Shown: positions 1-64,000 of the stretch, in pieces
Numbering within the stretch: the first letter of the stretch is position 1
Layout: the number at the start of each line of letters is the position of its first letter
From: a virus
Virus record (IMG/VR): IMGVR_UViG_3300003873_000002
Coordinates: 1-64,000 of that record
Direction: 5' to 3' (one strand)
Length of the DNA: 64,000 nucleotides
The notes under the pieces: generated by a model
Databases searched by the model: none
Seen by the model: the letters and a program-made list of their open reading frames with translations, nothing else
Told to the model about the DNA's origin: nothing
Program-made: the position numbers and the translations under genes

Positions 1-402
1 ATTTTTGGAAGAGGCTTTATTATTGAAGTAGATGATGAACGGACACTGCCAATTGCCGTACGCTTTGGTGCACCGAAAGGTGGAGAGAGTGTTATTGTGC
101 GATTTACTGAAGATGGGCGTAAAAATAAAAGCGATTTCACACCAACCCTAAAATTTGGTTGGGATAGACAGTCAGAGTGGGACTATGGAGAACCTAAGCT
201 TATCTATAAAGAGTTAGAATTGCCTGAAGGGGAAACTGCTTGGTGTTATGTAGGTAATACCATCGAGGAGGTTTTAAAACGCCACAGAAAAAACCTAGTC
301 GTATCCTCCAATCCATACACATATTTGACATTATTTGATAGATATACAGAAACTCCACTTGTTTTAGAATACAAATACGCCATGAGATGTGAAGATTTTT
401 AA
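1..402 (+). CDS. Tudor/KOW-like small protein with C-terminal CYVGNT domain (5' partial)
   Basis: The reading frame is open from the first base of the window, so this gene is cut at its 5' end; the GTG at 97 is internal. The first 30 or so codons (FGRGFIIEVDDE...) align with the N-terminal halves of the proteins at 1305 and 2678, which share the pattern HGkGvI..V, then DGR, then PTLxFGW. That pattern resembles the small beta-barrel (Tudor/KOW type) found in UvrD C-termini and CarD-like proteins. After FGWD comes a second segment with CYVGNTIEEV, which recurs in the separate gene at 8682. This looks like a two-domain accessory protein. Its function is unknown; the fold assignment is inference. 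Confidence 0.75.
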   Translation: MFGRGFIIEVDDERTLPIAVRFGAPKGGESVIVRFTEDGRKNKSDFTPTLKFGWDRQSEWDYGEPKLIYKELELPEGETAWCYVGNTIEEVLKRHRKNLVVSSNPYTYLTLFDRYTETPLVLEYKYAMRCEDF

Positions 403-545
403 ACTAGTAATTCTTCAGTTGATGTCTAATTTATAGCATCAATAGTAGTTTAGTTACTCTTTTATAGTTAAAGATTGAAGAGTGGCTAAAAACTGCTTAG
501 ATAATAATCATACATTATAAAAGTAATCTAAAAAGGGGAAATATT

Positions 546-902
546 ATGGCTTTTTATAGAAAGAAAGGATTGCAAGAATTAGTTCCGTGGACGCCTGAAA
601 TGGATATGACATCGGTTAGTATTTCTGAAGCTGATAGAAATAACGGTAGTCCAAAAATAGGCGATATGATTGCTGTTAATTCTGAAAATAACACAGATAA
701 ATGGTTAGTAGCTTATAAATTCTTCAAAGACAATTACGAGAAGGTTGAAAGTGAAGACTCAACTAAACTATGCAAACGAAAGAAGGATTATCCTTCATGG
801 GCAAAGTACGAAGTGATTGAAGGCGGGCATACTTGTCTGTACTCATATAAACCAACTACAGCCAAAATGGGTGTAGAAAAAATAATTAGAAAAATTCTGT
901 GA
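546..902 (+). CDS. Hypothetical protein with C-terminal CKRKK..W domain
   Basis: 118 residues, ATG preceded by AAAAGGGGAAATATT, a good ribosome-binding site. The N-terminal 75 residues are unique in the window. The last 40 (LCKRKKDYPSWAKYEV...CLYSYKP) match the C-terminus of the protein at 3811 (TCKRKKKYPEWAKWKA...YLYSDKP). Two otherwise different proteins therefore share a cysteine- and aromatic-rich C-terminal module of about 35 residues. It lies among other small accessory genes. No enzyme motif is seen and no function is proposed. Confidence 0.75.
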   Translation: MAFYRKKGLQELVPWTPEMDMTSVSISEADRNNGSPKIGDMIAVNSENNTDKWLVAYKFFKDNYEKVESEDSTKLCKRKKDYPSWAKYEVIEGGHTCLYSYKPTTAKMGVEKIIRKIL

Positions 903-951
903 AGGCTTATCATGTTGAACAAGTCTTCTAACTAATATAAGTGATACTATA

Positions 952-1308
952 ATGCAGATTAACGAATATAAAGAACTGCTGGATTTTTTGACCATAAAAA
1001 ATCCATCCCCAAAAGAAATAAATAAAACAAACTATAAACTGTTCAATGAATTTCTTTTTCAAAAAGGTATTGTAAAAGCTTTACCAAAAGACTTTGTAGA
1101 TAACCCTCTGTACGAAGCTATAATCCATTTATACTTTTTGCGAGAAAATGGTCTTCAAATTGTAGCAGAGGTTCACGTTACCGTATTTAGGCCAGGCATA
1201 GGTGATGAATGGATGGATGGCGGAATTTTTAAAATGCCATTATCTGAGTTGAACGGACACTTTAAAAAATTTATTGAACTAAACCAAGAAAAGGGAGAAA
1301 TAGAATGA
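952..1308 (+). CDS. Hypothetical protein, 118 aa
   Basis: Starts at ATG 952 and ends in an ATGA overlap with the next gene at 1305, which supports translational coupling and a real gene. The protein is mixed alpha/beta by appearance, with one predicted strand-rich stretch (LQIVAEVHVTVFRPG) and a C-terminal helix. There is no signal peptide, membrane segment or recognised catalytic motif. I do not recognise the family. It is probably co-expressed with the Tudor-like gene that overlaps it. Confidence 0.65.
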   Translation: MQINEYKELLDFLTIKNPSPKEINKTNYKLFNEFLFQKGIVKALPKDFVDNPLYEAIIHLYFLRENGLQIVAEVHVTVFRPGIGDEWMDGGIFKMPLSELNGHFKKFIELNQEKGEIE

Positions 1309-1556
1309 AACAAGTATTTAGACCAGAACACGTAGGAGAAAAAGTAATAAGTGTGTTACATGGTAAAGGAGTTATCACGGAAGTGGATAAGAGCAATGAC
1401 TTTGCGGTCAAAGTTTTATTTAGCGGAAGTTATGGTGATAACGAAGCAAAATTCACTCAAGACGGCAGGGGGGAAGATACCAGCTATATGCCAATTTTAG
1501 CTTTTGGTTGGGATGAACTCCCGGGATGGGATTACAGAAGATGGTTATTGGTCTAA
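1305..1556 (+). CDS. Tudor/KOW-like small protein, frame-disrupted C-terminus
   Basis: 83 residues starting in an ATGA overlap with the upstream gene and preceded by AAGGGAG. Residues 9-45 (EHVGEKVISVLHGKGVI...) match the same family as 1-402 and 2678-2983, followed by QDGR and MPILAFGWDE. The frame stops soon after GWDY. The continuation in another frame (1525-1617) encodes a second copy of the family's C-terminal signature (TEDGYW..., LPTLYFEW, DDF). The gene therefore looks like a fusion of two paralogues joined out of frame, or a C-terminally duplicated gene broken by a frameshift. The N-terminal domain could still fold. Confidence 0.65.
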   Translation: MKQVFRPEHVGEKVISVLHGKGVITEVDKSNDFAVKVLFSGSYGDNEAKFTQDGRGEDTSYMPILAFGWDELPGWDYRRWLLV

Positions 1557-1617
1557 GGCAGACCACTTACCTACGCTGTATTTTGAATGGCTACACGTAG
1601 ATGATTTTACTCTGTAG
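1525..1617 (+). pseudogene. Out-of-frame second C-terminal copy of the Tudor-like family
   Basis: Frame +1 between 1525 and the TAG at 1615-1617 encodes ITEDGYWSKADHLPTLYFEW followed by LHVDDFTL. This aligns with FTIDGREHVKDYAPTLIFGW plus LSADDF of the intact paralogue at 2678. It has no start codon or ribosome-binding site of its own and overlaps the end of the 1305 gene. It is best read as a remnant of a duplicated or recombined paralogue separated from its N-terminus by a frame change. Confidence 0.5.
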
Positions 1618-1707
1618 TTCATTAGCATAATAGCAGAAGAAACCATAATAACTTTTAAGGACGCTGTAGAGAATACCGTATAAATAACGGATAAAAGGAG
1701 GTTTAAT

Positions 1708-2379
1708 ATGAGAATAAACGTTAAAAAGCAATCAGTAGGACATAAGTCTACCGGAGATAAGTCTACCGGGGACCGGTCAACCGGGCATTACTCTACAGGT
1801 AGTTGCTCTACAGGTCACTTTTCAACAGGAGATAGCTCAACAGGGTATAGCTCAACAGGTAACTGTTCGACCGGGCCTTACTCTACGGGCAACCATTCAA
1901 CGGGTTTTTGTTCAACCGGCTGTTATTCAACAGGACACCGTTCTACGGGTAACTACTCAACAGGTTTACGTTCTACAGGTAGCTGGTCTATCAGCAACTA
2001 TTCGGCTGGTCATTTTTCTACCATTGATAATACCGGTTTTAGTGTCTTCAATAAACCGTGCAGTGTAGAGGAGTGGGAGAATGTTGAAAAACCAAAATTC
2101 ATTTACTTTGATTTGACAGAATGGATTAACGAGAATGAAATGTCTGATAAAGAAAAAGAAGATAACCCTACCTACAAGACTACGGGGGGATGCTTAAAAG
2201 TTTACACCTATAAAGAAGCTTGGCTAAATTCTTGGTCAAGTGCTTCTGATGAGGATAAAGAGCTTTTATATAGACTGCCCAATTTTGACGCTACTGTTTT
2301 TAAAGAAATCAGTGGCATCGATGTAACTAAAGATAAAACCTATAAGAGGTATCACCAAACACTAGAAAAAATAGCTTAA
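1708..2379 (+). CDS. STG pentapeptide-type repeat protein
   Basis: 223 residues; ATG preceded by AAAAGGAGG, a very strong ribosome-binding site. Residues 12-91 hold 16 consecutive xxSTG five-residue repeats, then about four degenerate ones (SWSIS, NYSAG, HFSTI). A five-residue period of this type is expected to form a regular beta-helix-like solenoid, as in pentapeptide-repeat proteins, although the motif differs from the usual A(D/N)LXX. The C-terminal 110 residues (FSVFNKPCSVEEW..., EWI, TTGGCLKVYTYKEAW, LPNFDATVFKEISGID) form a separate globular domain. I recall this same pairing from other phage and prophage proteins. The role is unknown; DNA mimicry is one possibility for such solenoids but is only a guess here. 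Confidence 0.8.
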   Translation: MRINVKKQSVGHKSTGDKSTGDRSTGHYSTGSCSTGHFSTGDSSTGYSSTGNCSTGPYSTGNHSTGFCSTGCYSTGHRSTGNYSTGLRSTGSWSISNYSAGHFSTIDNTGFSVFNKPCSVEEWENVEKPKFIYFDLTEWINENEMSDKEKEDNPTYKTTGGCLKVYTYKEAWLNSWSSASDEDKELLYRLPNFDATVFKEISGIDVTKDKTYKRYHQTLEKIA

Positions 2380-2568
2380 AGGTACGTCTTCTAAGAATGC
2401 CTAATCTGCGTTTAAAGCTGTCTTACTTATTATAGTAAATGTGGGTGCAATTTTAATATATAACACATTTAACTAAAAAGAGGAGTATTGGACTTTGGTA
2501 AATAAGGTGGAATATAGTATAACGAAATAAGAGATGGACTTGCTTTCAAGCTTTTAGGAGAAATGTAA

Positions 2569-2646
2569 ATGTGTTTTTACGGTAGCACAGCGTATACCTG
2601 TGTTATTGATATAGCACTACTATTACGAGTGCACTACGCGATGTAG
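2569..2646 (+). CDS. Possible leader peptide, 25 aa
   Basis: A short frame ATG 2569 to TAG 2646, with TAGGAG eight bases before the ATG, encodes MCFYGSTAYTC then a VIDIALLLRVHYAM tail. Its stop codon lies inside the 3' arm of the terminator hairpin at 2631-2655. That arrangement is typical of a transcription attenuator leader, and the downstream gene is the Tudor-like one at 2678. The good ribosome-binding site is the main support. It could equally be chance. Confidence 0.35.
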   Translation: MCFYGSTAYTCVIDIALLLRVHYAM

Positions 2647-2655
2647 TGCTTTTTT
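2631..2655 (+). terminator. Rho-independent terminator, possible attenuator
   Basis: GCACTAC (2631-2637), loop GCGAT, GTAGTGC (2643-2649), then six T. A second GCACTAC copy at 2614-2620 could pair with the same 3' arm and prevent the terminator forming, so two exclusive structures are possible. It sits between the STG-repeat gene and the Tudor-like gene at 2678. Confidence 0.75.
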
Positions 2656-2677
2656 AGATTAGATAAATAGGTTTATT

Positions 2678-2983
2678 ATGCTAAATAATATTAGTACAGA
2701 AGATATTGGAGAAAAAGTAACTCACTATAAACATGGGTTAGGAATTATTGAGGGTGTGAATTTAGGGGAAGTTTACTCAGTACTTGTACATTTTATAGGG
2801 TGTAAATATTATCAAAAGTTTACAATTGATGGGCGTGAGCATGTAAAAGATTATGCACCAACACTAATCTTTGGTTGGTTATCTGCAGATGATTTTAATA
2901 TCAAAATTTTTAAAGGTGAAGGAGAACCTAATGACCGTTCTAAGGAGCTATTTTGGAAAGATGAGAAGAGTAGAGAAGAGTAG
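2678..2983 (+). CDS. Tudor/KOW-like small protein
   Basis: 101 residues, and the only complete member of the family in the window. Residues 8-45 contain IGEKVTHYKHGLGIIEGV, then FTIDGR (about 48-53) and APTLIFGW (about 61-68), ending in an acidic, charged tail. The G-x-x-V-x-H-x-x-x-G-x-G-x-I pattern resembles small beta-barrels of the UvrD C-terminal/CarD type, which bind proteins or nucleic acids. Homologous copies lie at 1, 1305 and, as a pseudogene, 9425. The start is ATG 2678, eight bases after TAAATAGG; the ribosome-binding site is modest. Function unknown. Confidence 0.75.
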   Translation: MLNNISTEDIGEKVTHYKHGLGIIEGVNLGEVYSVLVHFIGCKYYQKFTIDGREHVKDYAPTLIFGWLSADDFNIKIFKGEGEPNDRSKELFWKDEKSREE

Positions 2984-3425
2984 ATAAGTTTAATTTAATA
3001 TTAGATAAATTAATAAACCATGTTCTTATAATCATCCTTCATATTGTTATATTTAATATGAATAAGTAGTTTGTGTATAATGGCATTGAATTGACTATAA
3101 AGTAGTTAGATGAGATTAACCCAGCCTTTAAACGTGACAGTGGGTGCGATGTATTTGATAGTATAGCTAACTGAGTAACTGAATGCACCCAATACAATGC
3201 AATAAATCAGATGAGTTTAATTTAAACAAATGTGGTGAAACATGTTGTGAAATTGGGTGTATCTGATTGATGAAATTACTGATGTAGAACACAAAAATTC
3301 ATAAACACAACAAAAAAATATAAATTTTTTAAAAAATAGTGACTTTTTGACTTAGGTGTATTATAATATAGTTAAGTTAGATAAATAAGCAGTCAATAGA
3401 AATTAGAATCAAATAGGGGGTAGAT
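2984..3425 (+). other. Non-coding gap with inverted repeat and promoter-like -10
   Basis: There is no convincing ORF. TGGGTGC at 3141-3147 can pair with GCACCCA at 3185-3191, giving a large stem-loop, and GGGTG recurs further on near 3260. A TATAAT at 3362-3367 with a poor -35 (GTGACT) about 18 bases upstream may drive the gene at 3426. This gap also marks the change from the less AT-rich first 3 kb to the very AT-rich remainder. Confidence 0.5.
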
Positions 3426-3740
3426 ATGTCTACATCAGCAATTATCTCAGTAAGGACAGAAAATGGAATTTTTGATATTCATCTGTATCAGCATTGGGAT
3501 GGGTATCCAGAACATACACTGAAATGGCTACAAAGATTCAATTCAGAATTTGCGAGACGAAATGATCCCAATTACAAACTTGCACAGCTCGTGAGAGCAA
3601 GCGTATTTTTATGTGAAGAATTTGATTTAGACTGCAGTAGAGAAACTGGATGGGGAATGTATACTAATAAAGATATACCATTTTATGATTACCAATACAT
3701 CCTAAATGAGGATGGAACTGTGGATTTCATTGAAAAATAA
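3426..3740 (+). CDS. Conserved phage protein of the STSAII family
   Basis: 104 residues; ATG preceded by AATAGGGGGTAGAT. It begins MSTSAIISV and has HLYQHWDGYPEHTLKWLQRF (about 21-40), then a region rich in charged residues, and ends DYQYILNEDGTVDFIEK. It is paralogous to the protein at 12994, which begins MSASAVIKI, has a glycine plus WLKDF at the same position and ends DYTYILKDDRVIVLKG. I have seen this short family in phage genomes without an assigned role. No catalytic residues are evident. Confidence 0.75.
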   Translation: MSTSAIISVRTENGIFDIHLYQHWDGYPEHTLKWLQRFNSEFARRNDPNYKLAQLVRASVFLCEEFDLDCSRETGWGMYTNKDIPFYDYQYILNEDGTVDFIEK

Positions 3741-3748
3741 TCAGATAT

Positions 3749-3800
3749 CAGTACAAAACAGTACAAAACAGTACAAAACAGCACAAAACAGCACAAAACA
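3749..3800 (+). repeat. Tandem decamer array (GYACAAAACA x5)
   Basis: Five head-to-tail 10-bp units, three starting GTAC and two GCAC, fill the gap between the stop at 3740 and the ribosome-binding site of the gene at 3811. This is one of many unit-specific arrays in the window. Confidence 0.9.
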
Positions 3801-3810
3801 GGTGGTAAAT

Positions 3811-4389
3811 ATGACATTTAATGAAATTAGAAAAAACCTTAATGACAATAACATCAATATATTTAAGGTTTTATTGCACTTGGAATATAATGACAAGCCA
3901 AAATATTATTTCGTATTCTTGCATGAACAAGAACAAGAACAAGAACAAGAACTGGGGCAGGAACACAACATGTATTTAATTGATGTTGACAACATTGACG
4001 ATACATACACCACAGATATTGATATCTATAAAACACGCAGATACCTCCGTTTTTTGCCAGATAAAAATGGTTCAGCAACAGAGAGTAATGTGCTGGATGC
4101 ATATGTCACATATTCATTAATCCCGATTAAAGGTGGATTAGATGATTTGGGTCTATGTTCAAAAGAGAAAGTTAAAACATGTAAGCGAAAGAAAAAATAC
4201 CCAGAATGGGCTAAATGGAAAGCTACAGATTTAGATGGGTGCACTTACTTATATTCAGATAAACCTTATATATCTGTCAGAAGCCCAGAAGATTGGTGCA
4301 CAAAAATTGGTCATGATTCGATCTTCTTAAAAAAGAGCCCCGAAAGAAAAAATAACTGGAAAGATACGTTAAGAAAAATCGAAGACTAA
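3811..4389 (+). CDS. Hypothetical protein with EQ repeat and CKRKK..W domain
   Basis: 192 residues. The frame is open upstream through a tandem repeat to 3706, but ATG 3811 follows AGGTGGTAA at good spacing and excludes the repeat, so I chose it. Residues 42-50 are an expanded run of alternating E and Q (EQEQEQEQE). The C-terminus (about 128-160: TCKRKKKYPEWAKWKA...YLYSDKP) is the same module as in the protein at 546. Only this module is recognisable as shared, and the function is unknown. The EQ run and the flanking decamer repeats suggest local repeat expansion. Confidence 0.7.
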   Translation: MTFNEIRKNLNDNNINIFKVLLHLEYNDKPKYYFVFLHEQEQEQEQELGQEHNMYLIDVDNIDDTYTTDIDIYKTRRYLRFLPDKNGSATESNVLDAYVTYSLIPIKGGLDDLGLCSKEKVKTCKRKKKYPEWAKWKATDLDGCTYLYSDKPYISVRSPEDWCTKIGHDSIFLKKSPERKNNWKDTLRKIED

Positions 4390-4994
4390 AGGCGACGTAA
4401 GCCAAGTGAAGCCCGCTAGTGAAACCAAAAAGAATTTAATCAACTTCAATTTCACCTTCACTAACTTCATCCTGTTTATTTTTCACCAACTTCGCTGAAA
4501 AATTGAAAGATTATCTAAGGAAATATTACGGGTAAACATTTAAACAGGCGCGTGCGGGAAGGTGACATGTTGCTGTGATGTTGGGAACTATTGTTAATAT
4601 ATGACCCAACGAAATATACACTGTATCAATACTATTAGAAGACATAAATAACCCAAACAATACGATCAATGTTTATATTATAGATATAACCATTACTTAC
4701 TAAGTTATAGATATTGTAAATAACATATCAAAAACTTTTTATATTCGACATGAATGCCAACTAAATAACTAAATAAAATGCAATAGTTGTTGATTTATAG
4801 TGTATAATCTGTTATAATATATTTAACAAGAAACAAAAATATCGGTCGATTATAATATGTGTTTTAAAAACACTTATTAATCTCTAAACGTTTTTGGTTT
4901 TTGGTTTTTGATTAATATTTTAAATCTATAATAAGATGTTATTAATTATAAAATAACACAAAATAACATAGAAGCAATTGATGGGGCATTACCA
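4390..4994 (+). other. 605-bp intergenic region
   Basis: No ORF that I would defend. It is very AT-rich after 4600 and contains one clear promoter (4790-4818), with the rest featureless to me. The next gene start is at 4995, leaving an unusually long 5' untranslated stretch of about 170 bases if that promoter is the one used. Confidence 0.5.
4790..4818 (+). promoter_or_regulatory. Sigma70-type promoter
   Basis: TTGATT (4790-4795), 17-bp spacer, TATAAT (4813-4818). A second TATAAT overlaps upstream at 4803-4808. It points toward the gene at 4995. Confidence 0.65.
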
Positions 4995-5198
4995 ATGATT
5001 ACACGAGATGAATTATACGAACTAGCTGAATTGGGATTTAATCTAATGGAAGCACAACATGATATCAACGAGTATATGGCACCAGATGACTCTGATGGTT
5101 GGTATAAACCGGATAGATTGTTAATGGAAGTTGACGAATCAGAAAGAATTTTCAAAAACGCTATTGAAAAACTTATCCAATCACATAAATCACATTAA
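4995..5198 (+). CDS. Small acidic hypothetical protein, 67 aa
   Basis: ATG 4995 follows GATGGGGCATTACCA, a usable but imperfect ribosome-binding site. The product is largely helical and acidic in the middle (ITRDELYELAELGFNLMEAQ, then PDDSDGW, then LLMEVDESERIFKNAIEKL). There are no membrane segments or cysteines. It is downstream of the promoter at 4790. It is not recognised. Size and composition suit a small phage regulatory or inhibitory protein, but that is not evidence of function. Confidence 0.55.
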   Translation: MITRDELYELAELGFNLMEAQHDINEYMAPDDSDGWYKPDRLLMEVDESERIFKNAIEKLIQSHKSH

Positions 5199-5270
5199 TA
5201 AATTGAAATTAAATGTAAGAAGAATAAATTAAACACCCATTTTAATACATTAATACAATAAGGCTCGCAC

Positions 5271-5843
5271 ATGTTAAACATAAGAATTGTTATCAATGAA
5301 CAAGAAAAAATATCTACACTCAGTATTTATACACCACCACAAGAAGATATTTTACCTGTGTTATCTGAGTTAATAGTTAAAACAATAAATAAACAGTTTA
5401 AATATGAAGGATATTACTCTGTTTTGAATTATTCGTGGGCAAATTCTATGATTATCTCCGCACCACATAAATTTGAATTTATATCAAACGGTGCATTGAC
5501 GTATTTGGATTACTTATGTGAAATTAATGTGGATAGTAATAAAATACGTGTAAGTAGTTGCAGTTTAAACATATTCGATGGTTCATTAACTGATTTTATT
5601 TATATGTATGCAAATAAAATGGTTGATATCATCGATAAAATTTATTATACAGAAGAAAAGGCATTAAATGCTGCAGAGATATATAATATTATTTATGATA
5701 ATTTAATTGTAACCTCATATGTTCCAATTGATGAAAACCCAAACGTAGAAATTTTGAGAGATCTAGTATTCAGATTATATAGTTTTATTCACAAATCAAG
5801 ACAAGACAAGACAAGACAAATCAAGACAAATGAATTATCTTAA
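5271..5843 (+). CDS. Hypothetical protein, paralogue of the 11812 gene
   Basis: 190 residues. The C-terminal half (IYYTEEKALNAAEIYNIIYD..., ENPNVEILRDLVFRLYSFIH) aligns with that of the protein at 11812 (IVYSEEKAGSDIKIFNKFYD..., DKEYFRDKLKNKLLSLYKFLY). The two are divergent duplicates. The N-terminus is strand-rich. The very C-terminus (RQDKTRQIKTNELS) is encoded by an AAGAC-type tandem repeat that runs to the stop, so the tail length is probably variable. ATG 5271 has only a weak ribosome-binding site (AAGGCTCGCAC). No function is recognised. Confidence 0.65.
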   Translation: MLNIRIVINEQEKISTLSIYTPPQEDILPVLSELIVKTINKQFKYEGYYSVLNYSWANSMIISAPHKFEFISNGALTYLDYLCEINVDSNKIRVSSCSLNIFDGSLTDFIYMYANKMVDIIDKIYYTEEKALNAAEIYNIIYDNLIVTSYVPIDENPNVEILRDLVFRLYSFIHKSRQDKTRQIKTNELS

Positions 5844-5905
5844 CTGATATATTGGTTTATTTTATTAGTTTTATTGGTTTATACCAAAAATTAAAAGGAA
5901 ATGAA

Positions 5906-6205
5906 ATGGAAAACGAAACTTTACCACAAATTATTACAGAAGAAATGAGAACTGCTGTCCAGAAAGCACTTAAAGAAATGTCTTGGTCATTTTCAAGGTC
6001 TGAAGCAGATTCAGATTTAAGAAAAGATATTTCAAATAATATGAAAGAGAATTTTGGTATCCCTAAACGCGAGTTTAATAAATTGGCAAAAATTTATCAT
6101 GCGAGTGCGTTAGCAGAAGAAGCTAGAAAAACAGAAGAGTTTATGGAGTTTGCTGAAGCGTTATTAACAACAAACACAAATACTATTGTGTCAGATACAA
6201 TTTAA
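5906..6205 (+). CDS. dsbA: DsbA-like late-transcription DNA-binding protein
   Basis: 99 residues from ATG 5906, chosen because AAAAGGAAATGAA lies just upstream and the frame before it (from 5852) is unlike coding sequence. Residues 37-85 (DLRKDISNNMKENFGIPKREF, NKLAKIYHASALAEEARKTEEF, MEFAEALL) follow the layout of T4 DsbA, whose corresponding segment reads DIRIRAKDELGVDGKMFNRL then LALYHKQERDRFEAESEEV. T4 DsbA (89 residues) binds double-stranded DNA near late promoters and enhances late transcription. The assignment is by remembered similarity and helical pattern. The presence of TATAAATA-type motifs elsewhere in the window fits it. Confidence 0.65.
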   Translation: MENETLPQIITEEMRTAVQKALKEMSWSFSRSEADSDLRKDISNNMKENFGIPKREFNKLAKIYHASALAEEARKTEEFMEFAEALLTTNTNTIVSDTI

Positions 6206-6220
6206 AGCAATAACATTTAA

Positions 6221-6256
6221 TTTTATAATATTTTATAATATTTTATAATATTTTAT
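6221..6256 (+). repeat. Tandem decamer array (TTTTATAATA)
   Basis: Three full copies and a partial fourth of a 10-bp AT-only unit, immediately downstream of the dsbA-like stop codon. Confidence 0.85.
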
Positions 6257-6408
6257 ATTTTTATAATTTAAAACGATTGTTGTGTGATTATCTGTGTCTG
6301 TGTATGTTTACTTCATATAAACTTCACTGTTTAAATCAAAATATAAACAAAATATGAGATGAGAACTGTGTAAAATATTGCACAGTTTAATTTATCTATG
6401 GGATTAAT

Positions 6409-7053
6409 ATGGAAAATATCAACATAGAAATAGGAAGACAATCAGCTAAAGGGAAAATTTTATCAGAACACATTTATTATGATGCATATCAATTCGAGAC
6501 AGAACAACAAGGAATATGTTTGTTTGTTGATGGCAAAAATATTTTGCTTGATTATCAGGATAGCAAAGTCATAAAATGCACATACAGAAAAAAGTGGTTT
6601 ATAAAATTCAAAACAGAAAAAAGTGGTTATCATTTGTTTAAAGATAATAAAAATATTTTGCTTGATTATCAAAAAGGCGATGTGTCATATTGTTCATGTT
6701 TCGAGAACGGTGATATTATTTTTAAAACACAATCACAGGGATTTTGTCTCATCCGAGGTAATAAAAATATTTTACTCGATTATCAGGATGGTGAAGTAAC
6801 TGAATTAATTCGTTTTAATGATGGAAACTTTAGATTTCGCACAGAAAAACAATATTATAGGATTGTGATAGATGATACTGATATCTTTGCAGCTTTATAT
6901 GGCAATGATATTCAAATACCAGATGCACGATATGATATGATAAGTTGCATATTTTTATTTAACAGTAAATGGCACGAATATAAAGTAAATAAAATATTTA
7001 AAATGATTGAAAATAAGACCGTTTGCAATTTATTTAAAAATGGATTAAAATAG
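6409..7053 (+). CDS. Protein with three 38-residue KNILLDYQ repeats
   Basis: 214 residues. Residues 35-148 are three tandem copies of a unit of about 38 residues: G-x-C/H-L, then NKNILLDYQ (GKNILLDYQ in the first), then a variable stretch and a strand ending FKT or FRT. A fourth unit (YYRIVIDDTDIF) is degenerate. The short strands and strict period suggest a beta-propeller or WG-repeat-like solenoid. The last 60 residues are a separate segment. There is no signal peptide, so it is cytoplasmic. It sits between dsbA and the RNA ligase. Function unknown. Repeat identity at DNA level (AAAAATATTTTGCTTGATTA in two copies) implies recent duplication. Confidence 0.7.
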   Translation: MENINIEIGRQSAKGKILSEHIYYDAYQFETEQQGICLFVDGKNILLDYQDSKVIKCTYRKKWFIKFKTEKSGYHLFKDNKNILLDYQKGDVSYCSCFENGDIIFKTQSQGFCLIRGNKNILLDYQDGEVTELIRFNDGNFRFRTEKQYYRIVIDDTDIFAALYGNDIQIPDARYDMISCIFLFNSKWHEYKVNKIFKMIENKTVCNLFKNGLK

Positions 7054-7364
7054 ATTAAAATACCCAATATTGTTTTTTTATTAATTTTTGTTAATTTTGG
7101 GTTATTTTTATGTTATATTATATAAATAATAACAACAATTATAAAACCCAAGAAAGAATGTTATCATTTGATGACAATATTATATAAGAATATTTCACAT
7201 AAGATTAACTTCATGTGAAATAAACAATGGCTATTGCCTTTGGAATGGTTCCTCTCCCTGATGATAATGATATGACTGCTAACACTGGTTTATGGGATTA
7301 TTAAACGAGAGCCTATAGTTTACCACAATGCAGATAAAATAGTACAAATAACAGAGCCACAATT
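7054..7364 (+). other. 310-bp intergenic region with hairpin
   Basis: TTTCACAT and ATGTGAAA, about a dozen bases apart near 7193-7220, form a stem-loop. A 25-codon frame starting near 7228 has no ribosome-binding site and I do not call it. Otherwise the gap is AT-rich. ATG 7365 of the ligase follows CAGAGCCACAATT, a weak ribosome-binding site. Confidence 0.4.
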
Positions 7365-8381
7365 ATGGAATTTAAAAAATATAATAGCATCAGTAATTGC
7401 AAAGTAAAAAAAATTATTGAACTCGAAAAGATGCATATCGATGTATGGGTTGCTTTGGAAAAAATCCGCGGCTCGAATTTTTCGTTTTGGGTAAACGATA
7501 AAGATGTTAAAACTGCTTCTAGAGAGGGTTTCACTGATAACAGTTTTTACAATTGTATGGATGTAATTGATGAACACTATAATAAAGTAAAAAAGATTTT
7601 TGGGTTAATTAAAAGGCACACAAATAGGGGCCTAAGTCATATTACTATCTATGGTGAGTTATTTGGTGGAAGTTATTTTGATGGATTGTATCCAAATACC
7701 ACAAAAGTAAAATCAATTCAACCTGGTATTTTTTACACACCTGGAAGAGACTTCATGGTGTTTGATATCATGCTTCATTATGCAGACTGTATAAAGGTAT
7801 TGTCATTCAGTGAAGTCACCGACTTATGTGATGAAGTAGAGATTAAGACCGTGCCTATCGTTGGAACTGGGTCATTAAATGAAATGTTAAAAATTGATAA
7901 CACTTTTAGAAGTTTAGTGCCACAAAATCTTGATTTAAAAGAAGACCTCGATGTAGATAACATTGCTGAGGGGTTAGTTATTAGACCATTTAATGTTGAT
8001 GAGTACGCACACAACAGGGGAATTATTAAATCAAAAAATGATAAATGGTCAGAAAATATTAAACCGAAAAAAGATAAACCCAAAACTCCGTCATCATCAG
8101 TTCTATTAAATAAAATGGAAGAAATTGAACCATACATCAATAAGAATAGATTGGAATCAGTTTTGTCTAAAGTTAAATCAATTGAAAATATTTCTATGAA
8201 TGACTATAACAAAATTCTTGGTATGTTCAGTAAAGACGTTATTAAAGATGTGCAAAATGACGACATCCTTCATGATGGGTGGCGAAAAGACAACGAATTG
8301 AAATTTTGTACTAGGCTGATAAATGAGAAGGCTAGGGAAGTAATTGATTCATACTTGGTACCATTAATGAAAAACAATTGA
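7365..8381 (+). CDS. rnlB: RNA ligase, T4 Rnl2 family
   Basis: 338 residues, close to the 334 of T4 RNA ligase 2. Motif I is EKIRGSNFS, with Lys33 the expected AMP acceptor. The FKKYNSI N-terminus matches T4 Rnl2 (FKKYSSL). Further motifs are YGELFGG (about 98-104), VFDIML (about 132), EGLVIRPF (about 202, motif IV) and GIIKSKNDKWSE (about 219, motif V). The C-terminal 110 residues are helical, as in the Rnl2 C-domain. These enzymes seal 3'-OH/5'-phosphate RNA nicks by adenylylation. With four phage tRNAs nearby, repair of cleaved tRNAs is a reasonable role but is inference. Confidence 0.85.
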   Translation: MEFKKYNSISNCKVKKIIELEKMHIDVWVALEKIRGSNFSFWVNDKDVKTASREGFTDNSFYNCMDVIDEHYNKVKKIFGLIKRHTNRGLSHITIYGELFGGSYFDGLYPNTTKVKSIQPGIFYTPGRDFMVFDIMLHYADCIKVLSFSEVTDLCDEVEIKTVPIVGTGSLNEMLKIDNTFRSLVPQNLDLKEDLDVDNIAEGLVIRPFNVDEYAHNRGIIKSKNDKWSENIKPKKDKPKTPSSSVLLNKMEEIEPYINKNRLESVLSKVKSIENISMNDYNKILGMFSKDVIKDVQNDDILHDGWRKDNELKFCTRLINEKAREVIDSYLVPLMKNN

Positions 8382-8403
8382 TGCAGATGGCTATATAACA
8401 CAC

Positions 8404-8479
8404 TATATGATTCTATATGATTCTATATGATTCTATATGATTCTATATGATTCTATATGATTCTATATGATTCTATATG
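8404..8479 (+). repeat. Tandem decamer array (TTCTATATGA, about 7.6 copies)
   Basis: This is among the longest arrays in the window and is nearly perfect. It starts some 20 bases after the ligase stop codon. The remaining 200 bases to the gene at 8682 have no ORF; a TATAAT at 8654-8659 lacks a good -35. Confidence 0.95.
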
Positions 8480-8681
8480 CTTTACCGTATTACTTGGTGA
8501 TGATTAGTGCATATAGCGCGTGGTATGAATAATAACACATTTAAAAAATTATTGGTCGTCCACAAAATATTTTTGGATAATTCAATGCATTTAGGCATAT
8601 TCTTTAAACTAACAAATAATAAATAACATAAAAATAAATTTAATGTGCTATGTTATAATTTAAATTAATGAGGTAAAAATC

Positions 8682-8915
8682 GTGACTACATATAATGCAA
8701 CACTGGAAGCCAAAACAGCCAAAACGAAGGATGCAATCGATACAAATAATGCGGTTTTGTGTTATGTTGGCAATACATTATCAGACATTTGGAATAAAAA
8801 ATATAAAAGAAAGGTTGTTAAACAAACTAAAACAGGTTATCTTGCTATTAAACCAAATAATAAACCAGGCAGTAAAATAGAATTTGAAGAATGGAGATTT
8901 GCTGATGAAATCTAA
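8682..8915 (+). CDS. Small CYVGNT-domain protein
   Basis: 77 residues from a GTG start at 8682, preceded by ATGAGGTAAAAATC. After a 25-residue polar N-terminus it carries CYVGNTLSDIWNKKYKRKVV, then TKTGYLAIKP and EFEEWRFADEI. This corresponds to the C-terminal domain of the partial protein at 1-402 (CYVGNTIEEVLKRHRKNLVV...). Here the domain stands alone, without the Tudor-like part. Function unknown. The shared domain shows module exchange between small phage genes. Confidence 0.65.
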   Translation: MTTYNATLEAKTAKTKDAIDTNNAVLCYVGNTLSDIWNKKYKRKVVKQTKTGYLAIKPNNKPGSKIEFEEWRFADEI

Positions 8916-8946
8916 ATACAAAATCATATTATGCTAGTTGATGCTG

Positions 8947-8999
8947 AAAACTGACTAGAAAACTGACTAGAAAACTGACTAGAAAACTGACTAGAAAAC
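8947..8999 (+). repeat. Tandem 12-bp array (AAAACTGACTAG x4)
   Basis: Four near-perfect copies of a 12-bp unit, ending just before the promoter at 9011. Confidence 0.9.
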
Positions 9000-9010
9000 A
9001 GAAAATAAAG

Positions 9011-9039
9011 TTGACACCGCGCTCAGAATATGTTATAAT
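9011..9039 (+). promoter_or_regulatory. Consensus sigma70-type promoter
   Basis: TTGACA (9011-9016), exactly 17 bases, TATAAT (9034-9039). It drives the gene at 9081, whose ribosome-binding site AAAGGA lies at 9068-9073. Confidence 0.85.
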
Positions 9040-9080
9040 ATAATCAAATCAATTAAGAAATAAACTAAAAGGATTAAATT

Positions 9081-9347
9081 ATGTTTTTTACATCAATCAG
9101 TAACAGAGATGATGAGTGTTATATTGAATTCAACTCTATTAAAAAATTCGATGAATATGAGTTCACTGCATGGGTAAAACCAAGAACACCTGAAGAAATC
9201 GAGGATAATATCTTTGATGGTGGCGACCCAGCTGAATACACAATAGAAATCACTGATGAGTTATTACAAGAAGACATTGATAATATCATGGATAAAATCG
9301 ATGCAATAGTGACAGCCGATCGCGAATATGACTACGACTACATCTAA
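9081..9347 (+). CDS. Small highly acidic hypothetical protein, 88 aa
   Basis: ATG 9081 follows AAAAGGATTAAATT and a consensus promoter, so expression is likely. The protein is strongly acidic, especially at the C-terminus (QEDIDNIMDKIDAIVTADRE then YDYDYI), with few basic residues. Such composition is common in phage DNA-mimic or inhibitor proteins, but no specific family is recognised. The Tudor-like pseudogene follows it directly. Confidence 0.65.
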   Translation: MFFTSISNRDDECYIEFNSIKKFDEYEFTAWVKPRTPEEIEDNIFDGGDPAEYTIEITDELLQEDIDNIMDKIDAIVTADREYDYDYI

Positions 9348-9424
9348 AGATAATTAAAGTAGTTTAAACAAATCCGCTTTAATTGACTGAAATAAAACAA
9401 AACAAATAGATAGAAATGATTTGT

Positions 9425-9633
9425 TGTGAAAAGGTTTTTACGAAAAATCATGTGAGTGAAAGAGTAACATGCATCAGTTGCCAGCAGGCGTTATTGTTGA
9501 TTTCTGTAGTGTCCAAATACATATTGTGTCGACGTTCGTATGGAAGACTCCTGTGAAATTGATGGTTGATAAGAGTGGTGGACCAACCCACAGTGATTTT
9601 ATGCCTAGTTTGATATTTGGTAGGAAAAACTAG
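9425..9633 (+). pseudogene. Frameshifted Tudor/KOW-like paralogue
   Basis: Two frames together reconstruct the family seen at 1, 1305 and 2678. Frame 2 from 9425 reads EKVFTKNHVSERVTCISC, matching KQVFRPEHVGEKVISVLHG. Frame 1 from 9484 reads AGVIVDF, and near 9562-9621 gives VDKSGGPTHSDFMPSLIFG, matching the DGR...TPTLKFG signature. A third frame from 9632 (SDFDRN) may continue it. At least one frameshift lies near 9480. The expected ATG is absent. This is a decayed copy. Confidence 0.65.
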
Positions 9634-9710
9634 CGATTTTGATCGCAACACTGTTAAACACTTGTGGTGTGGACAAAAAAAAATGGAAAAACCTTTGTAG
9701 AAGATTAAAT

Positions 9711-9760
9711 TTAATAACAGTTAATAACAGTTAATAACAGTTAATAACAGTTAATAACAC
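9711..9760 (+). repeat. Tandem decamer array (TTAATAACAG x5)
   Basis: Five copies of a 10-bp unit (the last ends AC) lie between the pseudogene and the gene at 9813. A short palindromic sequence, ATGTGCGC/GCGCACAT, follows at about 9765-9800. Confidence 0.9.
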
Positions 9761-9812
9761 TTCAGCGCACATGTAATTTCGAATGAATCATGTGCGCTGC
9801 AAAGGATAATAT

Positions 9813-10403
9813 GTGTTAAAATTTGATATCATTACAAGCACACCAAGTGACTCATATAATAAATTTATACTGAACTGTGCACCAAGCCCATCGATAAAAC
9901 AACATTCATCAATGAGTGTCAGATCAATTGCAGTCAGATTCAATAAGAAAATGAACCGACTGAATACAGCACCATCCTCATCATTCATATATAAACATAA
10001 TAATTATGTATATCTTACCAATGGTTATATTTTGCTTAAAATTGAAGACAAAGACAATGAATTTAAAGGTAGCATGTTCAAAATAAATACACTAGAAGAA
10101 GCATCACAACACGAACAAAATATTTATGGAAGGCATATAAATGTATTGAAAACTGTTGTTAAAGAGGGTGTGTGCTCATTGCCTTTCGTGGCCGAGTCGA
10201 TGCTTTGTAAAATAGATTATGATAAACTACCTGGTGGAAAATTACCATCTGTTAAAGTTGATGGTATATTCATCAATCAAAAAATGTTCAATTTTGTAAA
10301 TGAAACAATTGCAAACCCAACAATTATTAAGAATAACAATAATATTCTTACTGTTGGTGGTGATAATGGAATTGCTGTTATTATGGGTTTAAATTTCGAA
10401 TAA
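9813..10403 (+). CDS. Hypothetical protein, 196 aa
   Basis: GTG start at 9813 with AAAGGA six bases upstream. The protein is a strand-rich alpha/beta chain: NYVYLTNGYILLKIED (about 66-81), a middle segment (SLPFVAESMLCKIDYDKLPG), and a C-terminus FVNETIANP...VGGDNGIAVIMGLNF. The closing pattern GxxGIAVIMGLxF reminds me of clamp-like phage proteins that end in a MPM/MGL strand, but the resemblance is weak and I do not assign it. No catalytic motif. Function unknown. Confidence 0.6.
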   Translation: MLKFDIITSTPSDSYNKFILNCAPSPSIKQHSSMSVRSIAVRFNKKMNRLNTAPSSSFIYKHNNYVYLTNGYILLKIEDKDNEFKGSMFKINTLEEASQHEQNIYGRHINVLKTVVKEGVCSLPFVAESMLCKIDYDKLPGGKLPSVKVDGIFINQKMFNFVNETIANPTIIKNNNNILTVGGDNGIAVIMGLNFE

Positions 10404-10432
10404 ACAAAAATTGCAAATATTTGCAAAAAACG

Positions 10433-10461
10433 TTGAAGTTATTATCCGAATCATATATAAT
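10433..10461 (+). promoter_or_regulatory. Sigma70-type promoter
   Basis: TTGAAG (10433-10438), 17-bp spacer, TATAAT (10456-10461). The gene at 10491 starts 29 bases downstream, after AGAGAGGAT. Confidence 0.7.
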
Positions 10462-10490
10462 ATAGTTATTATAAAGAGAGGATAAAAAAA

Positions 10491-10685
10491 ATGAAATATG
10501 AGATTGTTGTACACAACGAAGGTGATATCATGGTCTATGTCCTTCTTAAAAATAATAAACCTGTTAGGTATAGTGAATCAATTAAATCCATTAAGGAGTT
10601 CGCAGAAAGATTAATTGCAATGGAAAATTCTGCATCATTAGTAAACAAGCAGTTATCAATATATAACACTATTAATAATTTATAA
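10491..10685 (+). CDS. Small hypothetical protein, 64 aa
   Basis: ATG 10491 follows AAAGAGAGGATAAAAAA and the promoter at 10433. The chain begins with strands (MKYEIVVHNEGDIMVYVLLKN) and ends with a helix (SIKEFAERLIAMENSA...). It is small, soluble and without cysteines. Not recognised. The clear promoter and ribosome-binding site are the reason for calling it. Confidence 0.65.
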   Translation: MKYEIVVHNEGDIMVYVLLKNNKPVRYSESIKSIKEFAERLIAMENSASLVNKQLSIYNTINNL

Positions 10686-10735
10686 TGCAAATTTAGTGAT
10701 ACAATAAATACGAAATAATTATAAATTAAATATAT

Positions 10736-10809
10736 GTCAAAATATCACAACTGGTGTGACAATTATTTTAATCAGTGTGTTGTGAGTTTTTGCCATACTT
10801 TCTACACCA
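10736..10809 (+). pseudogene. Decayed tRNA-Thr copy
   Basis: This 74-base stretch aligns along its whole length with the intact tRNA-Thr at 10882. It shares AAATAxCACAACTGG in the D-arm region, TTTxAATCAGT in the anticodon arm, and the CACCA end at 10805-10809. The acceptor stem no longer pairs, the anticodon arm is about two bases short and the T-loop consensus GTTCAAGTC is gone. It is a relic of a tandem tRNA duplication. Confidence 0.6.
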
Positions 10810-10846
10810 AATTACAAAATTTTGTGTAAAGTGCTAAACATATGTA

Positions 10847-10876
10847 AACACTAAACACTAAACACTAAACACTAAA
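10847..10876 (+). repeat. Tandem heptamer array (AACACTA x4)
   Basis: About four copies of a 7-bp unit immediately before the first intact tRNA gene. Confidence 0.85.
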
Positions 10877-10881
10877 TATAA

Positions 10882-10957
10882 GCCGAAATAGCACAACTGG
10901 TAGTGCAACTGATTTGTAATCAGTAGGTTATAGGTTCAAGTCCTATTTTCGGCACCA
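10882..10957 (+). tRNA. tRNA-Thr (anticodon TGT)
   Basis: The acceptor stem GCCGAAA pairs with TTTCGGC, discriminator A, with encoded CCA (10955-10957). Anticodon stem ACTGA/TCAGT with loop TTTGTAA gives anticodon TGT, reading ACA and related Thr codons. The T-arm is normal (GGTTCAAGTCC). It suits an AT-rich phage whose Thr codons favour ACA. It is the first gene of a four-tRNA cluster. Confidence 0.95.
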
Positions 10958-10968
10958 AATTTTAAAAT

Positions 10969-11044
10969 TCCTGATTAGTTCAGTTGGTAGAACACCGGAC
11001 TGTTAATCCGTATGTCGATGGTTCGAATCCATCATCAGGAGCCA
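10969..11044 (+). tRNA. tRNA-Asn (anticodon GTT)
   Basis: Acceptor TCCTGAT pairs with ATCAGGA, discriminator G73 as expected for Asn, with encoded CCA. Anticodon arm CCGGA-CTGTTAA-TCCGT has a standard U33 and anticodon GTT. The T-arm is normal. Asn codons AAT/AAC are very frequent in the phage proteins here. Confidence 0.95.
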
Positions 11045-11090
11045 AATTCAAAACATATGCATCAGATGCATCAGACGCAAATATATACAT

Positions 11091-11181
11091 GGTGGACTGG
11101 CTGAGTGGTTGAAAGCGGCAGTCTTGAAAACTGTTGTGGGTTTGTAGCCCACCTGGGGTTCGAATCCCTAGTCCATCACCA
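11091..11181 (+). tRNA. tRNA-Ser (anticodon TGA)
   Basis: 91 bases, with the long variable arm typical of tRNA-Ser. Acceptor GGTGGAC pairs with GTCCATC (one G-U). Anticodon loop TCTTGAAAA gives TGA, reading TCA. CCA is encoded at the end. Confidence 0.93.
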
Positions 11182-11191
11182 TTTTTAAAAT

Positions 11192-11264
11192 TCCTGATTA
11201 GTTCAGTTGGTAGAACATCGGACGATTAATCCGAGTGTCGGTGGTTCGAATCCATCATCAGGAA
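11192..11264 (+). tRNA. Variant tRNA-Asn-like gene (loop CGATTAA)
   Basis: It is almost identical to the tRNA-Asn at 10969 in the acceptor, D-arm and T-arm. The anticodon arm is TCGGA-CGATTAA-TCCGA: a perfect stem, but with G instead of the near-universal U33 and formal anticodon ATT. It lacks an encoded CCA and has A rather than G at the discriminator. A run of T follows at once and may terminate the tRNA transcript. Either it is a tRNA pseudogene or it has an altered function. Confidence 0.7.
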
Positions 11265-11374
11265 TTTTTTTCTATGAAATCAACACAAACGATAAATTGT
11301 TATTTATATTCAAAATTTCATATATTTGTGCCCGGTTGTCAAAATTTTTAAAAGAAAAAAAATGAAAATAAATG

Positions 11375-11403
11375 TTGACTTTATAATTACAATCAGTTAT
11401 AAT
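11375..11403 (+). promoter_or_regulatory. Sigma70-type promoter
   Basis: TTGACT (11375-11380), 17-bp spacer, TATAAT (11398-11403). The gene at 11475 follows after AAAGGGGTTTATT. Confidence 0.75.
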
Positions 11404-11474
11404 TATACCAACGACTTAGGAAATTTAAACAATTTAAACAATTTAGTTTAACATTATTAATAAAGGGGTTTATT

Positions 11475-11705
11475 ATGAAAAATGAAACTTTGGAAACTTT
11501 GGAAGCAGATGCGGTTTTTGTTGAAAAAGTCATTATGGGTTGCACAACAGCTGAACAACTAGAATCTGCGTCGAAACTGGTGGACAATTATAAACAAAAA
11601 TATAATAGCATTAGTGATGTTAAATGGATTAATAAATTGTTGAGTTTTATTGAAGACATGGAGTATAATATCAGTATTCGTCAGCTAGCAATCTTATGCG
11701 ATTAA
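11475..11705 (+). CDS. Small helical hypothetical protein, 76 aa
   Basis: ATG 11475 with AAAGGGG eight bases upstream and a promoter at 11375. The chain reads as two or three helices with acidic patches (LETLEADAVFVEKVIMGC, EQLESASKLVDNYKQKYN, WINKLLSFIEDMEY). No recognised family. It stands alone between the tRNA cluster and a tandem-repeat array. Confidence 0.65.
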   Translation: MKNETLETLEADAVFVEKVIMGCTTAEQLESASKLVDNYKQKYNSISDVKWINKLLSFIEDMEYNISIRQLAILCD

Positions 11706-11749
11706 TATGTATAAGATTTTGCATTGTTTGATTTTTTAATGCAATATAA

Positions 11750-11798
11750 ACAATATTAAACAACATTAAACAATATTAAACAACATTAAACAACATAA
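11750..11798 (+). repeat. Tandem 11-12 bp array (ACAAYATTAAAC)
   Basis: About four units alternating ACAATATTAA and ACAACATTAA, ending at the ribosome-binding site AAAAAGGAAAA of the gene at 11812. Confidence 0.85.
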
Positions 11799-11811
11799 AA
11801 AGGAAAATACC

Positions 11812-12324
11812 ATGATGCTACTTAATATCGTCGAAGATAAAAAAACACACACGCTTTATGCAGAATGTACAGGTGCGCACATTTTAGCAAAAAAATTATT
11901 AAAAACGTATAGTTCTTATAATTTGTTTAATAAGGATAAAGGCTTTGTCGACATGCTTGTTTCAAAAAATAGTGGTTTGATTCGCGATTTTGAATATTGT
12001 GAGGATAAAAAACATACTATAAAAACGGTTTATAACATTTTTATAGATAAAAATCGTGTAGATGGAAATATAATTGAATTAACAGATACAAACGGGCACT
12101 TAGAAATGTCATCTATTAGTGATTTTATTTCAGACCAACTGAATATCAGATTAAAAGTAATCGATGGTATTGTATATTCAGAAGAAAAGGCTGGTTCTGA
12201 CATTAAAATATTTAACAAATTTTATGATGCGCTCGACGAAGTTTATGCACCAGATAAAGAATATTTTCGGGATAAACTAAAAAATAAACTACTATCACTA
12301 TATAAATTTTTATACAATTCGTAA
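11812..12324 (+). CDS. Hypothetical protein, paralogue of the 5271 gene
   Basis: 170 residues; ATG 11812 (or 11815) after AAAAAGGAAAATACC. The C-terminal half (VIDGIVYSEEKAG, then FNKFYDALDEVY, then KLKNKLLSLYKFLYN) aligns with the 5271 protein. The N-terminus is shorter, with SDQLNIRLKVIDG before the shared part. Two diverged copies 6 kb apart suggest duplication within this accessory region. No function is recognised. Confidence 0.65.
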   Translation: MMLLNIVEDKKTHTLYAECTGAHILAKKLLKTYSSYNLFNKDKGFVDMLVSKNSGLIRDFEYCEDKKHTIKTVYNIFIDKNRVDGNIIELTDTNGHLEMSSISDFISDQLNIRLKVIDGIVYSEEKAGSDIKIFNKFYDALDEVYAPDKEYFRDKLKNKLLSLYKFLYNS

Positions 12325-12362
12325 TTTGTTATAATTTGTTATATATTAATTCAATATTAATG

Positions 12363-12391
12363 TTGACATCTTTGATTTAATGTTGTATAAT
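12363..12391 (+). promoter_or_regulatory. Consensus sigma70-type promoter
   Basis: TTGACA (12363-12368), 17 bases, TATAAT (12386-12391). The TGTTGTATAATATATATAA context is the same as in the promoter at 15470. It serves the gene at 12495. Confidence 0.85.
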
Positions 12392-12494
12392 ATATATAAC
12401 AAATAAAGAAATGATGTAACACAAAATATTAAAGACTTGTGTTAGGCTTTAATAAAACCAAACAAGCAAGCAAGCAAACAAGCAAACAAAATGA

Positions 12495-12728
12495 ATGGTG
12501 ATATATATGATGCGCGGAAGATATTACAAATTAACCAAAATACGTGGTCCGTTTTTTAGTGGGTTAATATCTGAAAGAATTTTTTCTACTAATATTGGTG
12601 AAATACTAGAAGAGAAAAGATATAACACTAAGTTCATTAAAAGAAGAGAATTAATTTTTGACAATAAATTAATTAAAAAATTTGAAAGACAACACATCTC
12701 ATTCGAATACAAACCAATTAAGAAGTAA
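12495..12728 (+). CDS. Small basic hypothetical protein, 77 aa
   Basis: The start may be ATG 12495 or the ATG pair at 12507; no strong ribosome-binding site distinguishes them, since a short AAGCAAACA tandem repeat precedes the gene. The protein is strongly basic (RGRYYKLTKIRGP, KRRELIFDNKLIKKFERQ, EYKPIKK), which would suit nucleic-acid binding. It is downstream of a consensus promoter. Not recognised. Confidence 0.6.
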   Translation: MVIYMMRGRYYKLTKIRGPFFSGLISERIFSTNIGEILEEKRYNTKFIKRRELIFDNKLIKKFERQHISFEYKPIKK

Positions 12729-12772
12729 TATTGGTTTAATTTTTAATTTTTAATTTTATAGTGGAGCTGGTT

Positions 12773-12934
12773 ATGGTTACTAGTGGCGATGTAATGATGT
12801 TGTACGCCGAACACTCACATGCAGTGGAATGGGTGTATAACGATGATATAACACCGTTCATGAATTTATTGGACTTGGTAGAGTGTATTTCATGTGAAAG
12901 TTTTTTTAGAGGTCAGGAATCATTATTCGCGTGA
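12773..12934 (+). CDS. Small acidic hypothetical protein, 53 aa
   Basis: ATG 12773 to TGA 12934, with GTGGAG 7 bases upstream. The product MVTSGDVMMLYAEHSH then AVEWVYNDDITPFMNL is acidic and ends CISCESFFRGQESLFA with a Cys-x-x-Cys pair. It lies in an otherwise empty gap between two genes on the same strand. Supported only by ribosome-binding site, frame and placement. Confidence 0.4.
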   Translation: MVTSGDVMMLYAEHSHAVEWVYNDDITPFMNLLDLVECISCESFFRGQESLFA

Positions 12935-12993
12935 CTCCAATGAATTTTTATAATATAATATAATTAAATCAAAAACACAAAGAGGTAAAGAAA

Positions 12994-13323
12994 ATGAGTG
13001 CATCTGCTGTAATTAAAATAGAGAAAAAGAACGGTCTTTTATATGACTTGGAGTTATGCAAGTTTAGTGGTGGTAAACCTGCAGACATCTTATCATGGTT
13101 AAAAGATTTTAATGCAAATTACAACAAGCGTTGGAATGGAAGCCATAAATTTGCTGGTATGAGTAATAAATTTGCCCAGTTGATTAGATCAAATGTGCTG
13201 CGAGATAAAAAAGGATCTGGTGATGGTGCAGAAATAGACTGGTTGGTGAGTCTTGTTGGTAAAAACTATGGTGATTATACTTATATCTTAAAAGATGATA
13301 GGGTGATAGTTCTCAAAGGATGA
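12994..13323 (+). CDS. Conserved phage protein, paralogue of the 3426 gene
   Basis: 109 residues; ATG 12994 after AAAGAGGTAAAGAAA. It opens MSASAVIKIEKKNGLLYDLEL, has GGKPADILSWLKDFN (about 27-41), FAQLIRSNVL (about 63-72) and ends DYTYILKDDRVIVLKG. The same landmarks occur in order in the 3426 protein (MSTSAIISV, LKWLQRFN, LAQLVRASVF, DYQYILNEDG). This is a clear duplicate pair about 9.5 kb apart. The family function is unknown to me. Confidence 0.75.
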   Translation: MSASAVIKIEKKNGLLYDLELCKFSGGKPADILSWLKDFNANYNKRWNGSHKFAGMSNKFAQLIRSNVLRDKKGSGDGAEIDWLVSLVGKNYGDYTYILKDDRVIVLKG

Positions 13324-13455
13324 TACAAGCAGTTTGTTGTGGTGGGAGTTGAACGTTATTGGATGTGTTACATTCATTTTATAATTTTAAATGTTGTGTA
13401 TAGTTTAATACCGTCGTCATTTATAACTGTGCAGAAATTACTGGAGGTAACAAAA

Positions 13456-13539
13456 ATGGCTTTGCATTCAATTGAGTTCACTGTTATTTTGATGATTTTA
13501 ATACTTATTTTATTTATAAATAATACACCCAGATTCTAA
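13456..13539 (+). CDS. 27-aa single-span membrane peptide
   Basis: ATG 13456 follows CTGGAGGTAACAAAA, one of the best ribosome-binding sites in the region. The open frame continues upstream to 13339, but that part looks non-coding. The peptide MALHSIEFTVILMILILILF then INNTPRF is one transmembrane segment with a short polar tail. Such peptides in phages can modify the host membrane or act in lysis timing. Which applies here is unknown. Confidence 0.5.
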   Translation: MALHSIEFTVILMILILILFINNTPRF

Positions 13540-13551
13540 TAAAATCAAAGT

Positions 13552-13592
13552 GCATTTAACAACATTTAACAACATTTAACAACATTTAACAA
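13552..13592 (+). repeat. Tandem decamer array (AACATTTAAC x4)
   Basis: Four 10-bp units downstream of the membrane peptide. They are followed by a late-promoter-like motif at 13602 and a palindrome at 13628-13647 whose loop and flank recur at 55785. Confidence 0.9.
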
Positions 13593-13601
13593 CTTCATCG
13601 T

Positions 13602-13610
13602 TATAAATAC
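13602..13610 (+). promoter_or_regulatory. T4-late-like promoter element
   Basis: TATAAATAC, identical to the T4 late promoter core, lies 57 bases before the membrane-protein gene at 13667. There is no sigma70 -35 at the right distance. Confidence 0.4.
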
Positions 13611-13666
13611 ATATTTGTATTTTTCGCCATATACAACGCATTATATGAAGTTTAAACGGATAAATA

Positions 13667-14242
13667 ATGATAAAAATTAAGTTATATAAAGAAATACCTT
13701 TCTTATTTTTCCAGTTTAAATCATTGTTTATTATATCGATGGTGTTATCATTTATCAATCCATTGATTACAAAACTTAATGGTGAATTACTACCGTTATA
13801 TGCGATTTCTGGGTTTATGATTTTACGCAATTTAGTAAGATTGTCATTGCAACTAGAAATAATTAAACGCATTAACTTAATTGATTCCTTTAAATACTTA
13901 TTAGTTGGTGATATCATACTCGCATTATGCACATTAATATATTATGTAGATGTGTTTATATTTATCGTAGTCATTTCAATCATATTTATGTTTCATAGTG
14001 TCGCATTGACTGTTTTTATAATAAATTATGATACACATATTTCAAACAGTTACCCAACTGAGGTGTTTAAGGAGGTTAAATACACCGAGCAGTTTATTTA
14101 TACTGCTAGTAGCATTTTGGGATATATTCTTGTAATTATATTTCAAAATCATATTATTGAAATATTTTTATTATTAATGGTGATATTTATTTATATCCAA
14201 TATTATAATTATAAAGAGTACTTTGTGAAAATAGATATATGA
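13667..14242 (+). CDS. Polytopic membrane protein, 191 aa
   Basis: The chain contains about five hydrophobic segments: 10-34 (FFQFKSLFIISMVLSFINPL), 42-58, 78-96, 97-120 (VDVFIFIVVISIIFMFHSVA) and 150-180 (ILGYILVIIFQNHIIEIFLL). It is rich in Ile, Leu and Phe and has few charged residues outside the loops. No signal peptidase site. The ribosome-binding site is weak (CGGATAAATA). Likely in the host inner membrane. Exclusion of other phages or a host-membrane role is possible but not shown. Confidence 0.65.
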   Translation: MIKIKLYKEIPFLFFQFKSLFIISMVLSFINPLITKLNGELLPLYAISGFMILRNLVRLSLQLEIIKRINLIDSFKYLLVGDIILALCTLIYYVDVFIFIVVISIIFMFHSVALTVFIINYDTHISNSYPTEVFKEVKYTEQFIYTASSILGYILVIIFQNHIIEIFLLLMVIFIYIQYYNYKEYFVKIDI

Positions 14243-14300
14243 AGTATTGGTCATTAGGCTCAAAGAACTAAAAGAATACAAATTAATAAAGGAAGATTAT

Positions 14301-15017
14301 ATGAGTAAGAAAAAGAAGAATTTTAAATCACACGAACCCAAATCATCATCAAGAGATTATGTATTAGTCACAAGAAAGAAAGATAATACACACACATTAT
14401 CAAAAGGTATTTATTCTAATGTATGTGTATTTGGGAAAGCATCATATGCACAGACAAATAAAGCATGTTCTAACGCGATTTGTACAAATAAGAATGCAAT
14501 TGCAAGTACATTCGGGCGCATGTCAAATGCAATTGGTGTTGGCAAAGGCAATCTAGTTAAGGCGGATAATATATCATCTAATGCAATTGCATTGGGTAAA
14601 AATTCATGTGCGACCACATCCAGCGACCATTCAAACAGCTATACTGCATGCGATAGTGGTGTTACACGGGCAAACGGTATGTTTTCAAGTGCAATATCAT
14701 GCAAAGGCAATTCGTATGCAACTGCATCATCAGATTATTCTTGTGCGATTACTACGGGAGTGTCATCAACATCAGCAACATCCAGTAGAAATTCTGTCTC
14801 AGTTTCACTTGGCATTGATTCAACAGCAAAAGCAGTCGATGGATTTATCGTTTTATCCGATTGGCGCACTGTAAATATTGATGGTTTATCACAATATGTT
14901 TTAAACAAGGTCTGCGCAGTAAGGGTTGGAGAAAAAATTAACGACGAGGTTATTTTGCCGAACATTGAGTATGGTTTTGTTGATGGCAAATTAATTAAAA
15001 AAAATATATACAATTAA
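14301..15017 (+). CDS. YadA-head-like repeat protein
   Basis: 238 residues from ATG 14301, preceded by AAAGGAAGATTAT; an in-frame start at 14247 lacks such a site. Residues 35-170 consist of irregular SNAIAxGxxSxATxxxS repeats of about 14 residues, the left-handed beta-roll type of YadA/Hia adhesin heads. No signal peptide or membrane anchor is present, so it is not a classical autotransporter. The C-terminus (GFIVLSDWRTVNIDG..., YVLNKVCAVRVGEKIND, YGFVDGKLIKKN) is a separate domain. I recall similar head-repeat proteins with this tail in phages, without known function. Likely trimeric. Confidence 0.65.
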   Translation: MSKKKKNFKSHEPKSSSRDYVLVTRKKDNTHTLSKGIYSNVCVFGKASYAQTNKACSNAICTNKNAIASTFGRMSNAIGVGKGNLVKADNISSNAIALGKNSCATTSSDHSNSYTACDSGVTRANGMFSSAISCKGNSYATASSDYSCAITTGVSSTSATSSRNSVSVSLGIDSTAKAVDGFIVLSDWRTVNIDGLSQYVLNKVCAVRVGEKINDEVILPNIEYGFVDGKLIKKNIYN

Positions 15018-15049
15018 AATAACATAAATATTAAAATAATGTATATTTA

Positions 15050-15091
15050 AATAAGTATTAAATAAGTATTAAATAAGTATTAAATAAGTAT
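15050..15091 (+). repeat. Tandem 11-bp array (AATAAGTATTA x4)
   Basis: Four 11-bp units shortly after the stop of the YadA-like gene. Confidence 0.9.
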
Positions 15092-15469
15092 AAAATTTAA
15101 GATCAGTTTAAGCTTTTTTTCTTGATTAATGTTTGAACTGACGCGCTCGGCGTTTCCTCCTTTTTAGCCGGGTGTGCCCATATATTGTAATTACCTTCAC
15201 GCGGTTATGGGTGTAAGTAATCATGAAAATGATGAAACTAAAAATTACTAATGAATAAATATCACCTAGTAAGTGATAGTAAGTGAATAAAAGAAGAGTT
15301 ATATTGTTTATCCCCATTTAATATGTAATTCACCTACATCAAGCCATAAATATACCAGCATTTCAAATACAACCCAGAATAATTCTTCGCCTTCAATATC
15401 GACAGAAAAATACCTAAAATACTAAACAAATAACAAAATAAAGCATAATTAAATTTTTTAATTGGTATG

Positions 15470-15498
15470 TTGACATCTGCCAAATAGTGTTGTATAAT
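15470..15498 (+). promoter_or_regulatory. Consensus sigma70-type promoter
   Basis: TTGACA (15470-15475), 17 bases, TATAAT (15493-15498): a perfect consensus. It reads through a GATTACAAT triple repeat (15521-15549) into the gene at 15574. Confidence 0.88.
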
Positions 15499-15573
15499 AT
15501 ATATAAATAAAAATATTTTTGATTACAATGATTACAATGATTACAATGATTTCATCAGATCAAAGGAGGAATT

Positions 15574-15810
15574 ATGAACATGCTTAAATCAAAAATTGCT
15601 GAAGATCAACACCACGAATTAAGGGTATATGGACTGGAGGTTAAACGAATTGAAAATAAAATCAGTGATGGTGTTTCAACCAGCATCAAGTTTTATTACA
15701 AAGACAGGGATTATTACGTCCATATGATAAATGGTAGAACAGTATCAGTTGCAGCATATGAACCATGCAAAAATCATACCAGAATGTTTGGATGTGAAAA
15801 AGCTTATTAA
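15574..15810 (+). CDS. Small hypothetical protein, 78 aa
   Basis: ATG 15574 follows AAAGGAGGAATT, a perfect ribosome-binding site, downstream of a perfect promoter, so this is probably among the most highly expressed early genes. The protein starts with a charged helix (MLKSKIAEDQHHELRVYGLE) and continues with strands (TSIKFYYKDRDYYVHMINGR). It ends CKNHTRMFGCEKAY, with two cysteines and a histidine. No recognised family. A takeover role would fit the expression signals but is not demonstrated. Confidence 0.7.
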   Translation: MNMLKSKIAEDQHHELRVYGLEVKRIENKISDGVSTSIKFYYKDRDYYVHMINGRTVSVAAYEPCKNHTRMFGCEKAY

Positions 15811-15843
15811 TTTTTGTTAATTTTTGTTAATTTTTGTTAATTT
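15807..15843 (+). repeat. Tandem decamer array (TTAATTTTTG)
   Basis: About 3.6 copies. The first overlaps the TAA stop of the preceding gene. Confidence 0.85.
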
Positions 15844-15884
15844 TATTTATTGTAGAGTGTTTAACAATACAAAGTGAGAATATT

Positions 15885-16358
15885 ATGTCAGACCAATTTC
15901 ATGTTTATATATTACAGTTAACCAAAGATAAAGAATCATTCCTTAAAATAGGATATGCGCGAAAGAGTATAATGGACAGAATTAATCGCACATATCTCGA
16001 ACCGCTAGGAAAAAATACCAGGGGGCAACAGAAAGTAAGTTTAACTGATTATTTCGACGATGTTATCCCAAAAATGAGCGTATACTGTGGTGATAAGTAT
16101 ACTGCACAAATAGTTGAAAATAGCATCATGCGGTTCATAAAAGAACAAACTAATTCTGAATATTATAAAAACTATTGGTGTGACACACATTTTGATGGTA
16201 TCACAGAAACACGCTCCTATAATTATTTTGAGTTTGAAATGATGTGTGATATTTTAACTGATTATACAATGAATTGCTTCAACGGCAAATATGCTTACTT
16301 GCATTTTAAATCGATAAATGACATAAATACACGCAATTATATAAACAACCAATATTAA
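15885..16358 (+). CDS. GIY-YIG/T5orf172-like domain protein
   Basis: 157 residues from ATG 15885, after AGTGAGAATATT; the in-frame start at 15834 lies in a repeat and is not chosen. The N-terminus HVYILQLTKDKESFLKIGYA followed by RKSIMDRINR fits the beginning of GIY-YIG-related families (VYI...KIGyT.n...R), where the strand pair and Arg form the nuclease core. The later part (YTAQIVENSIMRFIKE) resembles the following helix with its Glu. Full catalytic completeness cannot be judged by eye. It directly precedes the transglycosylase-like gene. Confidence 0.45.
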   Translation: MSDQFHVYILQLTKDKESFLKIGYARKSIMDRINRTYLEPLGKNTRGQQKVSLTDYFDDVIPKMSVYCGDKYTAQIVENSIMRFIKEQTNSEYYKNYWCDTHFDGITETRSYNYFEFEMMCDILTDYTMNCFNGKYAYLHFKSINDINTRNYINNQY

Positions 16359-16373
16359 TTTAGAGAGAGAAAT

Positions 16374-17135
16374 ATGAAAACATTTCACGAAGCACCAATC
16401 AGTATTTTTAATGAAGTCCAACAACTAACTGACGGTGATTATGCATTAGTTCATTTATTTGAAGAGAATGATGAATATTATAATTTATTTGTAGATGCAT
16501 TGAAAAAAGGCAGAACGGTTATTCTTGATAATTCAATTTTCGAATTGGGTAGTGCATTCGACACAGAAAAATACATCGAATGGATTAATAAGTTAAAACC
16601 AACATATTATATTATTCCGGATGTATTGGAAGATAAAGATGGTACACTAAAAAATATTAATGATTGGGATTTCAGTTGTTATGGTAAATCTATTGGTGTT
16701 GTGCAGGGACGCACATACAATGAGGTAGTTGAGTGTTATAAACAAATGGTAGATAAGGTAGATAAAGTTGCATTTACTCTTAGATTCGGTAAGCTCAATG
16801 ATGGAAATTATACGGATGCAGAAAACATGATGACTCGTGTAATGTTAATTCAGCGTATGGTGCGAGATGGTCACATCAGAGAAGACAAACAACATCATAT
16901 ACTTGGATGCTATTTGCCACAAGAATTTGCATTTTATAGAAATTATAAATGGATTGATTCTGTAGATACTTCAAACCCCGTAGTTGCGGGATTGAACTAT
17001 ATTCTTTATGATATTAATGGTCTTGACGAAAAACCACCACAAAAACTATTTACATTAATTGATGTGGACGTAACAGATGAACAACTGAATAATATTAAAT
17101 TCAATATAAATAAATTTAAAAAAATGATATCGTAA
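16374..17135 (+). CDS. tRNA-guanine-transglycosylase-like protein (possible DpdA-type)
   Basis: 253 residues; ATG 16374 after TAGAGAGAGAAAT. Landmarks resemble a reduced TGT barrel: VILDNSIFELG (about 51-61, equivalent to the DSGGFQ loop), YYIIPDVLED (about 79-88), SIGVVQGRTY (about 106-115, equivalent to vQGg), HHILGCYLPQEF (about 174-185) and WIDSVDTSNPVVAG (about 194-207, equivalent to the FDCV.PTR nucleophile Asp loop). The TGT fold exchanges guanine for 7-deazaguanines. Phage and bacterial relatives (DpdA) act on DNA. No FolE/QueC/D/E genes are in the window, so precursors would come from the host or elsewhere in the genome. Substrate is inference. Confidence 0.55.
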   Translation: MKTFHEAPISIFNEVQQLTDGDYALVHLFEENDEYYNLFVDALKKGRTVILDNSIFELGSAFDTEKYIEWINKLKPTYYIIPDVLEDKDGTLKNINDWDFSCYGKSIGVVQGRTYNEVVECYKQMVDKVDKVAFTLRFGKLNDGNYTDAENMMTRVMLIQRMVRDGHIREDKQHHILGCYLPQEFAFYRNYKWIDSVDTSNPVVAGLNYILYDINGLDEKPPQKLFTLIDVDVTDEQLNNIKFNINKFKKMIS

Positions 17136-17166
17136 AATATTTTTATGATTTATATACAGATTTATG

Positions 17167-17195
17167 TTGATTTATGCTTAAATGTACAGTATAAT
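17167..17195 (+). promoter_or_regulatory. Sigma70-type promoter
   Basis: TTGATT (17167-17172), 17-bp spacer, TATAAT (17190-17195), upstream of the nucleotide-metabolism run that starts at 17231. Confidence 0.7.
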
Positions 17196-17230
17196 AACCA
17201 TAAAGAATAATAGAATAACAAAGGGGCAAT

Positions 17231-17770
17231 ATGAAAATTGGATTTACAGGTGCGCATAGCACAGGAAAAACAACATTACTGAATACACTTAAAAATAATC
17301 AAAAATTTGATGGTTTTAAATTTTGTGAGGGTGTTAATAGGATGGTTAGTGCAATGGGTTTCCCTATTAATGAAGACGGAAATGATATAACACAAGAATT
17401 AAATGTACTAAAGCACGTTTTTAACTTACATATGTTTAATGATACAATTTCTGATAGAACATTATTAGATGTATTCGTATACACAGAATGGCTGTATAAA
17501 CACAATAGAGTGTCAAAATTAACGCGAGATAATGTATACCGTGTAATGAAAAAGACCATACACGAATACGATATTTTATTTTATATTAAACCCGGATTTG
17601 GTGTTGTTGATGATGGTGTAAGATCAAAAGATTCAAGATTTCAAAATGAAATTGCAGACATTTTTGAGGATGTAATCAACACTAATGAAATTAAAACAGT
17701 ATTATTGGAAGGAGATGTCAATCAACGTCTCGAAGAAATTTACAAAACATTAGATAATTATAATTTATAA
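17231..17770 (+). CDS. P-loop kinase/ATPase, AAA_28-like
   Basis: 179 residues; ATG 17231 after AAAGGGGCAAT. A Walker A motif GAHSTGKTT spans residues 6-14. A conserved SDRTLLD (about 76-82) sits where kinases of the NadR/thymidylate-kinase-like group have the DRS/T motif. A charged lid region (DDGVRSKDSRF) sits near 132-142. It is probably a small nucleoside or nucleotide kinase. Its neighbours, a dUTPase-fold protein, dCMP deaminase and ThyX, argue for a deoxynucleotide substrate. Substrate specificity cannot be read from the sequence. Confidence 0.65.
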   Translation: MKIGFTGAHSTGKTTLLNTLKNNQKFDGFKFCEGVNRMVSAMGFPINEDGNDITQELNVLKHVFNLHMFNDTISDRTLLDVFVYTEWLYKHNRVSKLTRDNVYRVMKKTIHEYDILFYIKPGFGVVDDGVRSKDSRFQNEIADIFEDVINTNEIKTVLLEGDVNQRLEEIYKTLDNYNL

Positions 17771-17786
17771 TAAAAGAGAGGAAAAT

Positions 17787-18287
17787 ATGAAGCATATTAG
17801 TAGCTTAACATCAAATTCAAATTTAAGTGGTGTTGTACCAGCGACAGATATTCAACCAAACGCAGTTGATGTAAAACTTAAAAAAGTATTCAAAATCCGG
17901 CCTGATAATTTTATTATTGATGAAGACCAAAAAACACATAGGGGTGCCGACGAAATTGATTGTGATGAGGATGGATATTGGAATCTTGAGCCAGGGTCAT
18001 ATGAAATTGTAATGGAGAATGAAATTGAAGTTGCGAATGGTGAAGCTGGTTGGATTGTAGTGCGTTCTACATTAAATCGCAATGGTGTTTTTGTGACATC
18101 AGGTTTATATGATTCAGGATATCATGGTATTCTAGCAGCGTGTCTCCATGTAACCACAGGCAACATCATAATTAAATCAGGTACAAGAATTGGCCAATAT
18201 CTAAACTTTAATGCAGAAACCTTGAGCAAATATGATGGTGATTATGGATTTGGTAAGGGTCATGACGAAAAACATTACAACCAATAA
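17787..18287 (+). CDS. dUTPase/dCTP deaminase superfamily protein
   Basis: 166 residues; ATG 17787 after AAAAGAGAGGAAAAT. The dUTPase-fold motifs are present in order: IQPNAVDVKLK (about 22-32), GWIVVRSTLNRNGVFV (about 86-101), GLYDSGYHG (about 106-114) and SGTRIGQYLNFNAE (about 130-143). The YDSGYHG motif resembles dUTPase motif 3 (D..YRG) more than a monofunctional dCTP deaminase, but the length and the PNAVD start suit the Dcd branch. Either way it makes or protects the dUMP pool that ThyX uses. It is spaced 2 bases from the next gene. Confidence 0.75.
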   Translation: MKHISSLTSNSNLSGVVPATDIQPNAVDVKLKKVFKIRPDNFIIDEDQKTHRGADEIDCDEDGYWNLEPGSYEIVMENEIEVANGEAGWIVVRSTLNRNGVFVTSGLYDSGYHGILAACLHVTTGNIIIKSGTRIGQYLNFNAETLSKYDGDYGFGKGHDEKHYNQ

Positions 18288-18289
18288 AG

Positions 18290-18703
18290 ATGATGTCGAG
18301 ACGCACAATTGATAAAATTATGATGGATACTGCACACCTTTTTGCCAAAAGGTCATATTGCGAAAGAAAGCAAGTCGGTGCAGTGCTAAGTATCAACGGA
18401 AGGATAATTGCGACTGGTTATAATGGCACTTTGCCAAACCAATCGAACGTATGTGAATGTTCTGATGGATCTACAAGTGAATTTGTAATGCATGCAGAAC
18501 AAAATATTTTAACGTTTTGTAATAGAGAAGGCATTAAAACAGACAACAGTAACATGTATATTACACTATCACCATGTAAAATGTGTGCTAAATTGATTGC
18601 ATCAGCTGGTATAAAACAAGTTTTTTATAGTGAAAAATATAGAGACAGTGGTGGTATTGATTTTCTTAAGAAAATTGGTATTAATGTAGAACAAATAAAA
18701 TGA
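18290..18703 (+). CDS. dCMP deaminase
   Basis: 137 residues; starts ATGATG at 18290-18295. Zinc-binding cytidine deaminase motifs are HAEQN (about 68-72, with the catalytic Glu) and PCKMCAKLI (about 95-103). The upstream VGAVLSINGRIIATGYNGT (about 28-46) is typical of dCMP deaminases. It converts dCMP to dUMP, feeding ThyX. Length fits the compact phage and bacterial forms. Translation is likely coupled to the preceding gene. Confidence 0.88.
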   Translation: MMSRRTIDKIMMDTAHLFAKRSYCERKQVGAVLSINGRIIATGYNGTLPNQSNVCECSDGSTSEFVMHAEQNILTFCNREGIKTDNSNMYITLSPCKMCAKLIASAGIKQVFYSEKYRDSGGIDFLKKIGINVEQIK

Positions 18704-18729
18704 TGAATTAGATTGAATTGGATTGATAC

Positions 18730-18906
18730 ATGGATATAATTCCCTTACTAAGTGATGTTTATAGCTGGCGACTTAAATCATTTTTTAAATCGCTATTTAC
18801 AAAGAATTCAGCTTTATTGATTATAAATATGATATTAATTTATAATGATATACAACTCCTGATACAAATTTTAACGATTAAGGATTTTAAATGGATATTA
18901 CAATAA
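18730..18906 (+). CDS. Small hydrophobic hypothetical protein, 58 aa
   Basis: An open frame ATG 18730 to TAA 18906 overlaps the next gene's start by 16 bases. The product has a basic amphipathic N-terminus (SWRLKSFFKSLF) and a hydrophobic stretch (ALLIINMILIYNDIQLLIQI). The ribosome-binding site is weak, which lowers confidence. If real it is probably membrane-associated. Confidence 0.3.
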   Translation: MDIIPLLSDVYSWRLKSFFKSLFTKNSALLIINMILIYNDIQLLIQILTIKDFKWILQ

Positions 18907-19235
18907 AAGACAATGCTATTTCTAAAATATGCTATGATCTCATTAACAAAGAAAATACGCAAGAGTTATACGATATTGTTGACCTTAAAGCAAAGTCACT
19001 TATTAAAAGATTAGATGTGCACATGAATGACAAAACACCTGTACCTATCGAATTATATGGTGAGTTTTTATTTATTGAGAGACTTATAAAATTAAGTCCA
19101 TTCAAAGGAACAACAAATATGAATATAATGTTTAGTTTGTTCAGTAAACATATTATAGATAATGAACCAGATACAAATGAAATACTTAAAAAATGTTTGA
19201 CGAGTGCTGAGGAATTCGGTAATAAGTTATTGTGA
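18891..19235 (+). CDS. Hypothetical helical protein, 114 aa
   Basis: ATG 18891 follows TTAAGGATTTTAA. A TATAAATAT element lies at 18822-18830. The chain is largely helical (LYDIVDLKAKSLIKRLDVH, GEFLFIERLIKL, IMFSLFSKHIIDN, LKKCLTSAEEFGNKLL). No known motif. Lies between dCMP deaminase and ThyX, which hints at a link with nucleotide metabolism but proves nothing. Confidence 0.6.
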   Translation: MDITIKDNAISKICYDLINKENTQELYDIVDLKAKSLIKRLDVHMNDKTPVPIELYGEFLFIERLIKLSPFKGTTNMNIMFSLFSKHIIDNEPDTNEILKKCLTSAEEFGNKLL

Positions 19236-19297
19236 TATACAGTGATATACAGTGATATCAATAAAAATAAAAATAAAGGATTAATAAAGGATTAATA

Positions 19298-20257
19298 ATG
19301 GAACTAAATGCAGAAAGGATTGAAAATACGAATGATGACCTTAGTGTTTGCAACGTCGCACGAACGTCGTTTGATAAATGGAATTTTGAGTTAAACCCCG
19401 CAAGGGATTATGGGTTAATCAAATATCTGGCTGTTCATAAACACATCAGCCCATTTTTTCATCAGCGATTTACATTCATTGTCGATAGAGCACAAATCGA
19501 TTTTAATGCAATCTTATCAGATGAAACGTTGACGATGGGGCTTATTACAGAATTTGCAGATGTTGGCGATGATGTTATCATTCAACATTCATTTTTTGGG
19601 TGGATGAATTTATACAAACACGGTATTTTGTCACAGCAGTTTTCAAATACAGTGATTTCAAAAATTCATGAAACGATGCCTATTAGTCTTTCATCATATA
19701 TTGATGATACTATAATTGATTCAATTTTATCTAAACAAGATGAAGACAAACTAGGAAAATGTGTCAGTGAAAGTGATTTATGTGATATGGGTGATTCGGG
19801 CAAGTTAATAAATAAATTTGAAACAATTACATTTAGATTAACTATGCCAATTTTTGTTGCAAGACAAATGTTCACTCACCGTAGATTTGCAACCAACGAA
19901 ATTTCAAGACGATATGTTTCAAATACACCAGATTTTTACACACCACCAGAATGGCGCGGTAAGCCAACTAATGGTGCCAAGCAAGGTTCATCAGATGAAA
20001 GTATCACTGAAATTAACGGCGTTAAAATTAATGATATTCAAAAAAATGTAAATGATATTGCATTAAACACATACAATGCATTGCTTACAGACATTGCACC
20101 AGAACAAGCGAGAATGATACTACCACAATCGATGTTTACACAAGTAATTTTTACTGGTTCGCGTGGCGCATGGATGGATATGCTATCATTGAGACTCGAA
20201 GAGCATGCACAAAAAGAAACCAGAGACCTGGCAAAAATTATCAAAAAATATTTATAA
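19298..20257 (+). CDS. thyX: Flavin-dependent thymidylate synthase ThyX
   Basis: 319 residues, longer than the usual 220-260. The N-terminal half has ARTSFDKW (about 22-29) and HKHISPFFHQRFTFIV (about 47-62). The ThyX signature follows at about 192: THRRFATNEISRRY, where the usual first Arg of RHRx7S is Thr while the Ser is kept. The end PEQARMILPQSMFTQ, then LRLEEHAQKETRDLA, is typical. Between FTFIV and FRLTMPIFVARQ lie about 115 extra residues. The enzyme makes dTMP from dUMP with FAD and methylene-THF. Start ATG after AAAGGATTAATA. Confidence 0.9.
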   Translation: MELNAERIENTNDDLSVCNVARTSFDKWNFELNPARDYGLIKYLAVHKHISPFFHQRFTFIVDRAQIDFNAILSDETLTMGLITEFADVGDDVIIQHSFFGWMNLYKHGILSQQFSNTVISKIHETMPISLSSYIDDTIIDSILSKQDEDKLGKCVSESDLCDMGDSGKLINKFETITFRLTMPIFVARQMFTHRRFATNEISRRYVSNTPDFYTPPEWRGKPTNGAKQGSSDESITEINGVKINDIQKNVNDIALNTYNALLTDIAPEQARMILPQSMFTQVIFTGSRGAWMDMLSLRLEEHAQKETRDLAKIIKKYL

Positions 20258-20308
20258 CATTTAATATTTTTTTTTAATATTTAAATTTAATAGTGTGTTT
20301 ATTCTTAT

Positions 20309-20342
20309 AACACACTATAACACACTATAACACACTATAACA
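20309..20342 (+). repeat. Tandem decamer array (AACACACTAT)
   Basis: About 3.4 units between thyX and the topoisomerase promoter. Confidence 0.85.
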
Positions 20343-20415
20343 CGTCTAAGTTCATATCATAATCCCGATTAATCTAAATAAAAATTATTACATAATAAAA
20401 AATAATTTTAAATTG

Positions 20416-20444
20416 TTGCATTTTATTGAAAATAGTATTATAAT
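20416..20444 (+). promoter_or_regulatory. Sigma70-type promoter for topoisomerase genes
   Basis: TTGCAT (20416-20421), 17 bases, TATAAT (20439-20444), followed by AAGAAGGAAAGAGT before ATG 20475. Confidence 0.7.
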
Positions 20445-20474
20445 ATACATAACAATAAAGAAGAAGGAAAGAGT

Positions 20475-22571
20475 ATGCCAGAAATTAAAAACACAATTGT
20501 TGAAGAAACACAACGCGAGGCAGTTTTAAACAGACCTCATAATCTGGCTGGTTCAATTCAACGCGTTAACAAAGAGCGTTTCGTAATTAGTAGAGATAGT
20601 ATCATACTCAAAGAAACAAATACAGTGCCTGCATTGATTAAAATTTTTCAAGAGGCAATCGATAATCCAGTGGATGTTTTCATTAAATCTGATGGCAAAA
20701 AAGGCGATGTTATTGATATCAAAATTAATAAAACAACCTTTAGTGTTAGTGATAATGGATATGGTATTCCAACAAGTGAAAACGATCAAGGTGAAAATTT
20801 CGTCTATGTTGCCACTTGCAAATATAACACATCATCTAATTATATGGATGATAATGAAGGACAAAAGGGAGTAAACGGTATTGGAATCAAATTATCGAAT
20901 ACACTTTCCAAAAAATTTGTTGTTGTATCAGATGATGGAAAAAATAAAGTTACAATTACATCAACAGAAAACAATTTAAATCATAAGATTACAAAGAGCA
21001 AAACAACTGGGCGAACAGGGGTAACAGTAAAATTTAACCCAGATTTTGATATTTTTGATGTAGATGAAATTGATAAAGAACACATTGAGCGAGTTTATGA
21101 GTATGTATTGATTCAGGCTTTGACATACCCCAAAATTACATTTAAATTCAATGGCAAAGCGGTTAAATACACACCAAAACAAATAAACAATTTATTTGAA
21201 CATAGAGGTGTCCTAGCAGAATCAGATGATTTCTTCTTTACAGTAATGCCAAATGCATTAGATGATTTTAGGCAAATATCATTTGTTAATGGACTCGAAA
21301 CTAGTAGAGGTGGGTCCCATATTGATTATATCGCGGAAAAAATCATAGGGGGCGTAAGAGATAAACTCATTAAAAAATATAAATCAATTAAGCCAGGTGA
21401 TATTAAAAATAAAATCCAACTGTTTTTAGTTGCAAGCAATTTCCGTGGCGCGAAATGGGATGGCCAAACAAAAGAATCTATTACTAATCCACGAAAAGAA
21501 ATTTCTGCATTCTTTGATAAAATTAACTGGGATACAGTTATTAAAAATATTTTGGCAGATAAATCCATTATAAATCCAATCATAGAAATTTATAAAATCA
21601 AAGAAGAGCTTGCTAAAAGAAAAGAATTAGCCAGCATGGATAAATCAAAAAAGAAAAAGCCAAAATCCGACAAGTTTATTCCACCCTCAAATGAATGGAA
21701 TAGAATTTTCTTGGAAGAGGGTGATGCAGCACAAGGATCGCTTTCAAAAATAGTGGGAAGAGAAAATTCTGGCCACTTCGCTATGTTCGGTGTGCCACCA
21801 AATGCATATGATATGAGTAATATTGAGATTGGAAAATCCAAAAAACTTAATGATTTGCGTGAAATTGTCGGACTGTCTCTAGCAAAAAAATCCCAATCAT
21901 ATGATGAAGGCGCGTTTATTAAAATTGGTGATGATATTTTAAACATGAACGACGAAGTACTGACTGAAAATTATTTATCTATTGTGCCAAAACGTTTTGA
22001 AGATAGCGTTTGGATTAATGTGCAAGATTTAAAAATTCCTCCTGGATGTGAAATAGAAATAAATAGTTCATCAAGGGAGTGTTATAATAGAAGTATTGAA
22101 ACCAATAAAGCAAGAAGACTGACATGTATCAATTTTAATGAAATCATAATCGCAACGGATGCAGATTTACCTGGATTTTTTATCAGGGGACAGCTGTTGG
22201 GTTTATTTTGGAAAATAGGCAAAGACCTTTTCGAAAATAATAGAATTAAAGTACTACAAACTCCTTTGATTCTTGCTAAAGATAAAAACGAAAAAATTAA
22301 AAAATGGTTCTATGATTTTAAAGATTACAAAGAATATGAAAAAACACACCCAACACTAAGTTATGAATACAAAAAGGGTTTGGGATCATGGGATCAAGAC
22401 GAAATTAAAGTAGTTATAGACCACGACGGCTTAGAGACAATGCTAGAAACAATGACAATCGGTGATTTTAAAAAATGTGATAAAGCGTTTAGCGATTGGC
22501 TAGGAAAAAATAATGCAGATGTAAGAAAAGAAATGCTAAGTCATTTTGATTTTAATATCAATATGCTTTAA
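20475..22571 (+). CDS. 39: Type II DNA topoisomerase large subunit (gp39/60-like, unsplit)
   Basis: 698 residues. GHKL ATPase motifs are EAIDNPVD (about 60-67), DNGYGIP (about 94-100) and GQKGVNGIGIKLSN (about 133-146). The transducer region ends near 390. A TOPRIM domain follows with LEEGDAAQGSL (about 413-423) and ATDADLPGFFIRGQL (about 559-573). In T4 this protein is split into gp39 and gp60; here ATPase and TOPRIM parts are one polypeptide, as in GyrB/ParE. It partners the subunit at 22646. The role is relaxation and decatenation during phage DNA replication. The downstream gap holds an 11-bp tandem repeat. Confidence 0.92.
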   Translation: MPEIKNTIVEETQREAVLNRPHNLAGSIQRVNKERFVISRDSIILKETNTVPALIKIFQEAIDNPVDVFIKSDGKKGDVIDIKINKTTFSVSDNGYGIPTSENDQGENFVYVATCKYNTSSNYMDDNEGQKGVNGIGIKLSNTLSKKFVVVSDDGKNKVTITSTENNLNHKITKSKTTGRTGVTVKFNPDFDIFDVDEIDKEHIERVYEYVLIQALTYPKITFKFNGKAVKYTPKQINNLFEHRGVLAESDDFFFTVMPNALDDFRQISFVNGLETSRGGSHIDYIAEKIIGGVRDKLIKKYKSIKPGDIKNKIQLFLVASNFRGAKWDGQTKESITNPRKEISAFFDKINWDTVIKNILADKSIINPIIEIYKIKEELAKRKELASMDKSKKKKPKSDKFIPPSNEWNRIFLEEGDAAQGSLSKIVGRENSGHFAMFGVPPNAYDMSNIEIGKSKKLNDLREIVGLSLAKKSQSYDEGAFIKIGDDILNMNDEVLTENYLSIVPKRFEDSVWINVQDLKIPPGCEIEINSSSRECYNRSIETNKARRLTCINFNEIIIATDADLPGFFIRGQLLGLFWKIGKDLFENNRIKVLQTPLILAKDKNEKIKKWFYDFKDYKEYEKTHPTLSYEYKKGLGSWDQDEIKVVIDHDGLETMLETMTIGDFKKCDKAFSDWLGKNNADVRKEMLSHFDFNINML

Positions 22572-22645
22572 TATGCTTTAATATATTTTAATATATTTTA
22601 ATATATTAATATATTATTGTGGTTTATACAAGAATTGGAGAATTT

Positions 22646-23989
22646 ATGACAAATAGAACAATTGAGTCCTTTTTTGAATCGGAATATATTCAACAGGCAC
22701 AAAACGCAAATTATAGTAAAATTGCGAGCTATGTTGACGGATTAAAACCAACATCACGAAAAGCAGTCCATATCATGAATGTGGATAATATTACTAACTG
22801 GGTTAAAGTTGAAAACTTTTCGTCACTCGTTTCTATTAAAACAGAATATCTGGGCGGCGCTAATAATATTGGTGGTGTTGTTGTTAATACTGCGCGCAAC
22901 TATATTGGTTCAAATAACCTAGTTTTTTTTGATAAAAAAGGTGATTTTGGTGCAAGATTGAATAAATCTGCATCAGCTCATCGTTATATTTTTACTAGGA
23001 AAGCACAAAATTTTGATACGTTATTCAATAAAGATGATTACAATGTTTTGATTCCACAAGAGTTTGAGGGGTCGTTAATCGAGCCCAGATTTTATATGCC
23101 CGTTTTACCACTAATCGTTATTAATGGGAATGAGGGTCTCGGGAATGGGCATAGCCAAAAAATTCTACCACGTGATGTTAATAATGTTAAAAAATACATT
23201 ACAAACGTTTTAAATAATAAGAAAAATCAAAAAAAATTATTATTTCCGAGTTATAATGGATTTACAGGTACGGTAGATCAGGGTGAAGATAACAGTAAAT
23301 GGGTCTTTACTGGAAGAGTAGAGCGCATGACATTAAACCGTTATAAAATAGTTGAACTGCCCCTGAATCATACGATGATTTCATATACAAAAGTGCTTGA
23401 AAAATTATTAGCAGACAAGAAAATCAAGTCATATAAAGACCTTAGCAATACTCAGACAGATACCTTTGAATTTATCGTGCAATTTGATCCACCAGTATTT
23501 AAAAAATTAACAGATGAATCTGCTATAAATCTTTTAAAACTAGAAAAAAAAGAAAGTGAAAATTATACGTGTATAGATGAAAATAACGCAGTTGTAAGAT
23601 TCGGGAGTATTGAAGAGGTTATTGACGCATATATTAAAATACGCCTTGAATATTATAAAAAACGCAAAGATTATAAAATCAGCATAATGGAAGAAAATCT
23701 CAACGAGCAAGCATCAAGATATAAATTTATTTATAGAATAGTTGTAGATGAAAGTTTGCATGTAAATAACAAATCAAAGAGTGATATTATAAATCAACTG
23801 GAAACATTCAGTGATTTTGTTAAAAGAAATGATAGTTATGATTACTTGCTTAATATGCCTATTTATAATTTAACTAGCGAAAGACTTGAAAAATTAAAAG
23901 ATCATATAATTAATCTCAAAGCAGAGTTAAATGAGTTCAAAAAAATGGAAATTAAAGATATGTGGATTAACGATTTTAAAAAACTCTAA
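22646..23989 (+). CDS. 52: Type II DNA topoisomerase medium subunit (gp52-like)
   Basis: 447 residues from ATG 22646, which follows ATTGGAGAATTT; the in-frame GTG 22619 lies in the repeat and is not chosen. The N-terminus (ESEYIQQAQNANYSKIASYV, then DGLKPTSRK) is the GyrA/ParC/gp52 winged-helix opening. The catalytic tyrosine is Tyr114 in SAHRYIFTRKA. The GNEGLGNGHSQKI block (about 164-176) is also typical. The C-terminal coiled-coil gate spans about 340-440, and there is no GyrA beta-pinwheel, as in T4 gp52. It cleaves and rejoins DNA together with the large subunit. Confidence 0.92.
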   Translation: MTNRTIESFFESEYIQQAQNANYSKIASYVDGLKPTSRKAVHIMNVDNITNWVKVENFSSLVSIKTEYLGGANNIGGVVVNTARNYIGSNNLVFFDKKGDFGARLNKSASAHRYIFTRKAQNFDTLFNKDDYNVLIPQEFEGSLIEPRFYMPVLPLIVINGNEGLGNGHSQKILPRDVNNVKKYITNVLNNKKNQKKLLFPSYNGFTGTVDQGEDNSKWVFTGRVERMTLNRYKIVELPLNHTMISYTKVLEKLLADKKIKSYKDLSNTQTDTFEFIVQFDPPVFKKLTDESAINLLKLEKKESENYTCIDENNAVVRFGSIEEVIDAYIKIRLEYYKKRKDYKISIMEENLNEQASRYKFIYRIVVDESLHVNNKSKSDIINQLETFSDFVKRNDSYDYLLNMPIYNLTSERLEKLKDHIINLKAELNEFKKMEIKDMWINDFKKL

Positions 23990-24173
23990 TAGCTTAGTAT
24001 AATGCACAGTATGAGATTATTTTATATAAATGATAGTTTACCATTATACAATAAATTGATGCTCATAACACGATATATTTCGCATATATAAGATCGTATA
24101 GACTCATATAAATCATCTTTTTATTAAACGCATTTAAAATTAAATAAATGCATATAAATATGTTTAATTAATT

Positions 24174-24770
24174 ATGAGTAATAAAATGACAGAAAAATAT
24201 GATTACCCGGTTTTAAACGGTGACGAGCTGGATGGTGTTACTAAAAGAAACAATGAAGCGCTGATAAATGATTTTACTAGGATTAGTGATTATAATAACA
24301 ATATTAATGACCAAAATGAAGAAATGGTCAAAAATAATACTTTACCCGGTAAAGGTGTTGTTCAACAAATTACAACGACGTCGCTTGCGATGGATTTATC
24401 ATTTGCATCACAGGCAAAAAGCATTGCTCTTAAAATGAATAAAATTGAGGATTTTTTAAGTTCTATTGAAGACAGACTCTTTAATGAAGAAACACTAATG
24501 GATCTTAGTAAGACTGAATTATTAAATCTTTATACAAGTACAAGATTGATGAAATCAGATGCATTTAAACAGATGAAAGAAATCCGCAAAGATATAGATT
24601 TTGAAAATCTTGAAGCAGTTTTGCTGTCAATGCATGCAAAAGAAGATATCAATAACAAAGATATTGAAAGTGGTGAAGTTCAGTCATTATTGTCTAAGCT
24701 ATTTGACAGCAGTGCTTTCTTAAATAAGAGCAAACAAATCGAAGAGAGCAAAGACAATGAACAACATTGA
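24174..24770 (+). CDS. Hypothetical helical protein, candidate small terminase
   Basis: 198 residues; ATG 24174. Mostly helical with a coiled-coil-like middle (SLAMDLSFASQAKSIALKMN, KIEDFLSSIEDRLFNEE, LLNLYTSTRLMKSDAFKQMK). It stands two genes upstream of the large terminase, the usual place for a small terminase subunit (T4 gp16, 164 residues, is also helical). No helix-turn-helix is evident by eye. The stop codon lies within the first unit of the ACAACATTGA array. The identification is by position only. Confidence 0.5.
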   Translation: MSNKMTEKYDYPVLNGDELDGVTKRNNEALINDFTRISDYNNNINDQNEEMVKNNTLPGKGVVQQITTTSLAMDLSFASQAKSIALKMNKIEDFLSSIEDRLFNEETLMDLSKTELLNLYTSTRLMKSDAFKQMKEIRKDIDFENLEAVLLSMHAKEDINNKDIESGEVQSLLSKLFDSSAFLNKSKQIEESKDNEQH

Positions 24771-24811
24771 ACAACATTGAACAACATTGAACAACATTGA
24801 ACAACATTGAA
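24760..24811 (+). repeat. Tandem decamer array (ACAACATTGA x5)
   Basis: Five 10-bp units. The TGA of the first supplies the stop codon of the preceding gene. Confidence 0.9.
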
Positions 24812-24863
24812 TACTCAAACACTCAAATTAACGGCAAACAATTAAACTATTGGATAATATATT

Positions 24864-25217
24864 ATGATCAGAGAAATTATTGAAAAGGTCAAACACATTG
24901 AACACATTGAACACATTGAACACAACGAACACATTGAACACAACGAACTTGGTGAAAACATGCGTGCGTCAAAATTTATTACTGTTGATAAAGATGGTAA
25001 ACGCATAAAACGTTATAGATGTGAAAAAGGATTTGCATTAGTAAAAGATGCAAATGGTGGGAGACCCACATGTAAAAAAATGTCTGCAATGGATATAATG
25101 GACGCAAAGAGAAAATACAAAAAAGATAAAGTTGCACAAGCTCGTAAAAGAAAAACATACGCATACAAACACTCAATACTGAGACATCAGCGTCTTAAAA
25201 AACAAGCAAATATTTGA
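24864..25217 (+). CDS. Small basic protein with IEH repeat, upstream of terminase
   Basis: 117 residues from ATG 24864; an internal ATG at 24960 is an alternative start that would skip the repeat. Residues 10-29 are an expanded HIEH/HNEH tract encoded by CACATTGAA-type 9-bp units. From residue 33 the protein is lysine- and arginine-rich (RASKFITVDKDGKRIKRYRC, GGRPTCKKMSAMD, KRKYKKDKVAQARKRKTYAY), suggesting nucleic-acid binding. It ends 13 bases before the terminase start. It could be a packaging accessory protein. Not recognised. Confidence 0.6.
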   Translation: MIREIIEKVKHIEHIEHIEHNEHIEHNELGENMRASKFITVDKDGKRIKRYRCEKGFALVKDANGGRPTCKKMSAMDIMDAKRKYKKDKVAQARKRKTYAYKHSILRHQRLKKQANI

Positions 25218-25230
25218 TATCGGCAGCACA

Positions 25231-27057
25231 ATGATGGATAATAGTGTTATAGAAAGTATGGGTGAGGAAGACCTTAAAAAAATATATGCATTATATGCCA
25301 GAGAAACTGGATATATAGAAACACCTCCTTCTATTATGGATTTTATTAATAATGATTATTATATTGGTGATGCTACAAATGGTGGCACAACAATATATCC
25401 TTATTGGAAGGAGATTTTGCGCGATATCTACCCAACACCATTTTTTGAACATAACAAATATAAAGCGCTAGTTTACTCTGGTTCGACTGGTATAGGAAAG
25501 TCCACGATAGCATCTATTGTTTTTCTTTACGATTTAGCTAGAATATTGTGTCTAGATAACCCCCAAGATATGTTTAACCTGCCCAATAGCACAAAAATAG
25601 TATTTATGTTGACGAACTCAACACTAGAAAATGCTGAAAGTATCAATTTAGACCCCATAATGGCTATTATAAGAACATCACCATTTTTTATATCAAAATT
25701 CAATAAGCAGTCAAAAACTAATATGTTTATCAATAATATTGATATCGGTTTATGCTCAAGAAAGCGCCAACTAGTGGGTAAAAACGTCTTAGCGGCAATC
25801 TCGGACGAAATCAACCAGACGGTTATAAAAGGTGGTTCAAACGAATTAGTTATTGAAATGTACAACAGAATTAATTCTAGATTTTTATTAAAGGGGTCAA
25901 AATGGCCAGGACATTATAATCTAATATCATCTGCAACAGAAGAAAGTTCATTAATTCAGTCAATAATGGATAATGCCGAGAGCAACAATAAAAATGATGT
26001 TAAAATTATAGGCGCACCCAGATATGTTGTCAAAGAACATCTAGGTATTTATTCGGGTGAAATTTTTGAGGTGTTTATTGGTGATTTTCAATCAGATCCA
26101 TTTATAATTAAAACTGCTGCGGATAAGTTAAGAGCGATAACACTCGACGAATCAAAAATAGTTGAAGTCCCTATAGAACACAAAGACGAATTTGATGATA
26201 TTTGGTCGGGAATAAGAGATGTTATAGGGATGCCTATTTCATCTACAAGAACATTTATACCTCAAAAAGATAAAATAAATAACGCATTACAACTTACTCC
26301 TTTTTGCAAGGACGAACTTGTTATATCGGGTGACGATGATATTAAACTGATTGATATGTTCAATAAAGATATTATCGATTCATTTAAACCAGGTTCACAA
26401 AAGGTTATTGGTATCGATGTCGGTTTGACGAATGATAGACTCGGGTTAGGGATGTCTCATATCCACTCGCTGACATCGAAAGATAAAAAATCAGAAAATG
26501 GAACAGAAACAATAAACGAAAACATTTATTGGATTGATTTTGCTGTGGGGATTAAGGCACCCAAAGGTCAACAAGTGCCTCTTTGGAAAATAAGAGAATT
26601 TATTATCGATTTAAGAAAAATGGGTGTAAACATTGCGATGGTTGTAAGTGATACATTCCAATCATATGATATGGCACAACAACTCAAAAAACAGGGATTC
26701 AATACAAAAATTCACTCCGTTGATAGGAAAAAAGATGCGTATCATTTCTTGCGCAATTTAATTATTGAAGAACGCATTAAAATGCCCCATAATGCAATTC
26801 TTTTTAAAGAATTAACCTATTTGCAAGAAAACGAAAAGAAAATAGACCACCCTGATTATAACCCAGATGGGACAATTGGGTCAAAAGACATTTGTGATGC
26901 AATATGCTCTGCTGTATTTGTAAATGATAACGAATTTGAATTTAACCCACTAGAAGATAGAGACTTCAGGGAAGCTTTATCACAAAGCTGTGAAGACACT
27001 CCATTATCTATATTTGGTGAAGAAGCGGTTTATGAAACTATTGAGAATTTCATATAA
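25231..27057 (+). CDS. 17: Terminase large subunit
   Basis: 608 residues, close to T4 gp17 (610). The ATPase has Walker A GSTGIGKST (about 86-94) and Walker B LAAISDE (about 188-194), followed by a possible coupling motif (SSATEES, about 232). The RNase-H-like nuclease shows VIGIDVGL (about 392-399), VVSDTFQSYD (about 471-480) and a final DICDAICSA (about 553-561), giving the expected acidic residues. It pumps DNA into the prohead through the portal encoded next and cuts the concatemer. Start at the first of two ATG codons (25231/25234). Confidence 0.93.
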   Translation: MMDNSVIESMGEEDLKKIYALYARETGYIETPPSIMDFINNDYYIGDATNGGTTIYPYWKEILRDIYPTPFFEHNKYKALVYSGSTGIGKSTIASIVFLYDLARILCLDNPQDMFNLPNSTKIVFMLTNSTLENAESINLDPIMAIIRTSPFFISKFNKQSKTNMFINNIDIGLCSRKRQLVGKNVLAAISDEINQTVIKGGSNELVIEMYNRINSRFLLKGSKWPGHYNLISSATEESSLIQSIMDNAESNNKNDVKIIGAPRYVVKEHLGIYSGEIFEVFIGDFQSDPFIIKTAADKLRAITLDESKIVEVPIEHKDEFDDIWSGIRDVIGMPISSTRTFIPQKDKINNALQLTPFCKDELVISGDDDIKLIDMFNKDIIDSFKPGSQKVIGIDVGLTNDRLGLGMSHIHSLTSKDKKSENGTETINENIYWIDFAVGIKAPKGQQVPLWKIREFIIDLRKMGVNIAMVVSDTFQSYDMAQQLKKQGFNTKIHSVDRKKDAYHFLRNLIIEERIKMPHNAILFKELTYLQENEKKIDHPDYNPDGTIGSKDICDAICSAVFVNDNEFEFNPLEDRDFREALSQSCEDTPLSIFGEEAVYETIENFI

Positions 27058-27120
27058 ATTTCGCGGTTTATTAAATATATATTAATAAATATAATAAGAA
27101 ATAAATTAAGGAAGCATTGA

Positions 27121-28635
27121 ATGTTAAGCTTTACTGGAACAATGAATAAATTAATGAACTGGACTACTCAGGTAGATCCAGCAATGACTGCTGCAAATAT
27201 TTTGAACAACAGCGGAACAGCAAATATTAACAAAAACCTAATGATAGAATTCTTCAATGCAAATAACAATAAACTCGAAGTTATAAACAAAATTGATAAA
27301 ATAAAAGATTTTTATTTTACACATCTGATAATTGATAGAATAATTGATGATGCTATTAACCCAGCAGGAAACTCAAAAGACCTTTTTAGTATATCAGTTA
27401 AAAACGAAGATGGTACGGAAGACGAAGCAGCGACTACATTAGTTAAGTCATTTAGTGCAAAGTTCAATATCAATAGACTAATTACAGACATTGCTAGCGA
27501 TTTGATTCTTTATGGTGAACATTATATTAGATTAAGCACATTGAACTATAGTGAAGTGGATAGTGGTGTGGAAAAGGGTGTCGTAAATCTACATGACGAT
27601 GTCGATATCAGTAAAATAGTCCCTGTATTCAAAGACGGTGATATATCATACTTTATTGTGCAAGAAAATGGGAAATTAGTTAACAAAACACCCGCAGAGT
27701 ATGCATATTTTTCAATGCCATCTTCGAGAATAAAAGTTAAAGTGGATACGCTCGATGATAAGGTTATTTATTTTAGAATGGGTCGTTCAGCATTGTATGG
27801 TGCACTGGGGCTTTTAGATGAATTAAAATTGCTAGAAACAATGATGCCGATTTCATTTATAAACAATGCATTAAAAACAAATCTAGTTTCAATTGGTGTA
27901 CCAAGCCAAACAAAACCACAAGATGCACTAGCGATTGCAACAACATATGAAAAAATGATTAATAAAACACTTAAAGTCGACACAAAAGGACAAACGAATG
28001 ATGAAATCATTAAAACGATTAGTCGGCGAGTAGGACAAGTAAAGGTTATACCAGATTTTGGTGATAAAGGCAGCCTAGAAGCACAAGAAGTTACAAACGA
28101 TACAAATAATGAAGAGTTAACTGATAAAATCAATGATCTTAGAAAAATGATTCTAACGACTATCGGAATTCCAGCAGGTATAATGGATGAAGAGTCACTA
28201 AAATCTGATGTTATCAAGGACCATATCAGATATTCTAAACGTTTAAAGTCTGTGCATCGCTCTATTACAGAGGGTATTAAACACATTTTTATAGTGCATT
28301 TACATAATCTTGGTTATAATTCAACAATCAAAGATGATATAGAAGTTAAATTTTTAAATGTACTTGATACAGACGATTTAGAAAAACTTGAGTACTTGGA
28401 TGTATTAATTTCTATGATGGATAATTTCAAATCATATGTATCAGATTATGAAGATGATGACCATGTGGAAGTAAACTATAAAGATTATTTTAAATTTATG
28501 AACCAATATCTCAATAGTGTAACTGGTTTCCAATTATTTAATGAACCCGGTACGGGTACATCGGAGGGTGTATCTGAGGGTACCCCTAGAGAAATTGCAT
28601 TAGAATCTAAAAAAGGTAAACAAAATGAAATTTAA
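27121..28635 (+). CDS. 20: Portal protein (gp20-like)
   Basis: 504 residues, about the length of T4 gp20 (524). The N-terminal region contains LIIDRIIDDAINPA (about 71-84), followed by a DLILYGEHYIRL block (about 124-135) typical of portals. A wing/stem region has GRSALYGALGLLDELKLLE (about 222-240), and GIPAGIMDEESLKSD (about 350-364) fits the tunnel-loop neighbourhood. Placement between the terminase and the prohead protease matches the standard head order. Its last 11 bases overlap the next gene. Confidence 0.88.
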   Translation: MLSFTGTMNKLMNWTTQVDPAMTAANILNNSGTANINKNLMIEFFNANNNKLEVINKIDKIKDFYFTHLIIDRIIDDAINPAGNSKDLFSISVKNEDGTEDEAATTLVKSFSAKFNINRLITDIASDLILYGEHYIRLSTLNYSEVDSGVEKGVVNLHDDVDISKIVPVFKDGDISYFIVQENGKLVNKTPAEYAYFSMPSSRIKVKVDTLDDKVIYFRMGRSALYGALGLLDELKLLETMMPISFINNALKTNLVSIGVPSQTKPQDALAIATTYEKMINKTLKVDTKGQTNDEIIKTISRRVGQVKVIPDFGDKGSLEAQEVTNDTNNEELTDKINDLRKMILTTIGIPAGIMDEESLKSDVIKDHIRYSKRLKSVHRSITEGIKHIFIVHLHNLGYNSTIKDDIEVKFLNVLDTDDLEKLEYLDVLISMMDNFKSYVSDYEDDDHVEVNYKDYFKFMNQYLNSVTGFQLFNEPGTGTSEGVSEGTPREIALESKKGKQNEI

Positions 28636-29305
28636 ATGTGACGCTGATAGCATCCAATATAAAGTAATGGGCCTCTCCGAAGACGCCATTAAAAAACGTG
28701 TCTCAATGGCAAAAAATATTATTAAAGATCGCAAAAAGCAGCGTGATGCTAAAAATAACTGGCGAAGAAACAAGCATAAAATCAAGGCTGGTATGAAAAA
28801 ATGGCATAAAAGCACAAAGGGGAAAAGATTTCACAGATCATTGGGCAGATTTAATGCACTTAGAGAAGAAAGCACAAGTGATATTAAATTAAGCCAAAAA
28901 ATGGTGATTGATGCATTGTTGTCATTATCATCTATCGAAACACATATGCTATTAGAGTTAAAATATTATGAACCTGATTTTAATGCATTGAGCGAATTTT
29001 TATTAATAGTAGAAATTTTTCATGAAGAAGCAAATAGCATTAAAGCAGATTTAATAGACGCGTATACCACAGGCGTAATTAATAATACTAGCTATGAGAA
29101 TCTGATTGAAACAATACAGATGTTCTTGGACCCGAAGGTTTATTTCCTAGAAAAGCGCAAAGAGAACGGTTTTTCTAATGATATACTTGAGGATGGTGAC
29201 ACACAATTAATTGAATTAAATAACCTCATTGAAAATACTAAACTAACAACAGAATTATACAATGAAATAGATAATCTATTTATTAAAGGGAATAAATCTT
29301 TATGA
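28625..29305 (+). CDS. Head-region hypothetical protein, 226 aa
   Basis: It overlaps the portal end by 11 bases and shares ATGA with the protease gene, so it is tightly embedded in the head operon. The N-terminal 80 residues are strongly basic (KDRKKQRDAKNNWRRNKHK, KAGMKKWHKSTKGKRFHRSL); the rest is helical and acidic. It could be an internal head or scaffold-core protein (T4 places gp67/gp68 here), but length and sequence do not match those. Position is the only evidence for a head role. Confidence 0.6.
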   Translation: MKFKCDADSIQYKVMGLSEDAIKKRVSMAKNIIKDRKKQRDAKNNWRRNKHKIKAGMKKWHKSTKGKRFHRSLGRFNALREESTSDIKLSQKMVIDALLSLSSIETHMLLELKYYEPDFNALSEFLLIVEIFHEEANSIKADLIDAYTTGVINNTSYENLIETIQMFLDPKVYFLEKRKENGFSNDILEDGDTQLIELNNLIENTKLTTELYNEIDNLFIKGNKSL

Positions 29306-31371
29306 ATTCTACAAAATTATATGACAACATTGATTTCGACGACTTTGAAATCAGACCAATTAAAGAAAGCAATGGTTCTACTGATGATATTGGTGCATTG
29401 CCAAATAATGTCTTAGCTGTTGTAAGAGGACCGGCATTTGTCCCAAATGGTTATTCAAGAAATGGTCGTTTTTACCCGAAGGAATTGTGGGAAAATGTCA
29501 TCAATGATGAGAAAACCAAGAGTGCTTTAGACCGTAAATTAATGTTTGGTTGTATAGGACACCCAACAGGGGAATACACATTAGATCAATTGCTAGAATC
29601 AGGCAAAGTTTCTCATATAGTCACCAGTATCGAAATCAAAAATAATATGGGTATAGCAGAGTATAACATACTAAATACACCATCTGGTAGAATTTTAAAC
29701 GCAGTTATTTCCGCGGGATCACGGCTTTATGTATCCACCCGCGGATTTGGTGGTTATGCACAAGGCGTTAAAAAACATAATGGCATGACATATAAAATAC
29801 TTGATAAAAACAATTTTGCAATCGAGTCTATTGATTTTGTCATCAGTCCAGGCTTTTTAGAAGCTGACCCATCATTAACAGAATCATTAAAAGGCGATTT
29901 ATTAGAATTGGCTGATGATAAAGCTAAAATTAGATGTGATGAAGGTATTTGTGATTTGGCCACAAAGGTTGTAGAAGATAGTAAAAAATCAAATAACGAT
30001 AACACCAATAATGAATTTATTGATGAATCTAAATCATCGTTAGAATCCAAAACAGAATCCGAAAATGACGCGAATGGCGCGAATGACGCAAATGACGCGA
30101 ATGACGTATTCAACGATTTGAACAGTCTTAATAAAGATTCTTTAATAGAAATGATTAAAAACATTTCTAATGAAAACAATCAGTTAATTGAAAATATCAC
30201 GACAATCAACACATATAACAAACTCAATAAAGATGCAGAGACAGGCAATAGCCAAGATAATGATACAACACCAGTGGATGATGTAGAAAGCACTCTAGTC
30301 AAAAAACGCATCTTTATCTCTTATATCGAGCTGATTTATAACCTGATTAAGAATGACACAAATTATGAAAAAGAGCGGTATGTATTATCTGGTGTACTTG
30401 ATAAAGATAACACACTAACACAAGAATTGGTTACAAAAGTAAAACAAGCAGCAAATGACCTTTTATCAAAAAGCGTATTTGACTCAGTTAAAATACTTGC
30501 AACGAAAATAGCAAATATCGATATTAATTTGGAAGTAATCAAAGGAGCCAATGTTAAATCAGAAGCCATAACATCACCAATCTTTTTTGATGCATTGGGG
30601 TCAATTGACGAAACAATCGAAGCAGCATTATCGATTATACATGAAAATACAAAAAAAGACGCAACTAAAGATGCCACTATCAGCAAATTATTAGAAAATA
30701 TGCAAACTATTTCTGAAAAGTCGCATAATAATGAAAAATTGGTTGCTGCTCACAAAGAAACAATATTATCATTATCTGAAAAAATTATTGAACAAAAAGA
30801 AATCATGCAAGATAAATTGTCACAAAATGAACAAATGATTTTGGATGAGAAGTCAAATACACAGCGTCTTGAAGGTTTATTGCGAGATAAAAACAACAAA
30901 ACAAAAATTATAGAAAATGATTTGAATGATAAAGTTACACGCCTTGAAAGTGATGTAAAGGAAGCTTCATTATTACTGGCAGATGAAAAAAATAATTTGA
31001 ATATGGTATCTATTGAACTTAGTGAAGTCAAGGATAAAAATGATAAATTGATAGATGAAGTCGAAAAAAATAAAAAACTTAGTGAAGACTACGCCAATGA
31101 AATTGAATCATATAAAAAAGAAGTTACTAAATTACTTGTAAAAAATTATTCTTTAAGATTCCCAAAACTCGATGAAGATTTTATCTTATCCACAATCGAA
31201 AAATTTGACGAAGATGATAAAAGAATAAACGCATTTAAATCCAAAGAAAAACGCACTGTATCAATTTATGAATCAAATACACGCGTAGGTGTCGTTGGTG
31301 ATGATGTCAAAATCATAGCAAAAGAAGCAAAAGAGTCCACTAAATCGACTTTCTTGAAAAGCTTACTATAA
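29302..31371 (+). CDS. Prohead protease fused to scaffolding protein
   Basis: 689 residues. The first 200 form a gp21-type prohead protease: RNGRFYPKELW (about 54-64), a catalytic His in IGHPTGEYT (about 89-97) and a catalytic Ser region GSRLYVSTRGFGG (about 139-151), closing with FVISPGFLEADPS. From about 210 on the protein is acidic and then a long coiled coil (TISEKSHNNEKLVAAHKETI, KKLSEDYANEIESYKKEVTK), as expected for a T4 gp22-like scaffold. It ends RFPKLDEDFILSTIE... In T4 protease and scaffold are separate genes. Short ANDANDAND repeats occur near 255. Confidence 0.85.
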   Translation: MNSTKLYDNIDFDDFEIRPIKESNGSTDDIGALPNNVLAVVRGPAFVPNGYSRNGRFYPKELWENVINDEKTKSALDRKLMFGCIGHPTGEYTLDQLLESGKVSHIVTSIEIKNNMGIAEYNILNTPSGRILNAVISAGSRLYVSTRGFGGYAQGVKKHNGMTYKILDKNNFAIESIDFVISPGFLEADPSLTESLKGDLLELADDKAKIRCDEGICDLATKVVEDSKKSNNDNTNNEFIDESKSSLESKTESENDANGANDANDANDVFNDLNSLNKDSLIEMIKNISNENNQLIENITTINTYNKLNKDAETGNSQDNDTTPVDDVESTLVKKRIFISYIELIYNLIKNDTNYEKERYVLSGVLDKDNTLTQELVTKVKQAANDLLSKSVFDSVKILATKIANIDINLEVIKGANVKSEAITSPIFFDALGSIDETIEAALSIIHENTKKDATKDATISKLLENMQTISEKSHNNEKLVAAHKETILSLSEKIIEQKEIMQDKLSQNEQMILDEKSNTQRLEGLLRDKNNKTKIIENDLNDKVTRLESDVKEASLLLADEKNNLNMVSIELSEVKDKNDKLIDEVEKNKKLSEDYANEIESYKKEVTKLLVKNYSLRFPKLDEDFILSTIEKFDEDDKRINAFKSKEKRTVSIYESNTRVGVVGDDVKIIAKEAKESTKSTFLKSLL

Positions 31372-31417
31372 ACAAGGACAAACAAGGACAAACAATGTCA
31401 AACAAGGACAAACAATG
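31371..31417 (+). repeat. Tandem 11-bp array (AACAAGGACAA)
   Basis: About four copies (one variant AACAATGTCAA). The repeat also supplies AAGGACAAACA as the ribosome-binding site before ATG 31415. Confidence 0.85.
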
Positions 31418-31687
31418 CTTAGAACGATTATAGAGAATATTAAAAACACAATTGATACAAAAACTGAGAAACTAAATCCAAAATCAGAGATATCCAAATT
31501 TAAAAATGGTTTTTTAATCATCCGAAATGGTAAAACAAAAATGGTGTATAACCCAATTGATGATAACTGGGAAAAATATATAGACGATTCCAGTAATAAA
31601 ATGGATGATTTCATATTTGTGTCTAAATTAGTCGCAACAAAAAATCTATGGGTTGCAGATTCTTCTTATGATAGAACACAAAAATAA
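31415..31687 (+). CDS. Small head-region hypothetical protein, 90 aa
   Basis: Lies between the protease-scaffold and the capsid gene. ATG 31415 is served by AAGGAC within the tandem repeat. A basic helical start (LRTIIENIKNTIDTKTEKL) is followed by strands (GFLIIRNGKTKMVYNPIDDN). Not recognised. Co-directional placement in the head block suggests a capsid-associated role. Confidence 0.55.
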   Translation: MLRTIIENIKNTIDTKTEKLNPKSEISKFKNGFLIIRNGKTKMVYNPIDDNWEKYIDDSSNKMDDFIFVSKLVATKNLWVADSSYDRTQK

Positions 31688-31863
31688 ATATAAAAATAAC
31701 AATATTTTAAAATTAAATAAAAACAATGATTTAACTATGCGTTAGCACCGAATGGCGTATGTGTAACAAACAGTGCAAAAGCACAATATAAATGATACCA
31801 TGTATCCAACATCTTAATAACATAATATTAATATAAAATTATATTCAAAAAATAATACACGAA

Positions 31864-31872
31864 TATAAGTAA
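31864..31872 (+). promoter_or_regulatory. Late-promoter-like element before the capsid gene
   Basis: TATAAGTAA, one mismatch from the T4 late TATAAATA core, 22 bases before the capsid start. The preceding 200 bases are gene-free and hold a GTGC-AAAA-GCAC hairpin. A strong dedicated late promoter for the capsid gene would be expected. Confidence 0.35.
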
Positions 31873-31893
31873 TTAAAAACAAAGGTTAAAAAA

Positions 31894-33288
31894 ATGAAAA
31901 ACGAACAAATTCTTGAAGAACAAGTAAACCGATTCGGCGAAAAATATAAAGAACATTTAGACTTTTTTGAGTCTAATTCTGTTAAAGCTAAAACTGAAGG
32001 CAAGGTTGGTGTTGCTGACTTAGTTTCTTTAGGTCAACAGCTTGAAAACTTCGAATCATACGTAAATTTCAGTGAAGCTAATGGGTCTATTGCTGACTTG
32101 GGTGTTATCCCTAACATCGGTATTGACGTAATTACTGCATCCGCTGCTCAATCCGCTGTCCCTTTAATGGCTGCTGTCCAACCAATTAACGAATCACAAG
32201 GTACTATTTACTTTAAAAACATCGTTGCTGCAAGCACACGTGGTAATGTATCAAATGGTCAAACACTTTTATCAGCTAAATCTGGTCGTAGAGCTTCGGC
32301 TAACGGTTATGCTGGTGAAGAAGTATTTGGCGAAGATTCTGGTGCAACCCCTGATGATAAGACCAAGACATTTAATTTTGCACTAGGTGAAGCACCAGTA
32401 AGAGCCCGTTTTGTGCAAGTTACTATCCCAGGCACTGACGTAGAATTAGTTGATAACGGTAAAGGTGACTTAATTGGTGTAGGTGGTTCTGGATCTGTTA
32501 ACTATGATTCAGGTGATGTGGCAGTTACATTCAACAAAGCACCTGCTAAAGGTACATCAATCGTTTCTTCTTATACCACTAACTTCGAAGTTATGAATGA
32601 AATCCCAACTATCCGTTCTGAGTATGAGTCTGTAGGGATCCGCGCAAGAACTTTCGCACTACGTGCTGATATTGGTTTATTCAAGTCATTTGAACTTACC
32701 AAACGTTTCGGTGAAAGCGCAAACGAATCAATTGCCAAAGATTTAACTACAGAATTAACTGCTGAAGTTTCTAACGCAGTTGTTGCTGAAGCTTATATGA
32801 ACGCAACTGATACAGTTACTTGGGATCAAACACCTCCTTCACCAACTATTTCATATACAGAGCATAAGTTGACTTTCTTTGATGCAATTGCAAACGCAGA
32901 AAGTAAAATTTTGTTATCTTCTGGTCGTTCATCTTCACAATCAGTACTTGTTGCTTCATCAGCAGCCGCTGCTATTATCCGTACATTACCTGGATTTATT
33001 CCAGCAGATGTTACCTCAAACGCAGCTGGAGCACATTTCTTCGGTACTTTAGATGGTAAACCTGTTATCCGTTCAATGACAATTCCTGGTAAAGAAATTC
33101 TTTATATTTCTAAGGGTGGCACAATGTTTGATAATTCAATCGTATATGCACCTTATATGCCATTAATGGTCACACAAATGATGAATGGTCAAGACCACAA
33201 CCCATTAAAATCACAAAAAGCTGTTGCTTTGCAAGCTGGTGTTAAAGCGGTTGTACCTCAAATGATTACTAAAATCGTTATCAAATAA
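31894..33288 (+). CDS. 23: Major capsid protein (gp23-like)
   Basis: 464 residues; ATG 31894 after AAAGGTTAAAAAA. Codons look more GC-ending than in neighbouring genes (GCT, GGT, ATC, TTC runs), as expected for a very highly expressed gene. An N-terminal delta-domain-like helix (EEQVNRFGEKYKEHLDFFES) precedes a likely protease cleavage site. VIPNIGIDVITASAAQSAVPLMAAVQPI (about 70-97) is typical of gp23-like capsids, as is the C-terminus (YAPYMPLMVTQMMNGQDHNP). T4 gp23 is 521 residues. The strong terminator after it insulates the gene. Confidence 0.88.
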   Translation: MKNEQILEEQVNRFGEKYKEHLDFFESNSVKAKTEGKVGVADLVSLGQQLENFESYVNFSEANGSIADLGVIPNIGIDVITASAAQSAVPLMAAVQPINESQGTIYFKNIVAASTRGNVSNGQTLLSAKSGRRASANGYAGEEVFGEDSGATPDDKTKTFNFALGEAPVRARFVQVTIPGTDVELVDNGKGDLIGVGGSGSVNYDSGDVAVTFNKAPAKGTSIVSSYTTNFEVMNEIPTIRSEYESVGIRARTFALRADIGLFKSFELTKRFGESANESIAKDLTTELTAEVSNAVVAEAYMNATDTVTWDQTPPSPTISYTEHKLTFFDAIANAESKILLSSGRSSSQSVLVASSAAAAIIRTLPGFIPADVTSNAAGAHFFGTLDGKPVIRSMTIPGKEILYISKGGTMFDNSIVYAPYMPLMVTQMMNGQDHNPLKSQKAVALQAGVKAVVPQMITKIVIK

Positions 33289-33302
33289 TCATTTTTTATT
33301 AA

Positions 33303-33327
33303 ATTGTCACCTCGGTGGCAATTTTTT
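33303..33327 (+). terminator. Rho-independent terminator after the capsid gene
   Basis: ATTGTCAC, loop CTCG, GTGGCAAT (one G-U pair), then six T, 15 bases after the capsid stop. Confidence 0.8.
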
Positions 33328-33480
33328 ATTTTGACTTGCTTTAGTTTATTATTAATTATTAATTTATTAACTGTTTTTAACTGTTTTTAACTGTTTTTAA
33401 AATATTGTCAAATATGTAATTAAATAATACTGATAATATCGATAATAAATTAAAGCACAGCAAGTCAAAATAAAAAATTG
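33319..33480 (+). repeat. Long inverted repeat downstream of the capsid gene
   Basis: The left arm at 33319-33351 (CAATTTTTTATTTTGACTTG continuing CTTTAGTTTATTAT) is matched in reverse complement by 33442-33480, with one small insertion (ACAGC) and one mismatch. The arms are about 34 bp apart from that insertion. The 90-base centre includes a triple ACTGTTTTTAA repeat. Arm 1 overlaps the terminator tail. Confidence 0.8.
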
Positions 33481-33513
33481 TATTGTGAATGAATGTTAAA
33501 AAAGGAATAATCA

Positions 33514-33933
33514 ATGTCAAATAAAATTTATTTTAAAAATAATTCAGATGGCCAAGCCGTCGTCAAAATCAATAATAAAATTATTGTTTTTGGTAGTAAT
33601 GAAATTAAAGAACTTTTTATTAGAAAACAAGATATTGTTGTATACCCAACCAATTGTTTTACAACATCAAAATTAAAAATTGATCCTGTTTATAAAGATG
33701 TTGAACAAAATGAAGATCTAAATACCAAATCTATTCAAAACAAGCAACAAAACACACAGACTGAGCCACAAAAGAATACATGTGCTGAGGATACCACGAA
33801 AGTAAAACAGACAACAACTAAAAAAACTAAAGTTGGTGTGAAAAGAGTACAAACAGTGGGCAATTCTAAAACAACTAAAACAACTAAAACAACTAAAACA
33901 ACCAACACAACCAACACAACTGATACAAAATAA
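33514..33933 (+). CDS. Hypothetical capsid-adjacent protein with KTT/NTT repeats
   Basis: 139 residues; ATG 33514 after AAAAAGGAATAATCA. Residues 1-55 are a compact strand-rich part (NKIYFKNNSDGQAVVKINNK); the rest is low-complexity Thr/Lys/Gln, ending in KTTKTTKTTKTTNTTNTTDT encoded by 9-bp units (ACAACTAAA). Placement immediately after the capsid gene would suit a head decoration or completion protein, but nothing else supports it. Confidence 0.6.
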   Translation: MSNKIYFKNNSDGQAVVKINNKIIVFGSNEIKELFIRKQDIVVYPTNCFTTSKLKIDPVYKDVEQNEDLNTKSIQNKQQNTQTEPQKNTCAEDTTKVKQTTTKKTKVGVKRVQTVGNSKTTKTTKTTKTTNTTNTTDTK

Positions 33934-33949
33934 TATTAGGAATAATAAA

Positions 33950-34570
33950 ATGAAAAAACTTATCAAAGATATATATGGTGTACTTAAAGAAGATAATAGA
34001 ATCGAAGTAAGTATGGCAGATAATGTAGTAACTATTAAAGAAAAAGAAAACGAAAAACAAACCAAAACGGAAAGCACTTCTGAATCATTAAATATCAATG
34101 ATTATATTAAATTATTTGAGCCAACTGCGATTTTAACAGATACACCCGATGGGTTTAATATTGAGCCAAAAACTCGCACACCGTTAAAATTAATGGTTAT
34201 TCTATATGCACTGTTTGATGATAAATATGATTTTAAAGTAGATAAAAATCTACTGCATGTTACTCCAAAAAAAGACAAATCAGAAAGTGTGCAACCCGAT
34301 TCATCAGATAAAAACGTAGATAAAAACGTAGATAAAAACGTAGATGAATCTGATGTTGATATTTCAGTAATTGCAACAGCAATTGTGGAGTCACATGATG
34401 TTTTGGGTGCAAAAATAGAGAGCATCACTATTACGGATGATAATACTATTGAGGTTTACACAGAACAGTTGGACTTATTTAGTGCTAATTTTGAACAATT
34501 AGGTTATAACAACCTTATTATTAATTTATATGATGATAAAGCTATCATCGAAAAAATAGAGAGCAAATAA
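33950..34570 (+). CDS. Acidic hypothetical protein, 206 aa
   Basis: ATG 33950 after TTAGGAATAATAAA. Two alpha/beta segments (residues 45-105 and 140-205) are separated by a low-complexity acidic linker containing DKNVDKNVDKNVD, a 12-bp DNA repeat. Each segment has strands and a helix (LKLMVILYALFDDKYDF, IATAIVESHDVLGAKIESIT), perhaps a duplicated fold. In the head-to-tail connector region of the operon. No recognised family. Confidence 0.6.
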   Translation: MKKLIKDIYGVLKEDNRIEVSMADNVVTIKEKENEKQTKTESTSESLNINDYIKLFEPTAILTDTPDGFNIEPKTRTPLKLMVILYALFDDKYDFKVDKNLLHVTPKKDKSESVQPDSSDKNVDKNVDKNVDESDVDISVIATAIVESHDVLGAKIESITITDDNTIEVYTEQLDLFSANFEQLGYNNLIINLYDDKAIIEKIESK

Positions 34571-34572
34571 AA

Positions 34573-35190
34573 ATGAAAATTATTGATAACCGCAAAAAAA
34601 ACGGATTTTACGCACCACAAAAACAGGATGCCATTGATTCACTTGTTAAAGAAGGTTATGTTGTGTTAACCAACGAAGAATTTGAACGAGTTAATAAGGC
34701 AGTATCTGATAAAATTGGCGAAGGCCACTCTGAAATGAATATTGTTGATGCACAGTCATTGCTTGAATCAAAAGGTTATACCGTACTCACACAAGATGAA
34801 TTAGATCTTATAGAAGATCAAATTCAGGAATGGAAAGACAAAGAAATTAAAAAATTGCTCGCTAAAGAAGAACCTAAAGAAGAACCTAAAGATGGGTCTA
34901 AAGAAGAACCTAAAGAAGAACCTAAAGATGGGTCTAAAGAAGAACCTAAAGAAGAGTCTAAAGAAGAGTCTAAAGAAGAGTCTAAAGAAGAGTCTAAAGA
35001 AGAGTCTAAAGAAGAGTCTAAAGAAGAGTCTAAAGAAGAGTCTAAAGAAGAGTCTAAAGAAGAATCTAAAGAAGAATCTAAAGTAAGTGTTGTTGAATCG
35101 CGCTTAAACAATCTAATTGGCACCAAAATCACAGAAGATTCGTCAAAATCAGATAAAGTGGCATATTTAAACTCACTTTTAAAAAGTTAA
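34573..35190 (+). CDS. Protein with long EESK repeat tract
   Basis: 205 residues; starts two bases after the preceding stop. Residues 1-95 are globular, with two similar segments (ALVKEGYVVLTNEEFERV-like and LLESKGYTVLTQDELDLI-like, each ending in a helix), so an internal duplication. Residues 96-170 are KEEP/KDGS/KEES repeats encoded by a nearly perfect 12-bp unit (GAAGAGTCTAAA) at 34865-35083. The final 35 residues are globular again. The tract would be an extended charged linker. Function unknown; the head-tail region. Confidence 0.65.
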   Translation: MKIIDNRKKNGFYAPQKQDAIDSLVKEGYVVLTNEEFERVNKAVSDKIGEGHSEMNIVDAQSLLESKGYTVLTQDELDLIEDQIQEWKDKEIKKLLAKEEPKEEPKDGSKEEPKEEPKDGSKEEPKEESKEESKEESKEESKEESKEESKEESKEESKEESKEESKEESKVSVVESRLNNLIGTKITEDSSKSDKVAYLNSLLKS

Positions 35191-35196
35191 TAATAT

Positions 35197-35781
35197 ATGA
35201 CACTTGAAGAATTAAACGCATTTGTTTTGGTAAACTCAAACCAATACTATATTGGTGAATCTAATGTAGAAGTGGATCTTCAGGTGTTGGATGGTATTGC
35301 AAACAGGGCAATAGGTATTTTTGGTAATTATAGACCATCAATACAATTTGCTCTTGTTGATATACAAAGCCAAGAAACAAAATTAGCAGACTATAATGGT
35401 GTGCCTATTTTGGATATTTCTGATTTATATGTCACACATCCATTATTAACTGAAGTACCGATTAAGGTGCAATCACATTGGAAATATCTTAAAGATAATA
35501 ATACATTATATACCACAATGTTAACCGGCAAATATTATGCCAAAATGTTTACGTTGCCCACATTGTGCGATATCCAACTTTCAGAAACACAATTCTTGAA
35601 TATAGTGATTGGGTTATATCTTCAATATGTTGGATCGGTTAGAAAAGGGTTTACACTAAATGATATTCCTATTTCAAACGATGGTGCTGAATTATATGCA
35701 AAAGGCGAAGAGCTGGTAGCAAAGGCAATTGAAGATTTGCAATCTTTTGATTCGACTTGGTATATGGCAGTAGAGGATTAA
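35197..35781 (+). CDS. Hypothetical head-tail region protein, 194 aa
   Basis: The ATG at 35197 is six bases after the previous stop codon. The protein is alpha/beta, with VEVDLQVLDGIANRAIGIFG early, then LYVTHPLLTEVPIKVQSHWK, and a helical C-terminus (ELYAKGEELVAKAIEDLQSF). Its place after the capsid genes and before sheath would suit a neck or adaptor protein (T4 gp13/gp14/gp3/gp15 positions), but no match to these is apparent. Not assigned. Confidence 0.6.
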   Translation: MTLEELNAFVLVNSNQYYIGESNVEVDLQVLDGIANRAIGIFGNYRPSIQFALVDIQSQETKLADYNGVPILDISDLYVTHPLLTEVPIKVQSHWKYLKDNNTLYTTMLTGKYYAKMFTLPTLCDIQLSETQFLNIVIGLYLQYVGSVRKGFTLNDIPISNDGAELYAKGEELVAKAIEDLQSFDSTWYMAVED

Positions 35782-35789
35782 TTATGGTA

Positions 35790-35798
35790 TATAAATAC
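35790..35798 (+). promoter_or_regulatory. T4-late-like promoter element
   Basis: TATAAATAC, 14 bases before ATG 35812, within the short gap after 35781. The resulting leader would be very short. Confidence 0.35.
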
Positions 35799-35811
35799 GT
35801 AGGTATCACAT

Positions 35812-36003
35812 ATGAAAATTGATGAGGGCATTTTAAGCCTGGTTGTAAATACACTGAAATTTAACGCTGTTGTTTTACAAAGAGGGAATTTTATTACTTT
35901 GAGAGTAAAATTACCATTTTCAAAATCAGATATATCAATAAGCGTTCAAAAAGAAACATTCAAACAATTTAAAGAATGGATAAACAGTATTGAAAACGTT
36001 TAA
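35812..36003 (+). CDS. Small hypothetical protein, 63 aa
   Basis: ATG 35812, with a weak ribosome-binding site (TAGGTATCACAT). A compact strand-rich peptide (SLVVNTLKFNAVVLQRGNFI, then TLRVKLPFSKSDISISVQKE) with a final helix. It ends just before a terminator, closing the first structural transcription unit. Not recognised. Confidence 0.5.
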   Translation: MKIDEGILSLVVNTLKFNAVVLQRGNFITLRVKLPFSKSDISISVQKETFKQFKEWINSIENV

Positions 36004-36047
36004 CCGGTTAATCCGTTAATCGTTTAATAGTTATACTAGGATTATTT

Positions 36048-36066
36048 AAGCCCCTTAGGGGGTTTA
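36048..36066 (+). terminator. Rho-independent terminator
   Basis: AAGCCCC, loop TTAG, GGGGTTT. The T run is short (TTTATTTAT). Confidence 0.65.
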
Positions 36067-36138
36067 TTTATATAATTAATATAAAACTCATTAACATATT
36101 AACACCAATATGATTATTAATTAAACAGTAGGTATCAT

Positions 36139-36711
36139 ATGTTACATTTAATCACAACATCACTTCAAAACGCAACTAAAATCTCTATAGGGATAAATAC
36201 GAAGCTTTTTGGTATAAACTGCAAAATATATTACCCTCAACATATCGGGTTATATGCAGGTCAACACGATGACGTAACATACAACGATACTGAAGATGAT
36301 GAATTATTGCTCCTAATACCAACACTATTATCTCAAATAAACGAATCAAAAGGTGTATATGATAATTTATCAGTTGATGAATTTATTTGTTACACAAATC
36401 AAACTGTAAATTTTCCAAGGCATACAAAAATTGTTGCTATGTCAGAAAATAACGGCGATGTTTCATTTAAGGTAGAAAACACAGAAACAATTAACACGCA
36501 TGTGGGTGAAATATTGCATATACATTCGCTATCACCATTTATGAGCATCAATAGAGCAGATAGTGAGTTAAAAGAATTGCAAGACGAACTCAGATCAGAT
36601 TATTTAGAAGATTTAAATGATTTTAAAGCAACGGACCATCAGGATATTACTGAGGTTAATAATAGTATATTAACAACACCAAGTAAACTAAAGTATAAGA
36701 AAGTTAAATAG
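36139..36711 (+). CDS. Hypothetical head-tail region protein, 190 aa
   Basis: ATG 36139 after CAGTAGGTATCAT. Strand-rich, with acidic loops (GQHDDVTYNDTEDDELLLLI) and a helical C-terminus (DSELKELQDELRSDYLEDLN) ending in a basic tail (SKLKYKKVK). It is 12 bases before the next gene. Located between head and sheath genes, so neck or tail-completion is plausible by position only. Confidence 0.6.
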   Translation: MLHLITTSLQNATKISIGINTKLFGINCKIYYPQHIGLYAGQHDDVTYNDTEDDELLLLIPTLLSQINESKGVYDNLSVDEFICYTNQTVNFPRHTKIVAMSENNGDVSFKVENTETINTHVGEILHIHSLSPFMSINRADSELKELQDELRSDYLEDLNDFKATDHQDITEVNNSILTTPSKLKYKKVK

Positions 36712-36723
36712 GTGGGGGAGTAA

Positions 36724-37500
36724 ATGCAAAACAAAATACAACACGCGATATTCCAATATCTTACAGATTATTTTGCTGAGTATGGGATAGCATTAAATTT
36801 TAGATATGATGAGGATTTAAACGTACTAGAAGAATTTAGGCGGTCAAATGAGCTTAGAATTAACAACCAAGGCACATACGAAAATCTAATTGAAAAAATA
36901 ACAACAGATGATAATGGCACCGTGCTACATAATATGGGTTTATATAATAGAACACCTATCAAAAGATCAGATGTAATAGGAAACAACCTTAATCTTGAAG
37001 TGTACTCACAATCAACTGTAGATAAGACAGAAGTAGAAATTAGAGATGCATTTTATGGTGAGGTTGGTTTCAATGTTAAAATATTATGTGATAATTATGA
37101 AGTTAGTGATATAATTGAATTATTGTATGTTGCTAACTTCTCAAACAAAACAAGCACAATTAAAGTAGATTATGATTTTGGGAGTGATGTTGAACCATTA
37201 ACTGAAGTTGAATACAATGTCACATTCAATGAAATTTCGTTTGTAGGAAAGGTCAATGAGAGTTCGCTGAGATATTTAGATTTTGATATTGATGTTTCTG
37301 GTTTATTCTTCATGCCTTATTATACAAATGAATACAAGCTTCGGGGTATTGAGCTGCATCTTATGGTTATACCTGTGGATGAAGGCATTAAATCACAAGA
37401 ACCCAGATTCGATGTATGTGATAAAAACATCCCATCAACATCTAATGAACTCACCACAGAAGAGATGAAATGGCACAAAGGGCCAGGCCATCCTAATTAA
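36724..37500 (+). CDS. Hypothetical head-tail region protein, 258 aa
   Basis: ATG 36724, with GGTGGGGGAG just upstream. A helical start (QHAIFQYLTDYFAEYGIALN) is followed by a long beta-rich part (DNYEVSDIIELLYVANFSNK, YNVTFNEISFVGKVNESSLR, KLRGIELHLMVIPVDEG), suggestive of a tail-terminator or sheath-stabilising type beta-sandwich. I cannot match it to T4 gp3 or gp15. The gene is followed by a terminator-like hairpin. Confidence 0.6.
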   Translation: MQNKIQHAIFQYLTDYFAEYGIALNFRYDEDLNVLEEFRRSNELRINNQGTYENLIEKITTDDNGTVLHNMGLYNRTPIKRSDVIGNNLNLEVYSQSTVDKTEVEIRDAFYGEVGFNVKILCDNYEVSDIIELLYVANFSNKTSTIKVDYDFGSDVEPLTEVEYNVTFNEISFVGKVNESSLRYLDFDIDVSGLFFMPYYTNEYKLRGIELHLMVIPVDEGIKSQEPRFDVCDKNIPSTSNELTTEEMKWHKGPGHPN

Positions 37501-37502
37501 AT

Positions 37503-37533
37503 AAAAACAATCAATCAGTTTGGTTGTTTTTTT
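37503..37533 (+). terminator. Rho-independent terminator
   Basis: AAAACAATC pairs imperfectly with GGTTGTTTT around the loop AATCAGTTT, followed by seven T in total, just after the stop at 37500. Confidence 0.65.
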
Positions 37534-37553
37534 ACTTTATTAAAGGACAAAAA

Positions 37554-37739
37554 ATGAAAGTTAAAATTTTTAATATTTCTACAGTAATTCAATATGTTGA
37601 TCTTGTTGGTAATGAAAATGCTGATGATACAATTGTATTGGGGCCCAAAATGGGTGCAGTAGAGGTAGATTTATCTGAGACCAGATTTTTAGAATTATCT
37701 AAAGAATTTGCCAGAAAATTATCACTACGCAAATTATAA
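37554..37739 (+). CDS. Small hypothetical protein before tail sheath, 61 aa
   Basis: ATG 37554 follows TTAAAGGACAAAAA; the longer in-frame start at 37524 overlaps the terminator and is not used. The peptide (MKVKIFNISTVIQYVDLVGN, then IVLGPKMGAVEVDLSETRFL) is strand-rich and small. Genes of this size often directly precede the sheath in myoviruses. Function unknown. Confidence 0.6.
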   Translation: MKVKIFNISTVIQYVDLVGNENADDTIVLGPKMGAVEVDLSETRFLELSKEFARKLSLRKL

Positions 37740-37757
37740 TAAAATAAGGATTATATA

Positions 37758-40298
37758 ATGGGAAGCGCAAAAATTATCTTTAAAGTGCAGGATAGATCAG
37801 CTATTGTACCATCATTAGATGGGGTATATGCAGGTATCACTGTAGTTTCAAAAAAAGGAGAGGTGAATACACCTCATTTAGTAACAAATGTAAATGAGTT
37901 AATTGATTTATATGGCACACCAGAACCAAGTTTCGGTACTTCTATGTATTCTGCATTAACTTATTTAACTGAAGGGAACAAATTATGGGTGACCAGAGCA
38001 GCACACGATGACGCCACCTTTTCATCATTAGTTGTCCGTTCTAAAATCAAGCCAGTTACAACTGACGCAACGATGCCTCTATCAAGTGAGTCAATTATTG
38101 TAAAACCTACGGGTGGGCTTACTAAAAATGATATTGATAGTTATTCATTTAATATCTACTCAACAAACAAAGTTTACGAAAAACAAAATTCAAAAATCAA
38201 AGATACATATACAAACACTAAGCGCATTTATGTTGACAGTTTGGGCTCTATTGTAGCTGGGTCAATGGTGTCATTTACAAATAAATCATTAGAGGCTTTA
38301 AATAACCCTAATGATACAACGGGTGAAGACGAAGCAACATATAAAGTTGTTGGGACAGGCGTTGATTCATTGCGTCTTGAAAAAATTTCAATCGATACAG
38401 CAATTACTGTCAAAAAAGGTGTTGAAATTTTCCAGGTAGATGACCAAGGTAAATTATTACAAATTACAGGAAACCCAACTGTAACGCGTGATGCAACGAA
38501 TGCAAAAACATTAATTTGTAAAAACACTGACTACTTAAAGCCGGGTGAAAAAATTTCAATCGATGGCACCGTTGTTATTTTCAATAAAAAATCTACGCTT
38601 GTTGAAGAATCTAGTTATATGGATTTCGCTGATTATATGTCAGTTTCAAAAAACAGCTCAGTATTTGTTGTTGTACATAGCGAGTTCGAAGAAAGAGATA
38701 ATTTATTAATCACTTCTTTGACACCAGGTGTATGGGGTAATAAAATCTCAATTGCTATTACACCCAGTAGAGATTATGCAAATGCATACAAAATAGTCGT
38801 TTACTATGATGGTATTCACGTTGAAACATGGGAAGTTACAAATGAATCATTCTTAGATGGTTTTGGCAAACAAATGTATGTTGAAGACCGCATCAATGGT
38901 TACTCTTCATATATCAATGTCGTACATAATACCGCGGATGTTGATGATAATAATGTTCCCAAAACACCATTATATACTTCATATAGCCTATGGCGTAAAA
39001 ATCCTGTAAGAGTTTTTGTTGCTACCACGAACCAAACAGTTGAAAATATTCTTGATTCTGGTAACCAAAGAGAGGTCCAATTAAACGCAGTTGATTCAAT
39101 TGATATAGGTGACTCAATTAAGTTCATGTTGTCATCTGGCAAATTATCAAAAGAATACAAAATCATGTCAATCGATGTTCCAAATACTTCATTAATTTTG
39201 GATAGACCTTCAGAAGATAATATAGCTATCGGATCGGTGTTATATTTCTTTAATACGAATAATACTAACAAGCCAGCTGGTATTGTTAATGGTATTCAAA
39301 ACTATGCAATCAAAGAAATCGACAGTGTTTTCTATAACTACCAAATGAATAAACCATTTGATATCAGTGGTGAGCATGGAGTTTTACTTGATGCAGGTGC
39401 TAACATGTCAACAGGTGGAAGCTTTGGTAGTACAGTAACAGTTTCTGATCTTATTACTGCTTTGAATACGTTATCAAATCGTGAAAATACACCAATGCAG
39501 CTATTAATGGATGGTGGTTGGACAACACCAGCATTTGCACAGGCGTGTCAAAGAGTTGCGGAATCACAGGGCATGTGTCACGCATATATCTCAGTTGACC
39601 CCAGCGCAGAGTTTAGCAACAACTATAAGAAAGCTATTGTAGACTATAAAGCATCAACCGGATTAAACACACATCTTTGTTCTATTTTTACTGGATGGGT
39701 TAAATATCTTGATACATATAACCAAAAAGAGGTTTGGGTATCGCCAGAATCATTTGCATGTGCATCACAATCTTATACTTCACGTAATTTTGAAATGTGG
39801 TATCCAGCGGCTGGTTGGAATAGAGGAAAAGTATCTGCATTAGATGTTGCAGTTAAATTCTCTGAAGGTGATAGAGATTGGTTTGTTGATAATAGAATCA
39901 ACCCAATTAGATATAAGAAAGGATCTGGATTGGTTATTTGGGGTAATGAAACTACATTAGTCAAACCAAGCCCATTACAACTCCGTTCTGTATCAATGTT
40001 GCTAATTGTTATCAAATACGGCCTTGACAAATTATTGGAATTCCAAGAATTCAACCTAGATAACGAGGCTACATGGGGACCACTTGAAACTGCTATCAAC
40101 TCGTTTATGCGCGATGATATCCAAGCCAAGGGTGGTGTATATAACTATAATCTAGCGATTAAAGATATTATCACAAAAGCTGATATTGATAATCGTAGAA
40201 TGCCTGTTTTCTTAGGCATCCAACCAACTATGGACATCAAAGAAATTCCAGTTACATTAGCTATATTCTCATCAGGTGTCGATATATCTATTAAGTAA
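37758..40298 (+). CDS. 18: Tail sheath protein (gp18-like)
   Basis: 846 residues, longer than T4 gp18 (659). The N-terminus (SLDGVYAGITVVSKKGEVNT, LVTNVNELIDLYGTPEPSFG, ALTYLTEGNKLWVTRAA) is typical of sheath proteins. The C-terminal subunit-contact domain is clear: PAAGWNRGKVSALDVAVKFS, LVIWGNETTL, LRSVSMLLIVIKYGLDKLLE, and the closing IKEIPVTLAIFSSGVDISI. The middle (residues 120-520) is a protruding, variable insertion. It polymerises around the tube and contracts at infection. RBS AAGGATTATATA. Confidence 0.9.
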   Translation: MGSAKIIFKVQDRSAIVPSLDGVYAGITVVSKKGEVNTPHLVTNVNELIDLYGTPEPSFGTSMYSALTYLTEGNKLWVTRAAHDDATFSSLVVRSKIKPVTTDATMPLSSESIIVKPTGGLTKNDIDSYSFNIYSTNKVYEKQNSKIKDTYTNTKRIYVDSLGSIVAGSMVSFTNKSLEALNNPNDTTGEDEATYKVVGTGVDSLRLEKISIDTAITVKKGVEIFQVDDQGKLLQITGNPTVTRDATNAKTLICKNTDYLKPGEKISIDGTVVIFNKKSTLVEESSYMDFADYMSVSKNSSVFVVVHSEFEERDNLLITSLTPGVWGNKISIAITPSRDYANAYKIVVYYDGIHVETWEVTNESFLDGFGKQMYVEDRINGYSSYINVVHNTADVDDNNVPKTPLYTSYSLWRKNPVRVFVATTNQTVENILDSGNQREVQLNAVDSIDIGDSIKFMLSSGKLSKEYKIMSIDVPNTSLILDRPSEDNIAIGSVLYFFNTNNTNKPAGIVNGIQNYAIKEIDSVFYNYQMNKPFDISGEHGVLLDAGANMSTGGSFGSTVTVSDLITALNTLSNRENTPMQLLMDGGWTTPAFAQACQRVAESQGMCHAYISVDPSAEFSNNYKKAIVDYKASTGLNTHLCSIFTGWVKYLDTYNQKEVWVSPESFACASQSYTSRNFEMWYPAAGWNRGKVSALDVAVKFSEGDRDWFVDNRINPIRYKKGSGLVIWGNETTLVKPSPLQLRSVSMLLIVIKYGLDKLLEFQEFNLDNEATWGPLETAINSFMRDDIQAKGGVYNYNLAIKDIITKADIDNRRMPVFLGIQPTMDIKEIPVTLAIFSSGVDISIK

Positions 40299-40389
40299 TC
40301 TTAATAAAATATGAATCAAAAATTAGTGGTTATTAATTCCAATAATTCCACTAATTTTGACAATAACAGAAATACTTTAAAGGATTAAA

Positions 40390-40923
40390 ATGAAATATTC
40401 TGCAAATAAAACAAGAAGCGGATTGGGAGAACTCCAAACTACATTACATTGGGATGTCGATGTATCTGGTGGCCCTGCTGGTAAATTCGACGAGAAATTA
40501 TCTATCAGAGTTCAAACAACAACTTTGCCAACCGCAACACATGAATATGTCCCTGTTGAATTACAAGGACATACCGTTAAATATATTGGTAAAACAACAA
40601 AAGCTGGACAAATTCCATGGACATTTGTTGAAGGTACTGACGCGTTAGTAACAAGTTACTTCATTAAATGGGCTCAAAAAGCGTGGGGTGGAGACGGCAA
40701 GGATACCACTGGAAAACAAATTAAAACATCTGAAATGAAAGCAGACATTAAAATGTATTTACGTGGCCCAGATGATGCAATAACACAAACATATACATTA
40801 ATTGGTGCAATGCCATCTATTCCTGAAGGTGCTAGTTTAGCACAGACAGCAGACCCAATGAATGTTACTATCAATTGGGATTATGATGATTTCCATATTG
40901 AAACTGGTAGTGTTAAGTGGTAA
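40390..40923 (+). CDS. 19: Tail tube protein (gp19-like)
   Basis: 177 residues, close to T4 gp19 (163), directly after the sheath. Typical tube features: the early strand DVDVSGGPAGKFDEKLSIRV, then TTTLPTATHEYVPVELQGHT, and a closing ADPMNVTINWDYDDFHIETG. Forms stacked hexamer rings inside the sheath. ATG 40390 after AAAGGATTAAA. A strong terminator follows, but a second tube-like gene lies beyond it. Confidence 0.85.
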   Translation: MKYSANKTRSGLGELQTTLHWDVDVSGGPAGKFDEKLSIRVQTTTLPTATHEYVPVELQGHTVKYIGKTTKAGQIPWTFVEGTDALVTSYFIKWAQKAWGGDGKDTTGKQIKTSEMKADIKMYLRGPDDAITQTYTLIGAMPSIPEGASLAQTADPMNVTINWDYDDFHIETGSVKW

Positions 40924-40988
40924 TCTAATTTGTTTATAATTTATAATTAATTTATAATTAATTTATAATTTATTACAATTATTTTATA

Positions 40989-41012
40989 GAGGCGCGTTGC
41001 GCCTCTTTTTTA
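40989..41012 (+). terminator. Strong rho-independent terminator
   Basis: GAGGCGC, loop GTT, GCGCCTC, then six T. It is the most stable hairpin in the tail region. Confidence 0.9.
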
Positions 41013-41074
41013 TGCAAAAAATTAATTACGCTTATTTATTAAATATTAGTATAATAAAAATACATGGTTTAAAA

Positions 41075-41599
41075 ATGGCAAGGTACACATCCAATCAACT
41101 TAGAAACTTTGAAGTAGACAATTCATCTAATTGGGTCGTTTCATTTACCAGCGGTAATCAATACGTTAATATAAATAATTTAAATACTATAGCAAAACGT
41201 TTTGTGCCAGCTATTGACGTTGAATTTAATAACATTGATATCAATAAAGAATCTTTGATGCTGGGTCACGGTGTTTCATATGAATACACCACTCATATCA
41301 AACCAACGAGAACGATTACAATGACTGTTTTTGATGATACAGACAGAAAAATCCGCAATGAAATTATATCATGGGCAAATAATATACACCCTAAAAGTGA
41401 TAATGGGACAAGAGCACCAAATATGTCTCAAATTAAAAAGTTTGCCACAGTTATGAATATACATAGAATAGTTGGTGGGGAAATTGTAGACAAAGAAAGC
41501 TATAATGTGGTTCCAGATGGTAATATATCATTTAGTGGCAACCAAGAGTTTAATGCAATGTCAATACCACTTGTTTTCTTAGTGGTGGGTAAAATTTAA
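41075..41599 (+). CDS. Second tube-like/tail protein, 174 aa
   Basis: ATG 41075 was chosen; the frame is open back to 40997, but that part lies over the terminator. Sequence: RNFEVDNSSNWVVSFTSGN, VPAIDVEFNNIDINKESLML, YEYTTHIKPTRTITMTVFDD, and a helix RNEIISWANNI. The pattern of strands and the short helix is like tube-fold proteins (gp19, gp48, gp54). It may be a tube initiator or a tail-baseplate adaptor. Assignment by position and general look only. Confidence 0.55.
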   Translation: MARYTSNQLRNFEVDNSSNWVVSFTSGNQYVNINNLNTIAKRFVPAIDVEFNNIDINKESLMLGHGVSYEYTTHIKPTRTITMTVFDDTDRKIRNEIISWANNIHPKSDNGTRAPNMSQIKKFATVMNIHRIVGGEIVDKESYNVVPDGNISFSGNQEFNAMSIPLVFLVVGKI

Positions 41600-41643
41600 A
41601 TGCTCAAAATAGATGTGAAATGAGAGGAAGTGAGAGGAAGTGA

Positions 41644-42372
41644 ATGAAAACGGCAGAATATAAATCAGAAAAAACCAACAAAATGCATGAATATGTTGTT
41701 ATTGATCAACTACCATCGGGTTTTAGATCATATAATAATATTAAACATGTGTATGTGCGTGGGTTATTTTATGAAGAAGTGTTAGCTCTTTCTAAGTATA
41801 TTGGTGACGGTGATGCACCATTAGCACAGCTGGCAAATATTTATAGTGATGTTATTAAAGGTATTGATATCTATGATTTGGAGATAATCGACTTTACTGC
41901 ATTATTATCAATTAGTTCCGTATGGACTTCAGATTCGTTTGGTTGGACACCAAATATCCCATGTGCATGTGATGGGTGTGATGGAATTATTACTAGTAAG
42001 ATTATATTAGATGATTTTGATTTCAGTGACCCCGTTATCAAAGCAAATATCCCATATAATATAGGTGGCAAGGATGTACTTATTGGACCGATTACAGTTG
42101 GTGATGAAATTGAAAAAAATAGATATCTAGAAGGCCATGAAGATATACACAAAAATATCATGACATTTGCTCTTATGATTAAATCCAATGAAATGGATTT
42201 AGAAGAAAAGATAGATGCTATTAGGTTCGCGGATCCAATACAAATAAAAGAAATATCTGAACTTGAACGCGAATTGTTTATTTCAATTAAACCAGTAATC
42301 AAAAAATGCCCTAAATGTGGCCACGAAAATAAGGTATATGTTGGGCTCGATAAAATTCGAGCCTTTCCCTAG
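41644..42372 (+). CDS. Baseplate/tail chaperone-like zinc-finger protein (gp26-like position), frameshift donor
   Basis: 242 residues; ATG 41644 with AGAGGAAG upstream (in a 10-bp repeat). Two metal-binding pairs are visible: CACDGCDG (about 108-115) and CPKCGH (about 221-226). The location immediately before the tape-measure-like gene and the size match the T4-like gp26 hub-assembly or chaperone family. The gene ends TTT CCC TAG. CCC followed by a U-starting stop is a strong +1 slippery context, and the +1 frame stays open to 42508. A fraction of ribosomes may therefore make a 287-residue extended protein, as in G/GT pairs of siphophages. Confidence 0.65.
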   Translation: MKTAEYKSEKTNKMHEYVVIDQLPSGFRSYNNIKHVYVRGLFYEEVLALSKYIGDGDAPLAQLANIYSDVIKGIDIYDLEIIDFTALLSISSVWTSDSFGWTPNIPCACDGCDGIITSKIILDDFDFSDPVIKANIPYNIGGKDVLIGPITVGDEIEKNRYLEGHEDIHKNIMTFALMIKSNEMDLEEKIDAIRFADPIQIKEISELERELFISIKPVIKKCPKCGHENKVYVGLDKIRAFP

Positions 42373-42508
42373 TTTTGTTTATAAAGACGTCCTTATTTTA
42401 GAAACTATTTGGTTAAAAAATTTCCACACAAATATTCCATTAAAAAGACCGTATAGGGATATAGTAAACAATCTTAAAGTATATAAAAAAATGAAGGATG
42501 AATCGTGA
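42371..42508 (+). other. Candidate +1 frameshift extension (T-like segment)
   Basis: After CCC-to-CCT slippage at 42367-42370, the +1 frame encodes 45 further residues starting SFVYKDVLILETIWLKNFHT and ending KMKDES, terminating at TGA 42506-42508. It overlaps the GTG start of the next gene. The frame has no convincing start codon and ribosome-binding site of its own. The only upstream start (GTG 42317) lies inside the zinc-finger coding region. Fusion of a G-like chaperone to a short helical T-like tail is the simplest reading. Confidence 0.55.
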
Positions 42509-45255
42509 ATATAACATCTTTGGTTGAAAAAGAAAATAAAAAAATTGATGATTTCTTAAAAGGATCATCAAAAAATATTGCACATGATATGCCTGATGAA
42601 AATAAAAACACATCTGAGGTTGATAGTGTGTTGGATAAAATTTCTAGACAAGATGTTTATATTGAAGATACACTGAAATTTCTAAAAGACGACAATCACC
42701 CAATTGTCACAAATATTTTGCGTGATATCAAAAATGAGTTGCATAATACAACGGTCAAAACTGATAGAAATACACCAACAAATAATAATATAACGAACCT
42801 AAATACCATAAATAGTGATGATATTAAGTCGCTGTCTGAAATTGGTGATAATGTTGCTGATAATGCTACTGATAATGAATCAAACAATAAATTCAAGTAT
42901 CTAAAAGAATTTGAACAAATCCTTAAAGATTTTACAAAAAATATAAACGATAACCATTTTCTTAATAAGACAGAAAAGCAGTATGCTATTAAAACAGCTA
43001 ATAGCACACTAAATAAAAAAGACATAGAAAATATCAAAAGCACAATAGAACATATTGTAAATGATAGACAGTTTATCGTTAGGAATGTTGAAGCCATTAA
43101 AAAAACTATTCCAAATACATCTAAACTGTCGGCTACAACCGCTACAACAGCTACAACAGCTACATTAAAAAATGATTATAATATAGATTTCAAGCACATG
43201 GATGATATTGTAATTCAAACATTTATAGATGGGTTTGAACATGTTAAATCTGAATATTTAAAAGAGATTAAAAAAATCCCGAAAGACAAATTTAAAGAAT
43301 TAGAATTAAATGGATATACAGCTTTAAATAAGCGTTCGTTGGACAATCAAACAAATACACAAACAAATACACAAACAAAATCAACAATTGATAGATTAAA
43401 CAGCGAAAGAAAAGAAAAGGAACGAGCTGAATATGAAAGAAAAAACATAGAAATATTAGAACACATATCTAATAACGAAAATAATACATCCAATACAACC
43501 AATACAACCAATACAACCAATACAACCAATACAATCCGTGAATCTGATGAAAACATTGGGAGTTATATTGTTAGTAAAATTGGTATTGCAATTGAAAATA
43601 CAGGAATTGATAAGAAAATCGGTGACGCTATAAATAGCCAAAAATCAAAAGCTAAAGATAGTGTGGATGGGTTTATTAACCATTATATGCCGAAGAATGT
43701 AAGTGATATCATACATAGCCAACAGTTGACTGTTAATAATGACAACAATAGTGATATTATTGATCAAAACGACCAAAACGATACTAATACCATCGAACCA
43801 AATGCAGAAGTCAACGATTCCAAGGAAAATAGAGACAAACGAAAAAAACACCGTGAAGAATTAAAAAGCCAAAAAAAATTAGAAAGCGAAATACAGAAAA
43901 AAGAATTTAAACACGATAATAAAATCCAAAAAGCAAATGTAAAATATGACGAAAATATAATAAATAAGCTCGACGAAATTAATAAAACACTGGAGGACGT
44001 TATAACTGCTATATATGTATCAGGTGGTTCAAGTAGTTTGTTGCCTGATAATTTTGGTGGACGGAGTGAGAAATCAAAGAAAGGGAAACCACAAAAAGGC
44101 AAAGGTAGCATAAAACCAGGATCAAAACGGGGTATGTTTACTAGAGGAGCAAAGAGCTTAATTCACTCTGATATGGCTAAATCGTTAGTAACTAAAGCTG
44201 GCTCGTTGTTGACAGTGGGTGTTGGTGCTTATGATTATGCAACAGCTAACAATGACAATGAAAGAATAGATGCTGTTTCAACAACCGGTGGTGTACTTGC
44301 AGGTGCATCCGCAGGTGCTGCAATCGGATCAGTTGTGCCTGTAGTTGGCACATTTATCGGTGGTGTAATTGGGGGAATAGTTGGTGGTTATGGTGGTTCA
44401 CTTCTAGGAGATCAATTTAAAAACCCTGAAGATATAATCCCAGACGAAATAACAGCAAAAGGTGCCCCTGCAGAAATATCTTATATTGATAATATTATTA
44501 TACCAGAAATCGAAAAAAGTTTAGCAACAAATGATGGTAAGTACTCTAAAAAAGATCTCGCTGAAATAAATAAATATAAAAACAGTCTTTTAAAAAAAGC
44601 AAAACCAGAATTTGAGGATATGTTATCCAAAGCCGGTTTATCCAATAAAGATGAAAAAACCAAATTAAATTTCATTTTAGATAATATCGCACCATTAAAA
44701 AATACAGACACAGTGGCATATAAAACATTTGCACAAGCGGCTGTGGATATTTACCATGGTGATGTTGTCAGTGGCAATAAAAAGGGAAATGGTTTTGTTG
44801 CTGTTAATAACCCAATTAAGAATATTTCAAAAACATTAAGCACCCAATACGATAAAACCAAACAAGAGTATAGCACAAATAATACGAATAATACAAATAA
44901 TACAAGCAGTGCGAGTAATCCAGACAATACTTATATACCACACGATATAGACGTTAAACTAGATTCATATATTGGTAGTGGGATTGATAAACCTGCTTTA
45001 TTGTCAACTGTTGTACCAGAAGCCACACCAGATATGATAAATAAAAAACTTGGCATAAATATAAATAAAAACAGTATTATGAAACCTAGTGCACCAAAAT
45101 TTGATGTTAATATTAAACGAGATGAAAACCAAAGCGGTGGAACAACAATTATAAATAATAATGTGCAGCCTGGTGGTGGATCAATACAAACAACCGACCC
45201 AAAAACAAACCGTGTCACCAACGCGGGCGTAAATTTATTATCATATATGATGTAA
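42505..45255 (+). CDS. Tape-measure-like tail protein
   Basis: 916 residues from GTG 42505 (GAAGGATGAATC upstream), overlapping the frameshift extension stop. The first 550 residues are helical, charged and low-complexity, with repeat-expanded tracts (TATTATTAT, TNTTNTTNTT, QTNTQTNTQT). Residues about 555-640 are a glycine- and alanine-rich hydrophobic segment (GGVLAGASAGAAIGSVVPVV, then GGVIGGIVGGYGG) typical of tape measure proteins that insert in the host membrane. It ends with a NNNVQPGGG region. Position after the candidate frameshift gene strengthens the call. T4 gp29 is shorter (590). Confidence 0.75.
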   Translation: MNITSLVEKENKKIDDFLKGSSKNIAHDMPDENKNTSEVDSVLDKISRQDVYIEDTLKFLKDDNHPIVTNILRDIKNELHNTTVKTDRNTPTNNNITNLNTINSDDIKSLSEIGDNVADNATDNESNNKFKYLKEFEQILKDFTKNINDNHFLNKTEKQYAIKTANSTLNKKDIENIKSTIEHIVNDRQFIVRNVEAIKKTIPNTSKLSATTATTATTATLKNDYNIDFKHMDDIVIQTFIDGFEHVKSEYLKEIKKIPKDKFKELELNGYTALNKRSLDNQTNTQTNTQTKSTIDRLNSERKEKERAEYERKNIEILEHISNNENNTSNTTNTTNTTNTTNTIRESDENIGSYIVSKIGIAIENTGIDKKIGDAINSQKSKAKDSVDGFINHYMPKNVSDIIHSQQLTVNNDNNSDIIDQNDQNDTNTIEPNAEVNDSKENRDKRKKHREELKSQKKLESEIQKKEFKHDNKIQKANVKYDENIINKLDEINKTLEDVITAIYVSGGSSSLLPDNFGGRSEKSKKGKPQKGKGSIKPGSKRGMFTRGAKSLIHSDMAKSLVTKAGSLLTVGVGAYDYATANNDNERIDAVSTTGGVLAGASAGAAIGSVVPVVGTFIGGVIGGIVGGYGGSLLGDQFKNPEDIIPDEITAKGAPAEISYIDNIIIPEIEKSLATNDGKYSKKDLAEINKYKNSLLKKAKPEFEDMLSKAGLSNKDEKTKLNFILDNIAPLKNTDTVAYKTFAQAAVDIYHGDVVSGNKKGNGFVAVNNPIKNISKTLSTQYDKTKQEYSTNNTNNTNNTSSASNPDNTYIPHDIDVKLDSYIGSGIDKPALLSTVVPEATPDMINKKLGININKNSIMKPSAPKFDVNIKRDENQSGGTTIINNNVQPGGGSIQTTDPKTNRVTNAGVNLLSYMM

Positions 45256-45331
45256 TTATCATTTATTATTTACCATAAATTATCAATATTAATCAATATT
45301 AAACAATATTAAACACAAACGAGGGATACTA

Positions 45332-45961
45332 ATGAATCTTCAAAATGATGGTATAGGGCATGATGATATAGCCACAATAGTTGCGGCGGGCGCCTCACCG
45401 AGAATAAATATATCTGGTATAATTGAATCTGGAAGTAATTTATCCATGGCAACAAACGCAGAATATAATGGTGATATCATTAGTGAGGGAGCAAGTGCAG
45501 CTAAAAATATTATAGCAGCAAAAACAGGGTTGAGTGGATTGGTGAATGCTGCAGGAAATAGTGTTAAAAATGTTGTTTCAACAAGAAAAGGATATCTTGG
45601 TGGTGATGGTGGTGATTTTAGTATAACAATTTTATTTTTCCTTGGCATAAAAGAATGTGGAAATTTGAGTGACTATAAGCCAGTCATTGATAGTCTTTCA
45701 AAACTCACACTACCAAAGATTGGTGTATCTGGTATCATGCAGTCAAATATATATCATATGCAAAATCGTTTAACATCTAAATTAATACAAGTATCTTTGG
45801 GGAGTTGGTTCGCAGCAGATGGTTTATTTTGTAAATCAGGGTCATTTGATTTCTCACCACACAAAGATATGAATGGAAAACCATTGTTTATGAGATGGAC
45901 TGGGTCGTTTGAGTACAAAGAAGCACCAACCGCAGAAATTATTTCAGGGTGGTATTTATAA
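45332..45961 (+). CDS. Baseplate tube-cap protein (gp48/gp54-like)
   Basis: 209 residues; ATG 45332 after GAGGGATACTA. The C-terminal third (KLIQVSLGSWFAADGLFCKS, SFDFSPHKDMNGKPLFMRWT) has the strand pattern in which a tail tube-cap protein carries a W-F...DG...V..F....D..G.P...r motif, as in gp48-like proteins. The N-terminus is Gly/Ala/Ser-rich. It likely caps or initiates the tube at the baseplate. The stop codon overlaps the next start (TAATG). Confidence 0.6.
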   Translation: MNLQNDGIGHDDIATIVAAGASPRINISGIIESGSNLSMATNAEYNGDIISEGASAAKNIIAAKTGLSGLVNAAGNSVKNVVSTRKGYLGGDGGDFSITILFFLGIKECGNLSDYKPVIDSLSKLTLPKIGVSGIMQSNIYHMQNRLTSKLIQVSLGSWFAADGLFCKSGSFDFSPHKDMNGKPLFMRWTGSFEYKEAPTAEIISGWYL

Positions 45962-46266
45962 TGTCTAATATTTTTAATCAAAGCAAATTTTTTGTATACA
46001 ATAATGAACTAGGTATCTATGATTATTTAGCAAATGACTTTATTTCAAAAATAAAAGAATTGCCTGTTTTGTCTGTAGTAAATACAAATAATCGTATTTT
46101 AGATGAAATAGCACACGATGAGTTAAATAATATTGATGTGTGGTGGATACTGGGTATTTACAACGATATTGTGGACCCAATTAATATCAAAAGAACAACG
46201 ATAAATATACCAGACATTTCACATATCACTACACTTCTATTAAAATATATTGAAAGTAATACATAA
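45961..46266 (+). CDS. 53: Baseplate wedge protein (gp53-like)
   Basis: 101 residues from ATG 45961, in a TAATG overlap with the preceding stop, so an in-frame start at 45949 is rejected. The VWWILGIYNDIVDPINIKRT, then INIPDI block (about 61-85) is the signature I associate with gp53/LysM-like wedge proteins (WW.ia..N.i.DP...G..l.IP). T4 gp53 is longer (196). It again overlaps the next gene by one base. Confidence 0.7.
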   Translation: MSNIFNQSKFFVYNNELGIYDYLANDFISKIKELPVLSVVNTNNRILDEIAHDELNNIDVWWILGIYNDIVDPINIKRTTINIPDISHITTLLLKYIESNT

Positions 46267-47372
46267 TGCAAATAACAGAACAAGTTTTTTTAAAAATATT
46301 TTTTGGTGATAAAGAAATAAGTATAAATGATTTTGAAAGCCTGGTTATAATTCAGGAGGCTGGTTTAATTGTGCCAACTTTCGAAATGCAACTAAAACAG
46401 ATGGATTATTCGTGGTACAAGTTACTAAAAAATAATACACCAATAGAGATTATTGTTGGTAAAGATATAGACACTGCAGAAAAACATAAATTTATTATCA
46501 TAGATTATAACTATTTTGAAAATAATAATGGATTAAACCTTTTATTATCTGGGCTCCTTGATGTGGTAGAATTCACCAAAAAGCCAAAGATAAGGGCGTT
46601 TGAAGGCAATACATCAGAAGTCGCCGCTTCAATAGATACAGTTAAAATGAATATAGACTATAAAGGTAATGACAAGCAAGTTTGGATTCAACATAATATA
46701 ACAGATAAAAAATTCCTGGAAAATATTGTGGACCATTCATATATCAGTGACGATGATTTTGTGATGTCCGCAATCAATATAAATAAAGAAGTCACATTAA
46801 GGTCAGCAAAAAAGGCAGTTACTAACAACAAGAAAAATATTATAAATTTTTCAACGAACCAGACATCAGAAAGTGATGTTTTTGAAATGGATTCATTTGA
46901 AATAGGTTCAGAATCTGGTGTGTGGTCATACCAACTTTCAGACAATAGAACACAACCTGTTCTAGCAATAAATGATAGAAATATATCTGTTTTAGATTTT
47001 AACACCAAATCCATAAAAAATAATAAATCATATAATGAAAATATTTCTGGTGTACAATTCCCCACTCGCTTTGATATGGGGAATTGCCATGATAAATTTA
47101 ACTTTGCGAAAATAAATAATTTAAATAAGGCTGTATTATTTTTTAGGAATAAGGTTATAACTGGGTCCAGTCAATATTTTTTTCAAACAAACAAGCTTAA
47201 ATTATTAGATACAATTAATTTTATGGTAGAGGACAGTGATGATAATTTAAACAATACAACTGAAGTGTTATCTGGTAATTATATATTATCAAAAATAACA
47301 ATGAGTTTTACATCAAGTAAAGGGTTCTACCAGCAATTTGAGATGTATCGTGATTATGAGTTGGATATATAA
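46266..47372 (+). CDS. 27: Baseplate hub protein (gp27/gpD-like)
   Basis: 368 residues; T4 gp27 is 391. A tube-fold beginning (VFLKIFFGDKEISINDFESL, VPTFEMQLKQMDYSWYKLLK) is followed by DTAEKHKFIIIDYNYFENNN and a second domain containing KKFLENIVDHSYISDDDFV. The C-terminal part (YILSKITMSFTSSKGFYQQF) closes the fold. The adjacency to an OB-fold spike protein is what is expected for hub plus gp5. It forms the trimeric hub between tube and spike. Start ATG 46266 overlaps the preceding stop. Confidence 0.7.
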   Translation: MQITEQVFLKIFFGDKEISINDFESLVIIQEAGLIVPTFEMQLKQMDYSWYKLLKNNTPIEIIVGKDIDTAEKHKFIIIDYNYFENNNGLNLLLSGLLDVVEFTKKPKIRAFEGNTSEVAASIDTVKMNIDYKGNDKQVWIQHNITDKKFLENIVDHSYISDDDFVMSAININKEVTLRSAKKAVTNNKKNIINFSTNQTSESDVFEMDSFEIGSESGVWSYQLSDNRTQPVLAINDRNISVLDFNTKSIKNNKSYNENISGVQFPTRFDMGNCHDKFNFAKINNLNKAVLFFRNKVITGSSQYFFQTNKLKLLDTINFMVEDSDDNLNNTTEVLSGNYILSKITMSFTSSKGFYQQFEMYRDYELDI

Positions 47373-47702
47373 ATGATTAATAAATATAAATTACATAATA
47401 TAATATTAAATAGTTTTGAACTCGAAGGTGAGTACACCGGTATAGTTGTTGATACAAAAGACCCTGGTTTTAAAAACGATGGTAAACCACTTTCACGGGT
47501 TAGAGTAAGTATCCCCGAGCTAACAGATGGCATAGCGACTGATAAATTACCATGGTATTTGATCAGACAAACTGTTAATGATAGTCCTAACTCGCAGTCA
47601 AAAATTCCACCAGTGGGAAGTAGTGTTGTAGTGACATTTCCAGATAAAACAATATATAACGGTGTTGTTAGTTATATGATAGTTTCTCATCCACCAAGAT
47701 AA
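47373..47702 (+). CDS. Spike OB-fold protein (gp5 N-domain/VgrG-like)
   Basis: 109 residues starting immediately after the hub stop. The sequence YTGIVVDTKDPGFKNDGKPL, SRVRVSIPEL, LPWYLIRQ, IPPVGSSVVVTFPD follows the OB-fold of gp5/VgrG/gpV proteins that joins hub and needle. No lysozyme domain and no beta-helix are attached, so this is only the OB part of T4 gp5. The beta-helix-like part appears to be the separate gene at 49769. Confidence 0.75.
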   Translation: MINKYKLHNIILNSFELEGEYTGIVVDTKDPGFKNDGKPLSRVRVSIPELTDGIATDKLPWYLIRQTVNDSPNSQSKIPPVGSSVVVTFPDKTIYNGVVSYMIVSHPPR

Positions 47703-47729
47703 AATACTAAAAGAGAGATAAAATTACGA

Positions 47730-49775
47730 ATGTTTAATGGTATCAGAGACGCAAAACATAATGTATTCCATACAATTTATGATAATAAGCCGAAATTAAT
47801 ACAGGATTTAAATGAAGCCAAGAACTATTTTATAGATAATATTAAAAATGCTAATATTAATAAATCATTTAATACAGATAGAATTAAGTCTGATGCAAAT
47901 GACTTGGTTAATTCATATATCTATGACAGTGCACTCCTTTTAGAACTTTTAAACACTGTCAGAGATACATATGTAAAATATAATGTGTCTGATGGAGTGG
48001 CAACGATTGATTTATATTTATTTTTATTATCATATAATGACCATAGGAATAAGTTTACAAAATATATAGATTTTATCAGTCAGAGTTATAATGATAATAT
48101 TGATATAAATGATTTGGATATCAATAATATCATTGCATTTTTTCTTTCAAAACAGTTCCCAATAGACCAGAAAGACATAAATAAAATCACTGATGTGATT
48201 AATAATCTGCCAAGTGATAGTGTATTAAATAACATAAAGCAAGATATCCTCGCTGAAATTAATGATAAATGGGTTAATACCACCCCAGATATAGTAATGT
48301 GGGTTATAGCTGCATTGATGAATCACACAAAAATACTACAAAAAGACATGTTAGGTGATTTATATAAAATATCCGGTTTATTAGATGATAATATAAGCAA
48401 TACCGAAACAAAGGATCTTTATGAACCCATATCATCATTTAATAACAAAATAATTTTAAAAGATGCAAATAATTCATACAAAAAATCTGCGCATGTAATT
48501 GCATCATCATTGGTAACAATTCAAAATATCACTATCTCAAAAAATAGTGACACAGACAGAACAAAGTTAATATATGATATAAATCAAATTCAAAACGATG
48601 ATACATTATATAGATCAGTGAACGCACTAAATGACCTAGAGGCCCAAGATAAAATAATAAACCAATCTATGGTATCATCAATAAACGATATAAATAGTCA
48701 TAGAAAAAATATAATTGGTGCATCTAATAAAATAAATGAAGAAAATAAGACAAATTTAGAAAATATAAGTAACATCGAATCAAAAAATATCAAGCCAACT
48801 TATTATAATACACCTATAGATGAAGGAACATATCATGACAATGGTTTAATTATTGAGGATAATGTCACAAAGCTTAATATAAAAACATCACATACATCTA
48901 GTGATTTAACGAGAAAGGCTGGAATTATGGCATCAATATCAGCCATAATCGAAAGCATCAATGTATCACACGATAATACATCATTTTTGATTGATAAATT
49001 TGTAAGTCAAACATCTAAACAAATGGAATATAACATTAATATGATGGATTTACTATCAACAGATGATAGTGACAATTTATTAAGCGTAATAGAAGGTGTT
49101 GGTGTTGCACTTAGTGTGCTAAATTTACTTAAAAATCCAAACCAAACACTAAAATCCATTTTTAATGTACTATCAACACCACTCGAAAATGCCATGTTAT
49201 TAGTTAATGAATTGATATGTGCAATTAAACAGGTATTGTGTCTCGCAGCTTCAACTGTTTCACTCGCTAAAAATATGGTAGAAACATTTAGTAATGCATT
49301 TAACGATTTTGAACAAGCAAAAACGTTACAAAAAATACAAGATTTTTGGGATAATATCAATAATAAAATTGATAGTATTACAGATGACTACATAGAATCT
49401 CTTAAAAACGCTATACGCACAATAGCCAATAAAAATAAAGGCAAAATAGTAAAAGATTTACATGATAATAATTTTTATGGAAGTGATTGGGGTGACATGT
49501 ATAGCAAATCAGTGGAGGACACCATCAATGAGTTATACCCAACTTTAATGGAAAATTTATCAAAAGCATTTAAAACAGAATTTAACAAAGCAATTGACTC
49601 AATTAAACTTTCTGTAGATCATACTACAAACTTATTATTGAATGTAACAGATGCAATGAAATGTACACGACAATTTGATGGTGTTTTTGATGTTAATATA
49701 GTATTTCCATATATTTCATTATCTGATTTATCACTTGATATCCCAGCAGTAAATTCGAGGATTGTAAAATGTTAA
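47730..49775 (+). CDS. Large helical baseplate-region protein, 681 aa
   Basis: ATG 47730 after AAAGAGAGATAAAATTACGA. The sequence is mostly helical with Asp/Asn-rich loops. A more hydrophobic stretch lies at about 450-520 (SVIEGVGVALSVLNLLKNPN, MLLVNELICAIKQVLCLAAS). The C-terminus reads INVVFPYISLSDLSLDIPAV-like, with a few cysteines. It lies between the OB-fold and beta-helix spike genes and overlaps the latter by 7 bases, so it is surely part of the baseplate operon. Not recognised; it could be a second tape-measure or hub-filling protein. Confidence 0.6.
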   Translation: MFNGIRDAKHNVFHTIYDNKPKLIQDLNEAKNYFIDNIKNANINKSFNTDRIKSDANDLVNSYIYDSALLLELLNTVRDTYVKYNVSDGVATIDLYLFLLSYNDHRNKFTKYIDFISQSYNDNIDINDLDINNIIAFFLSKQFPIDQKDINKITDVINNLPSDSVLNNIKQDILAEINDKWVNTTPDIVMWVIAALMNHTKILQKDMLGDLYKISGLLDDNISNTETKDLYEPISSFNNKIILKDANNSYKKSAHVIASSLVTIQNITISKNSDTDRTKLIYDINQIQNDDTLYRSVNALNDLEAQDKIINQSMVSSINDINSHRKNIIGASNKINEENKTNLENISNIESKNIKPTYYNTPIDEGTYHDNGLIIEDNVTKLNIKTSHTSSDLTRKAGIMASISAIIESINVSHDNTSFLIDKFVSQTSKQMEYNINMMDLLSTDDSDNLLSVIEGVGVALSVLNLLKNPNQTLKSIFNVLSTPLENAMLLVNELICAIKQVLCLAASTVSLAKNMVETFSNAFNDFEQAKTLQKIQDFWDNINNKIDSITDDYIESLKNAIRTIANKNKGKIVKDLHDNNFYGSDWGDMYSKSVEDTINELYPTLMENLSKAFKTEFNKAIDSIKLSVDHTTNLLLNVTDAMKCTRQFDGVFDVNIVFPYISLSDLSLDIPAVNSRIVKC

Positions 49776-50647
49776 CTGATATTTCCAAAATAAATGAAGA
49801 AGCAAAACGTGTATATGAACAAAAATTTTGCCCGATTTTTAAAAAACATTTAAAAAATAATGGTTTTACAGATGAACATTTAAATATAATTAAAGATGAT
49901 ATTGCATCTTCGTGTTTATCGCCAGTGGGAAATAATTTGGATGATATGTCAGGTGATTTTGATGTAGATAGCATCAGAAAAGAAATTATAACCAAAATAT
50001 CAGATACAGCGAAGGATTTTGAAAAAAATACTAAACTGGATGGCGAAATAATAACACTGAATGCAAAACAAAAGGAAAAAGAAATACTATCAAAGATTCA
50101 AGCTGATTCATATATTGTGCAAAACGCGAATGTAAGTTTATCAAGAAAAGAACAATTAATATCAGAACACAAATTTACAAACCCAGTAAATTTGCAAGAT
50201 GCTAATTATAGCGTTACAGAAGATTACCCAAATACGTATGGATTTATAGATACAGTCAAGAATTGGTTTAAAATCAATAAAAAGAAAGGATTTGCAGAAT
50301 TTGTGCATCAAAGTGGGAGTTATTTCAAAATAGATAAAAATGGGAACGCGAGTTTTTATATTTCAGGCTCACTTAAACAAATTGTGGAGAAAGATTATAC
50401 AATTGAAGTTAGAAATAATATGGATACATTAGTTAAAAAAAGCAATTATACCCATGTAATCAAAAATGATGAAAAATTAGTTGGTGGTACATTAATGAAA
50501 ACTATTTTAGGAAAGGTTACCAATATTTTCAAATCTACATTAGATGAAACAGTATCAGGAAATGTAAATGAAAATTATGGTGCAAACCAAACAACAAATG
50601 TTTCAGGAAGCAAAACACATAATGCATCTAGTATCAATAATAATTAA
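49769..50647 (+). CDS. Central spike/needle protein (gp5 beta-helix-like)
   Basis: 292 residues. A helical N-terminal 130 residues is followed by a linker (ENPVNLQDANYSVTEDYPNT-like) and a beta-rich C-terminus from about 168: GFAEFVHQSGSYFKIDKNGN, ASFYISGSLKQIVEKDYTIE, then short strands with N, T and G at regular spacing (VSGNVNENYGANQTTNVSG). The HxSGSxxxID.nGn pattern and triple-helix-like repeat match the ends of gp5/gpV membrane-piercing spikes. No HxH iron tip is visible. A separate PAAR protein may cap it. Confidence 0.65.
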   Translation: MLTDISKINEEAKRVYEQKFCPIFKKHLKNNGFTDEHLNIIKDDIASSCLSPVGNNLDDMSGDFDVDSIRKEIITKISDTAKDFEKNTKLDGEIITLNAKQKEKEILSKIQADSYIVQNANVSLSRKEQLISEHKFTNPVNLQDANYSVTEDYPNTYGFIDTVKNWFKINKKKGFAEFVHQSGSYFKIDKNGNASFYISGSLKQIVEKDYTIEVRNNMDTLVKKSNYTHVIKNDEKLVGGTLMKTILGKVTNIFKSTLDETVSGNVNENYGANQTTNVSGSKTHNASSINNN

Positions 50648-50653
50648 ACAATT

Positions 50654-50662
50654 TATAAATAC
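50654..50662 (+). promoter_or_regulatory. T4-late-like promoter element
   Basis: TATAAATAC, 76 bases before the gp25-like gene at 50738. An AAATTAAACAA repeat lies between them. Confidence 0.4.
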
Positions 50663-50677
50663 ACAAATAAATATAAA

Positions 50678-50722
50678 CAAAATTAAACAAAATTAAACAA
50701 AATTAAACAAAATTAAACAAAA
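50678..50722 (+). repeat. Tandem 11-bp array (AAATTAAACAA x4)
   Basis: Four 11-bp units in the leader of the gp25-like gene. Confidence 0.85.
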
Positions 50723-50737
50723 ATATTAAATAAATTT

Positions 50738-51091
50738 ATGAAAGCACTATACTCAGATTTATCAAAAAAAGGCCCTATCGTTACAGATGCTGTAGATATA
50801 TCAAATTCTGTTGAGAATATTCTTAGCACCAAAAAAGGTGAAAGGATTTTTGATAGGAATTTTGGGTCACACATAGAAGATTATTTATTCGAGCCATATA
50901 GTTTTGCAACTTCAAGATTTATTCTCGCTGATGTAAAAGAATCGCTAAGTATTGAGCCCAGGGTCGAAATTTTATCAACAACTGCTGTTGATATGGACCC
51001 AAGATCCCGGACCTATAACTTAGTATTGAACTTAAAAATTAAAGCAACTGGCGAAAATTTGCAGATAAATAAACAGTTAAAAGTCAAATAA
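50738..51091 (+). CDS. 25: Baseplate wedge protein gp25-like
   Basis: 117 residues, near T4 gp25 (132). Shows the GPW_gp25 signature: VENILSTKKGERIFDRNFGS (about 27-46), a following HIEDYLFEP, and the conserved EPR (IEPRVEI, about 78-84), ending in strands (RTYNLVLNLKIKATGE). Joins the sheath to the baseplate wedge and nucleates sheath assembly. The gp6-like gene follows after 9 bases, as in contractile systems generally. Confidence 0.9.
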   Translation: MKALYSDLSKKGPIVTDAVDISNSVENILSTKKGERIFDRNFGSHIEDYLFEPYSFATSRFILADVKESLSIEPRVEILSTTAVDMDPRSRTYNLVLNLKIKATGENLQINKQLKVK

Positions 51092-51100
51092 GGTCAAATA

Positions 51101-52777
51101 ATGAGCATCATCAATAATAGAAGTACATCATTTAATGATATCGAAAATAATATCATCGAATATCTTAAAACACTTGAAAATTGGAATGATATTAAAGATG
51201 CATTACCAGGAAGCAATCTAACTATTATCACAAATTTACTTGCTGGTTATGCGTCATATCTTGGATTCAAGAATAGAATGATGCGAGATGAGACATATTT
51301 ATCAACAGCAAAATTAAGCACATCTGTATATAATATTGCAAAAGTTTTTGGATACTCAATCAACAGATATTCTGCACCATCATTAAATTTAAGGTATGAG
51401 GGTTATGATACAATAACGGTAAGATCTGGTGATACATTTGGGACATATAATAATTTAGATTTAGTGTATTTTGGTGCAAATGATATACTTGAGCACGGTG
51501 AAGTAATAAATGTGCAATTAGGAAAATATACAAAGGATACACAGAAAGTTTCACTAAATAACGGTATTTGTGAGACAAATATAAACCCATTTTCGCTTGT
51601 TTCTATAGACAATAAACACATAACAGTTAAAATAAATGATGTAAAAAAGGACATTTCAAAATTAATTGAGGATTATATTGTATATAACAAAATTGTTGAA
51701 TATAGTAATGATATCTACTCGACAAAATTAATGATATCAGATACAACGAATCGTTATGGTGTAGTCGTTTCGTCGGGTGATATCCTCGATATTGAATACC
51801 TTGAAACAAATGGTTATGAGGAAGCATTAAATGTAAAAAATGTGAGTGTTAATAATAATTGGTCTGCTATTGAAATCACGCACTTAGGTTCAAATGGTGA
51901 TACACTTAATAAAATTAAAAATTTAGCGCCATTATATTATTCAACAATGCGCCGAATGGTAACAGAAAATGACCACAGATATATCATTGAAGCACACCCA
52001 TATATCAAATCTGCATTTGCTGAAAGGGAAAAAGGAACACCATACGAAGTTACACTTTCCCTAGATGAATCTGGTGTTAATAACGGGGGCATTTATTCAT
52101 TTAATTTAGGGTCATTTTATTATGCTTATACATCACCGGTGGGTGGTAACGATACAATAAATGATATAGCTAATAATTTATACACAAAACTATTAAGAAA
52201 TAATACAATAACCGCGACACTAAATAATAACAAAATTGTGATTACTTCAAAGAACGCGCGTTTCGATAACTACTTGAAATATATTAACGAAAGTGAAGTT
52301 GAAAGTTATGTAAGGTATGATGTAATAACAAAGGGGATTAAACCCCAATGTTGCACAGTTAATGTGTGGTATATTAAATATGACACTATAAATGATCCAA
52401 AAGCACTTACATTCCACGAACAAGATGAGATATCAGCATATATTGAACAATTCAAATTAGTTGGTATAAGAGTAATTTTATCTCCAGCTGATGTGATTTA
52501 TAAAGATATAAATATAAAAATAAAATTATCTGAGAATTATTTGTATGACGAGGTCTATAAGAAATTTATTGAAATATTAAATAATTATGAGTTAAAATTG
52601 AATACTGGTTTTAAATATGGTGATTTGCTTGCAGAAATAGCAAATATAAAGGTTATTAAAAACGATATTCAAATTAATCCTGTTATATCTATTATACCAA
52701 ATCAAACAGTGTTTGATGTTCTACCCCAAAACGACAAATACATTAAGTTCAGAAACGTATCACTGCTTAATGAATGA
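51101..52777 (+). CDS. 6: Baseplate wedge protein gp6/gpJ-like
   Basis: 558 residues; T4 gp6 is 660. The N-terminus (NIIEYLKTLENWNDIKDALP, TNLLAGYASYLGFKNRMMRD, LSTAKLSTSVYNIAKVFGYS) is the Baseplate_J opening. The middle is strand-rich, and the typical CCTVNVWYIK (about 424-433) plus VGIRVILSPADVIYKDINIK (about 453-472) form the C-terminal dimerisation part. It forms the inner baseplate ring with gp25. ATG 51101 after AAGGTCAAATA. Confidence 0.82.
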   Translation: MSIINNRSTSFNDIENNIIEYLKTLENWNDIKDALPGSNLTIITNLLAGYASYLGFKNRMMRDETYLSTAKLSTSVYNIAKVFGYSINRYSAPSLNLRYEGYDTITVRSGDTFGTYNNLDLVYFGANDILEHGEVINVQLGKYTKDTQKVSLNNGICETNINPFSLVSIDNKHITVKINDVKKDISKLIEDYIVYNKIVEYSNDIYSTKLMISDTTNRYGVVVSSGDILDIEYLETNGYEEALNVKNVSVNNNWSAIEITHLGSNGDTLNKIKNLAPLYYSTMRRMVTENDHRYIIEAHPYIKSAFAEREKGTPYEVTLSLDESGVNNGGIYSFNLGSFYYAYTSPVGGNDTINDIANNLYTKLLRNNTITATLNNNKIVITSKNARFDNYLKYINESEVESYVRYDVITKGIKPQCCTVNVWYIKYDTINDPKALTFHEQDEISAYIEQFKLVGIRVILSPADVIYKDINIKIKLSENYLYDEVYKKFIEILNNYELKLNTGFKYGDLLAEIANIKVIKNDIQINPVISIIPNQTVFDVLPQNDKYIKFRNVSLLNE

Positions 52778-52810
52778 TGTCAAATGATGTCAAATGATGT
52801 CAAATGATGT
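52775..52810 (+). repeat. Tandem decamer array (TGATGTCAAA x3-4)
   Basis: It starts at the TGA stop of the gp6-like gene, which supplies the first unit. A gene-free gap of about 110 bases follows. Confidence 0.9.
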
Positions 52811-52918
52811 CGTTGCTTTAAATAACAAAAATAACAAAAATAATAAAAAAATAAAGCAATGACATTTATATTATATTTCAATGCAATGCAATATTCAATA
52901 ACGGGTTTCATATAACAA

Positions 52919-54763
52919 ATGATTAATAAAAAAAATATCAACAATGCAATCGGATTGTTACCTGAATACCTAAAAATAGAAAACAAATATGCAAGCTCAG
53001 CCAAAACAGAATTAGAACGGCTTGACCCCAATAGTGCTGTAGTAGCCGCAGGATTAATAGACAAGATTACTAGTGAATTGCCAGAATTCAATTCATGGAG
53101 TGATTACAAAGATTTTTCTAAAGAATTCCGTTTTAGTGAAGTTTTTTCCCATCTTGATAAATCAGTTTATAACATAAAAAAATCAGAACTTTTAAAAGGA
53201 TTTTTCTCTTTTAAAGGCACACTGATTGATATAAAATATCTCACAAAAATAGCTGGATATAGTTTATCAATTTTTGAACCATCTTATTATCAACAAAATA
53301 AAAATCCATACAGAATACTCAATAGAGATTTTTGGGATGAAATGCAAAAACTCATCAATAACTACGATGAGGCTGATTTTAATGAAAGAATTAAGAAAAC
53401 TTTATACTCAAATTTAATTGTTGTTGATGGGGAAACACATTTACTCATAAATGACCATGATAAACAAAAAATAATTAATTATGACCCACTAGTTGTAAAT
53501 AATAAATATCCCGATAAGGTATTAAACCAATCATCATATATAAATAAAGATGGTAAAAGGATATTCGCATCAGAATCAAATACATTTTTATTTACACACT
53601 ATCACGGTAGCTATGTACAAACAGAAATAATCAAAAATGATCTTATTTTTGATAAATATAAACTTTCTGCTGAAGAACAGACTGCGCTTAGACATATTAT
53701 AAAACTATATAAAGATGTTGTTAATAAAACAGATGATGAACTAAATTGTCAAATTACTGCAGAGCTTTATATTGATTTAGATACAGCACCCAAGTGCAAC
53801 CATGTAGTTGATTACAATGTAGAAATACCGACTGAACAAGGCACAGATAATAAATTACAAAAAAATAATCCAGAATATGAATGTTTTAGAACAAAGCCAG
53901 TTCTTAATCTAATTCGAAATATGATAATCGGGAGATTATCACTTTGTGTTTATTTGAATCATTTATCAATTTTCTTTACTATGCATTCCTTTGCGGAAAT
54001 AATGAAACGCCTCAAAGACCACAACAATATTGATCTTACACGTGAAACATTTACTCATTATGAAAGGGAACGCGCAACAACACCCATTGAAAATATTGAT
54101 TTAATGATAGAGGTTAAAGCAGATGAAGCAGCTGATTGTGGAAATTGGCCGATCGCAGTTGGTGCTTATACACATTACAGAGTAAAAAACAATAAACCAG
54201 ATCAAGTCCGTGGGAGAATAGATAAAGAAGTTCTTGCAGCGCTTGATATTCATATGGAACGCGAAACATATGATACAAGAACAGATCATTCATATGACGA
54301 AAAACGTATTGATTTAGTAAGAGAAACACATGATTGGATGAGAAACAAAGAAGCAATTTTTGTTGATAAACATCTAATCACGAACGCAAATCCCGAACTA
54401 ATACCAGGGACATCATCCCAGTATCATTATGAATATGATTTTTCAGAGATCGATTTAAGTATTGAGACATCTGATAATTTCAAAAAAGGCCGCGAATATA
54501 TTACAGGAATTGGTAATCCAACAGAGTATTCAGTTGACAACAATAGACCATATAAGGTTCGTGGCGAAAAATTCGGGCAAATGTTTGAAGAACACCTAGA
54601 TAAAGTTGAAAGAACAAAATTTTACCCAATTAATCAATTTAATGGAAAAACTTTTATAGGGTCAACTATTATATTAAATAATGACACACAACAATATAAA
54701 ATGCATATTAAAAATAGGGCATTAATTGAACACAATAAACTAGTGCTCACTGCTTTGTTGTAA
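52919..54763 (+). CDS. Baseplate wedge/tail protein I-like
   Basis: 614 residues; ATG 52919 with no strong ribosome-binding site. The N-terminal 150 residues (IGLLPEYLKIENKYASSAKT, SELLKGFFSFKGTLIDIKYL, TKIAGYSLSIFEP) resemble phage tail protein I (P2 gpI)/gp7-type wedge proteins that follow gp25 and gp6/J. The remainder contains two similar units (WPIAVGAYTHYRVKNNKPDQ VRG at about 405-430 and YITGIGNPTEYSVDNNRPYK VRG at about 530-555), so an internal duplication. It probably connects wedge and fibres. Confidence 0.65.
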   Translation: MINKKNINNAIGLLPEYLKIENKYASSAKTELERLDPNSAVVAAGLIDKITSELPEFNSWSDYKDFSKEFRFSEVFSHLDKSVYNIKKSELLKGFFSFKGTLIDIKYLTKIAGYSLSIFEPSYYQQNKNPYRILNRDFWDEMQKLINNYDEADFNERIKKTLYSNLIVVDGETHLLINDHDKQKIINYDPLVVNNKYPDKVLNQSSYINKDGKRIFASESNTFLFTHYHGSYVQTEIIKNDLIFDKYKLSAEEQTALRHIIKLYKDVVNKTDDELNCQITAELYIDLDTAPKCNHVVDYNVEIPTEQGTDNKLQKNNPEYECFRTKPVLNLIRNMIIGRLSLCVYLNHLSIFFTMHSFAEIMKRLKDHNNIDLTRETFTHYERERATTPIENIDLMIEVKADEAADCGNWPIAVGAYTHYRVKNNKPDQVRGRIDKEVLAALDIHMERETYDTRTDHSYDEKRIDLVRETHDWMRNKEAIFVDKHLITNANPELIPGTSSQYHYEYDFSEIDLSIETSDNFKKGREYITGIGNPTEYSVDNNRPYKVRGEKFGQMFEEHLDKVERTKFYPINQFNGKTFIGSTIILNNDTQQYKMHIKNRALIEHNKLVLTALL

Positions 54764-54780
54764 ATTTAACGGAGATAATT

Positions 54781-55278
54781 ATGAAATTTGAAGATGTATA
54801 CAAAAAACCAACCATGTCTGGGTTTTTACATGTATATAAAGTCGACGACAACGGAGAAGAAGAAGAAATTTTTGCTGAAAAGAATCTTGTTGTAAATCAG
54901 GCATCATGGATTTTACGCGATTTAATGTTTGGTTCAGACGATGATCGTATTTCACAAATTTATTTTGGTGACATGAATCTTGTACCCACTGACGACCTTA
55001 AAAATATTAACCCACCTGCGTTAACAGATACTGATTTGGCGAACAAGCTTTATGCAAAAGCAACAACCAAAACAATAGAAACTTATGCAGATCACCCAGC
55101 AATTCGGTATGAAACAACATTAAACAAAAACGAATTTAATGGTGATGGTGAACAGCTTATCACAGAATATGCTCTTGCGACTATCAATAATAGAATTTTT
55201 ACACGCAAAACACGAGCTGCGATTTATAAAGATAATGAAAGCACATTGAAATTTGTTTGGTGGTTAGTATTTAACTAA
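54781..55278 (+). CDS. Tail/baseplate-associated protein, 165 aa
   Basis: ATG 54781 after AACGGAGATAATT. Sequence begins SGFLHVYKVDDNGEEEEIFA, KNLVVNQASWILRDLMFG, then ISQIYFGDM, the layout of a phage family I know only as tail-region structural (GxL.vY....G.e.....kNLvv..g...la.Ll.G......i..m.fG). It ends IYKDNESTLKFVWWLVFN. It is the last gene of the plus-strand virion block and is followed by a strong terminator. Confidence 0.65.
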   Translation: MKFEDVYKKPTMSGFLHVYKVDDNGEEEEIFAEKNLVVNQASWILRDLMFGSDDDRISQIYFGDMNLVPTDDLKNINPPALTDTDLANKLYAKATTKTIETYADHPAIRYETTLNKNEFNGDGEQLITEYALATINNRIFTRKTRAAIYKDNESTLKFVWWLVFN

Positions 55279-55305
55279 AAAATTAAAAATTAAAATTAAT
55301 TTTTT

Positions 55306-55328
55306 AAAGCGCAGTTTGCGCTTTTTTT
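55306..55328 (+). terminator. Rho-independent terminator ending the structural block
   Basis: AAAGCGC, loop AGTTT, GCGCTTT, then further T. It marks the end of the plus-strand late genes. Confidence 0.85.
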
Positions 55329-55543
55329 GTGCGTTTTTTTATTTGTTTTTTATTTGTTTTTTATTTGTTTTTTATTCATTTTTGTCCATTTTTGTCCATT
55401 TTTGAAATCGTGTATATTCCTTTTATACACAAATCGTTCACTTTAAGAATATTGCCAGTTTTGTAAGATATATTCATACAGATTTACACAGATTCACACC
55501 AATTAGAAATTAAAACAAAATAAAACAAAATAAATCAAACAAA

Positions 55544-55777
55544 AATTATTTAAATGCGCAGTATGCGATTATTTTTTATTGGTATACCATAAGACATTTT
55601 TAAAGATATTGTCACGTGATGAGCTTTATATTAAGTTTAATGATGAGTTTATAATGCGTTCAACGGTAAGACAATATGGGGCTTATACTGAAGTGCTGTT
55701 TATATCTACTTGAATTATTTAAATGCGCAGTATGAGATTATTTTTTTATTGGTATACCATAAGACATTTTTAAAGAG
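55544..55777 (+). repeat. 63-bp direct repeat pair with conserved GGTATACC
   Basis: 55544-55606 and 55713-55777 are almost identical (AATTATTTAAATGCGCAGTA, then GATTATTTTTTATT, then GGTATACCATAAGACATTTT). They are 169 bases apart. Part of the unit (AATGCACAGTATGAGATTAT) also occurs at 24001. The second copy is followed by an 18-bp palindrome (55785-55802, CATACAA-CGCA-TTGTATG), similar to one at 13628-13647. No ORF. Confidence 0.85.
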
Positions 55778-55940
55778 ATCGTCGCATACAACGCATTGTA
55801 TGAGGTTTAAACTATATTTATATCACTAAACATTTACAAACATTTACAAACATTTACAAATATTGTGCATATTTTTTATAATCATGTGAAATTTATTTTG
55901 ATTTTTATTATAAATCTTACTTTATAAACTAATCAATGGA

Positions 55941-56703
55941 TAACTTATTGATTTTAAACAGAAAACACACAAATATAAAATAATAAAACTGTAACATATT
56001 GATTTTAAAAGAGAAAACCCCACCAAATCCACATCACAAAAAAATAAATCATGATTTTGGAATGCAATAACTCGTTGAATTTAAACAGAAAAGGTCAAAT
56101 CTGTACACGTAAAAAAAGTTTTTTGGAACCATGAAATCATTAACTCGTTGAATTTAAACAGAAAACACTAAATCTGTACAACAAAAGGTTATAAATTGTG
56201 ATATCTAGAGAATTCATTAACTCGTTGAATTTAAACAGAAAAGGTCAAATCTGTACACGTAAAAAAAAGTTTTTGGAAATTGTTCTACACCATAATATCA
56301 CCAACGCGACAACCATGTCAAGCCCACGAGCACGCTCCGCTATTACATCTGAAACATATATGTTACTTAGTAATATATATTTTATATAGAAAAGTGTTTC
56401 TAATTTTACACCGTGTACAAATTTGATGTTTTTCATTTAAAATCAACAAGTTAAAAAATGCGCCTTTTTTACCCTTGGTTTAAAACAGGCCGAAAAGTGC
56501 GCAGTTTTTGAGCACATGAAAATTTTCATGTTAACTTGTTGATTTTAAACGAAATTTGTTTTTCTGATTTTCGTAAAATCATGTGAAAAACCAGCAGTAA
56601 CTTGTTGATTTTAAAAGAAAAACAAATACATTCTAAATGGGACGGTATATATGTAAAATCAACAAGTTACCACTGGTTCCTAAAGCAAAGAATCAACGAG
56701 TTA
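55941..56703 (+). repeat. Iteron-like cluster: ten 18-bp elements in both orientations
   Basis: Consensus TAACTTGTTGATTTTAAA. Forward copies start at 55941, 55992, 56068, 56141, 56218, 56532 and 56598. Reverse copies lie at 56436-56453, 56652-56669 and 56686-56703. Several copies extend to about 42 bp with GAAAA, TCAAATCTGTACACG; the inverted copy at 56412-56453 keeps this extension. The 1.8-kb region is gene-free and lies between convergent gene blocks. It could be a replication origin, a partition or packaging site, or a regulator-binding array. Confidence 0.8.
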
Positions 56704-57065
56704 CAGTCGACCCACAAAAAAAACTTTTTTGTGATTATTTATTTCTATAGGTAATTTTACGCATATTTTTTTTAAATCAGCCAGGAAATTTTGGAGATTT
56801 TTTGATGAGATTTTATGGGTTTTATAAAAATTTTTTATAAAGATTTGTACATGATTTGTACATGATTTGTATATTTTTATAAATGTGTGTAATGGATACA
56901 AAAGAACGCGCTTATTTAAGCTATATGTGACAATATTATTTTCTGACTTGGTAAGTATATTAATAGAAAGAACGCGTTGTATACATGCGTTTATGTTGTT
57001 TTATTATTAATTATCGATAGGTGATATGTAAGATTGAGTTGTCTCATGTCATTGGGCGCTGGTTA

Positions 57066-57356
57066 TTATTTGTTGTGTTTACCACAAACTTCATCCACTG
57101 CCTCAAGTTTACTATTAAGAATGTCAATTTTGATTAAGGCTTCCCTAAATTTAATACCAAGGTCATTAACAGTCATATGTTTTTCCATTTTGGGAGGCTT
57201 AACAGGCTTAATATCAGGCATTTTGCATTTAACAATCTCTATGCTGTTGATATATTTTGTTTCAGTGATGACTTTGGGTTTTGTTTGTTCCGCTGAACAA
57301 CCAATTAATATAAACGGGACTAAGCTCAGTGTTAAGAATTTTGTTTTCATGCGCAT
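57066..57356 (-). CDS. Outer-membrane spanin subunit (Rz1-like lipoprotein)
   Basis: 96 residues, minus strand. The signal peptide KTKFLTLSLVPFILIGC has a lipobox with Cys20, so the mature protein is an outer-membrane lipoprotein. Lys- and Pro-rich residues (PDIKPVKPPKME) follow, typical of Rz1. It starts inside the 3' part of the Rz-like gene in another frame (95-base overlap), the classic nested spanin arrangement. With the Rz-like protein it fuses inner and outer membranes after peptidoglycan degradation. An alternative start is six bases later (ATG AAA). Confidence 0.8.
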   Translation of the reverse strand: MRMKTKFLTLSLVPFILIGCSAEQTKPKVITETKYINSIEIVKCKMPDIKPVKPPKMEKHMTVNDLGIKFREALIKIDILNSKLEAVDEVCGKHNK

Positions 57357-57741
57357 TTAACTTTTCTATTATGGATTTATTTTCTAATTTAATATATTTT
57401 ATCGTTGTTTTGTTTCTGGCAATTACAAATGATAATCTTGCTGAGACCTTAGCATTAATTGATTCTAATCTTAAACGTTCATCATTTGCTTTTTTATTAT
57501 TATCATTAATAATTTTTTTAAGATCCTCTACTTCTTTGACTTTTAAATTAAATTTTTTAGTGATGAAATCTAAATTATGTTGATATGACAACCGTTGTTT
57601 ATCTATTATTAATTGCATACTATTTTTTGTTGTTGATGATCCGAATTTATACCCTGCACCAAAAACTATCACAGAAATCACAACAACCATTATAATTTTT
57701 GGGTTCAAGAATCCTTTAAGTAAATTCAATGCTATAAACAT
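57262..57741 (-). CDS. Inner-membrane spanin subunit (Rz-like)
   Basis: 159 residues from the ATG at 57741, preceded on the minus strand by AAGGAAAATATA; a longer frame start at 57813 lies within the holin gene and is rejected. One N-terminal transmembrane segment (NPKIIMVVVISVIVFGAGYK, about 13-32) is followed by a long periplasmic coiled coil (KVKEVEDLKKIINDNNKKAN) with many charged residues. The start overlaps the holin stop (TAATG). Partner of the lipoprotein at 57066. Confidence 0.8.
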   Translation of the reverse strand: MFIALNLLKGFLNPKIIMVVVISVIVFGAGYKFGSSTTKNSMQLIIDKQRLSYQHNLDFITKKFNLKVKEVEDLKKIINDNNKKANDERLRLESINAKVSARLSFVIARNKTTIKYIKLENKSIIEKLNAHENKILNTELSPVYINWLFSGTNKTQSHH

Positions 57742-57974
57742 TATATTTTCCTTGATATATCTGTTACTGCATTGCCAATAAAATATGCTAGTATAATGAC
57801 TATAAAGCCCCAAATGAATGTATCTGCGTGAGCTATATCAATACCAAAACTTTCCAATGCAAGTATTATCCACAATGATAGAAATGATAGCCATGTAATT
57901 CTTCTTCTTTGCACCCAATATATTGATAATGCCTTATTATCCATATAATCGAGTATTTTTTTGCTATCAGTCAT
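57741..57974 (-). CDS. Holin-like membrane protein
   Basis: 77 residues, minus strand, with two transmembrane segments (ITWLSFLSLWIILALESFGI, about 26-45, and FIWGFIVIILAYFIGNAV, about 53-70) and a positively charged segment before the first. Size, topology and place immediately before the spanin genes argue for a class II holin. No endolysin gene is seen in the window. The upstream gap carries the CATTTAAAGG array. Confidence 0.7.
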   Translation of the reverse strand: MTDSKKILDYMDNKALSIYWVQRRRITWLSFLSLWIILALESFGIDIAHADTFIWGFIVIILAYFIGNAVTDISRKI

Positions 57975-58039
57975 GATATCCCTAAATTTAGTACCAAGTG
58001 TGATAATATAATAATTAAAAACTTTATTTTCTTAAAAAT

Positions 58040-58089
58040 CATTTAAAGGCATTTAAAGGCATTTAAAGGCATTTAAAGGCATTTAAAAT
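58040..58089 (-). repeat. Tandem decamer array (CATTTAAAGG x5)
   Basis: Five 10-bp units between the 3' end of the 58083 gene and the holin. The last copy overlaps that gene's stop. Confidence 0.9.
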
Positions 58090-58505
58090 ATTTTATTGTC
58101 TGGTGTGTCATAATCAATTATTTCTAAACTTACATTTTGAAATTTGCGTTGAAATTTTGACTCGATATTTGATAAATAATCACGACATTTTATCAAATAC
58201 ATGTTTTTTAATAACTTAAAAATGCCTTTCTGATCATTTTCATTTACAATTGAAATAAAATAGCTATCTAGTAATTTATACCCCAGAATACATCTACCCG
58301 GGCTCACTAAATTGATTTTGGTGCCATGTACTTCTATAAAACCTGAAGCTGTATTGAGATTTAATTCTAAGTCCTTTAACATTAAACTTGAAGAATATAT
58401 CCCATTGCGTATATACTCATTTTTATCTTCGACTTGTCTAATAATAATTCTATTGCTATTATTATCAAACGTCATAATGGCGTAATCGTAGTTTATTTTT
58501 ATCAT
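58083..58505 (-). CDS. Hypothetical protein in lysis/fibre cluster, 140 aa
   Basis: Minus strand; ATG at 58505 after AAAGAAAGATAAA. Strand-rich N-terminus (IKINYDYAIMTFDNNSNRII), then LNTASGFIEVHGTKINLVSP, and a helical C-terminus (GIFKLLKNMYLIKCRDYLSN). Soluble, with no signal peptide. It stands between the coiled-coil membrane protein and the holin. Not recognised. Confidence 0.55.
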   Translation of the reverse strand: MIKINYDYAIMTFDNNSNRIIIRQVEDKNEYIRNGIYSSSLMLKDLELNLNTASGFIEVHGTKINLVSPGRCILGYKLLDSYFISIVNENDQKGIFKLLKNMYLIKCRDYLSNIESKFQRKFQNVSLEIIDYDTPDNKIF

Positions 58506-58533
58506 TTTATCTTTCTTTATTTAAAATTAAAAA

Positions 58534-58929
58534 TTATTTATTTTGGTTATTTTGGTTGTTTTGGATATTCGACTCTACTGTTCTAATTCGGTCGTTTATA
58601 TTTGTTATACGATGTCGCATTTCATTTAAATTGTCTTCTATGCGATCCATATTAGATTCGGTTTCTTTCAACGCATAATTATGCCTCATCACATCGTCGT
58701 GTAGTGTGATATATACTGTTAAAACTGGCCCTATTATTGTAATTAATAGAGCTATAATTTTAAATACATCATCCTTATCAATACCACTCTTTTCCTTTGG
58801 TGTTAATTGATGTGTTGGATATACGTAATCATCGTCGGTTACGATATATTTATTATTTTTTGTCAAATCTTCAGCCCTATCACTAACTCTTCTGTTATAA
58901 ACGCCACCATTGTTAATATTTTTGTACAT
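58534..58929 (-). CDS. Membrane-anchored coiled-coil protein, lysis-associated
   Basis: 131 residues, minus strand. A polar N-terminus is followed by one transmembrane helix (FKIIALLITIIGPVLTVYIT, about 57-76) and a C-terminal coiled coil (ALKETESNMDRIEDNLNEMR, HRITNINDRIRTVESNIQ), ending in a QNNQNNQNK repeat. The layout resembles XhlA/hemolysin-type holin-accessory proteins but with the orientation reversed. Neighbouring holin and spanins suggest lysis. No family match claimed. Confidence 0.55.
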   Translation of the reverse strand: MYKNINNGGVYNRRVSDRAEDLTKNNKYIVTDDDYVYPTHQLTPKEKSGIDKDDVFKIIALLITIIGPVLTVYITLHDDVMRHNYALKETESNMDRIEDNLNEMRHRITNINDRIRTVESNIQNNQNNQNK

Positions 58930-58983
58930 TTTGATACCATTTTTGACACCTTATGGTGTTGTTATTTAATGTGATGAATACTA

Positions 58984-59544
58984 TTAAATGCTGTTGAATT
59001 GTTTCATTGCGCTATCATAAATAGCGGTTACTTCTTCTTTCGATGTAGCAGATAATATTAATTTATTTAAACTGATTCTCGTGTCTTCAATCATAGCTGT
59101 CTTATTTAGCCATTCGTTATGTTTTTTAATTATGGACAATGCAATAGTTTCTTTATCTAGCCCTGTTGTTAATGATTCTCTATCAAGTATATGATATGTC
59201 CTTGTGGTGCCATTTTTTTTATCATTGATAAAATTTGAAGCTTCATCAAATTTTAATTTATAAACTACCTGTTGGCTGTAGGGTATATCACTATGTGCTA
59301 AATTTGCGAGTTCCAAAATAAGTGATTTGAAAGTATTTTTATAATCATTTAAATCAATATTATTATTTTTTGGTGTGATAATCAACCCATCACTATTTTT
59401 CATATAAATATAATTATCTGGGTTTTCTGAAATACTGATAAATTGTTCATCCGTAATTTCAATTGCATCCCCTGGTATATTATTATTCATTTTATCATCA
59501 TAAAATGCATGAAGTTTTTCATTTTTTATAGTTACATATTTCAT
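58984..59544 (-). CDS. Tail fibre assembly protein (DUF4376-like)
   Basis: 186 residues from the ATG at 59544, with TTAGGATTAGAAAA upstream. The N-terminus (KYVTIKNEKLHAFYDDKMNN, PGDAIEITDEQFISISE) follows the pattern of Tfa-like proteins (...AFYD......ip.da..It.ee...l). The C-terminal helical part (ESLTTGLDKETIALSIIKKH, then NEWLNKTAMIEDTRISLNKL) resembles the DUF4376 region of fibre-assembly proteins. It directly follows the fibre gene by 10 bases, the usual order. It likely chaperones trimerisation of the 59555 fibre. Confidence 0.7.
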   Translation of the reverse strand: MKYVTIKNEKLHAFYDDKMNNNIPGDAIEITDEQFISISENPDNYIYMKNSDGLIITPKNNNIDLNDYKNTFKSLILELANLAHSDIPYSQQVVYKLKFDEASNFINDKKNGTTRTYHILDRESLTTGLDKETIALSIIKKHNEWLNKTAMIEDTRISLNKLILSATSKEEVTAIYDSAMKQFNSI

Positions 59545-59554
59545 TTTTCTAATC

Positions 59555-62023
59555 CTAATACCCCAGTGCATACCAAATTATATATTCGTTTGATGACGCG
59601 TATCTATATTTTAATTGGAACCCACCACTATATATACTTTTAATAGGGACAATTTTGCTTTCTCCAACATCCTGTGCCCAAACACCTATTGTTGCATTAT
59701 CAAAACTAAATGGAAAATAAATACTGCGCCATTTATGTGTAAAAATAGATCTATCTGTTAGATATCCCCATTGAAGTTTAATGCCATTGTCGAACTCTAT
59801 ATACCCAGTTTTTGTATTGTGTGATGTGGAATTGTCACTGTCACTGTCATTATTAAACCATGGGGCAAACCATGGAGCATCGTCATCGTCATCGTCACTG
59901 CTATGACCACTATTTTTATTTATACCAAATAAGCTAGAAAATGATGAAGTTTTATTCTTTTTAATTTCACTTTTAATTAAATCATTTAATCCGTTAATCT
60001 CGTCTGGTAAAATTTTATCATTTTTATCTTTTTTATTATCTAATAATAGTTTGATGTTTTCTACATCTTTGGTATTCTTATTTAAATCAGATATTTCACA
60101 TTTTTTGCTTAATTTATCTGTTAGGCCAATTATATTATCTATTTGGATCTTTGCTGATTTATCTATTTTTTCATTTAATTTATCACTTAAACCATTTATA
60201 TCAGTTATATCAATATTTTCGCTTCTGCTGATCTTACTATCAAGAATACTTCTTAAACCTTTGATATCATTATAATCAACATTATTAATTCTATCTTCCC
60301 ATCCATTACTTATTTTGGATAATTCGTTCCCAAGGTTTTTGATATCATCTATTTTAATATTATGTAATTTTGTGTCACAATCAGAGATAATATTATCTAA
60401 TACAATGCTTAGGTTGTTGACATCTTTGATATCTATCTTATCATTAATGTTTCTTTTATTGTCCAAAATATGTGTTAGTTCGGTAATTTCATTAATATTA
60501 ATTTGTGTATTGATATCTCTTTTCTCAGAGAGAATTTGTTTTAAATCAGCCACATTATTAATATCTATTACATCATTAATTCCGCGTTTTGTATCTAGAA
60601 CGTGTTGTAATGAATTAATCTCATTTATATTGATTTTATCTTGTATATTCCTTTTATGATTAAGAATTGATTGCAAATCATTAATTTCATTAATACCAAT
60701 GGTGTTATTAATATCACGCTTCGAATTCAATGAATCCTTTAGTCCATCAATATCACCTATAGACACCGCGCCCTTTTTAACAGTTACATTGCCTTTACTA
60801 TCTACATCAATATCACCACCACTTTTGATGCCCCCTAAAATATTGATGGTTGCAACATTTAATTCATAAATAGTATCAGTAAATAACGCATCTGCAGGGA
60901 CGTCAGATAGAATACTATGCCCGTTAACAGTTTTTGCATCTATGTGAAGATTATCAATATCTTCCTTCGTTTGATCAGAAGTAGCACCATTTTCAATACT
61001 AGCAAGTTTATCTACACTATGAATAATATCATCTTTTAGTTCATGTGTAAACGATTCGGTTGTTTCATCTAATATTTTTTTATTCTGATGTGAATGGGAC
61101 ACCTCATTTAATGCTTTGATTTCATCTGAGGTTACTGCACCATTTTTATTTATGCTTTGAATGTCGTTTTTTATTTTAGAAATATCTGAGTCAGTAATAC
61201 TTTGGCTTCTTGATAATTCGGGTATTTCACTTACCAATTTATCTTTATGTTTATCAAAAACAGCTGAGGTGCTGTCTAAGATATCTTTATTGGTATGTGT
61301 ATGTGCTACCTTTTTCAGACCATCTATAGATGCATTAACACGGGTGTCATCATAAATAGTGTCTGTAAATACTGCATCTGCTGGAACATCAGTTAAAACA
61401 CGGTTAATGTCTACTTTATTGTCTAGTTCTGCTTGCAATCCCGCAATATTAGAGACTGTTAATGCTTTAAGGGTGTCCTGATTTTTCTTGACATAATCAA
61501 CGACCTTTTGTATTGATGCAATATCACCCGCGTTTGACTCAATATAGTTTTTAATATTATCAATAAGATCTTTTAATATTTTGCCTTGTTTCGCGGATAA
61601 TGGTGCTTTACCATCCACTGTTGTTAGATTATCTATAATACTATCGATTGAAATTTTGGCGTTTAATGTATCTTGCAGTCCAGTAACATTCTCAACTGTA
61701 TGTTTGTGGCTATTGTCTTTTACAGATGCATATAATTTACCTGACATTAATTCCAATAAATTAACTGTCCCATTAACATCACCAACAAGTGTGATAGATG
61801 GGGATGGTTTGTTTATGGTGTTTTCCCAGTTCAAAAGATCAGTAGGTGATAACCCTTCCAATGTATCAGCATCAAGATTGGATCCTTTACCTTGTTCTAT
61901 AAATTGGCTATCTAATTTGCCACTACTATTAGTGATTGGTATAATGCCAGGTTTTCCTGGTATAGAAGAGACATTATCTGCGTTTAAATTAGAATCACAT
62001 TTATTACCTGGATATATAATCAT
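59555..62023 (-). CDS. Tail fibre protein with about 23-residue repeats
   Basis: 822 residues, minus strand. The N-terminus (YPGNKCDSNLNADNVSSIPG, NLDADTLEGLSPTDLLN) is fibre-like. Two HTH-containing modules (SHKHTVENVTGLQDTLNAKI, AHTHTNKDILDSTSAVFDKH) follow. From about 410 to 700 the protein is a run of about eleven units of about 23 residues (ININEITELTHILDNKRNIN type), a likely trimeric coiled-coil/beta shaft. A DDDDD run precedes a C-terminal tip (GYIEFDNGIKLQWGYLTDRS, YFPFSFDNATIGVWAQDVGE, ending YIIWYALGY). This GxxxxxNGIxxQWG and final IxWxAxGY pattern is typical of receptor-binding fibre tips. Confidence 0.85.
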   Translation of the reverse strand: MIIYPGNKCDSNLNADNVSSIPGKPGIIPITNSSGKLDSQFIEQGKGSNLDADTLEGLSPTDLLNWENTINKPSPSITLVGDVNGTVNLLELMSGKLYASVKDNSHKHTVENVTGLQDTLNAKISIDSIIDNLTTVDGKAPLSAKQGKILKDLIDNIKNYIESNAGDIASIQKVVDYVKKNQDTLKALTVSNIAGLQAELDNKVDINRVLTDVPADAVFTDTIYDDTRVNASIDGLKKVAHTHTNKDILDSTSAVFDKHKDKLVSEIPELSRSQSITDSDISKIKNDIQSINKNGAVTSDEIKALNEVSHSHQNKKILDETTESFTHELKDDIIHSVDKLASIENGATSDQTKEDIDNLHIDAKTVNGHSILSDVPADALFTDTIYELNVATINILGGIKSGGDIDVDSKGNVTVKKGAVSIGDIDGLKDSLNSKRDINNTIGINEINDLQSILNHKRNIQDKININEINSLQHVLDTKRGINDVIDINNVADLKQILSEKRDINTQININEITELTHILDNKRNINDKIDIKDVNNLSIVLDNIISDCDTKLHNIKIDDIKNLGNELSKISNGWEDRINNVDYNDIKGLRSILDSKISRSENIDITDINGLSDKLNEKIDKSAKIQIDNIIGLTDKLSKKCEISDLNKNTKDVENIKLLLDNKKDKNDKILPDEINGLNDLIKSEIKKNKTSSFSSLFGINKNSGHSSDDDDDDAPWFAPWFNNDSDSDNSTSHNTKTGYIEFDNGIKLQWGYLTDRSIFTHKWRSIYFPFSFDNATIGVWAQDVGESKIVPIKSIYSGGFQLKYRYASSNEYIIWYALGY

Positions 62024-62024
62024 T

Positions 62025-62288
62025 TTATTTGCCTTTACTCACAACAACATCGATGGATTCAATTGGCATGTTTTGCTCATCATTGATTGTATCTGGTAGT
62101 TTCATATACACATTTGATCCACCTGGATAAACAAACGCACCATTACATGTAAAATAAATATCGGTTTTATTATCTGGTTTACTGTCACTCACATATACTA
62201 GAATATATTTATTGCTTCTGATTTGTGTATAACTTGGATTTTTTTTGGATATGAGTTGCCATTCGTGTGTAAGTGTAATTTTTTCCAT
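62025..62288 (-). CDS. Small fibre-associated protein, 87 aa
   Basis: Minus strand, ATG at 62288, one base upstream of the fibre gene region (stop 62025, fibre start 62023). The product (WQLISKKNPSYTQIRSNKYI, LVYVSDSKPDNKTDIYFTCN, then AFVYPGGSNVYMKLPD) is a small beta protein of a type often found next to phage fibre or spike genes. It may cap or connect fibres. Tight coupling with the fibre gene supports a virion role. Confidence 0.6.
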   Translation of the reverse strand: MEKITLTHEWQLISKKNPSYTQIRSNKYILVYVSDSKPDNKTDIYFTCNGAFVYPGGSNVYMKLPDTINDEQNMPIESIDVVVSKGK

Positions 62289-62361
62289 TTAGCATGCCCT
62301 ATATTAATAGTTTTATTTAATTTGTATTTAATAATTTTTAATAATTTTTTAATTTATAAAA

Positions 62362-62382
62362 AAAGAGGGCAATGCCCTCTTT
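62362..62382 (-). terminator. Rho-independent terminator (minus-strand unit)
   Basis: AAAGAGGGC, loop AAT, GCCCTCTTT, with a T run on the minus strand side (the plus strand reads AAAAAAA before it). It ends the transcript of the gene at 62522. Confidence 0.85.
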
Positions 62383-62408
62383 AAAATAATTCACAAAGAT
62401 TTCAGTTC

Positions 62409-62459
62409 GATTTTCGGTTTAATAAATTTTAATAAATTTTAATAAATTTTAATAAATTC
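62409..62459 (-). repeat. Tandem decamer arrays (TAATAAATTT; then CTTATCGAAT)
   Basis: About four copies of one 10-bp unit, followed after 20 bases by a second array of CTTATCGAAT-type units (62481-62515) running up to the stop of the 62522 gene. Confidence 0.85.
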
Positions 62460-62521
62460 AGTATAAAATTTATACTGAATCTTATCGAATCTTATCGAAT
62501 CTTACTGAATTTTACCGAAGA

Positions 62522-64000
62522 TTAAAATACACAAACTTTATTCCAAACATTTGGATTTGCTGCAGTAAATGTGTTGGTTGTGTCATAAACAGGTAAGTCT
62601 GATTTTGTAACATGTTTTAATGATGTCCAATTAATCATATCAGTTGATGTTAATATTTCTATATCAAGATCACTGGGAACCCAATCAGATGAATATGCAC
62701 CAAACCACAATGACTGTAGATTACTATTTTCTATATCGAAAATAATATAATCACCACTTGTGACAGTGGAATATTGTCCTACAGACCCACTACTTCGCTC
62801 ATTAATTATATTATCTATTACTGATGATGATGATATTTTATAATCTAAAACATCACCTGGTGATATATGTATTACATCACCATTATTATCTAATAAACCT
62901 GTTGTTATAATAAATGGTTGTGTAGCTTTAATAACATTGATTTTGATAAATAAGCCGCTTGTCCTCATAGCTAAACCAAATTGTAAATATCTCTTATACT
63001 CTTCCACTCTACTTATTATATCACCATTAGCAGGCAATTCATAAACTTTATTCCAAACATTTGGATTTGCTGCAGTAAATGTGCTGTTCGCACTATAAAC
63101 TGGTAAGTCTTTGTTATAAACATACTTCAAATCAAACCAATTTACATTATCTTGAGAAACTGAAATTTTAATTTTTTTCAAAACATAACCAGCCGAATAT
63201 GCACCAAACCACATTGACTTTAACTTAGACTGATGCGATGTTATATCAAATACTGCATAATTGCCCGGTATAAGTGTTGCTGATGAACTTGATAAATAAT
63301 CACCAATCAAGTTTTTTAACGTACCACGATTAATTTTATAATCAATAATATCATTTGGACTTATTGACATCACATTATTTGAATCATCAATAAACCCAAA
63401 AGAAGTCGCGAATTCGTTAGTAATATTTTCAATATCTTCTATTTTGATATAATTGATATTATTAGCATATCTATCTGCATAAACTACTTTATCTTTGCTA
63501 TGTATTTGTAATGTTGCGTCCCCAAATACACTCATTGCGTTAACTGTGGGAATGATCGAATTAGTTGTAATTGGGTTACCGTTTACATACCATGATGCAG
63601 TACCCGTCGTACCAGCATTATAATCAAAAATACATGCTATTATATTTGAAACAGATGTATCAATAACAGTGGCGTCATACATAGATACATCAAATAAACA
63701 TTCAGATGTTGTTGTATCTGTTGCATTTATATCACCGAATGAAATTTGATAATTAGTGCCAGTGACTTCCATTTCAATTAAAATATATGGGTTTATATCA
63801 CCATAATATGTCAAATCATTCTGATTATTATATGGTGTGCCTGTAACAGAGGTTATTGTTTTAGGTCCATTTTTGCATATAAAATCAGAGACATCACTAT
63901 CTACACCATAATAATTAAACAATGGGTCATCTGGTGTAATTTTATCACGTCTCAAGTATACAATGCCCCCAGATCCAGCACCCGATCTTGTAGAACCAGT
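62522..64000 (-). CDS. Tail fibre/adhesin with duplicated domain (5' partial)
   Basis: The minus-strand frame is open to the window edge (SGAGSGGIVYL precedes the apparent TTG start), so the gene is cut at its 5' end. About 490 residues remain. The C-terminal 300 residues hold two tandem copies of a beta domain of about 130 residues: ISPNDIIDYKI..., SMWFGAYSAGYVLKKIKISV, NVNWFDLKYV, SANSTFTAANPNVWNKV, versus ISPGDVLDYKI..., SLWFGAYSSDWVPSDLDIEI, MINWTSLKHV, NTFTAANPNVWNKV. The pattern resembles discoidin/carbohydrate-binding modules. The second copy ends abruptly three residues after NVWNKV. Probably a receptor-binding protein. Confidence 0.75.
   Translation of the reverse strand, partial: TGSTRSGAGSGGIVYLRRDKITPDDPLFNYYGVDSDVSDFICKNGPKTITSVTGTPYNNQNDLTYYGDINPYILIEMEVTGTNYQISFGDINATDTTTSECLFDVSMYDATVIDTSVSNIIACIFDYNAGTTGTASWYVNGNPITTNSIIPTVNAMSVFGDATLQIHSKDKVVYADRYANNINYIKIEDIENITNEFATSFGFIDDSNNVMSISPNDIIDYKINRGTLKNLIGDYLSSSSATLIPGNYAVFDITSHQSKLKSMWFGAYSAGYVLKKIKISVSQDNVNWFDLKYVYNKDLPVYSANSTFTAANPNVWNKVYELPANGDIISRVEEYKRYLQFGLAMRTSGLFIKINVIKATQPFIITTGLLDNNGDVIHISPGDVLDYKISSSSVIDNIINERSSGSVGQYSTVTSGDYIIFDIENSNLQSLWFGAYSSDWVPSDLDIEILTSTDMINWTSLKHVTKSDLPVYDTTNTFTAANPNVWNKVCVF

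Follow-up and report, generated by a model that had tools for sequence, protein, structure and literature searches.

Programmed +1 frameshifting is familiar from the autoregulatory site of the RF2 gene (prfB), AGGGGG UAU CUU UGA C, and from the influenza PA-X site, UCC_UUU_CGU. The tail assembly chaperone gpG/gpGT of phage lambda, of the Xu 2004 family, is produced by a −1 frameshift. A review describes G–T frameshifting of this kind as conserved among phages with long tails, T4 being the exception (PMC5009743); in T4 the short and long forms are separate genes, gp26 and gp51. Both T4 proteins appear in PMC3004832 as chaperones of hub assembly, gp51 being required although it is missing from the particle, which fits a chaperone role. 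Judging from the papers that cite Vladimirov 2022 (PMC10885494, PMC12846349), genes for a short and for a long chaperone occur together in some T4-like phages, and poly-T −1 sites are present in T4-like TAC genes; the title of that study states that T4-type chaperones use a mechanism other than frameshifting. In the +1 direction, a CCC_UGA site is established in Listeria phages (tsh of PSA, A118 and A500; PMC5009743) and a CCC_UAA site in SPP1 (gp17.1/17.1*; PMC6316719), and a +1 shift at TTT-CGC before the tape measure gene has been proposed for HF1-group haloviruses (PMC7230728).

The window analysed here is a stretch of 64,000 nucleotides from an IMG/VR virus contig of 154,123 bases, and its gene order at the locus of interest is tail tube, chaperone, tape measure (Table 1). 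The 242-codon gene is preceded by a purine-rich ribosome-binding region, gaggaagtgaATG, encodes a protein whose C-terminal part is Cys-rich and zinc-ribbon-like, and ends in ATT CGA GCC TTT CCC TAG. Read from 42371, the +1 frame gives SFVYKDVLILETIWLKNFHTNIPLKRPYRDIVNNLKVYKKMKDES, 45 codons whose closing TGA (42506-42508) overlaps the tape-measure GTG at 42505; ATG, GTG and TTG are absent near its beginning. An earlier note on this DNA had described a 242-residue gene ending in TTT CCC TAG, followed by an open 45-residue +1 frame that lacks a start of its own and stops at the tape measure start, and the ORF coordinates and our reading of the junction bear out each part of that description. Elsewhere in the window, at 11191-11265, ARAGORN calls a tRNA-Asn with anticodon ATT, unusual for Asn in having A34, beside tRNAs for Thr, Asn(GTT) and Ser.

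Table 1. Positions of the tail genes and of the proposed recoding elements in the window
Feature	Positions	Strand	Remarks
Putative short tail assembly chaperone gene (G / TAC-N / gp26-like)	41644..42372	+	242 codons, from the ORF listing
Putative +1-frame extension (T / TAC-C)	42371..42508	+	45 codons and TGA at 42506-42508
Proposed +1 shift site CCC_UAG	42367..42372	+	
Position of SD-like element, as placed in relatives	42355..42363	+	ends 3 nt upstream of the Pro codon
Tape-measure-like protein	42505..45255	+	916 aa; PHROG tape measure / tail matches; glycine zipper
Two tail-tube-like genes, directly upstream	40390-40923; 40997-41599	+	phrog_45 and phrog_1842

Taken from the window alone, the case for recoding is modest. 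When the region was Markov-shuffled, 1.7% of the shuffles had a +1 frame open over 44 codons, and among 15 gene ends compared in the window the junction has by far the longest +1 frame open past the stop (45 codons, with the runner-up at 26). CCC is a rare Pro codon here, accounting for 9 of 133 Pro codons in 12 surrounding ORFs, and the shift site is the sole place in those ORFs at which an in-frame CCC is followed by T.

The decisive point, and the one that carries the argument, is recurrence in independent relatives, as read from their sequences. By tblastn the window protein matches Cobetia phage Carin-5 (47% identity) and Yersinia phages YerA41 and GN1 (46%), with a more remote match in Thermus phage phiLo (26%), and further relatives are IMG/VR phages (L005/L009 at 31%, L007 at 48%, L010/L011 at 35% and a truncated L008 at 71%); among genome contigs scanned for relatives of the gene, none was found. 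Five distinct close relatives can be read to their end (YerA41/GN1, Carin-5 and three IMG/VR phages), and at a zero-frame identity of 31-48% all five share one layout, a CCC/CCU-stop junction followed by an open, conserved +1 frame of 42-45 codons that runs towards the start of the tape measure gene. The junction reads TAT CCC TAG in YerA41/GN1 and L005 and TAT CCC TAA in L007 and L010, and Carin-5 deviates with TAC CCT TGA C. In the annotated genomes of YerA41, GN1 and Carin-5 the extension region is an unannotated gap of ~140-155 bases. The +1 translations of this region resemble one another far more than do those of the other frames (mean BLOSUM62 score of 54.5 over 15 pairs, vs 12.1 and 11.9), and the +1 frame contains no stop in any genome compared, against 2-8 in the other frames. 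When the 45-residue extension was the sole tblastn query, its two full-length matches were the YerA41/GN1 gap, with 40% identity over 45/45 residues (E 0.02). In the window and its close relatives alike, the conserved residues start at the slip codon itself.

Two findings that, by the earlier note's own account, would have counted against a frameshift were homologues lacking the overlapping +1 frame and an independent start codon in relatives; the frame is kept in all complete close relatives, and no conserved start codon was found there. Conservation of the CCC-T stop, which it proposed as a check, holds in part, as CCC_UAG or CCC_UAA in most close relatives and with Carin-5 departing to CCU_UGA_C, and does not extend over the wider family, where a second branch has CCN_UUU_CGU and a third a U-rich −1 site.

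What the earlier note overlooked is an RF2-like SD element present in the relatives. Three nucleotides upstream of the Pro codon, anti-SD pairing in five of six genes is stronger than at 96.6% or more of in-frame positions, the element of each of the five relatives falling within the top 0-3.4%. The Carin-5 element, AGGGGG (dG −8.7), equals that of prfB, and the whole site reads AGGGGG UAC CCU UGA C; the others are CGGGGG in L007, AGGAGU in YerA41, and AAGGUA and AAGGUU in L005 and L010. The window's own element is weak (CGAGCC, dG −2.2), with 28% of positions equally strong. No stimulatory 3' RNA structure was found downstream of the shift site.

By linked profiles and by predicted fold, the window protein is assigned to the T4 gp26/gp51 family (PF12322, T4_baseplate). 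Its direct match to PF12322 (E 4.7e-4, 20.3 bits) lies below the 24.5 cut-off, and that to phrog_150, baseplate hub, is weak (E 0.024). Two more remote members score above the cut-off (phiLo at 33.2 bits and a Rhizobium member at 29.2 bits), and T4 gp26 and gp51 both match at E 9e-64 and 4e-52. Profile-profile comparison with hhalign connects the window group to a group comprising phiLo, the Rhizobium member and EP_H11 (E 1e-19), and that group to one of Ackermannviruses and cyanophages (E 7e-9), whose profile in turn matches gp26 (E 1e-17) and gp51 (E 9e-14). The zero-frame product, modelled with AF2 (pLDDT 86.7, pTM 0.85), gave 47 Foldseek matches in a viral library at E up to 1e-3, many of them to entries named as hub subunit or as T4-like baseplate hub assembly protein. 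The match to gp26 of Aeromonas phage 25 had E 1.1e-3, and a fold search of the PDB with the same model returned nothing. The extension is predicted to form a two-helix hairpin (helices 4-18 and 28-44, pLDDT 80). Homology of the window group's extension to the T domains of other groups or to the gp51 tail was not detected, so that its function is proposed from the zero-frame domain and gene position. An hhalign alignment that extended PaBG_00072 into the window group's T region was rejected, shuffled T columns leaving its score of 47.87 unchanged.

A second type of +1 site is seen elsewhere in the family. In all 15 of the distinct further family genes of this branch, from phages of Thermus, Rhizobium, Escherichia, Acinetobacter, Vibrio and Pseudomonas and from seven IMG/VR phages, the equivalent place reads CCN TTT CGT and is followed by a +1 frame of 44-74 codons. 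An invariant TTT and CGT would have p ~3e-15 under the codon use of these genes if they were independent, and the true value is less extreme because the 15 are related. For two near-identical pairs the nonsynonymous/synonymous ratio of the +1 frame is 0.10 (150E35-1 vs 1.031.O) and 0.09 (Aura vs Peetri), and that of the other frames exceeds 1.4, ratios which show purifying selection on the putative +1 extension in both pairs tested. The zero-frame stop of this branch lies 8-24 codons downstream of the site, and the branch has no SD-like element. Because the codon preceding UUU is not always CCC, the slipping tRNA is probably that for Phe, moving from UUU to UUC. Vibrio phage Va2 (L020:2923-3702) has CCC TAT at the shift position and keeps the +1 layout, and on this sequence it is a bridge between the two types of +1 site.

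Two side observations concern the same branch. In L024-L033 and other UUU_CGU loci the zero-frame tail past the site often keeps an (R)IRFG-like motif, and the 14-24 codons that follow the site appear to be under constraint in two frames at once. The annotations of two members also look wrong: the phiLo gene (L004:4980-5726) is recorded as a 'DNA methylase' and that of Rhizobium phage RHph_TM39 (L012:3441-4226) as a 'peptidase domain-containing protein', and both are T4-type tail chaperones (PF12322) with a putative UUU_CGU +1 extension.

Other members arrive at a short and a long form by different means. The gp26-like gene ends just past a U-rich stretch, with an extension in the −1 frame, in the Ackermannviruses Cba120, VAP7, phiMAM1 and SH-Ab 15599, and the same arrangement is found in Vibrio phage K474, Aeromonas phage TSW001 and cyanophage S-RIM44. 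The S-RIM44 gene annotated 'baseplate hub assembly catalyst gp51' (L040:2714-2893) is the −1-frame extension of the gp26-like gene upstream of it. The T4-type gp51 itself consists of the shared domain and a C-terminal tail that matches these −1 extensions, at E 2e-7 when compared with the −1 T domains alone and with none of 200 column shuffles as good. Pseudomonas phage PaBG has tandem short and long paralogues (L043:1719-2504 and 2501-3448; 28% identity, E 4e-29), one ending at the zinc-ribbon-like region and the other continuing in frame into a C-terminal extension; as judged by this paralogy, this jumbo phage has a pair of short and long genes like that of T4. The analogy to G/GT that the earlier note drew from gene position thus gains from T4 gp26/gp51 family membership and from relatives that have a −1 arrangement or separate short and long genes.

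Could the second frame yield a small protein in its own right, with no fusion made, if ribosomes reinitiate at the stop or the two frames are translationally coupled there? Such a reading would suit the −1 branch, where the second frame is annotated as a gene of its own in S-RIM44 (the 'gp51' above) and in VAP7, and termination at the site does leave ribosomes beside the second frame. Against this, the second frame of the window and its close relatives begins without ATG, GTG or TTG and is conserved from the slip codon onward; in the UUU_CGU branch coupling at the stop is unable to give the conserved beginning of the extension, because the stop is 8-24 codons too far downstream; and long forms encoded in frame are present in T4 and PaBG. 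We consider this explanation very unlikely. Still less likely is it that the 242-aa protein is the sole product and that decay or a sequencing fault has left the second frame as the remnant of a C-terminus (a pseudo-extension or assembly error). The window is an IMG/VR record, which might invite such a suspicion, but phages that were cultured and sequenced independently have their break at this very codon, and the conservation is limited to the +1 frame; for the family as a whole, the recurrence of the break in isolates refutes it.

It might also be that the frameshift is real and that its two products are structural variants of hub or tube, comparable to SPP1 gp17.1/17.1*, rather than chaperones. 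The frequent annotation of gp26 as 'baseplate hub subunit' would agree with this, as would the use of CCC_UAA in SPP1 and of CCC_UGA in Listeria phages for proteins of the tail tube (PMC6316719, PMC5009743). We nevertheless think it unlikely, since the gene has the tail tube on one side and the tape measure on the other, T4 gp26 and gp51 are classed as chaperones of hub assembly, with gp51 missing from the particle (PMC3004832), and the extension is predicted by AF2 to be a short helical hairpin and not an Ig-like domain.

Our preferred reading, in which we have high confidence, is that the window gene encodes a T4-type tail assembly chaperone and very probably makes a second, longer form of it by a +1 frameshift at its last codon. 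From the frames and their conservation, the conserved shift codons, family membership, gene position and the alternative arrangements of relatives, we infer that slippage takes place, that it does so at a frequency giving a minority long product, and that the two forms divide the labour. Most ribosomes would end at UAG and release the 242-residue short form, and a minority would pause there, with UAG in the A site and the P-site CCC paired to tRNA-Pro. Were tRNA-Pro then to slip by one base, from CCC to CCU, reading would go on in the +1 frame to give a long form of 287 residues that ends in a helical hairpin. The frequency of the slip would set the ratio of short to long form; in the relatives, an internal element that pairs with the anti-SD 3 nt upstream probably increases it, as at the RF2 site. 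By analogy to lambda gpG/gpGT, the short part may act as a coat for the tape measure protein and the extra domain of the long form may recruit tail tube subunits, and neither form need remain in the virion.

More interesting than the window site itself is that the T4-type chaperone family contains conserved +1 sites of two distinct kinds. We lean towards the view that all of these chaperones need a short form together with a long one and that the decoding route has been swapped repeatedly, among +1 shifting at CCC_UAR with an RF2-like SD element, +1 shifting at a PA-X-like CCN_UUU_CGU, U-rich −1 shifting, and separate genes (T4, PaBG). T4-type chaperones with their −1 and two-gene solutions were already known, and the two +1 sites appear to be the new part: in the literature, where Vladimirov 2022 is represented by its title and by citing papers, we found no report of CCC-stop or UUU_CGU +1 sites in T4-type chaperones, nor of conserved use of UUU_CGU by bacterial viruses as a programmed +1 site. 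Given conserved +1 sites of two kinds among its relatives, the T4 exception to G–T frameshifting seems to be one of several states of a family whose decoding route changes. Annotators would gain a way to locate, in many large phages, a tail protein that has been missed, and recoding researchers a conserved candidate UUU_CGU site in bacteria; if the swapping is true, the family would provide a natural series on how recoding signals replace one another.

Set beside the known systems, the locus resembles each in part. Like lambda gpG/gpGT, it places directly before the tape measure a gene for a short form and a putative minor, C-terminally extended recoded form; unlike lambda, its site is +1 rather than −1 and its phage is large, with a contractile tail. 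With T4 gp26 (short) and gp51 (long) it shares the family of the zero-frame protein and the pairing of a short with an extended form, but T4 has two genes and related phages poly-T −1 sites (the latter according to papers citing Vladimirov 2022), where the window has one gene and a candidate +1 CCC_UAG. The slip proposed here, in which tRNA-Pro moves from CCC to CCU while a stop codon occupies the A site, is that of PSA/A118/A500 tsh and SPP1 gp17.1*, and the +1 shift at CCC-U that the earlier note named for PSA structural genes corresponds to the CCC_UGA of PSA tsh (PMC5009743); those are tail tube or shaft genes, whereas here a chaperone gene is concerned, with an SD-like element in relatives. 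The Carin-5 site, AGGGGG UAC CCU UGA C, parallels prfB in its anti-SD element 3 nt upstream and its A-site stop, with a Pro codon where prfB has Leu, and would serve stoichiometry rather than RF2 sensing. The invariant CCN_UUU_CGU of the second branch, finally, is like the PA-X and HF1-group sites, and differs from them in belonging to bacterial phages and to the T4-type chaperone family, where it is a candidate site.

Follow-up and report, generated by a model that had tools for sequence, protein, structure and literature searches.

The window (the whole stretch of DNA analysed, 64,000 nucleotides) corresponds to bases 1-64000 of a virus record that is 154,123 bp long. At about 55 kb its plus-strand genes finish with an ORF at 54781-55278 (+; phrog_5417, function not assigned) and a terminator-like hairpin at 55306-55324 (+); the last large ORF of the minus-strand genes running towards it lies at 57262-57813 (-) and is Rz-like by eye. 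No notable ORF was found from 55278 to 57066, which bears out the sequence-only reading of a convergent, gene-free gap of ~1.8 kb. Of the two overlapping ORFs within 57066-57813 (-), one has a lipoprotein-like and the other a membrane-anchor-like start and, again by eye, they look like an Rz/Rz1 spanin pair.

The gap holds ten copies of an 18-bp element, here called A, spread over 55941-56703 (0.76 kb) with seven forward and three reverse, just as had been noted beforehand. Nine of these, at 55941-56669, were recovered at three or fewer mismatches, where shuffled sequences gave a mean of 0.84 and at most 4; the tenth, at 56686-56703 (-), is shorter, with 5 mismatches over 18 bp and its AATCAACGAGTTA part intact. 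Start-to-start spacing is irregular, at 34-218 bp. Reading from the left, two 18-bp matches (55941-55958 and 55992-56009, both +) precede three forward ‘composite’ units, in which A is joined through ~9 bp to a second element, B (TCAAATCTGTACACG): one at 56068-56109 (A at 56068-56085, B at 56095-56109), one at 56141-56182 in which B is a variant, and one at 56218-56259. Then comes a TA-rich central core (56346-56411), an imperfect palindrome (ATATATGTTACTTAGTAATATATAT) whose inverted repeat has 11-bp arms, a 3-bp centre and one mismatch, and directly beyond it an inverted B-A composite at 56412-56453 (-); the 42-bp extended copies that had been described, one of them inverted, are thus all present. 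Further copies of A follow at 56532-56549 (+), 56598-56615 (+) and 56652-56669 (-), the latter two forming a long inverted pair as its left and right arms (z -5.85 when 56590-56680 is folded as DNA), before the short tenth copy closes the series. Taken together with two copies of a left-flank element (55572-55609 and 55742-55779, both +), these features form a module, M1 (55572-56838, +), as delimited by self-BLAST and alignment. The core of M1 contains the least stable 40-bp stretch of the module, which ranks in the lowest 0.46% of the record for stability; in the two further modules described below it is the flank, and not the core, that contains the least stable stretch, and many intergenic stretches elsewhere are equally unstable.

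The 18-bp element had been thought not to recur elsewhere, which holds inside the window and fails for the 154-kb record, where pattern search and self-BLAST both find the array three times. M1 (55.57-56.84 kb) matches 152991-153749 (85%) and 96948-97727 (83%), both inverted, and these define modules M3 (~152.99-154.12 kb) and M2 (~96.95-97.97 kb), respectively; the modules measure ~0.8-1.2 kb and are spaced 41 and 56 kb apart. The similarity of M1 to M2 and M3 spans 0.7-0.8 kb, with the left flank shared further: the left-flank element has four copies in the record, at 55572, 55742, 97853 (-) and 154086 (-). Across the whole record, element A has 32 matches at up to 3 mismatches (the reversed pattern has 4), of which 27 belong to the three clusters and the other 5 lie elsewhere; with the limit set at 2 mismatches 25 remain, and 30 Markov simulations averaged 0.4. 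The element is therefore clustered in exactly three modules and is not scattered genome-wide. An exact 18-mer search of viral_contigs hit 53 stretches, with one match in each, which we take as chance; two longer patterns gave no match, nor did a BLASTN search of the array region against phages.

Comparison of the three copies shows where the constraint lies. Pairwise identity over sites and core is 278/282, 290/300 and 273/282 (97-99%), and over the remaining sequence 322/430, 336/440 and 318/407 (75-78%), a difference that was reached by 0/762 circular label shifts. In the three-way alignment, in which unalignable islands separate the conserved blocks, the columns invariant across all modules number 148/175 for A, 65/66 for the core and 278/463 for other sequence. 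For B the computed figure is 59/59, which is slightly flattering, as the inverted B was set 3 bases off in this count (56415-56429 instead of 56412-56426) and at least one column varies with the correct limits. Small ORFs within the modules were rejected as genes, the conserved part being invariant at the level of bases and the rest unconserved. With elements and core near-invariant and spacers diverged, selection appears to act on small, binding-like sites; the proposal of a binding array is thus well supported by three paralogous copies whose spacers have drifted around fixed elements.

As for the phage itself, the record carries genes for topoisomerase, terminase, head protease, major head protein and sheath, a replication set comprising family-B polymerase, gp32, UvsW-type, DnaB-type and Dda-like helicases and a clamp-loader-like ATPase, and a ribonucleotide reductase gene, and on this combined set we class it as a T4-type phage. 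It starts within a plus-strand frame truncated without its start and ends within the flank of M3. Gene order and size suggest a near-complete circle: in relatives, the helicase gene that here lies left of M3 is close to the topoisomerase gene, here at 20 kb, and the gene order of the related, 155-kb genome G001 wraps round. About 2 kb from M2 sits a flagellin-like gene (99469-100293; Flagellin_N and Flagellin_C), whose nearest cellular relatives, at ~60%, are those of Hydrogenovibrio/Thiomicrorhabdus; among phages, G001 has a distant relative. The flagellin-like gene hints, and only hints, at a gammaproteobacterial host of the Hydrogenovibrio/Thiomicrorhabdus kind, in which IHF would presumably be found.

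The modules sit at all three boundaries between blocks of genes, which run on the plus strand to 55.3 kb, on the minus strand at 57.3-96.6 kb and on the plus strand again at 98-152.6 kb (blocks of 56, 40 and 55 kb); the exceptions within the third block are an ORF of 186 aa at 100175-100735 (-) and some shorter ones. M1 lies at a convergent junction between two gene ends, M2, in inverted orientation relative to M1, at a divergent junction between two gene starts, and M3 after the last plus-strand gene; since the record opens in a plus-strand frame that lacks its start, the junction at M3 is probably a tandem one. The position of the modules is therefore independent of transcription.

In relatives, nearly all genes run in one direction. 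The related sequence L204 has a 62% relative of the gene to the left of M1, followed on the same strand by genes with relatives in the M2-side half of the minus block, of which one begins with 25 residues in common (best matched by 88699-89184) and another is related to 84703-85047; G001 carries relatives of 84703 and 85652 on its plus strand. Judged on these few homologues, the middle block is reversed with respect to both L204 and G001. The homologues, the all-minus strand of the block and the opposite orientations of M1 and M2 together make an inversion between these two modules the simplest reading, and we suggest that the 40-kb middle block was probably flipped in place by M1-M2 recombination; this would offer a mechanism for the inversion of large segments in lytic phages. 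Within the block, at 86.9-96.6 kb (-), at least five genes share an N-terminal motif of ~25 residues with the L204 gene, possibly a docking peptide common to fibre proteins. The gene adjoining M2 encodes an RCC1-repeat protein (94510-96600), perhaps a fibre-type beta-propeller, as its PHROG matches include a tail protein.

Synthesising these observations, we propose that the modules may be replication origins of the iteron type, present in several copies and serving as recombination sites as well, a model to which we assign about an even chance. In this model, arms of repeated sites (A alone, or A joined to the 15-bp B) would flank the TA-rich palindromic core; B would serve as the binding site of a protein from the phage or its host, and a bending protein of the IHF/HU kind may bind A. 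The core would then melt and load the T4-type replisome (family-B polymerase, gp32, DnaB-type and Dda-like helicases, UvsW), whilst several near-identical origins would supply homologous sites to the recombination machinery, such that recombination between M1 and M2 could have flipped the middle block. Counting towards this proposal are the iteron-like arms (M1 has repeated, initiator-sized sites, as iteron-type origins do), the melting-prone core of M1, the T4-type replisome, the place at block borders and the layout seen in related phages. The sequence-only reading had remarked that an origin could account for the gap being kept; an origin remains a plausible candidate, albeit not as a single one kept in one gap, given three copies at differing junctions. 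A change in skew at 56 kb does not single out M1: the skew follows gene strand and its turn there is explained by the strand switch, so a single origin placed at this maximum was rejected. Third-position skew corrected for strand showed no shift at M3 (-0.051 ± 0.031 at the end of the third block and -0.025 ± 0.024 at the start of the first), which weighs against the origin proposal, as do the flank position of the least stable stretch in M2 and M3, the equally unstable intergenic stretches elsewhere, and the lack of a common motif among T4 origins. Also on the negative side, a search of the record with Pfam models found no Rep_3, ParB, ParA-type (AAA_31) or HU/IHF gene; the initiator search used the Rep_3 model alone (0 matches), and phage proteins without an assigned function remain candidates.

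The reversed 40-kb block, bounded as it is by two inverted modules, could also be explained if the main role of the modules were to bound exchangeable segments, through homologous or dedicated recombination, with replication starting elsewhere. Segment inversions bounded by repeat regions are described for the Campylobacter group II phages CP21 and CP220 (PMC4546147), and a role of the group II repeats as recombination substrates is favoured by another set of authors (PMC2853527). However, no tyrosine or serine recombinase was found in the record with models (PF00589 and PF00239) that match 14/14 and 10/14 control genomes, respectively, and homologous exchange alone leaves invariant small elements amid diverged spacers unexplained. 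We therefore regard recombination as the main role as unlikely, whilst keeping it as a second function within the origin model.

The same small elements might instead be partition, condensation or packaging sites, at which a structural protein, for example host IHF/HU, organises or marks the genome. Element A holds WATCARNNNNTTR, which we take to be the IHF consensus; 19 of the 66 perfect matches in the record lie inside the modules, which make up 2.5 kb, and much of the variation between sites falls at the four free positions of this consensus. Set against this, the left-arm TTGAA sites violate one of its fixed positions, the consensus was selected only after the sequence had been seen, and neither ParB (PF02195) nor a ParA-type protein (PF13614) was matched in the record. 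Such an architectural role strikes us as quite improbable; the fit of element A to the consensus in 19 sites nonetheless makes IHF/HU binding a testable sub-hypothesis.

Transcription control, or a noncoding RNA, is harder still to accommodate. Were the modules promoters, enhancers or RNA genes, M2 would be well placed between divergent genes, and the M1 gap does contain 23 promoter-like sites against 15.1 (sd 4.1) in shuffles; M1, however, lies between two gene ends, and a promoter role therefore cannot explain it. Nor does element A occur singly at genes, and no Rfam family reaches its gathering threshold in the gap, where weak microRNA-type and TarB matches score far below theirs, so that we consider explanations of this kind very unlikely. 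That the modules are a mobile noncoding element copied three times would account for dispersed copies, but selective conservation, old divergence, the failure to find element ends and the exact placement at block borders make this a highly implausible alternative.

Against this background we looked for counterparts in other phages. Three relatives, G001, G007 and G011, were found through a capsid-protein search (G007, G011 and other records being fragments), and CP21 and CP220 were chosen for their repeat regions, after PMC4546147. By tblastn, the proteins of the record with a match numbered 41 in G001, 32 in CP220, 31 in CP21, 18 in G011 and 17 in G007, and 9-14 in each of V1031, Ab1TP, Va2, IME392, G013 and phiLo; a helicase query found no relative in viral_contigs, and a peptidase query weak relatives only. 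Among the 12 genomes and records compared, multi-copy noncoding modules of similar size are present only in CP21 and CP220; L204, searched separately, has no array. Loss of the array in close relatives had been named among the findings that would refute the sequence-only reading: the array is indeed absent from relatives, all of those compared being distant. The lack of a module in the 155-kb G001 means that the wider group does not need an origin of this type. Two candidates were discarded along the way: a gene-poor stretch of G001 (61.5-70.1 kb) holds 26 tRNA genes, and the large repeats of G007 are coding by ORF context and irrelevant to the modules. These are long 72-bp repeats within several ORFs, which probably encode repeat-rich surface or fibre proteins.

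Several known origins offer partial likenesses. Iteron plasmid origins place repeated sites beside an AT-rich stretch; they differ in that our record lacks a Rep_3 match and has bi-oriented sites to either side of its core. Herpesvirus origins occur in three copies, with sites that flank a TA-rich centre, a likeness of layout and an analogy only. Another such case is T4 oriE, a cluster of direct repeats in a T4-type phage, where the iterons are described as having an ill-defined role and where oriE, oriF and oriG are each found close to a strand switch (PMC3016281); unlike our three near-copies, it is a single locus with evenly spaced 12-nt repeats. The T4 origins lack a shared motif, and no role has been demonstrated for the iterons (PMC3016281). 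Three copies of one compact, conserved module in a T4-type phage would open the sequence basis of origin choice to direct test. How an origin may be mapped is illustrated by profiles of read depth in ICP1 (PMC7145576).

The closest known counterpart occurs in Campylobacter group II phages (Firehammervirus CP21 and CP220), in the form of their repeat regions. Here, four mostly extragenic regions of 1-2.9 kb divide the genome into segments of 28-55 kb; each has two arms of repeat units that flank unique sequence, CP21 and CP220 differ by inversions of segments, and recombination is the only function given in the portions of that paper available (PMC4546147). A T4-type myovirus background, multi-copy regions that split the genome, arms around a conserved core and inverted segments are common to both systems. 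The arms differ, being long tandem arrays of mostly 71-97-bp units in the group II phages whereas the array here consists of ten short, irregular, bi-oriented sites, and the modules number three. The 13-bp core of the group II unit, AAACTTAAAGCAA, has 46 and 72 matches at up to 1 mismatch in these two phages, and 2 in our record, both outside the modules; because it is absent from the modules, we do not file these as group II repeat regions. Between the group II arms there is also a TA-rich core, of which the available text of PMC4546147 and PMC2853527 makes no mention; when up to 7 mismatches are allowed, 3/4 regions of CP220 and 4/4 of CP21 contain it, and at up to 6 it has no match outside the repeat regions of either phage. 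One 7-mismatch match in CP220 (42259) falls just beyond the region limit chosen here, and reversed-core controls gave 1-3 matches each, one of them within a region in each phage. In the open-licence literature, as far as its accessible text goes, we found no paper that describes the module or calls the group II repeat regions origins. We speculate, tentatively and with the balance of probability against us, that our phage and the Campylobacter group II phages share a plan in which three to four large segments are bounded by one module that is both origin and recombination site. If so, segments could flip or swap and yet each would stay beside an origin, and, in contrast to T4, a phage of this kind would carry one common sequence at each of its origins; the group II repeat regions, so far unexplained, would then also gain a possible function as origins.
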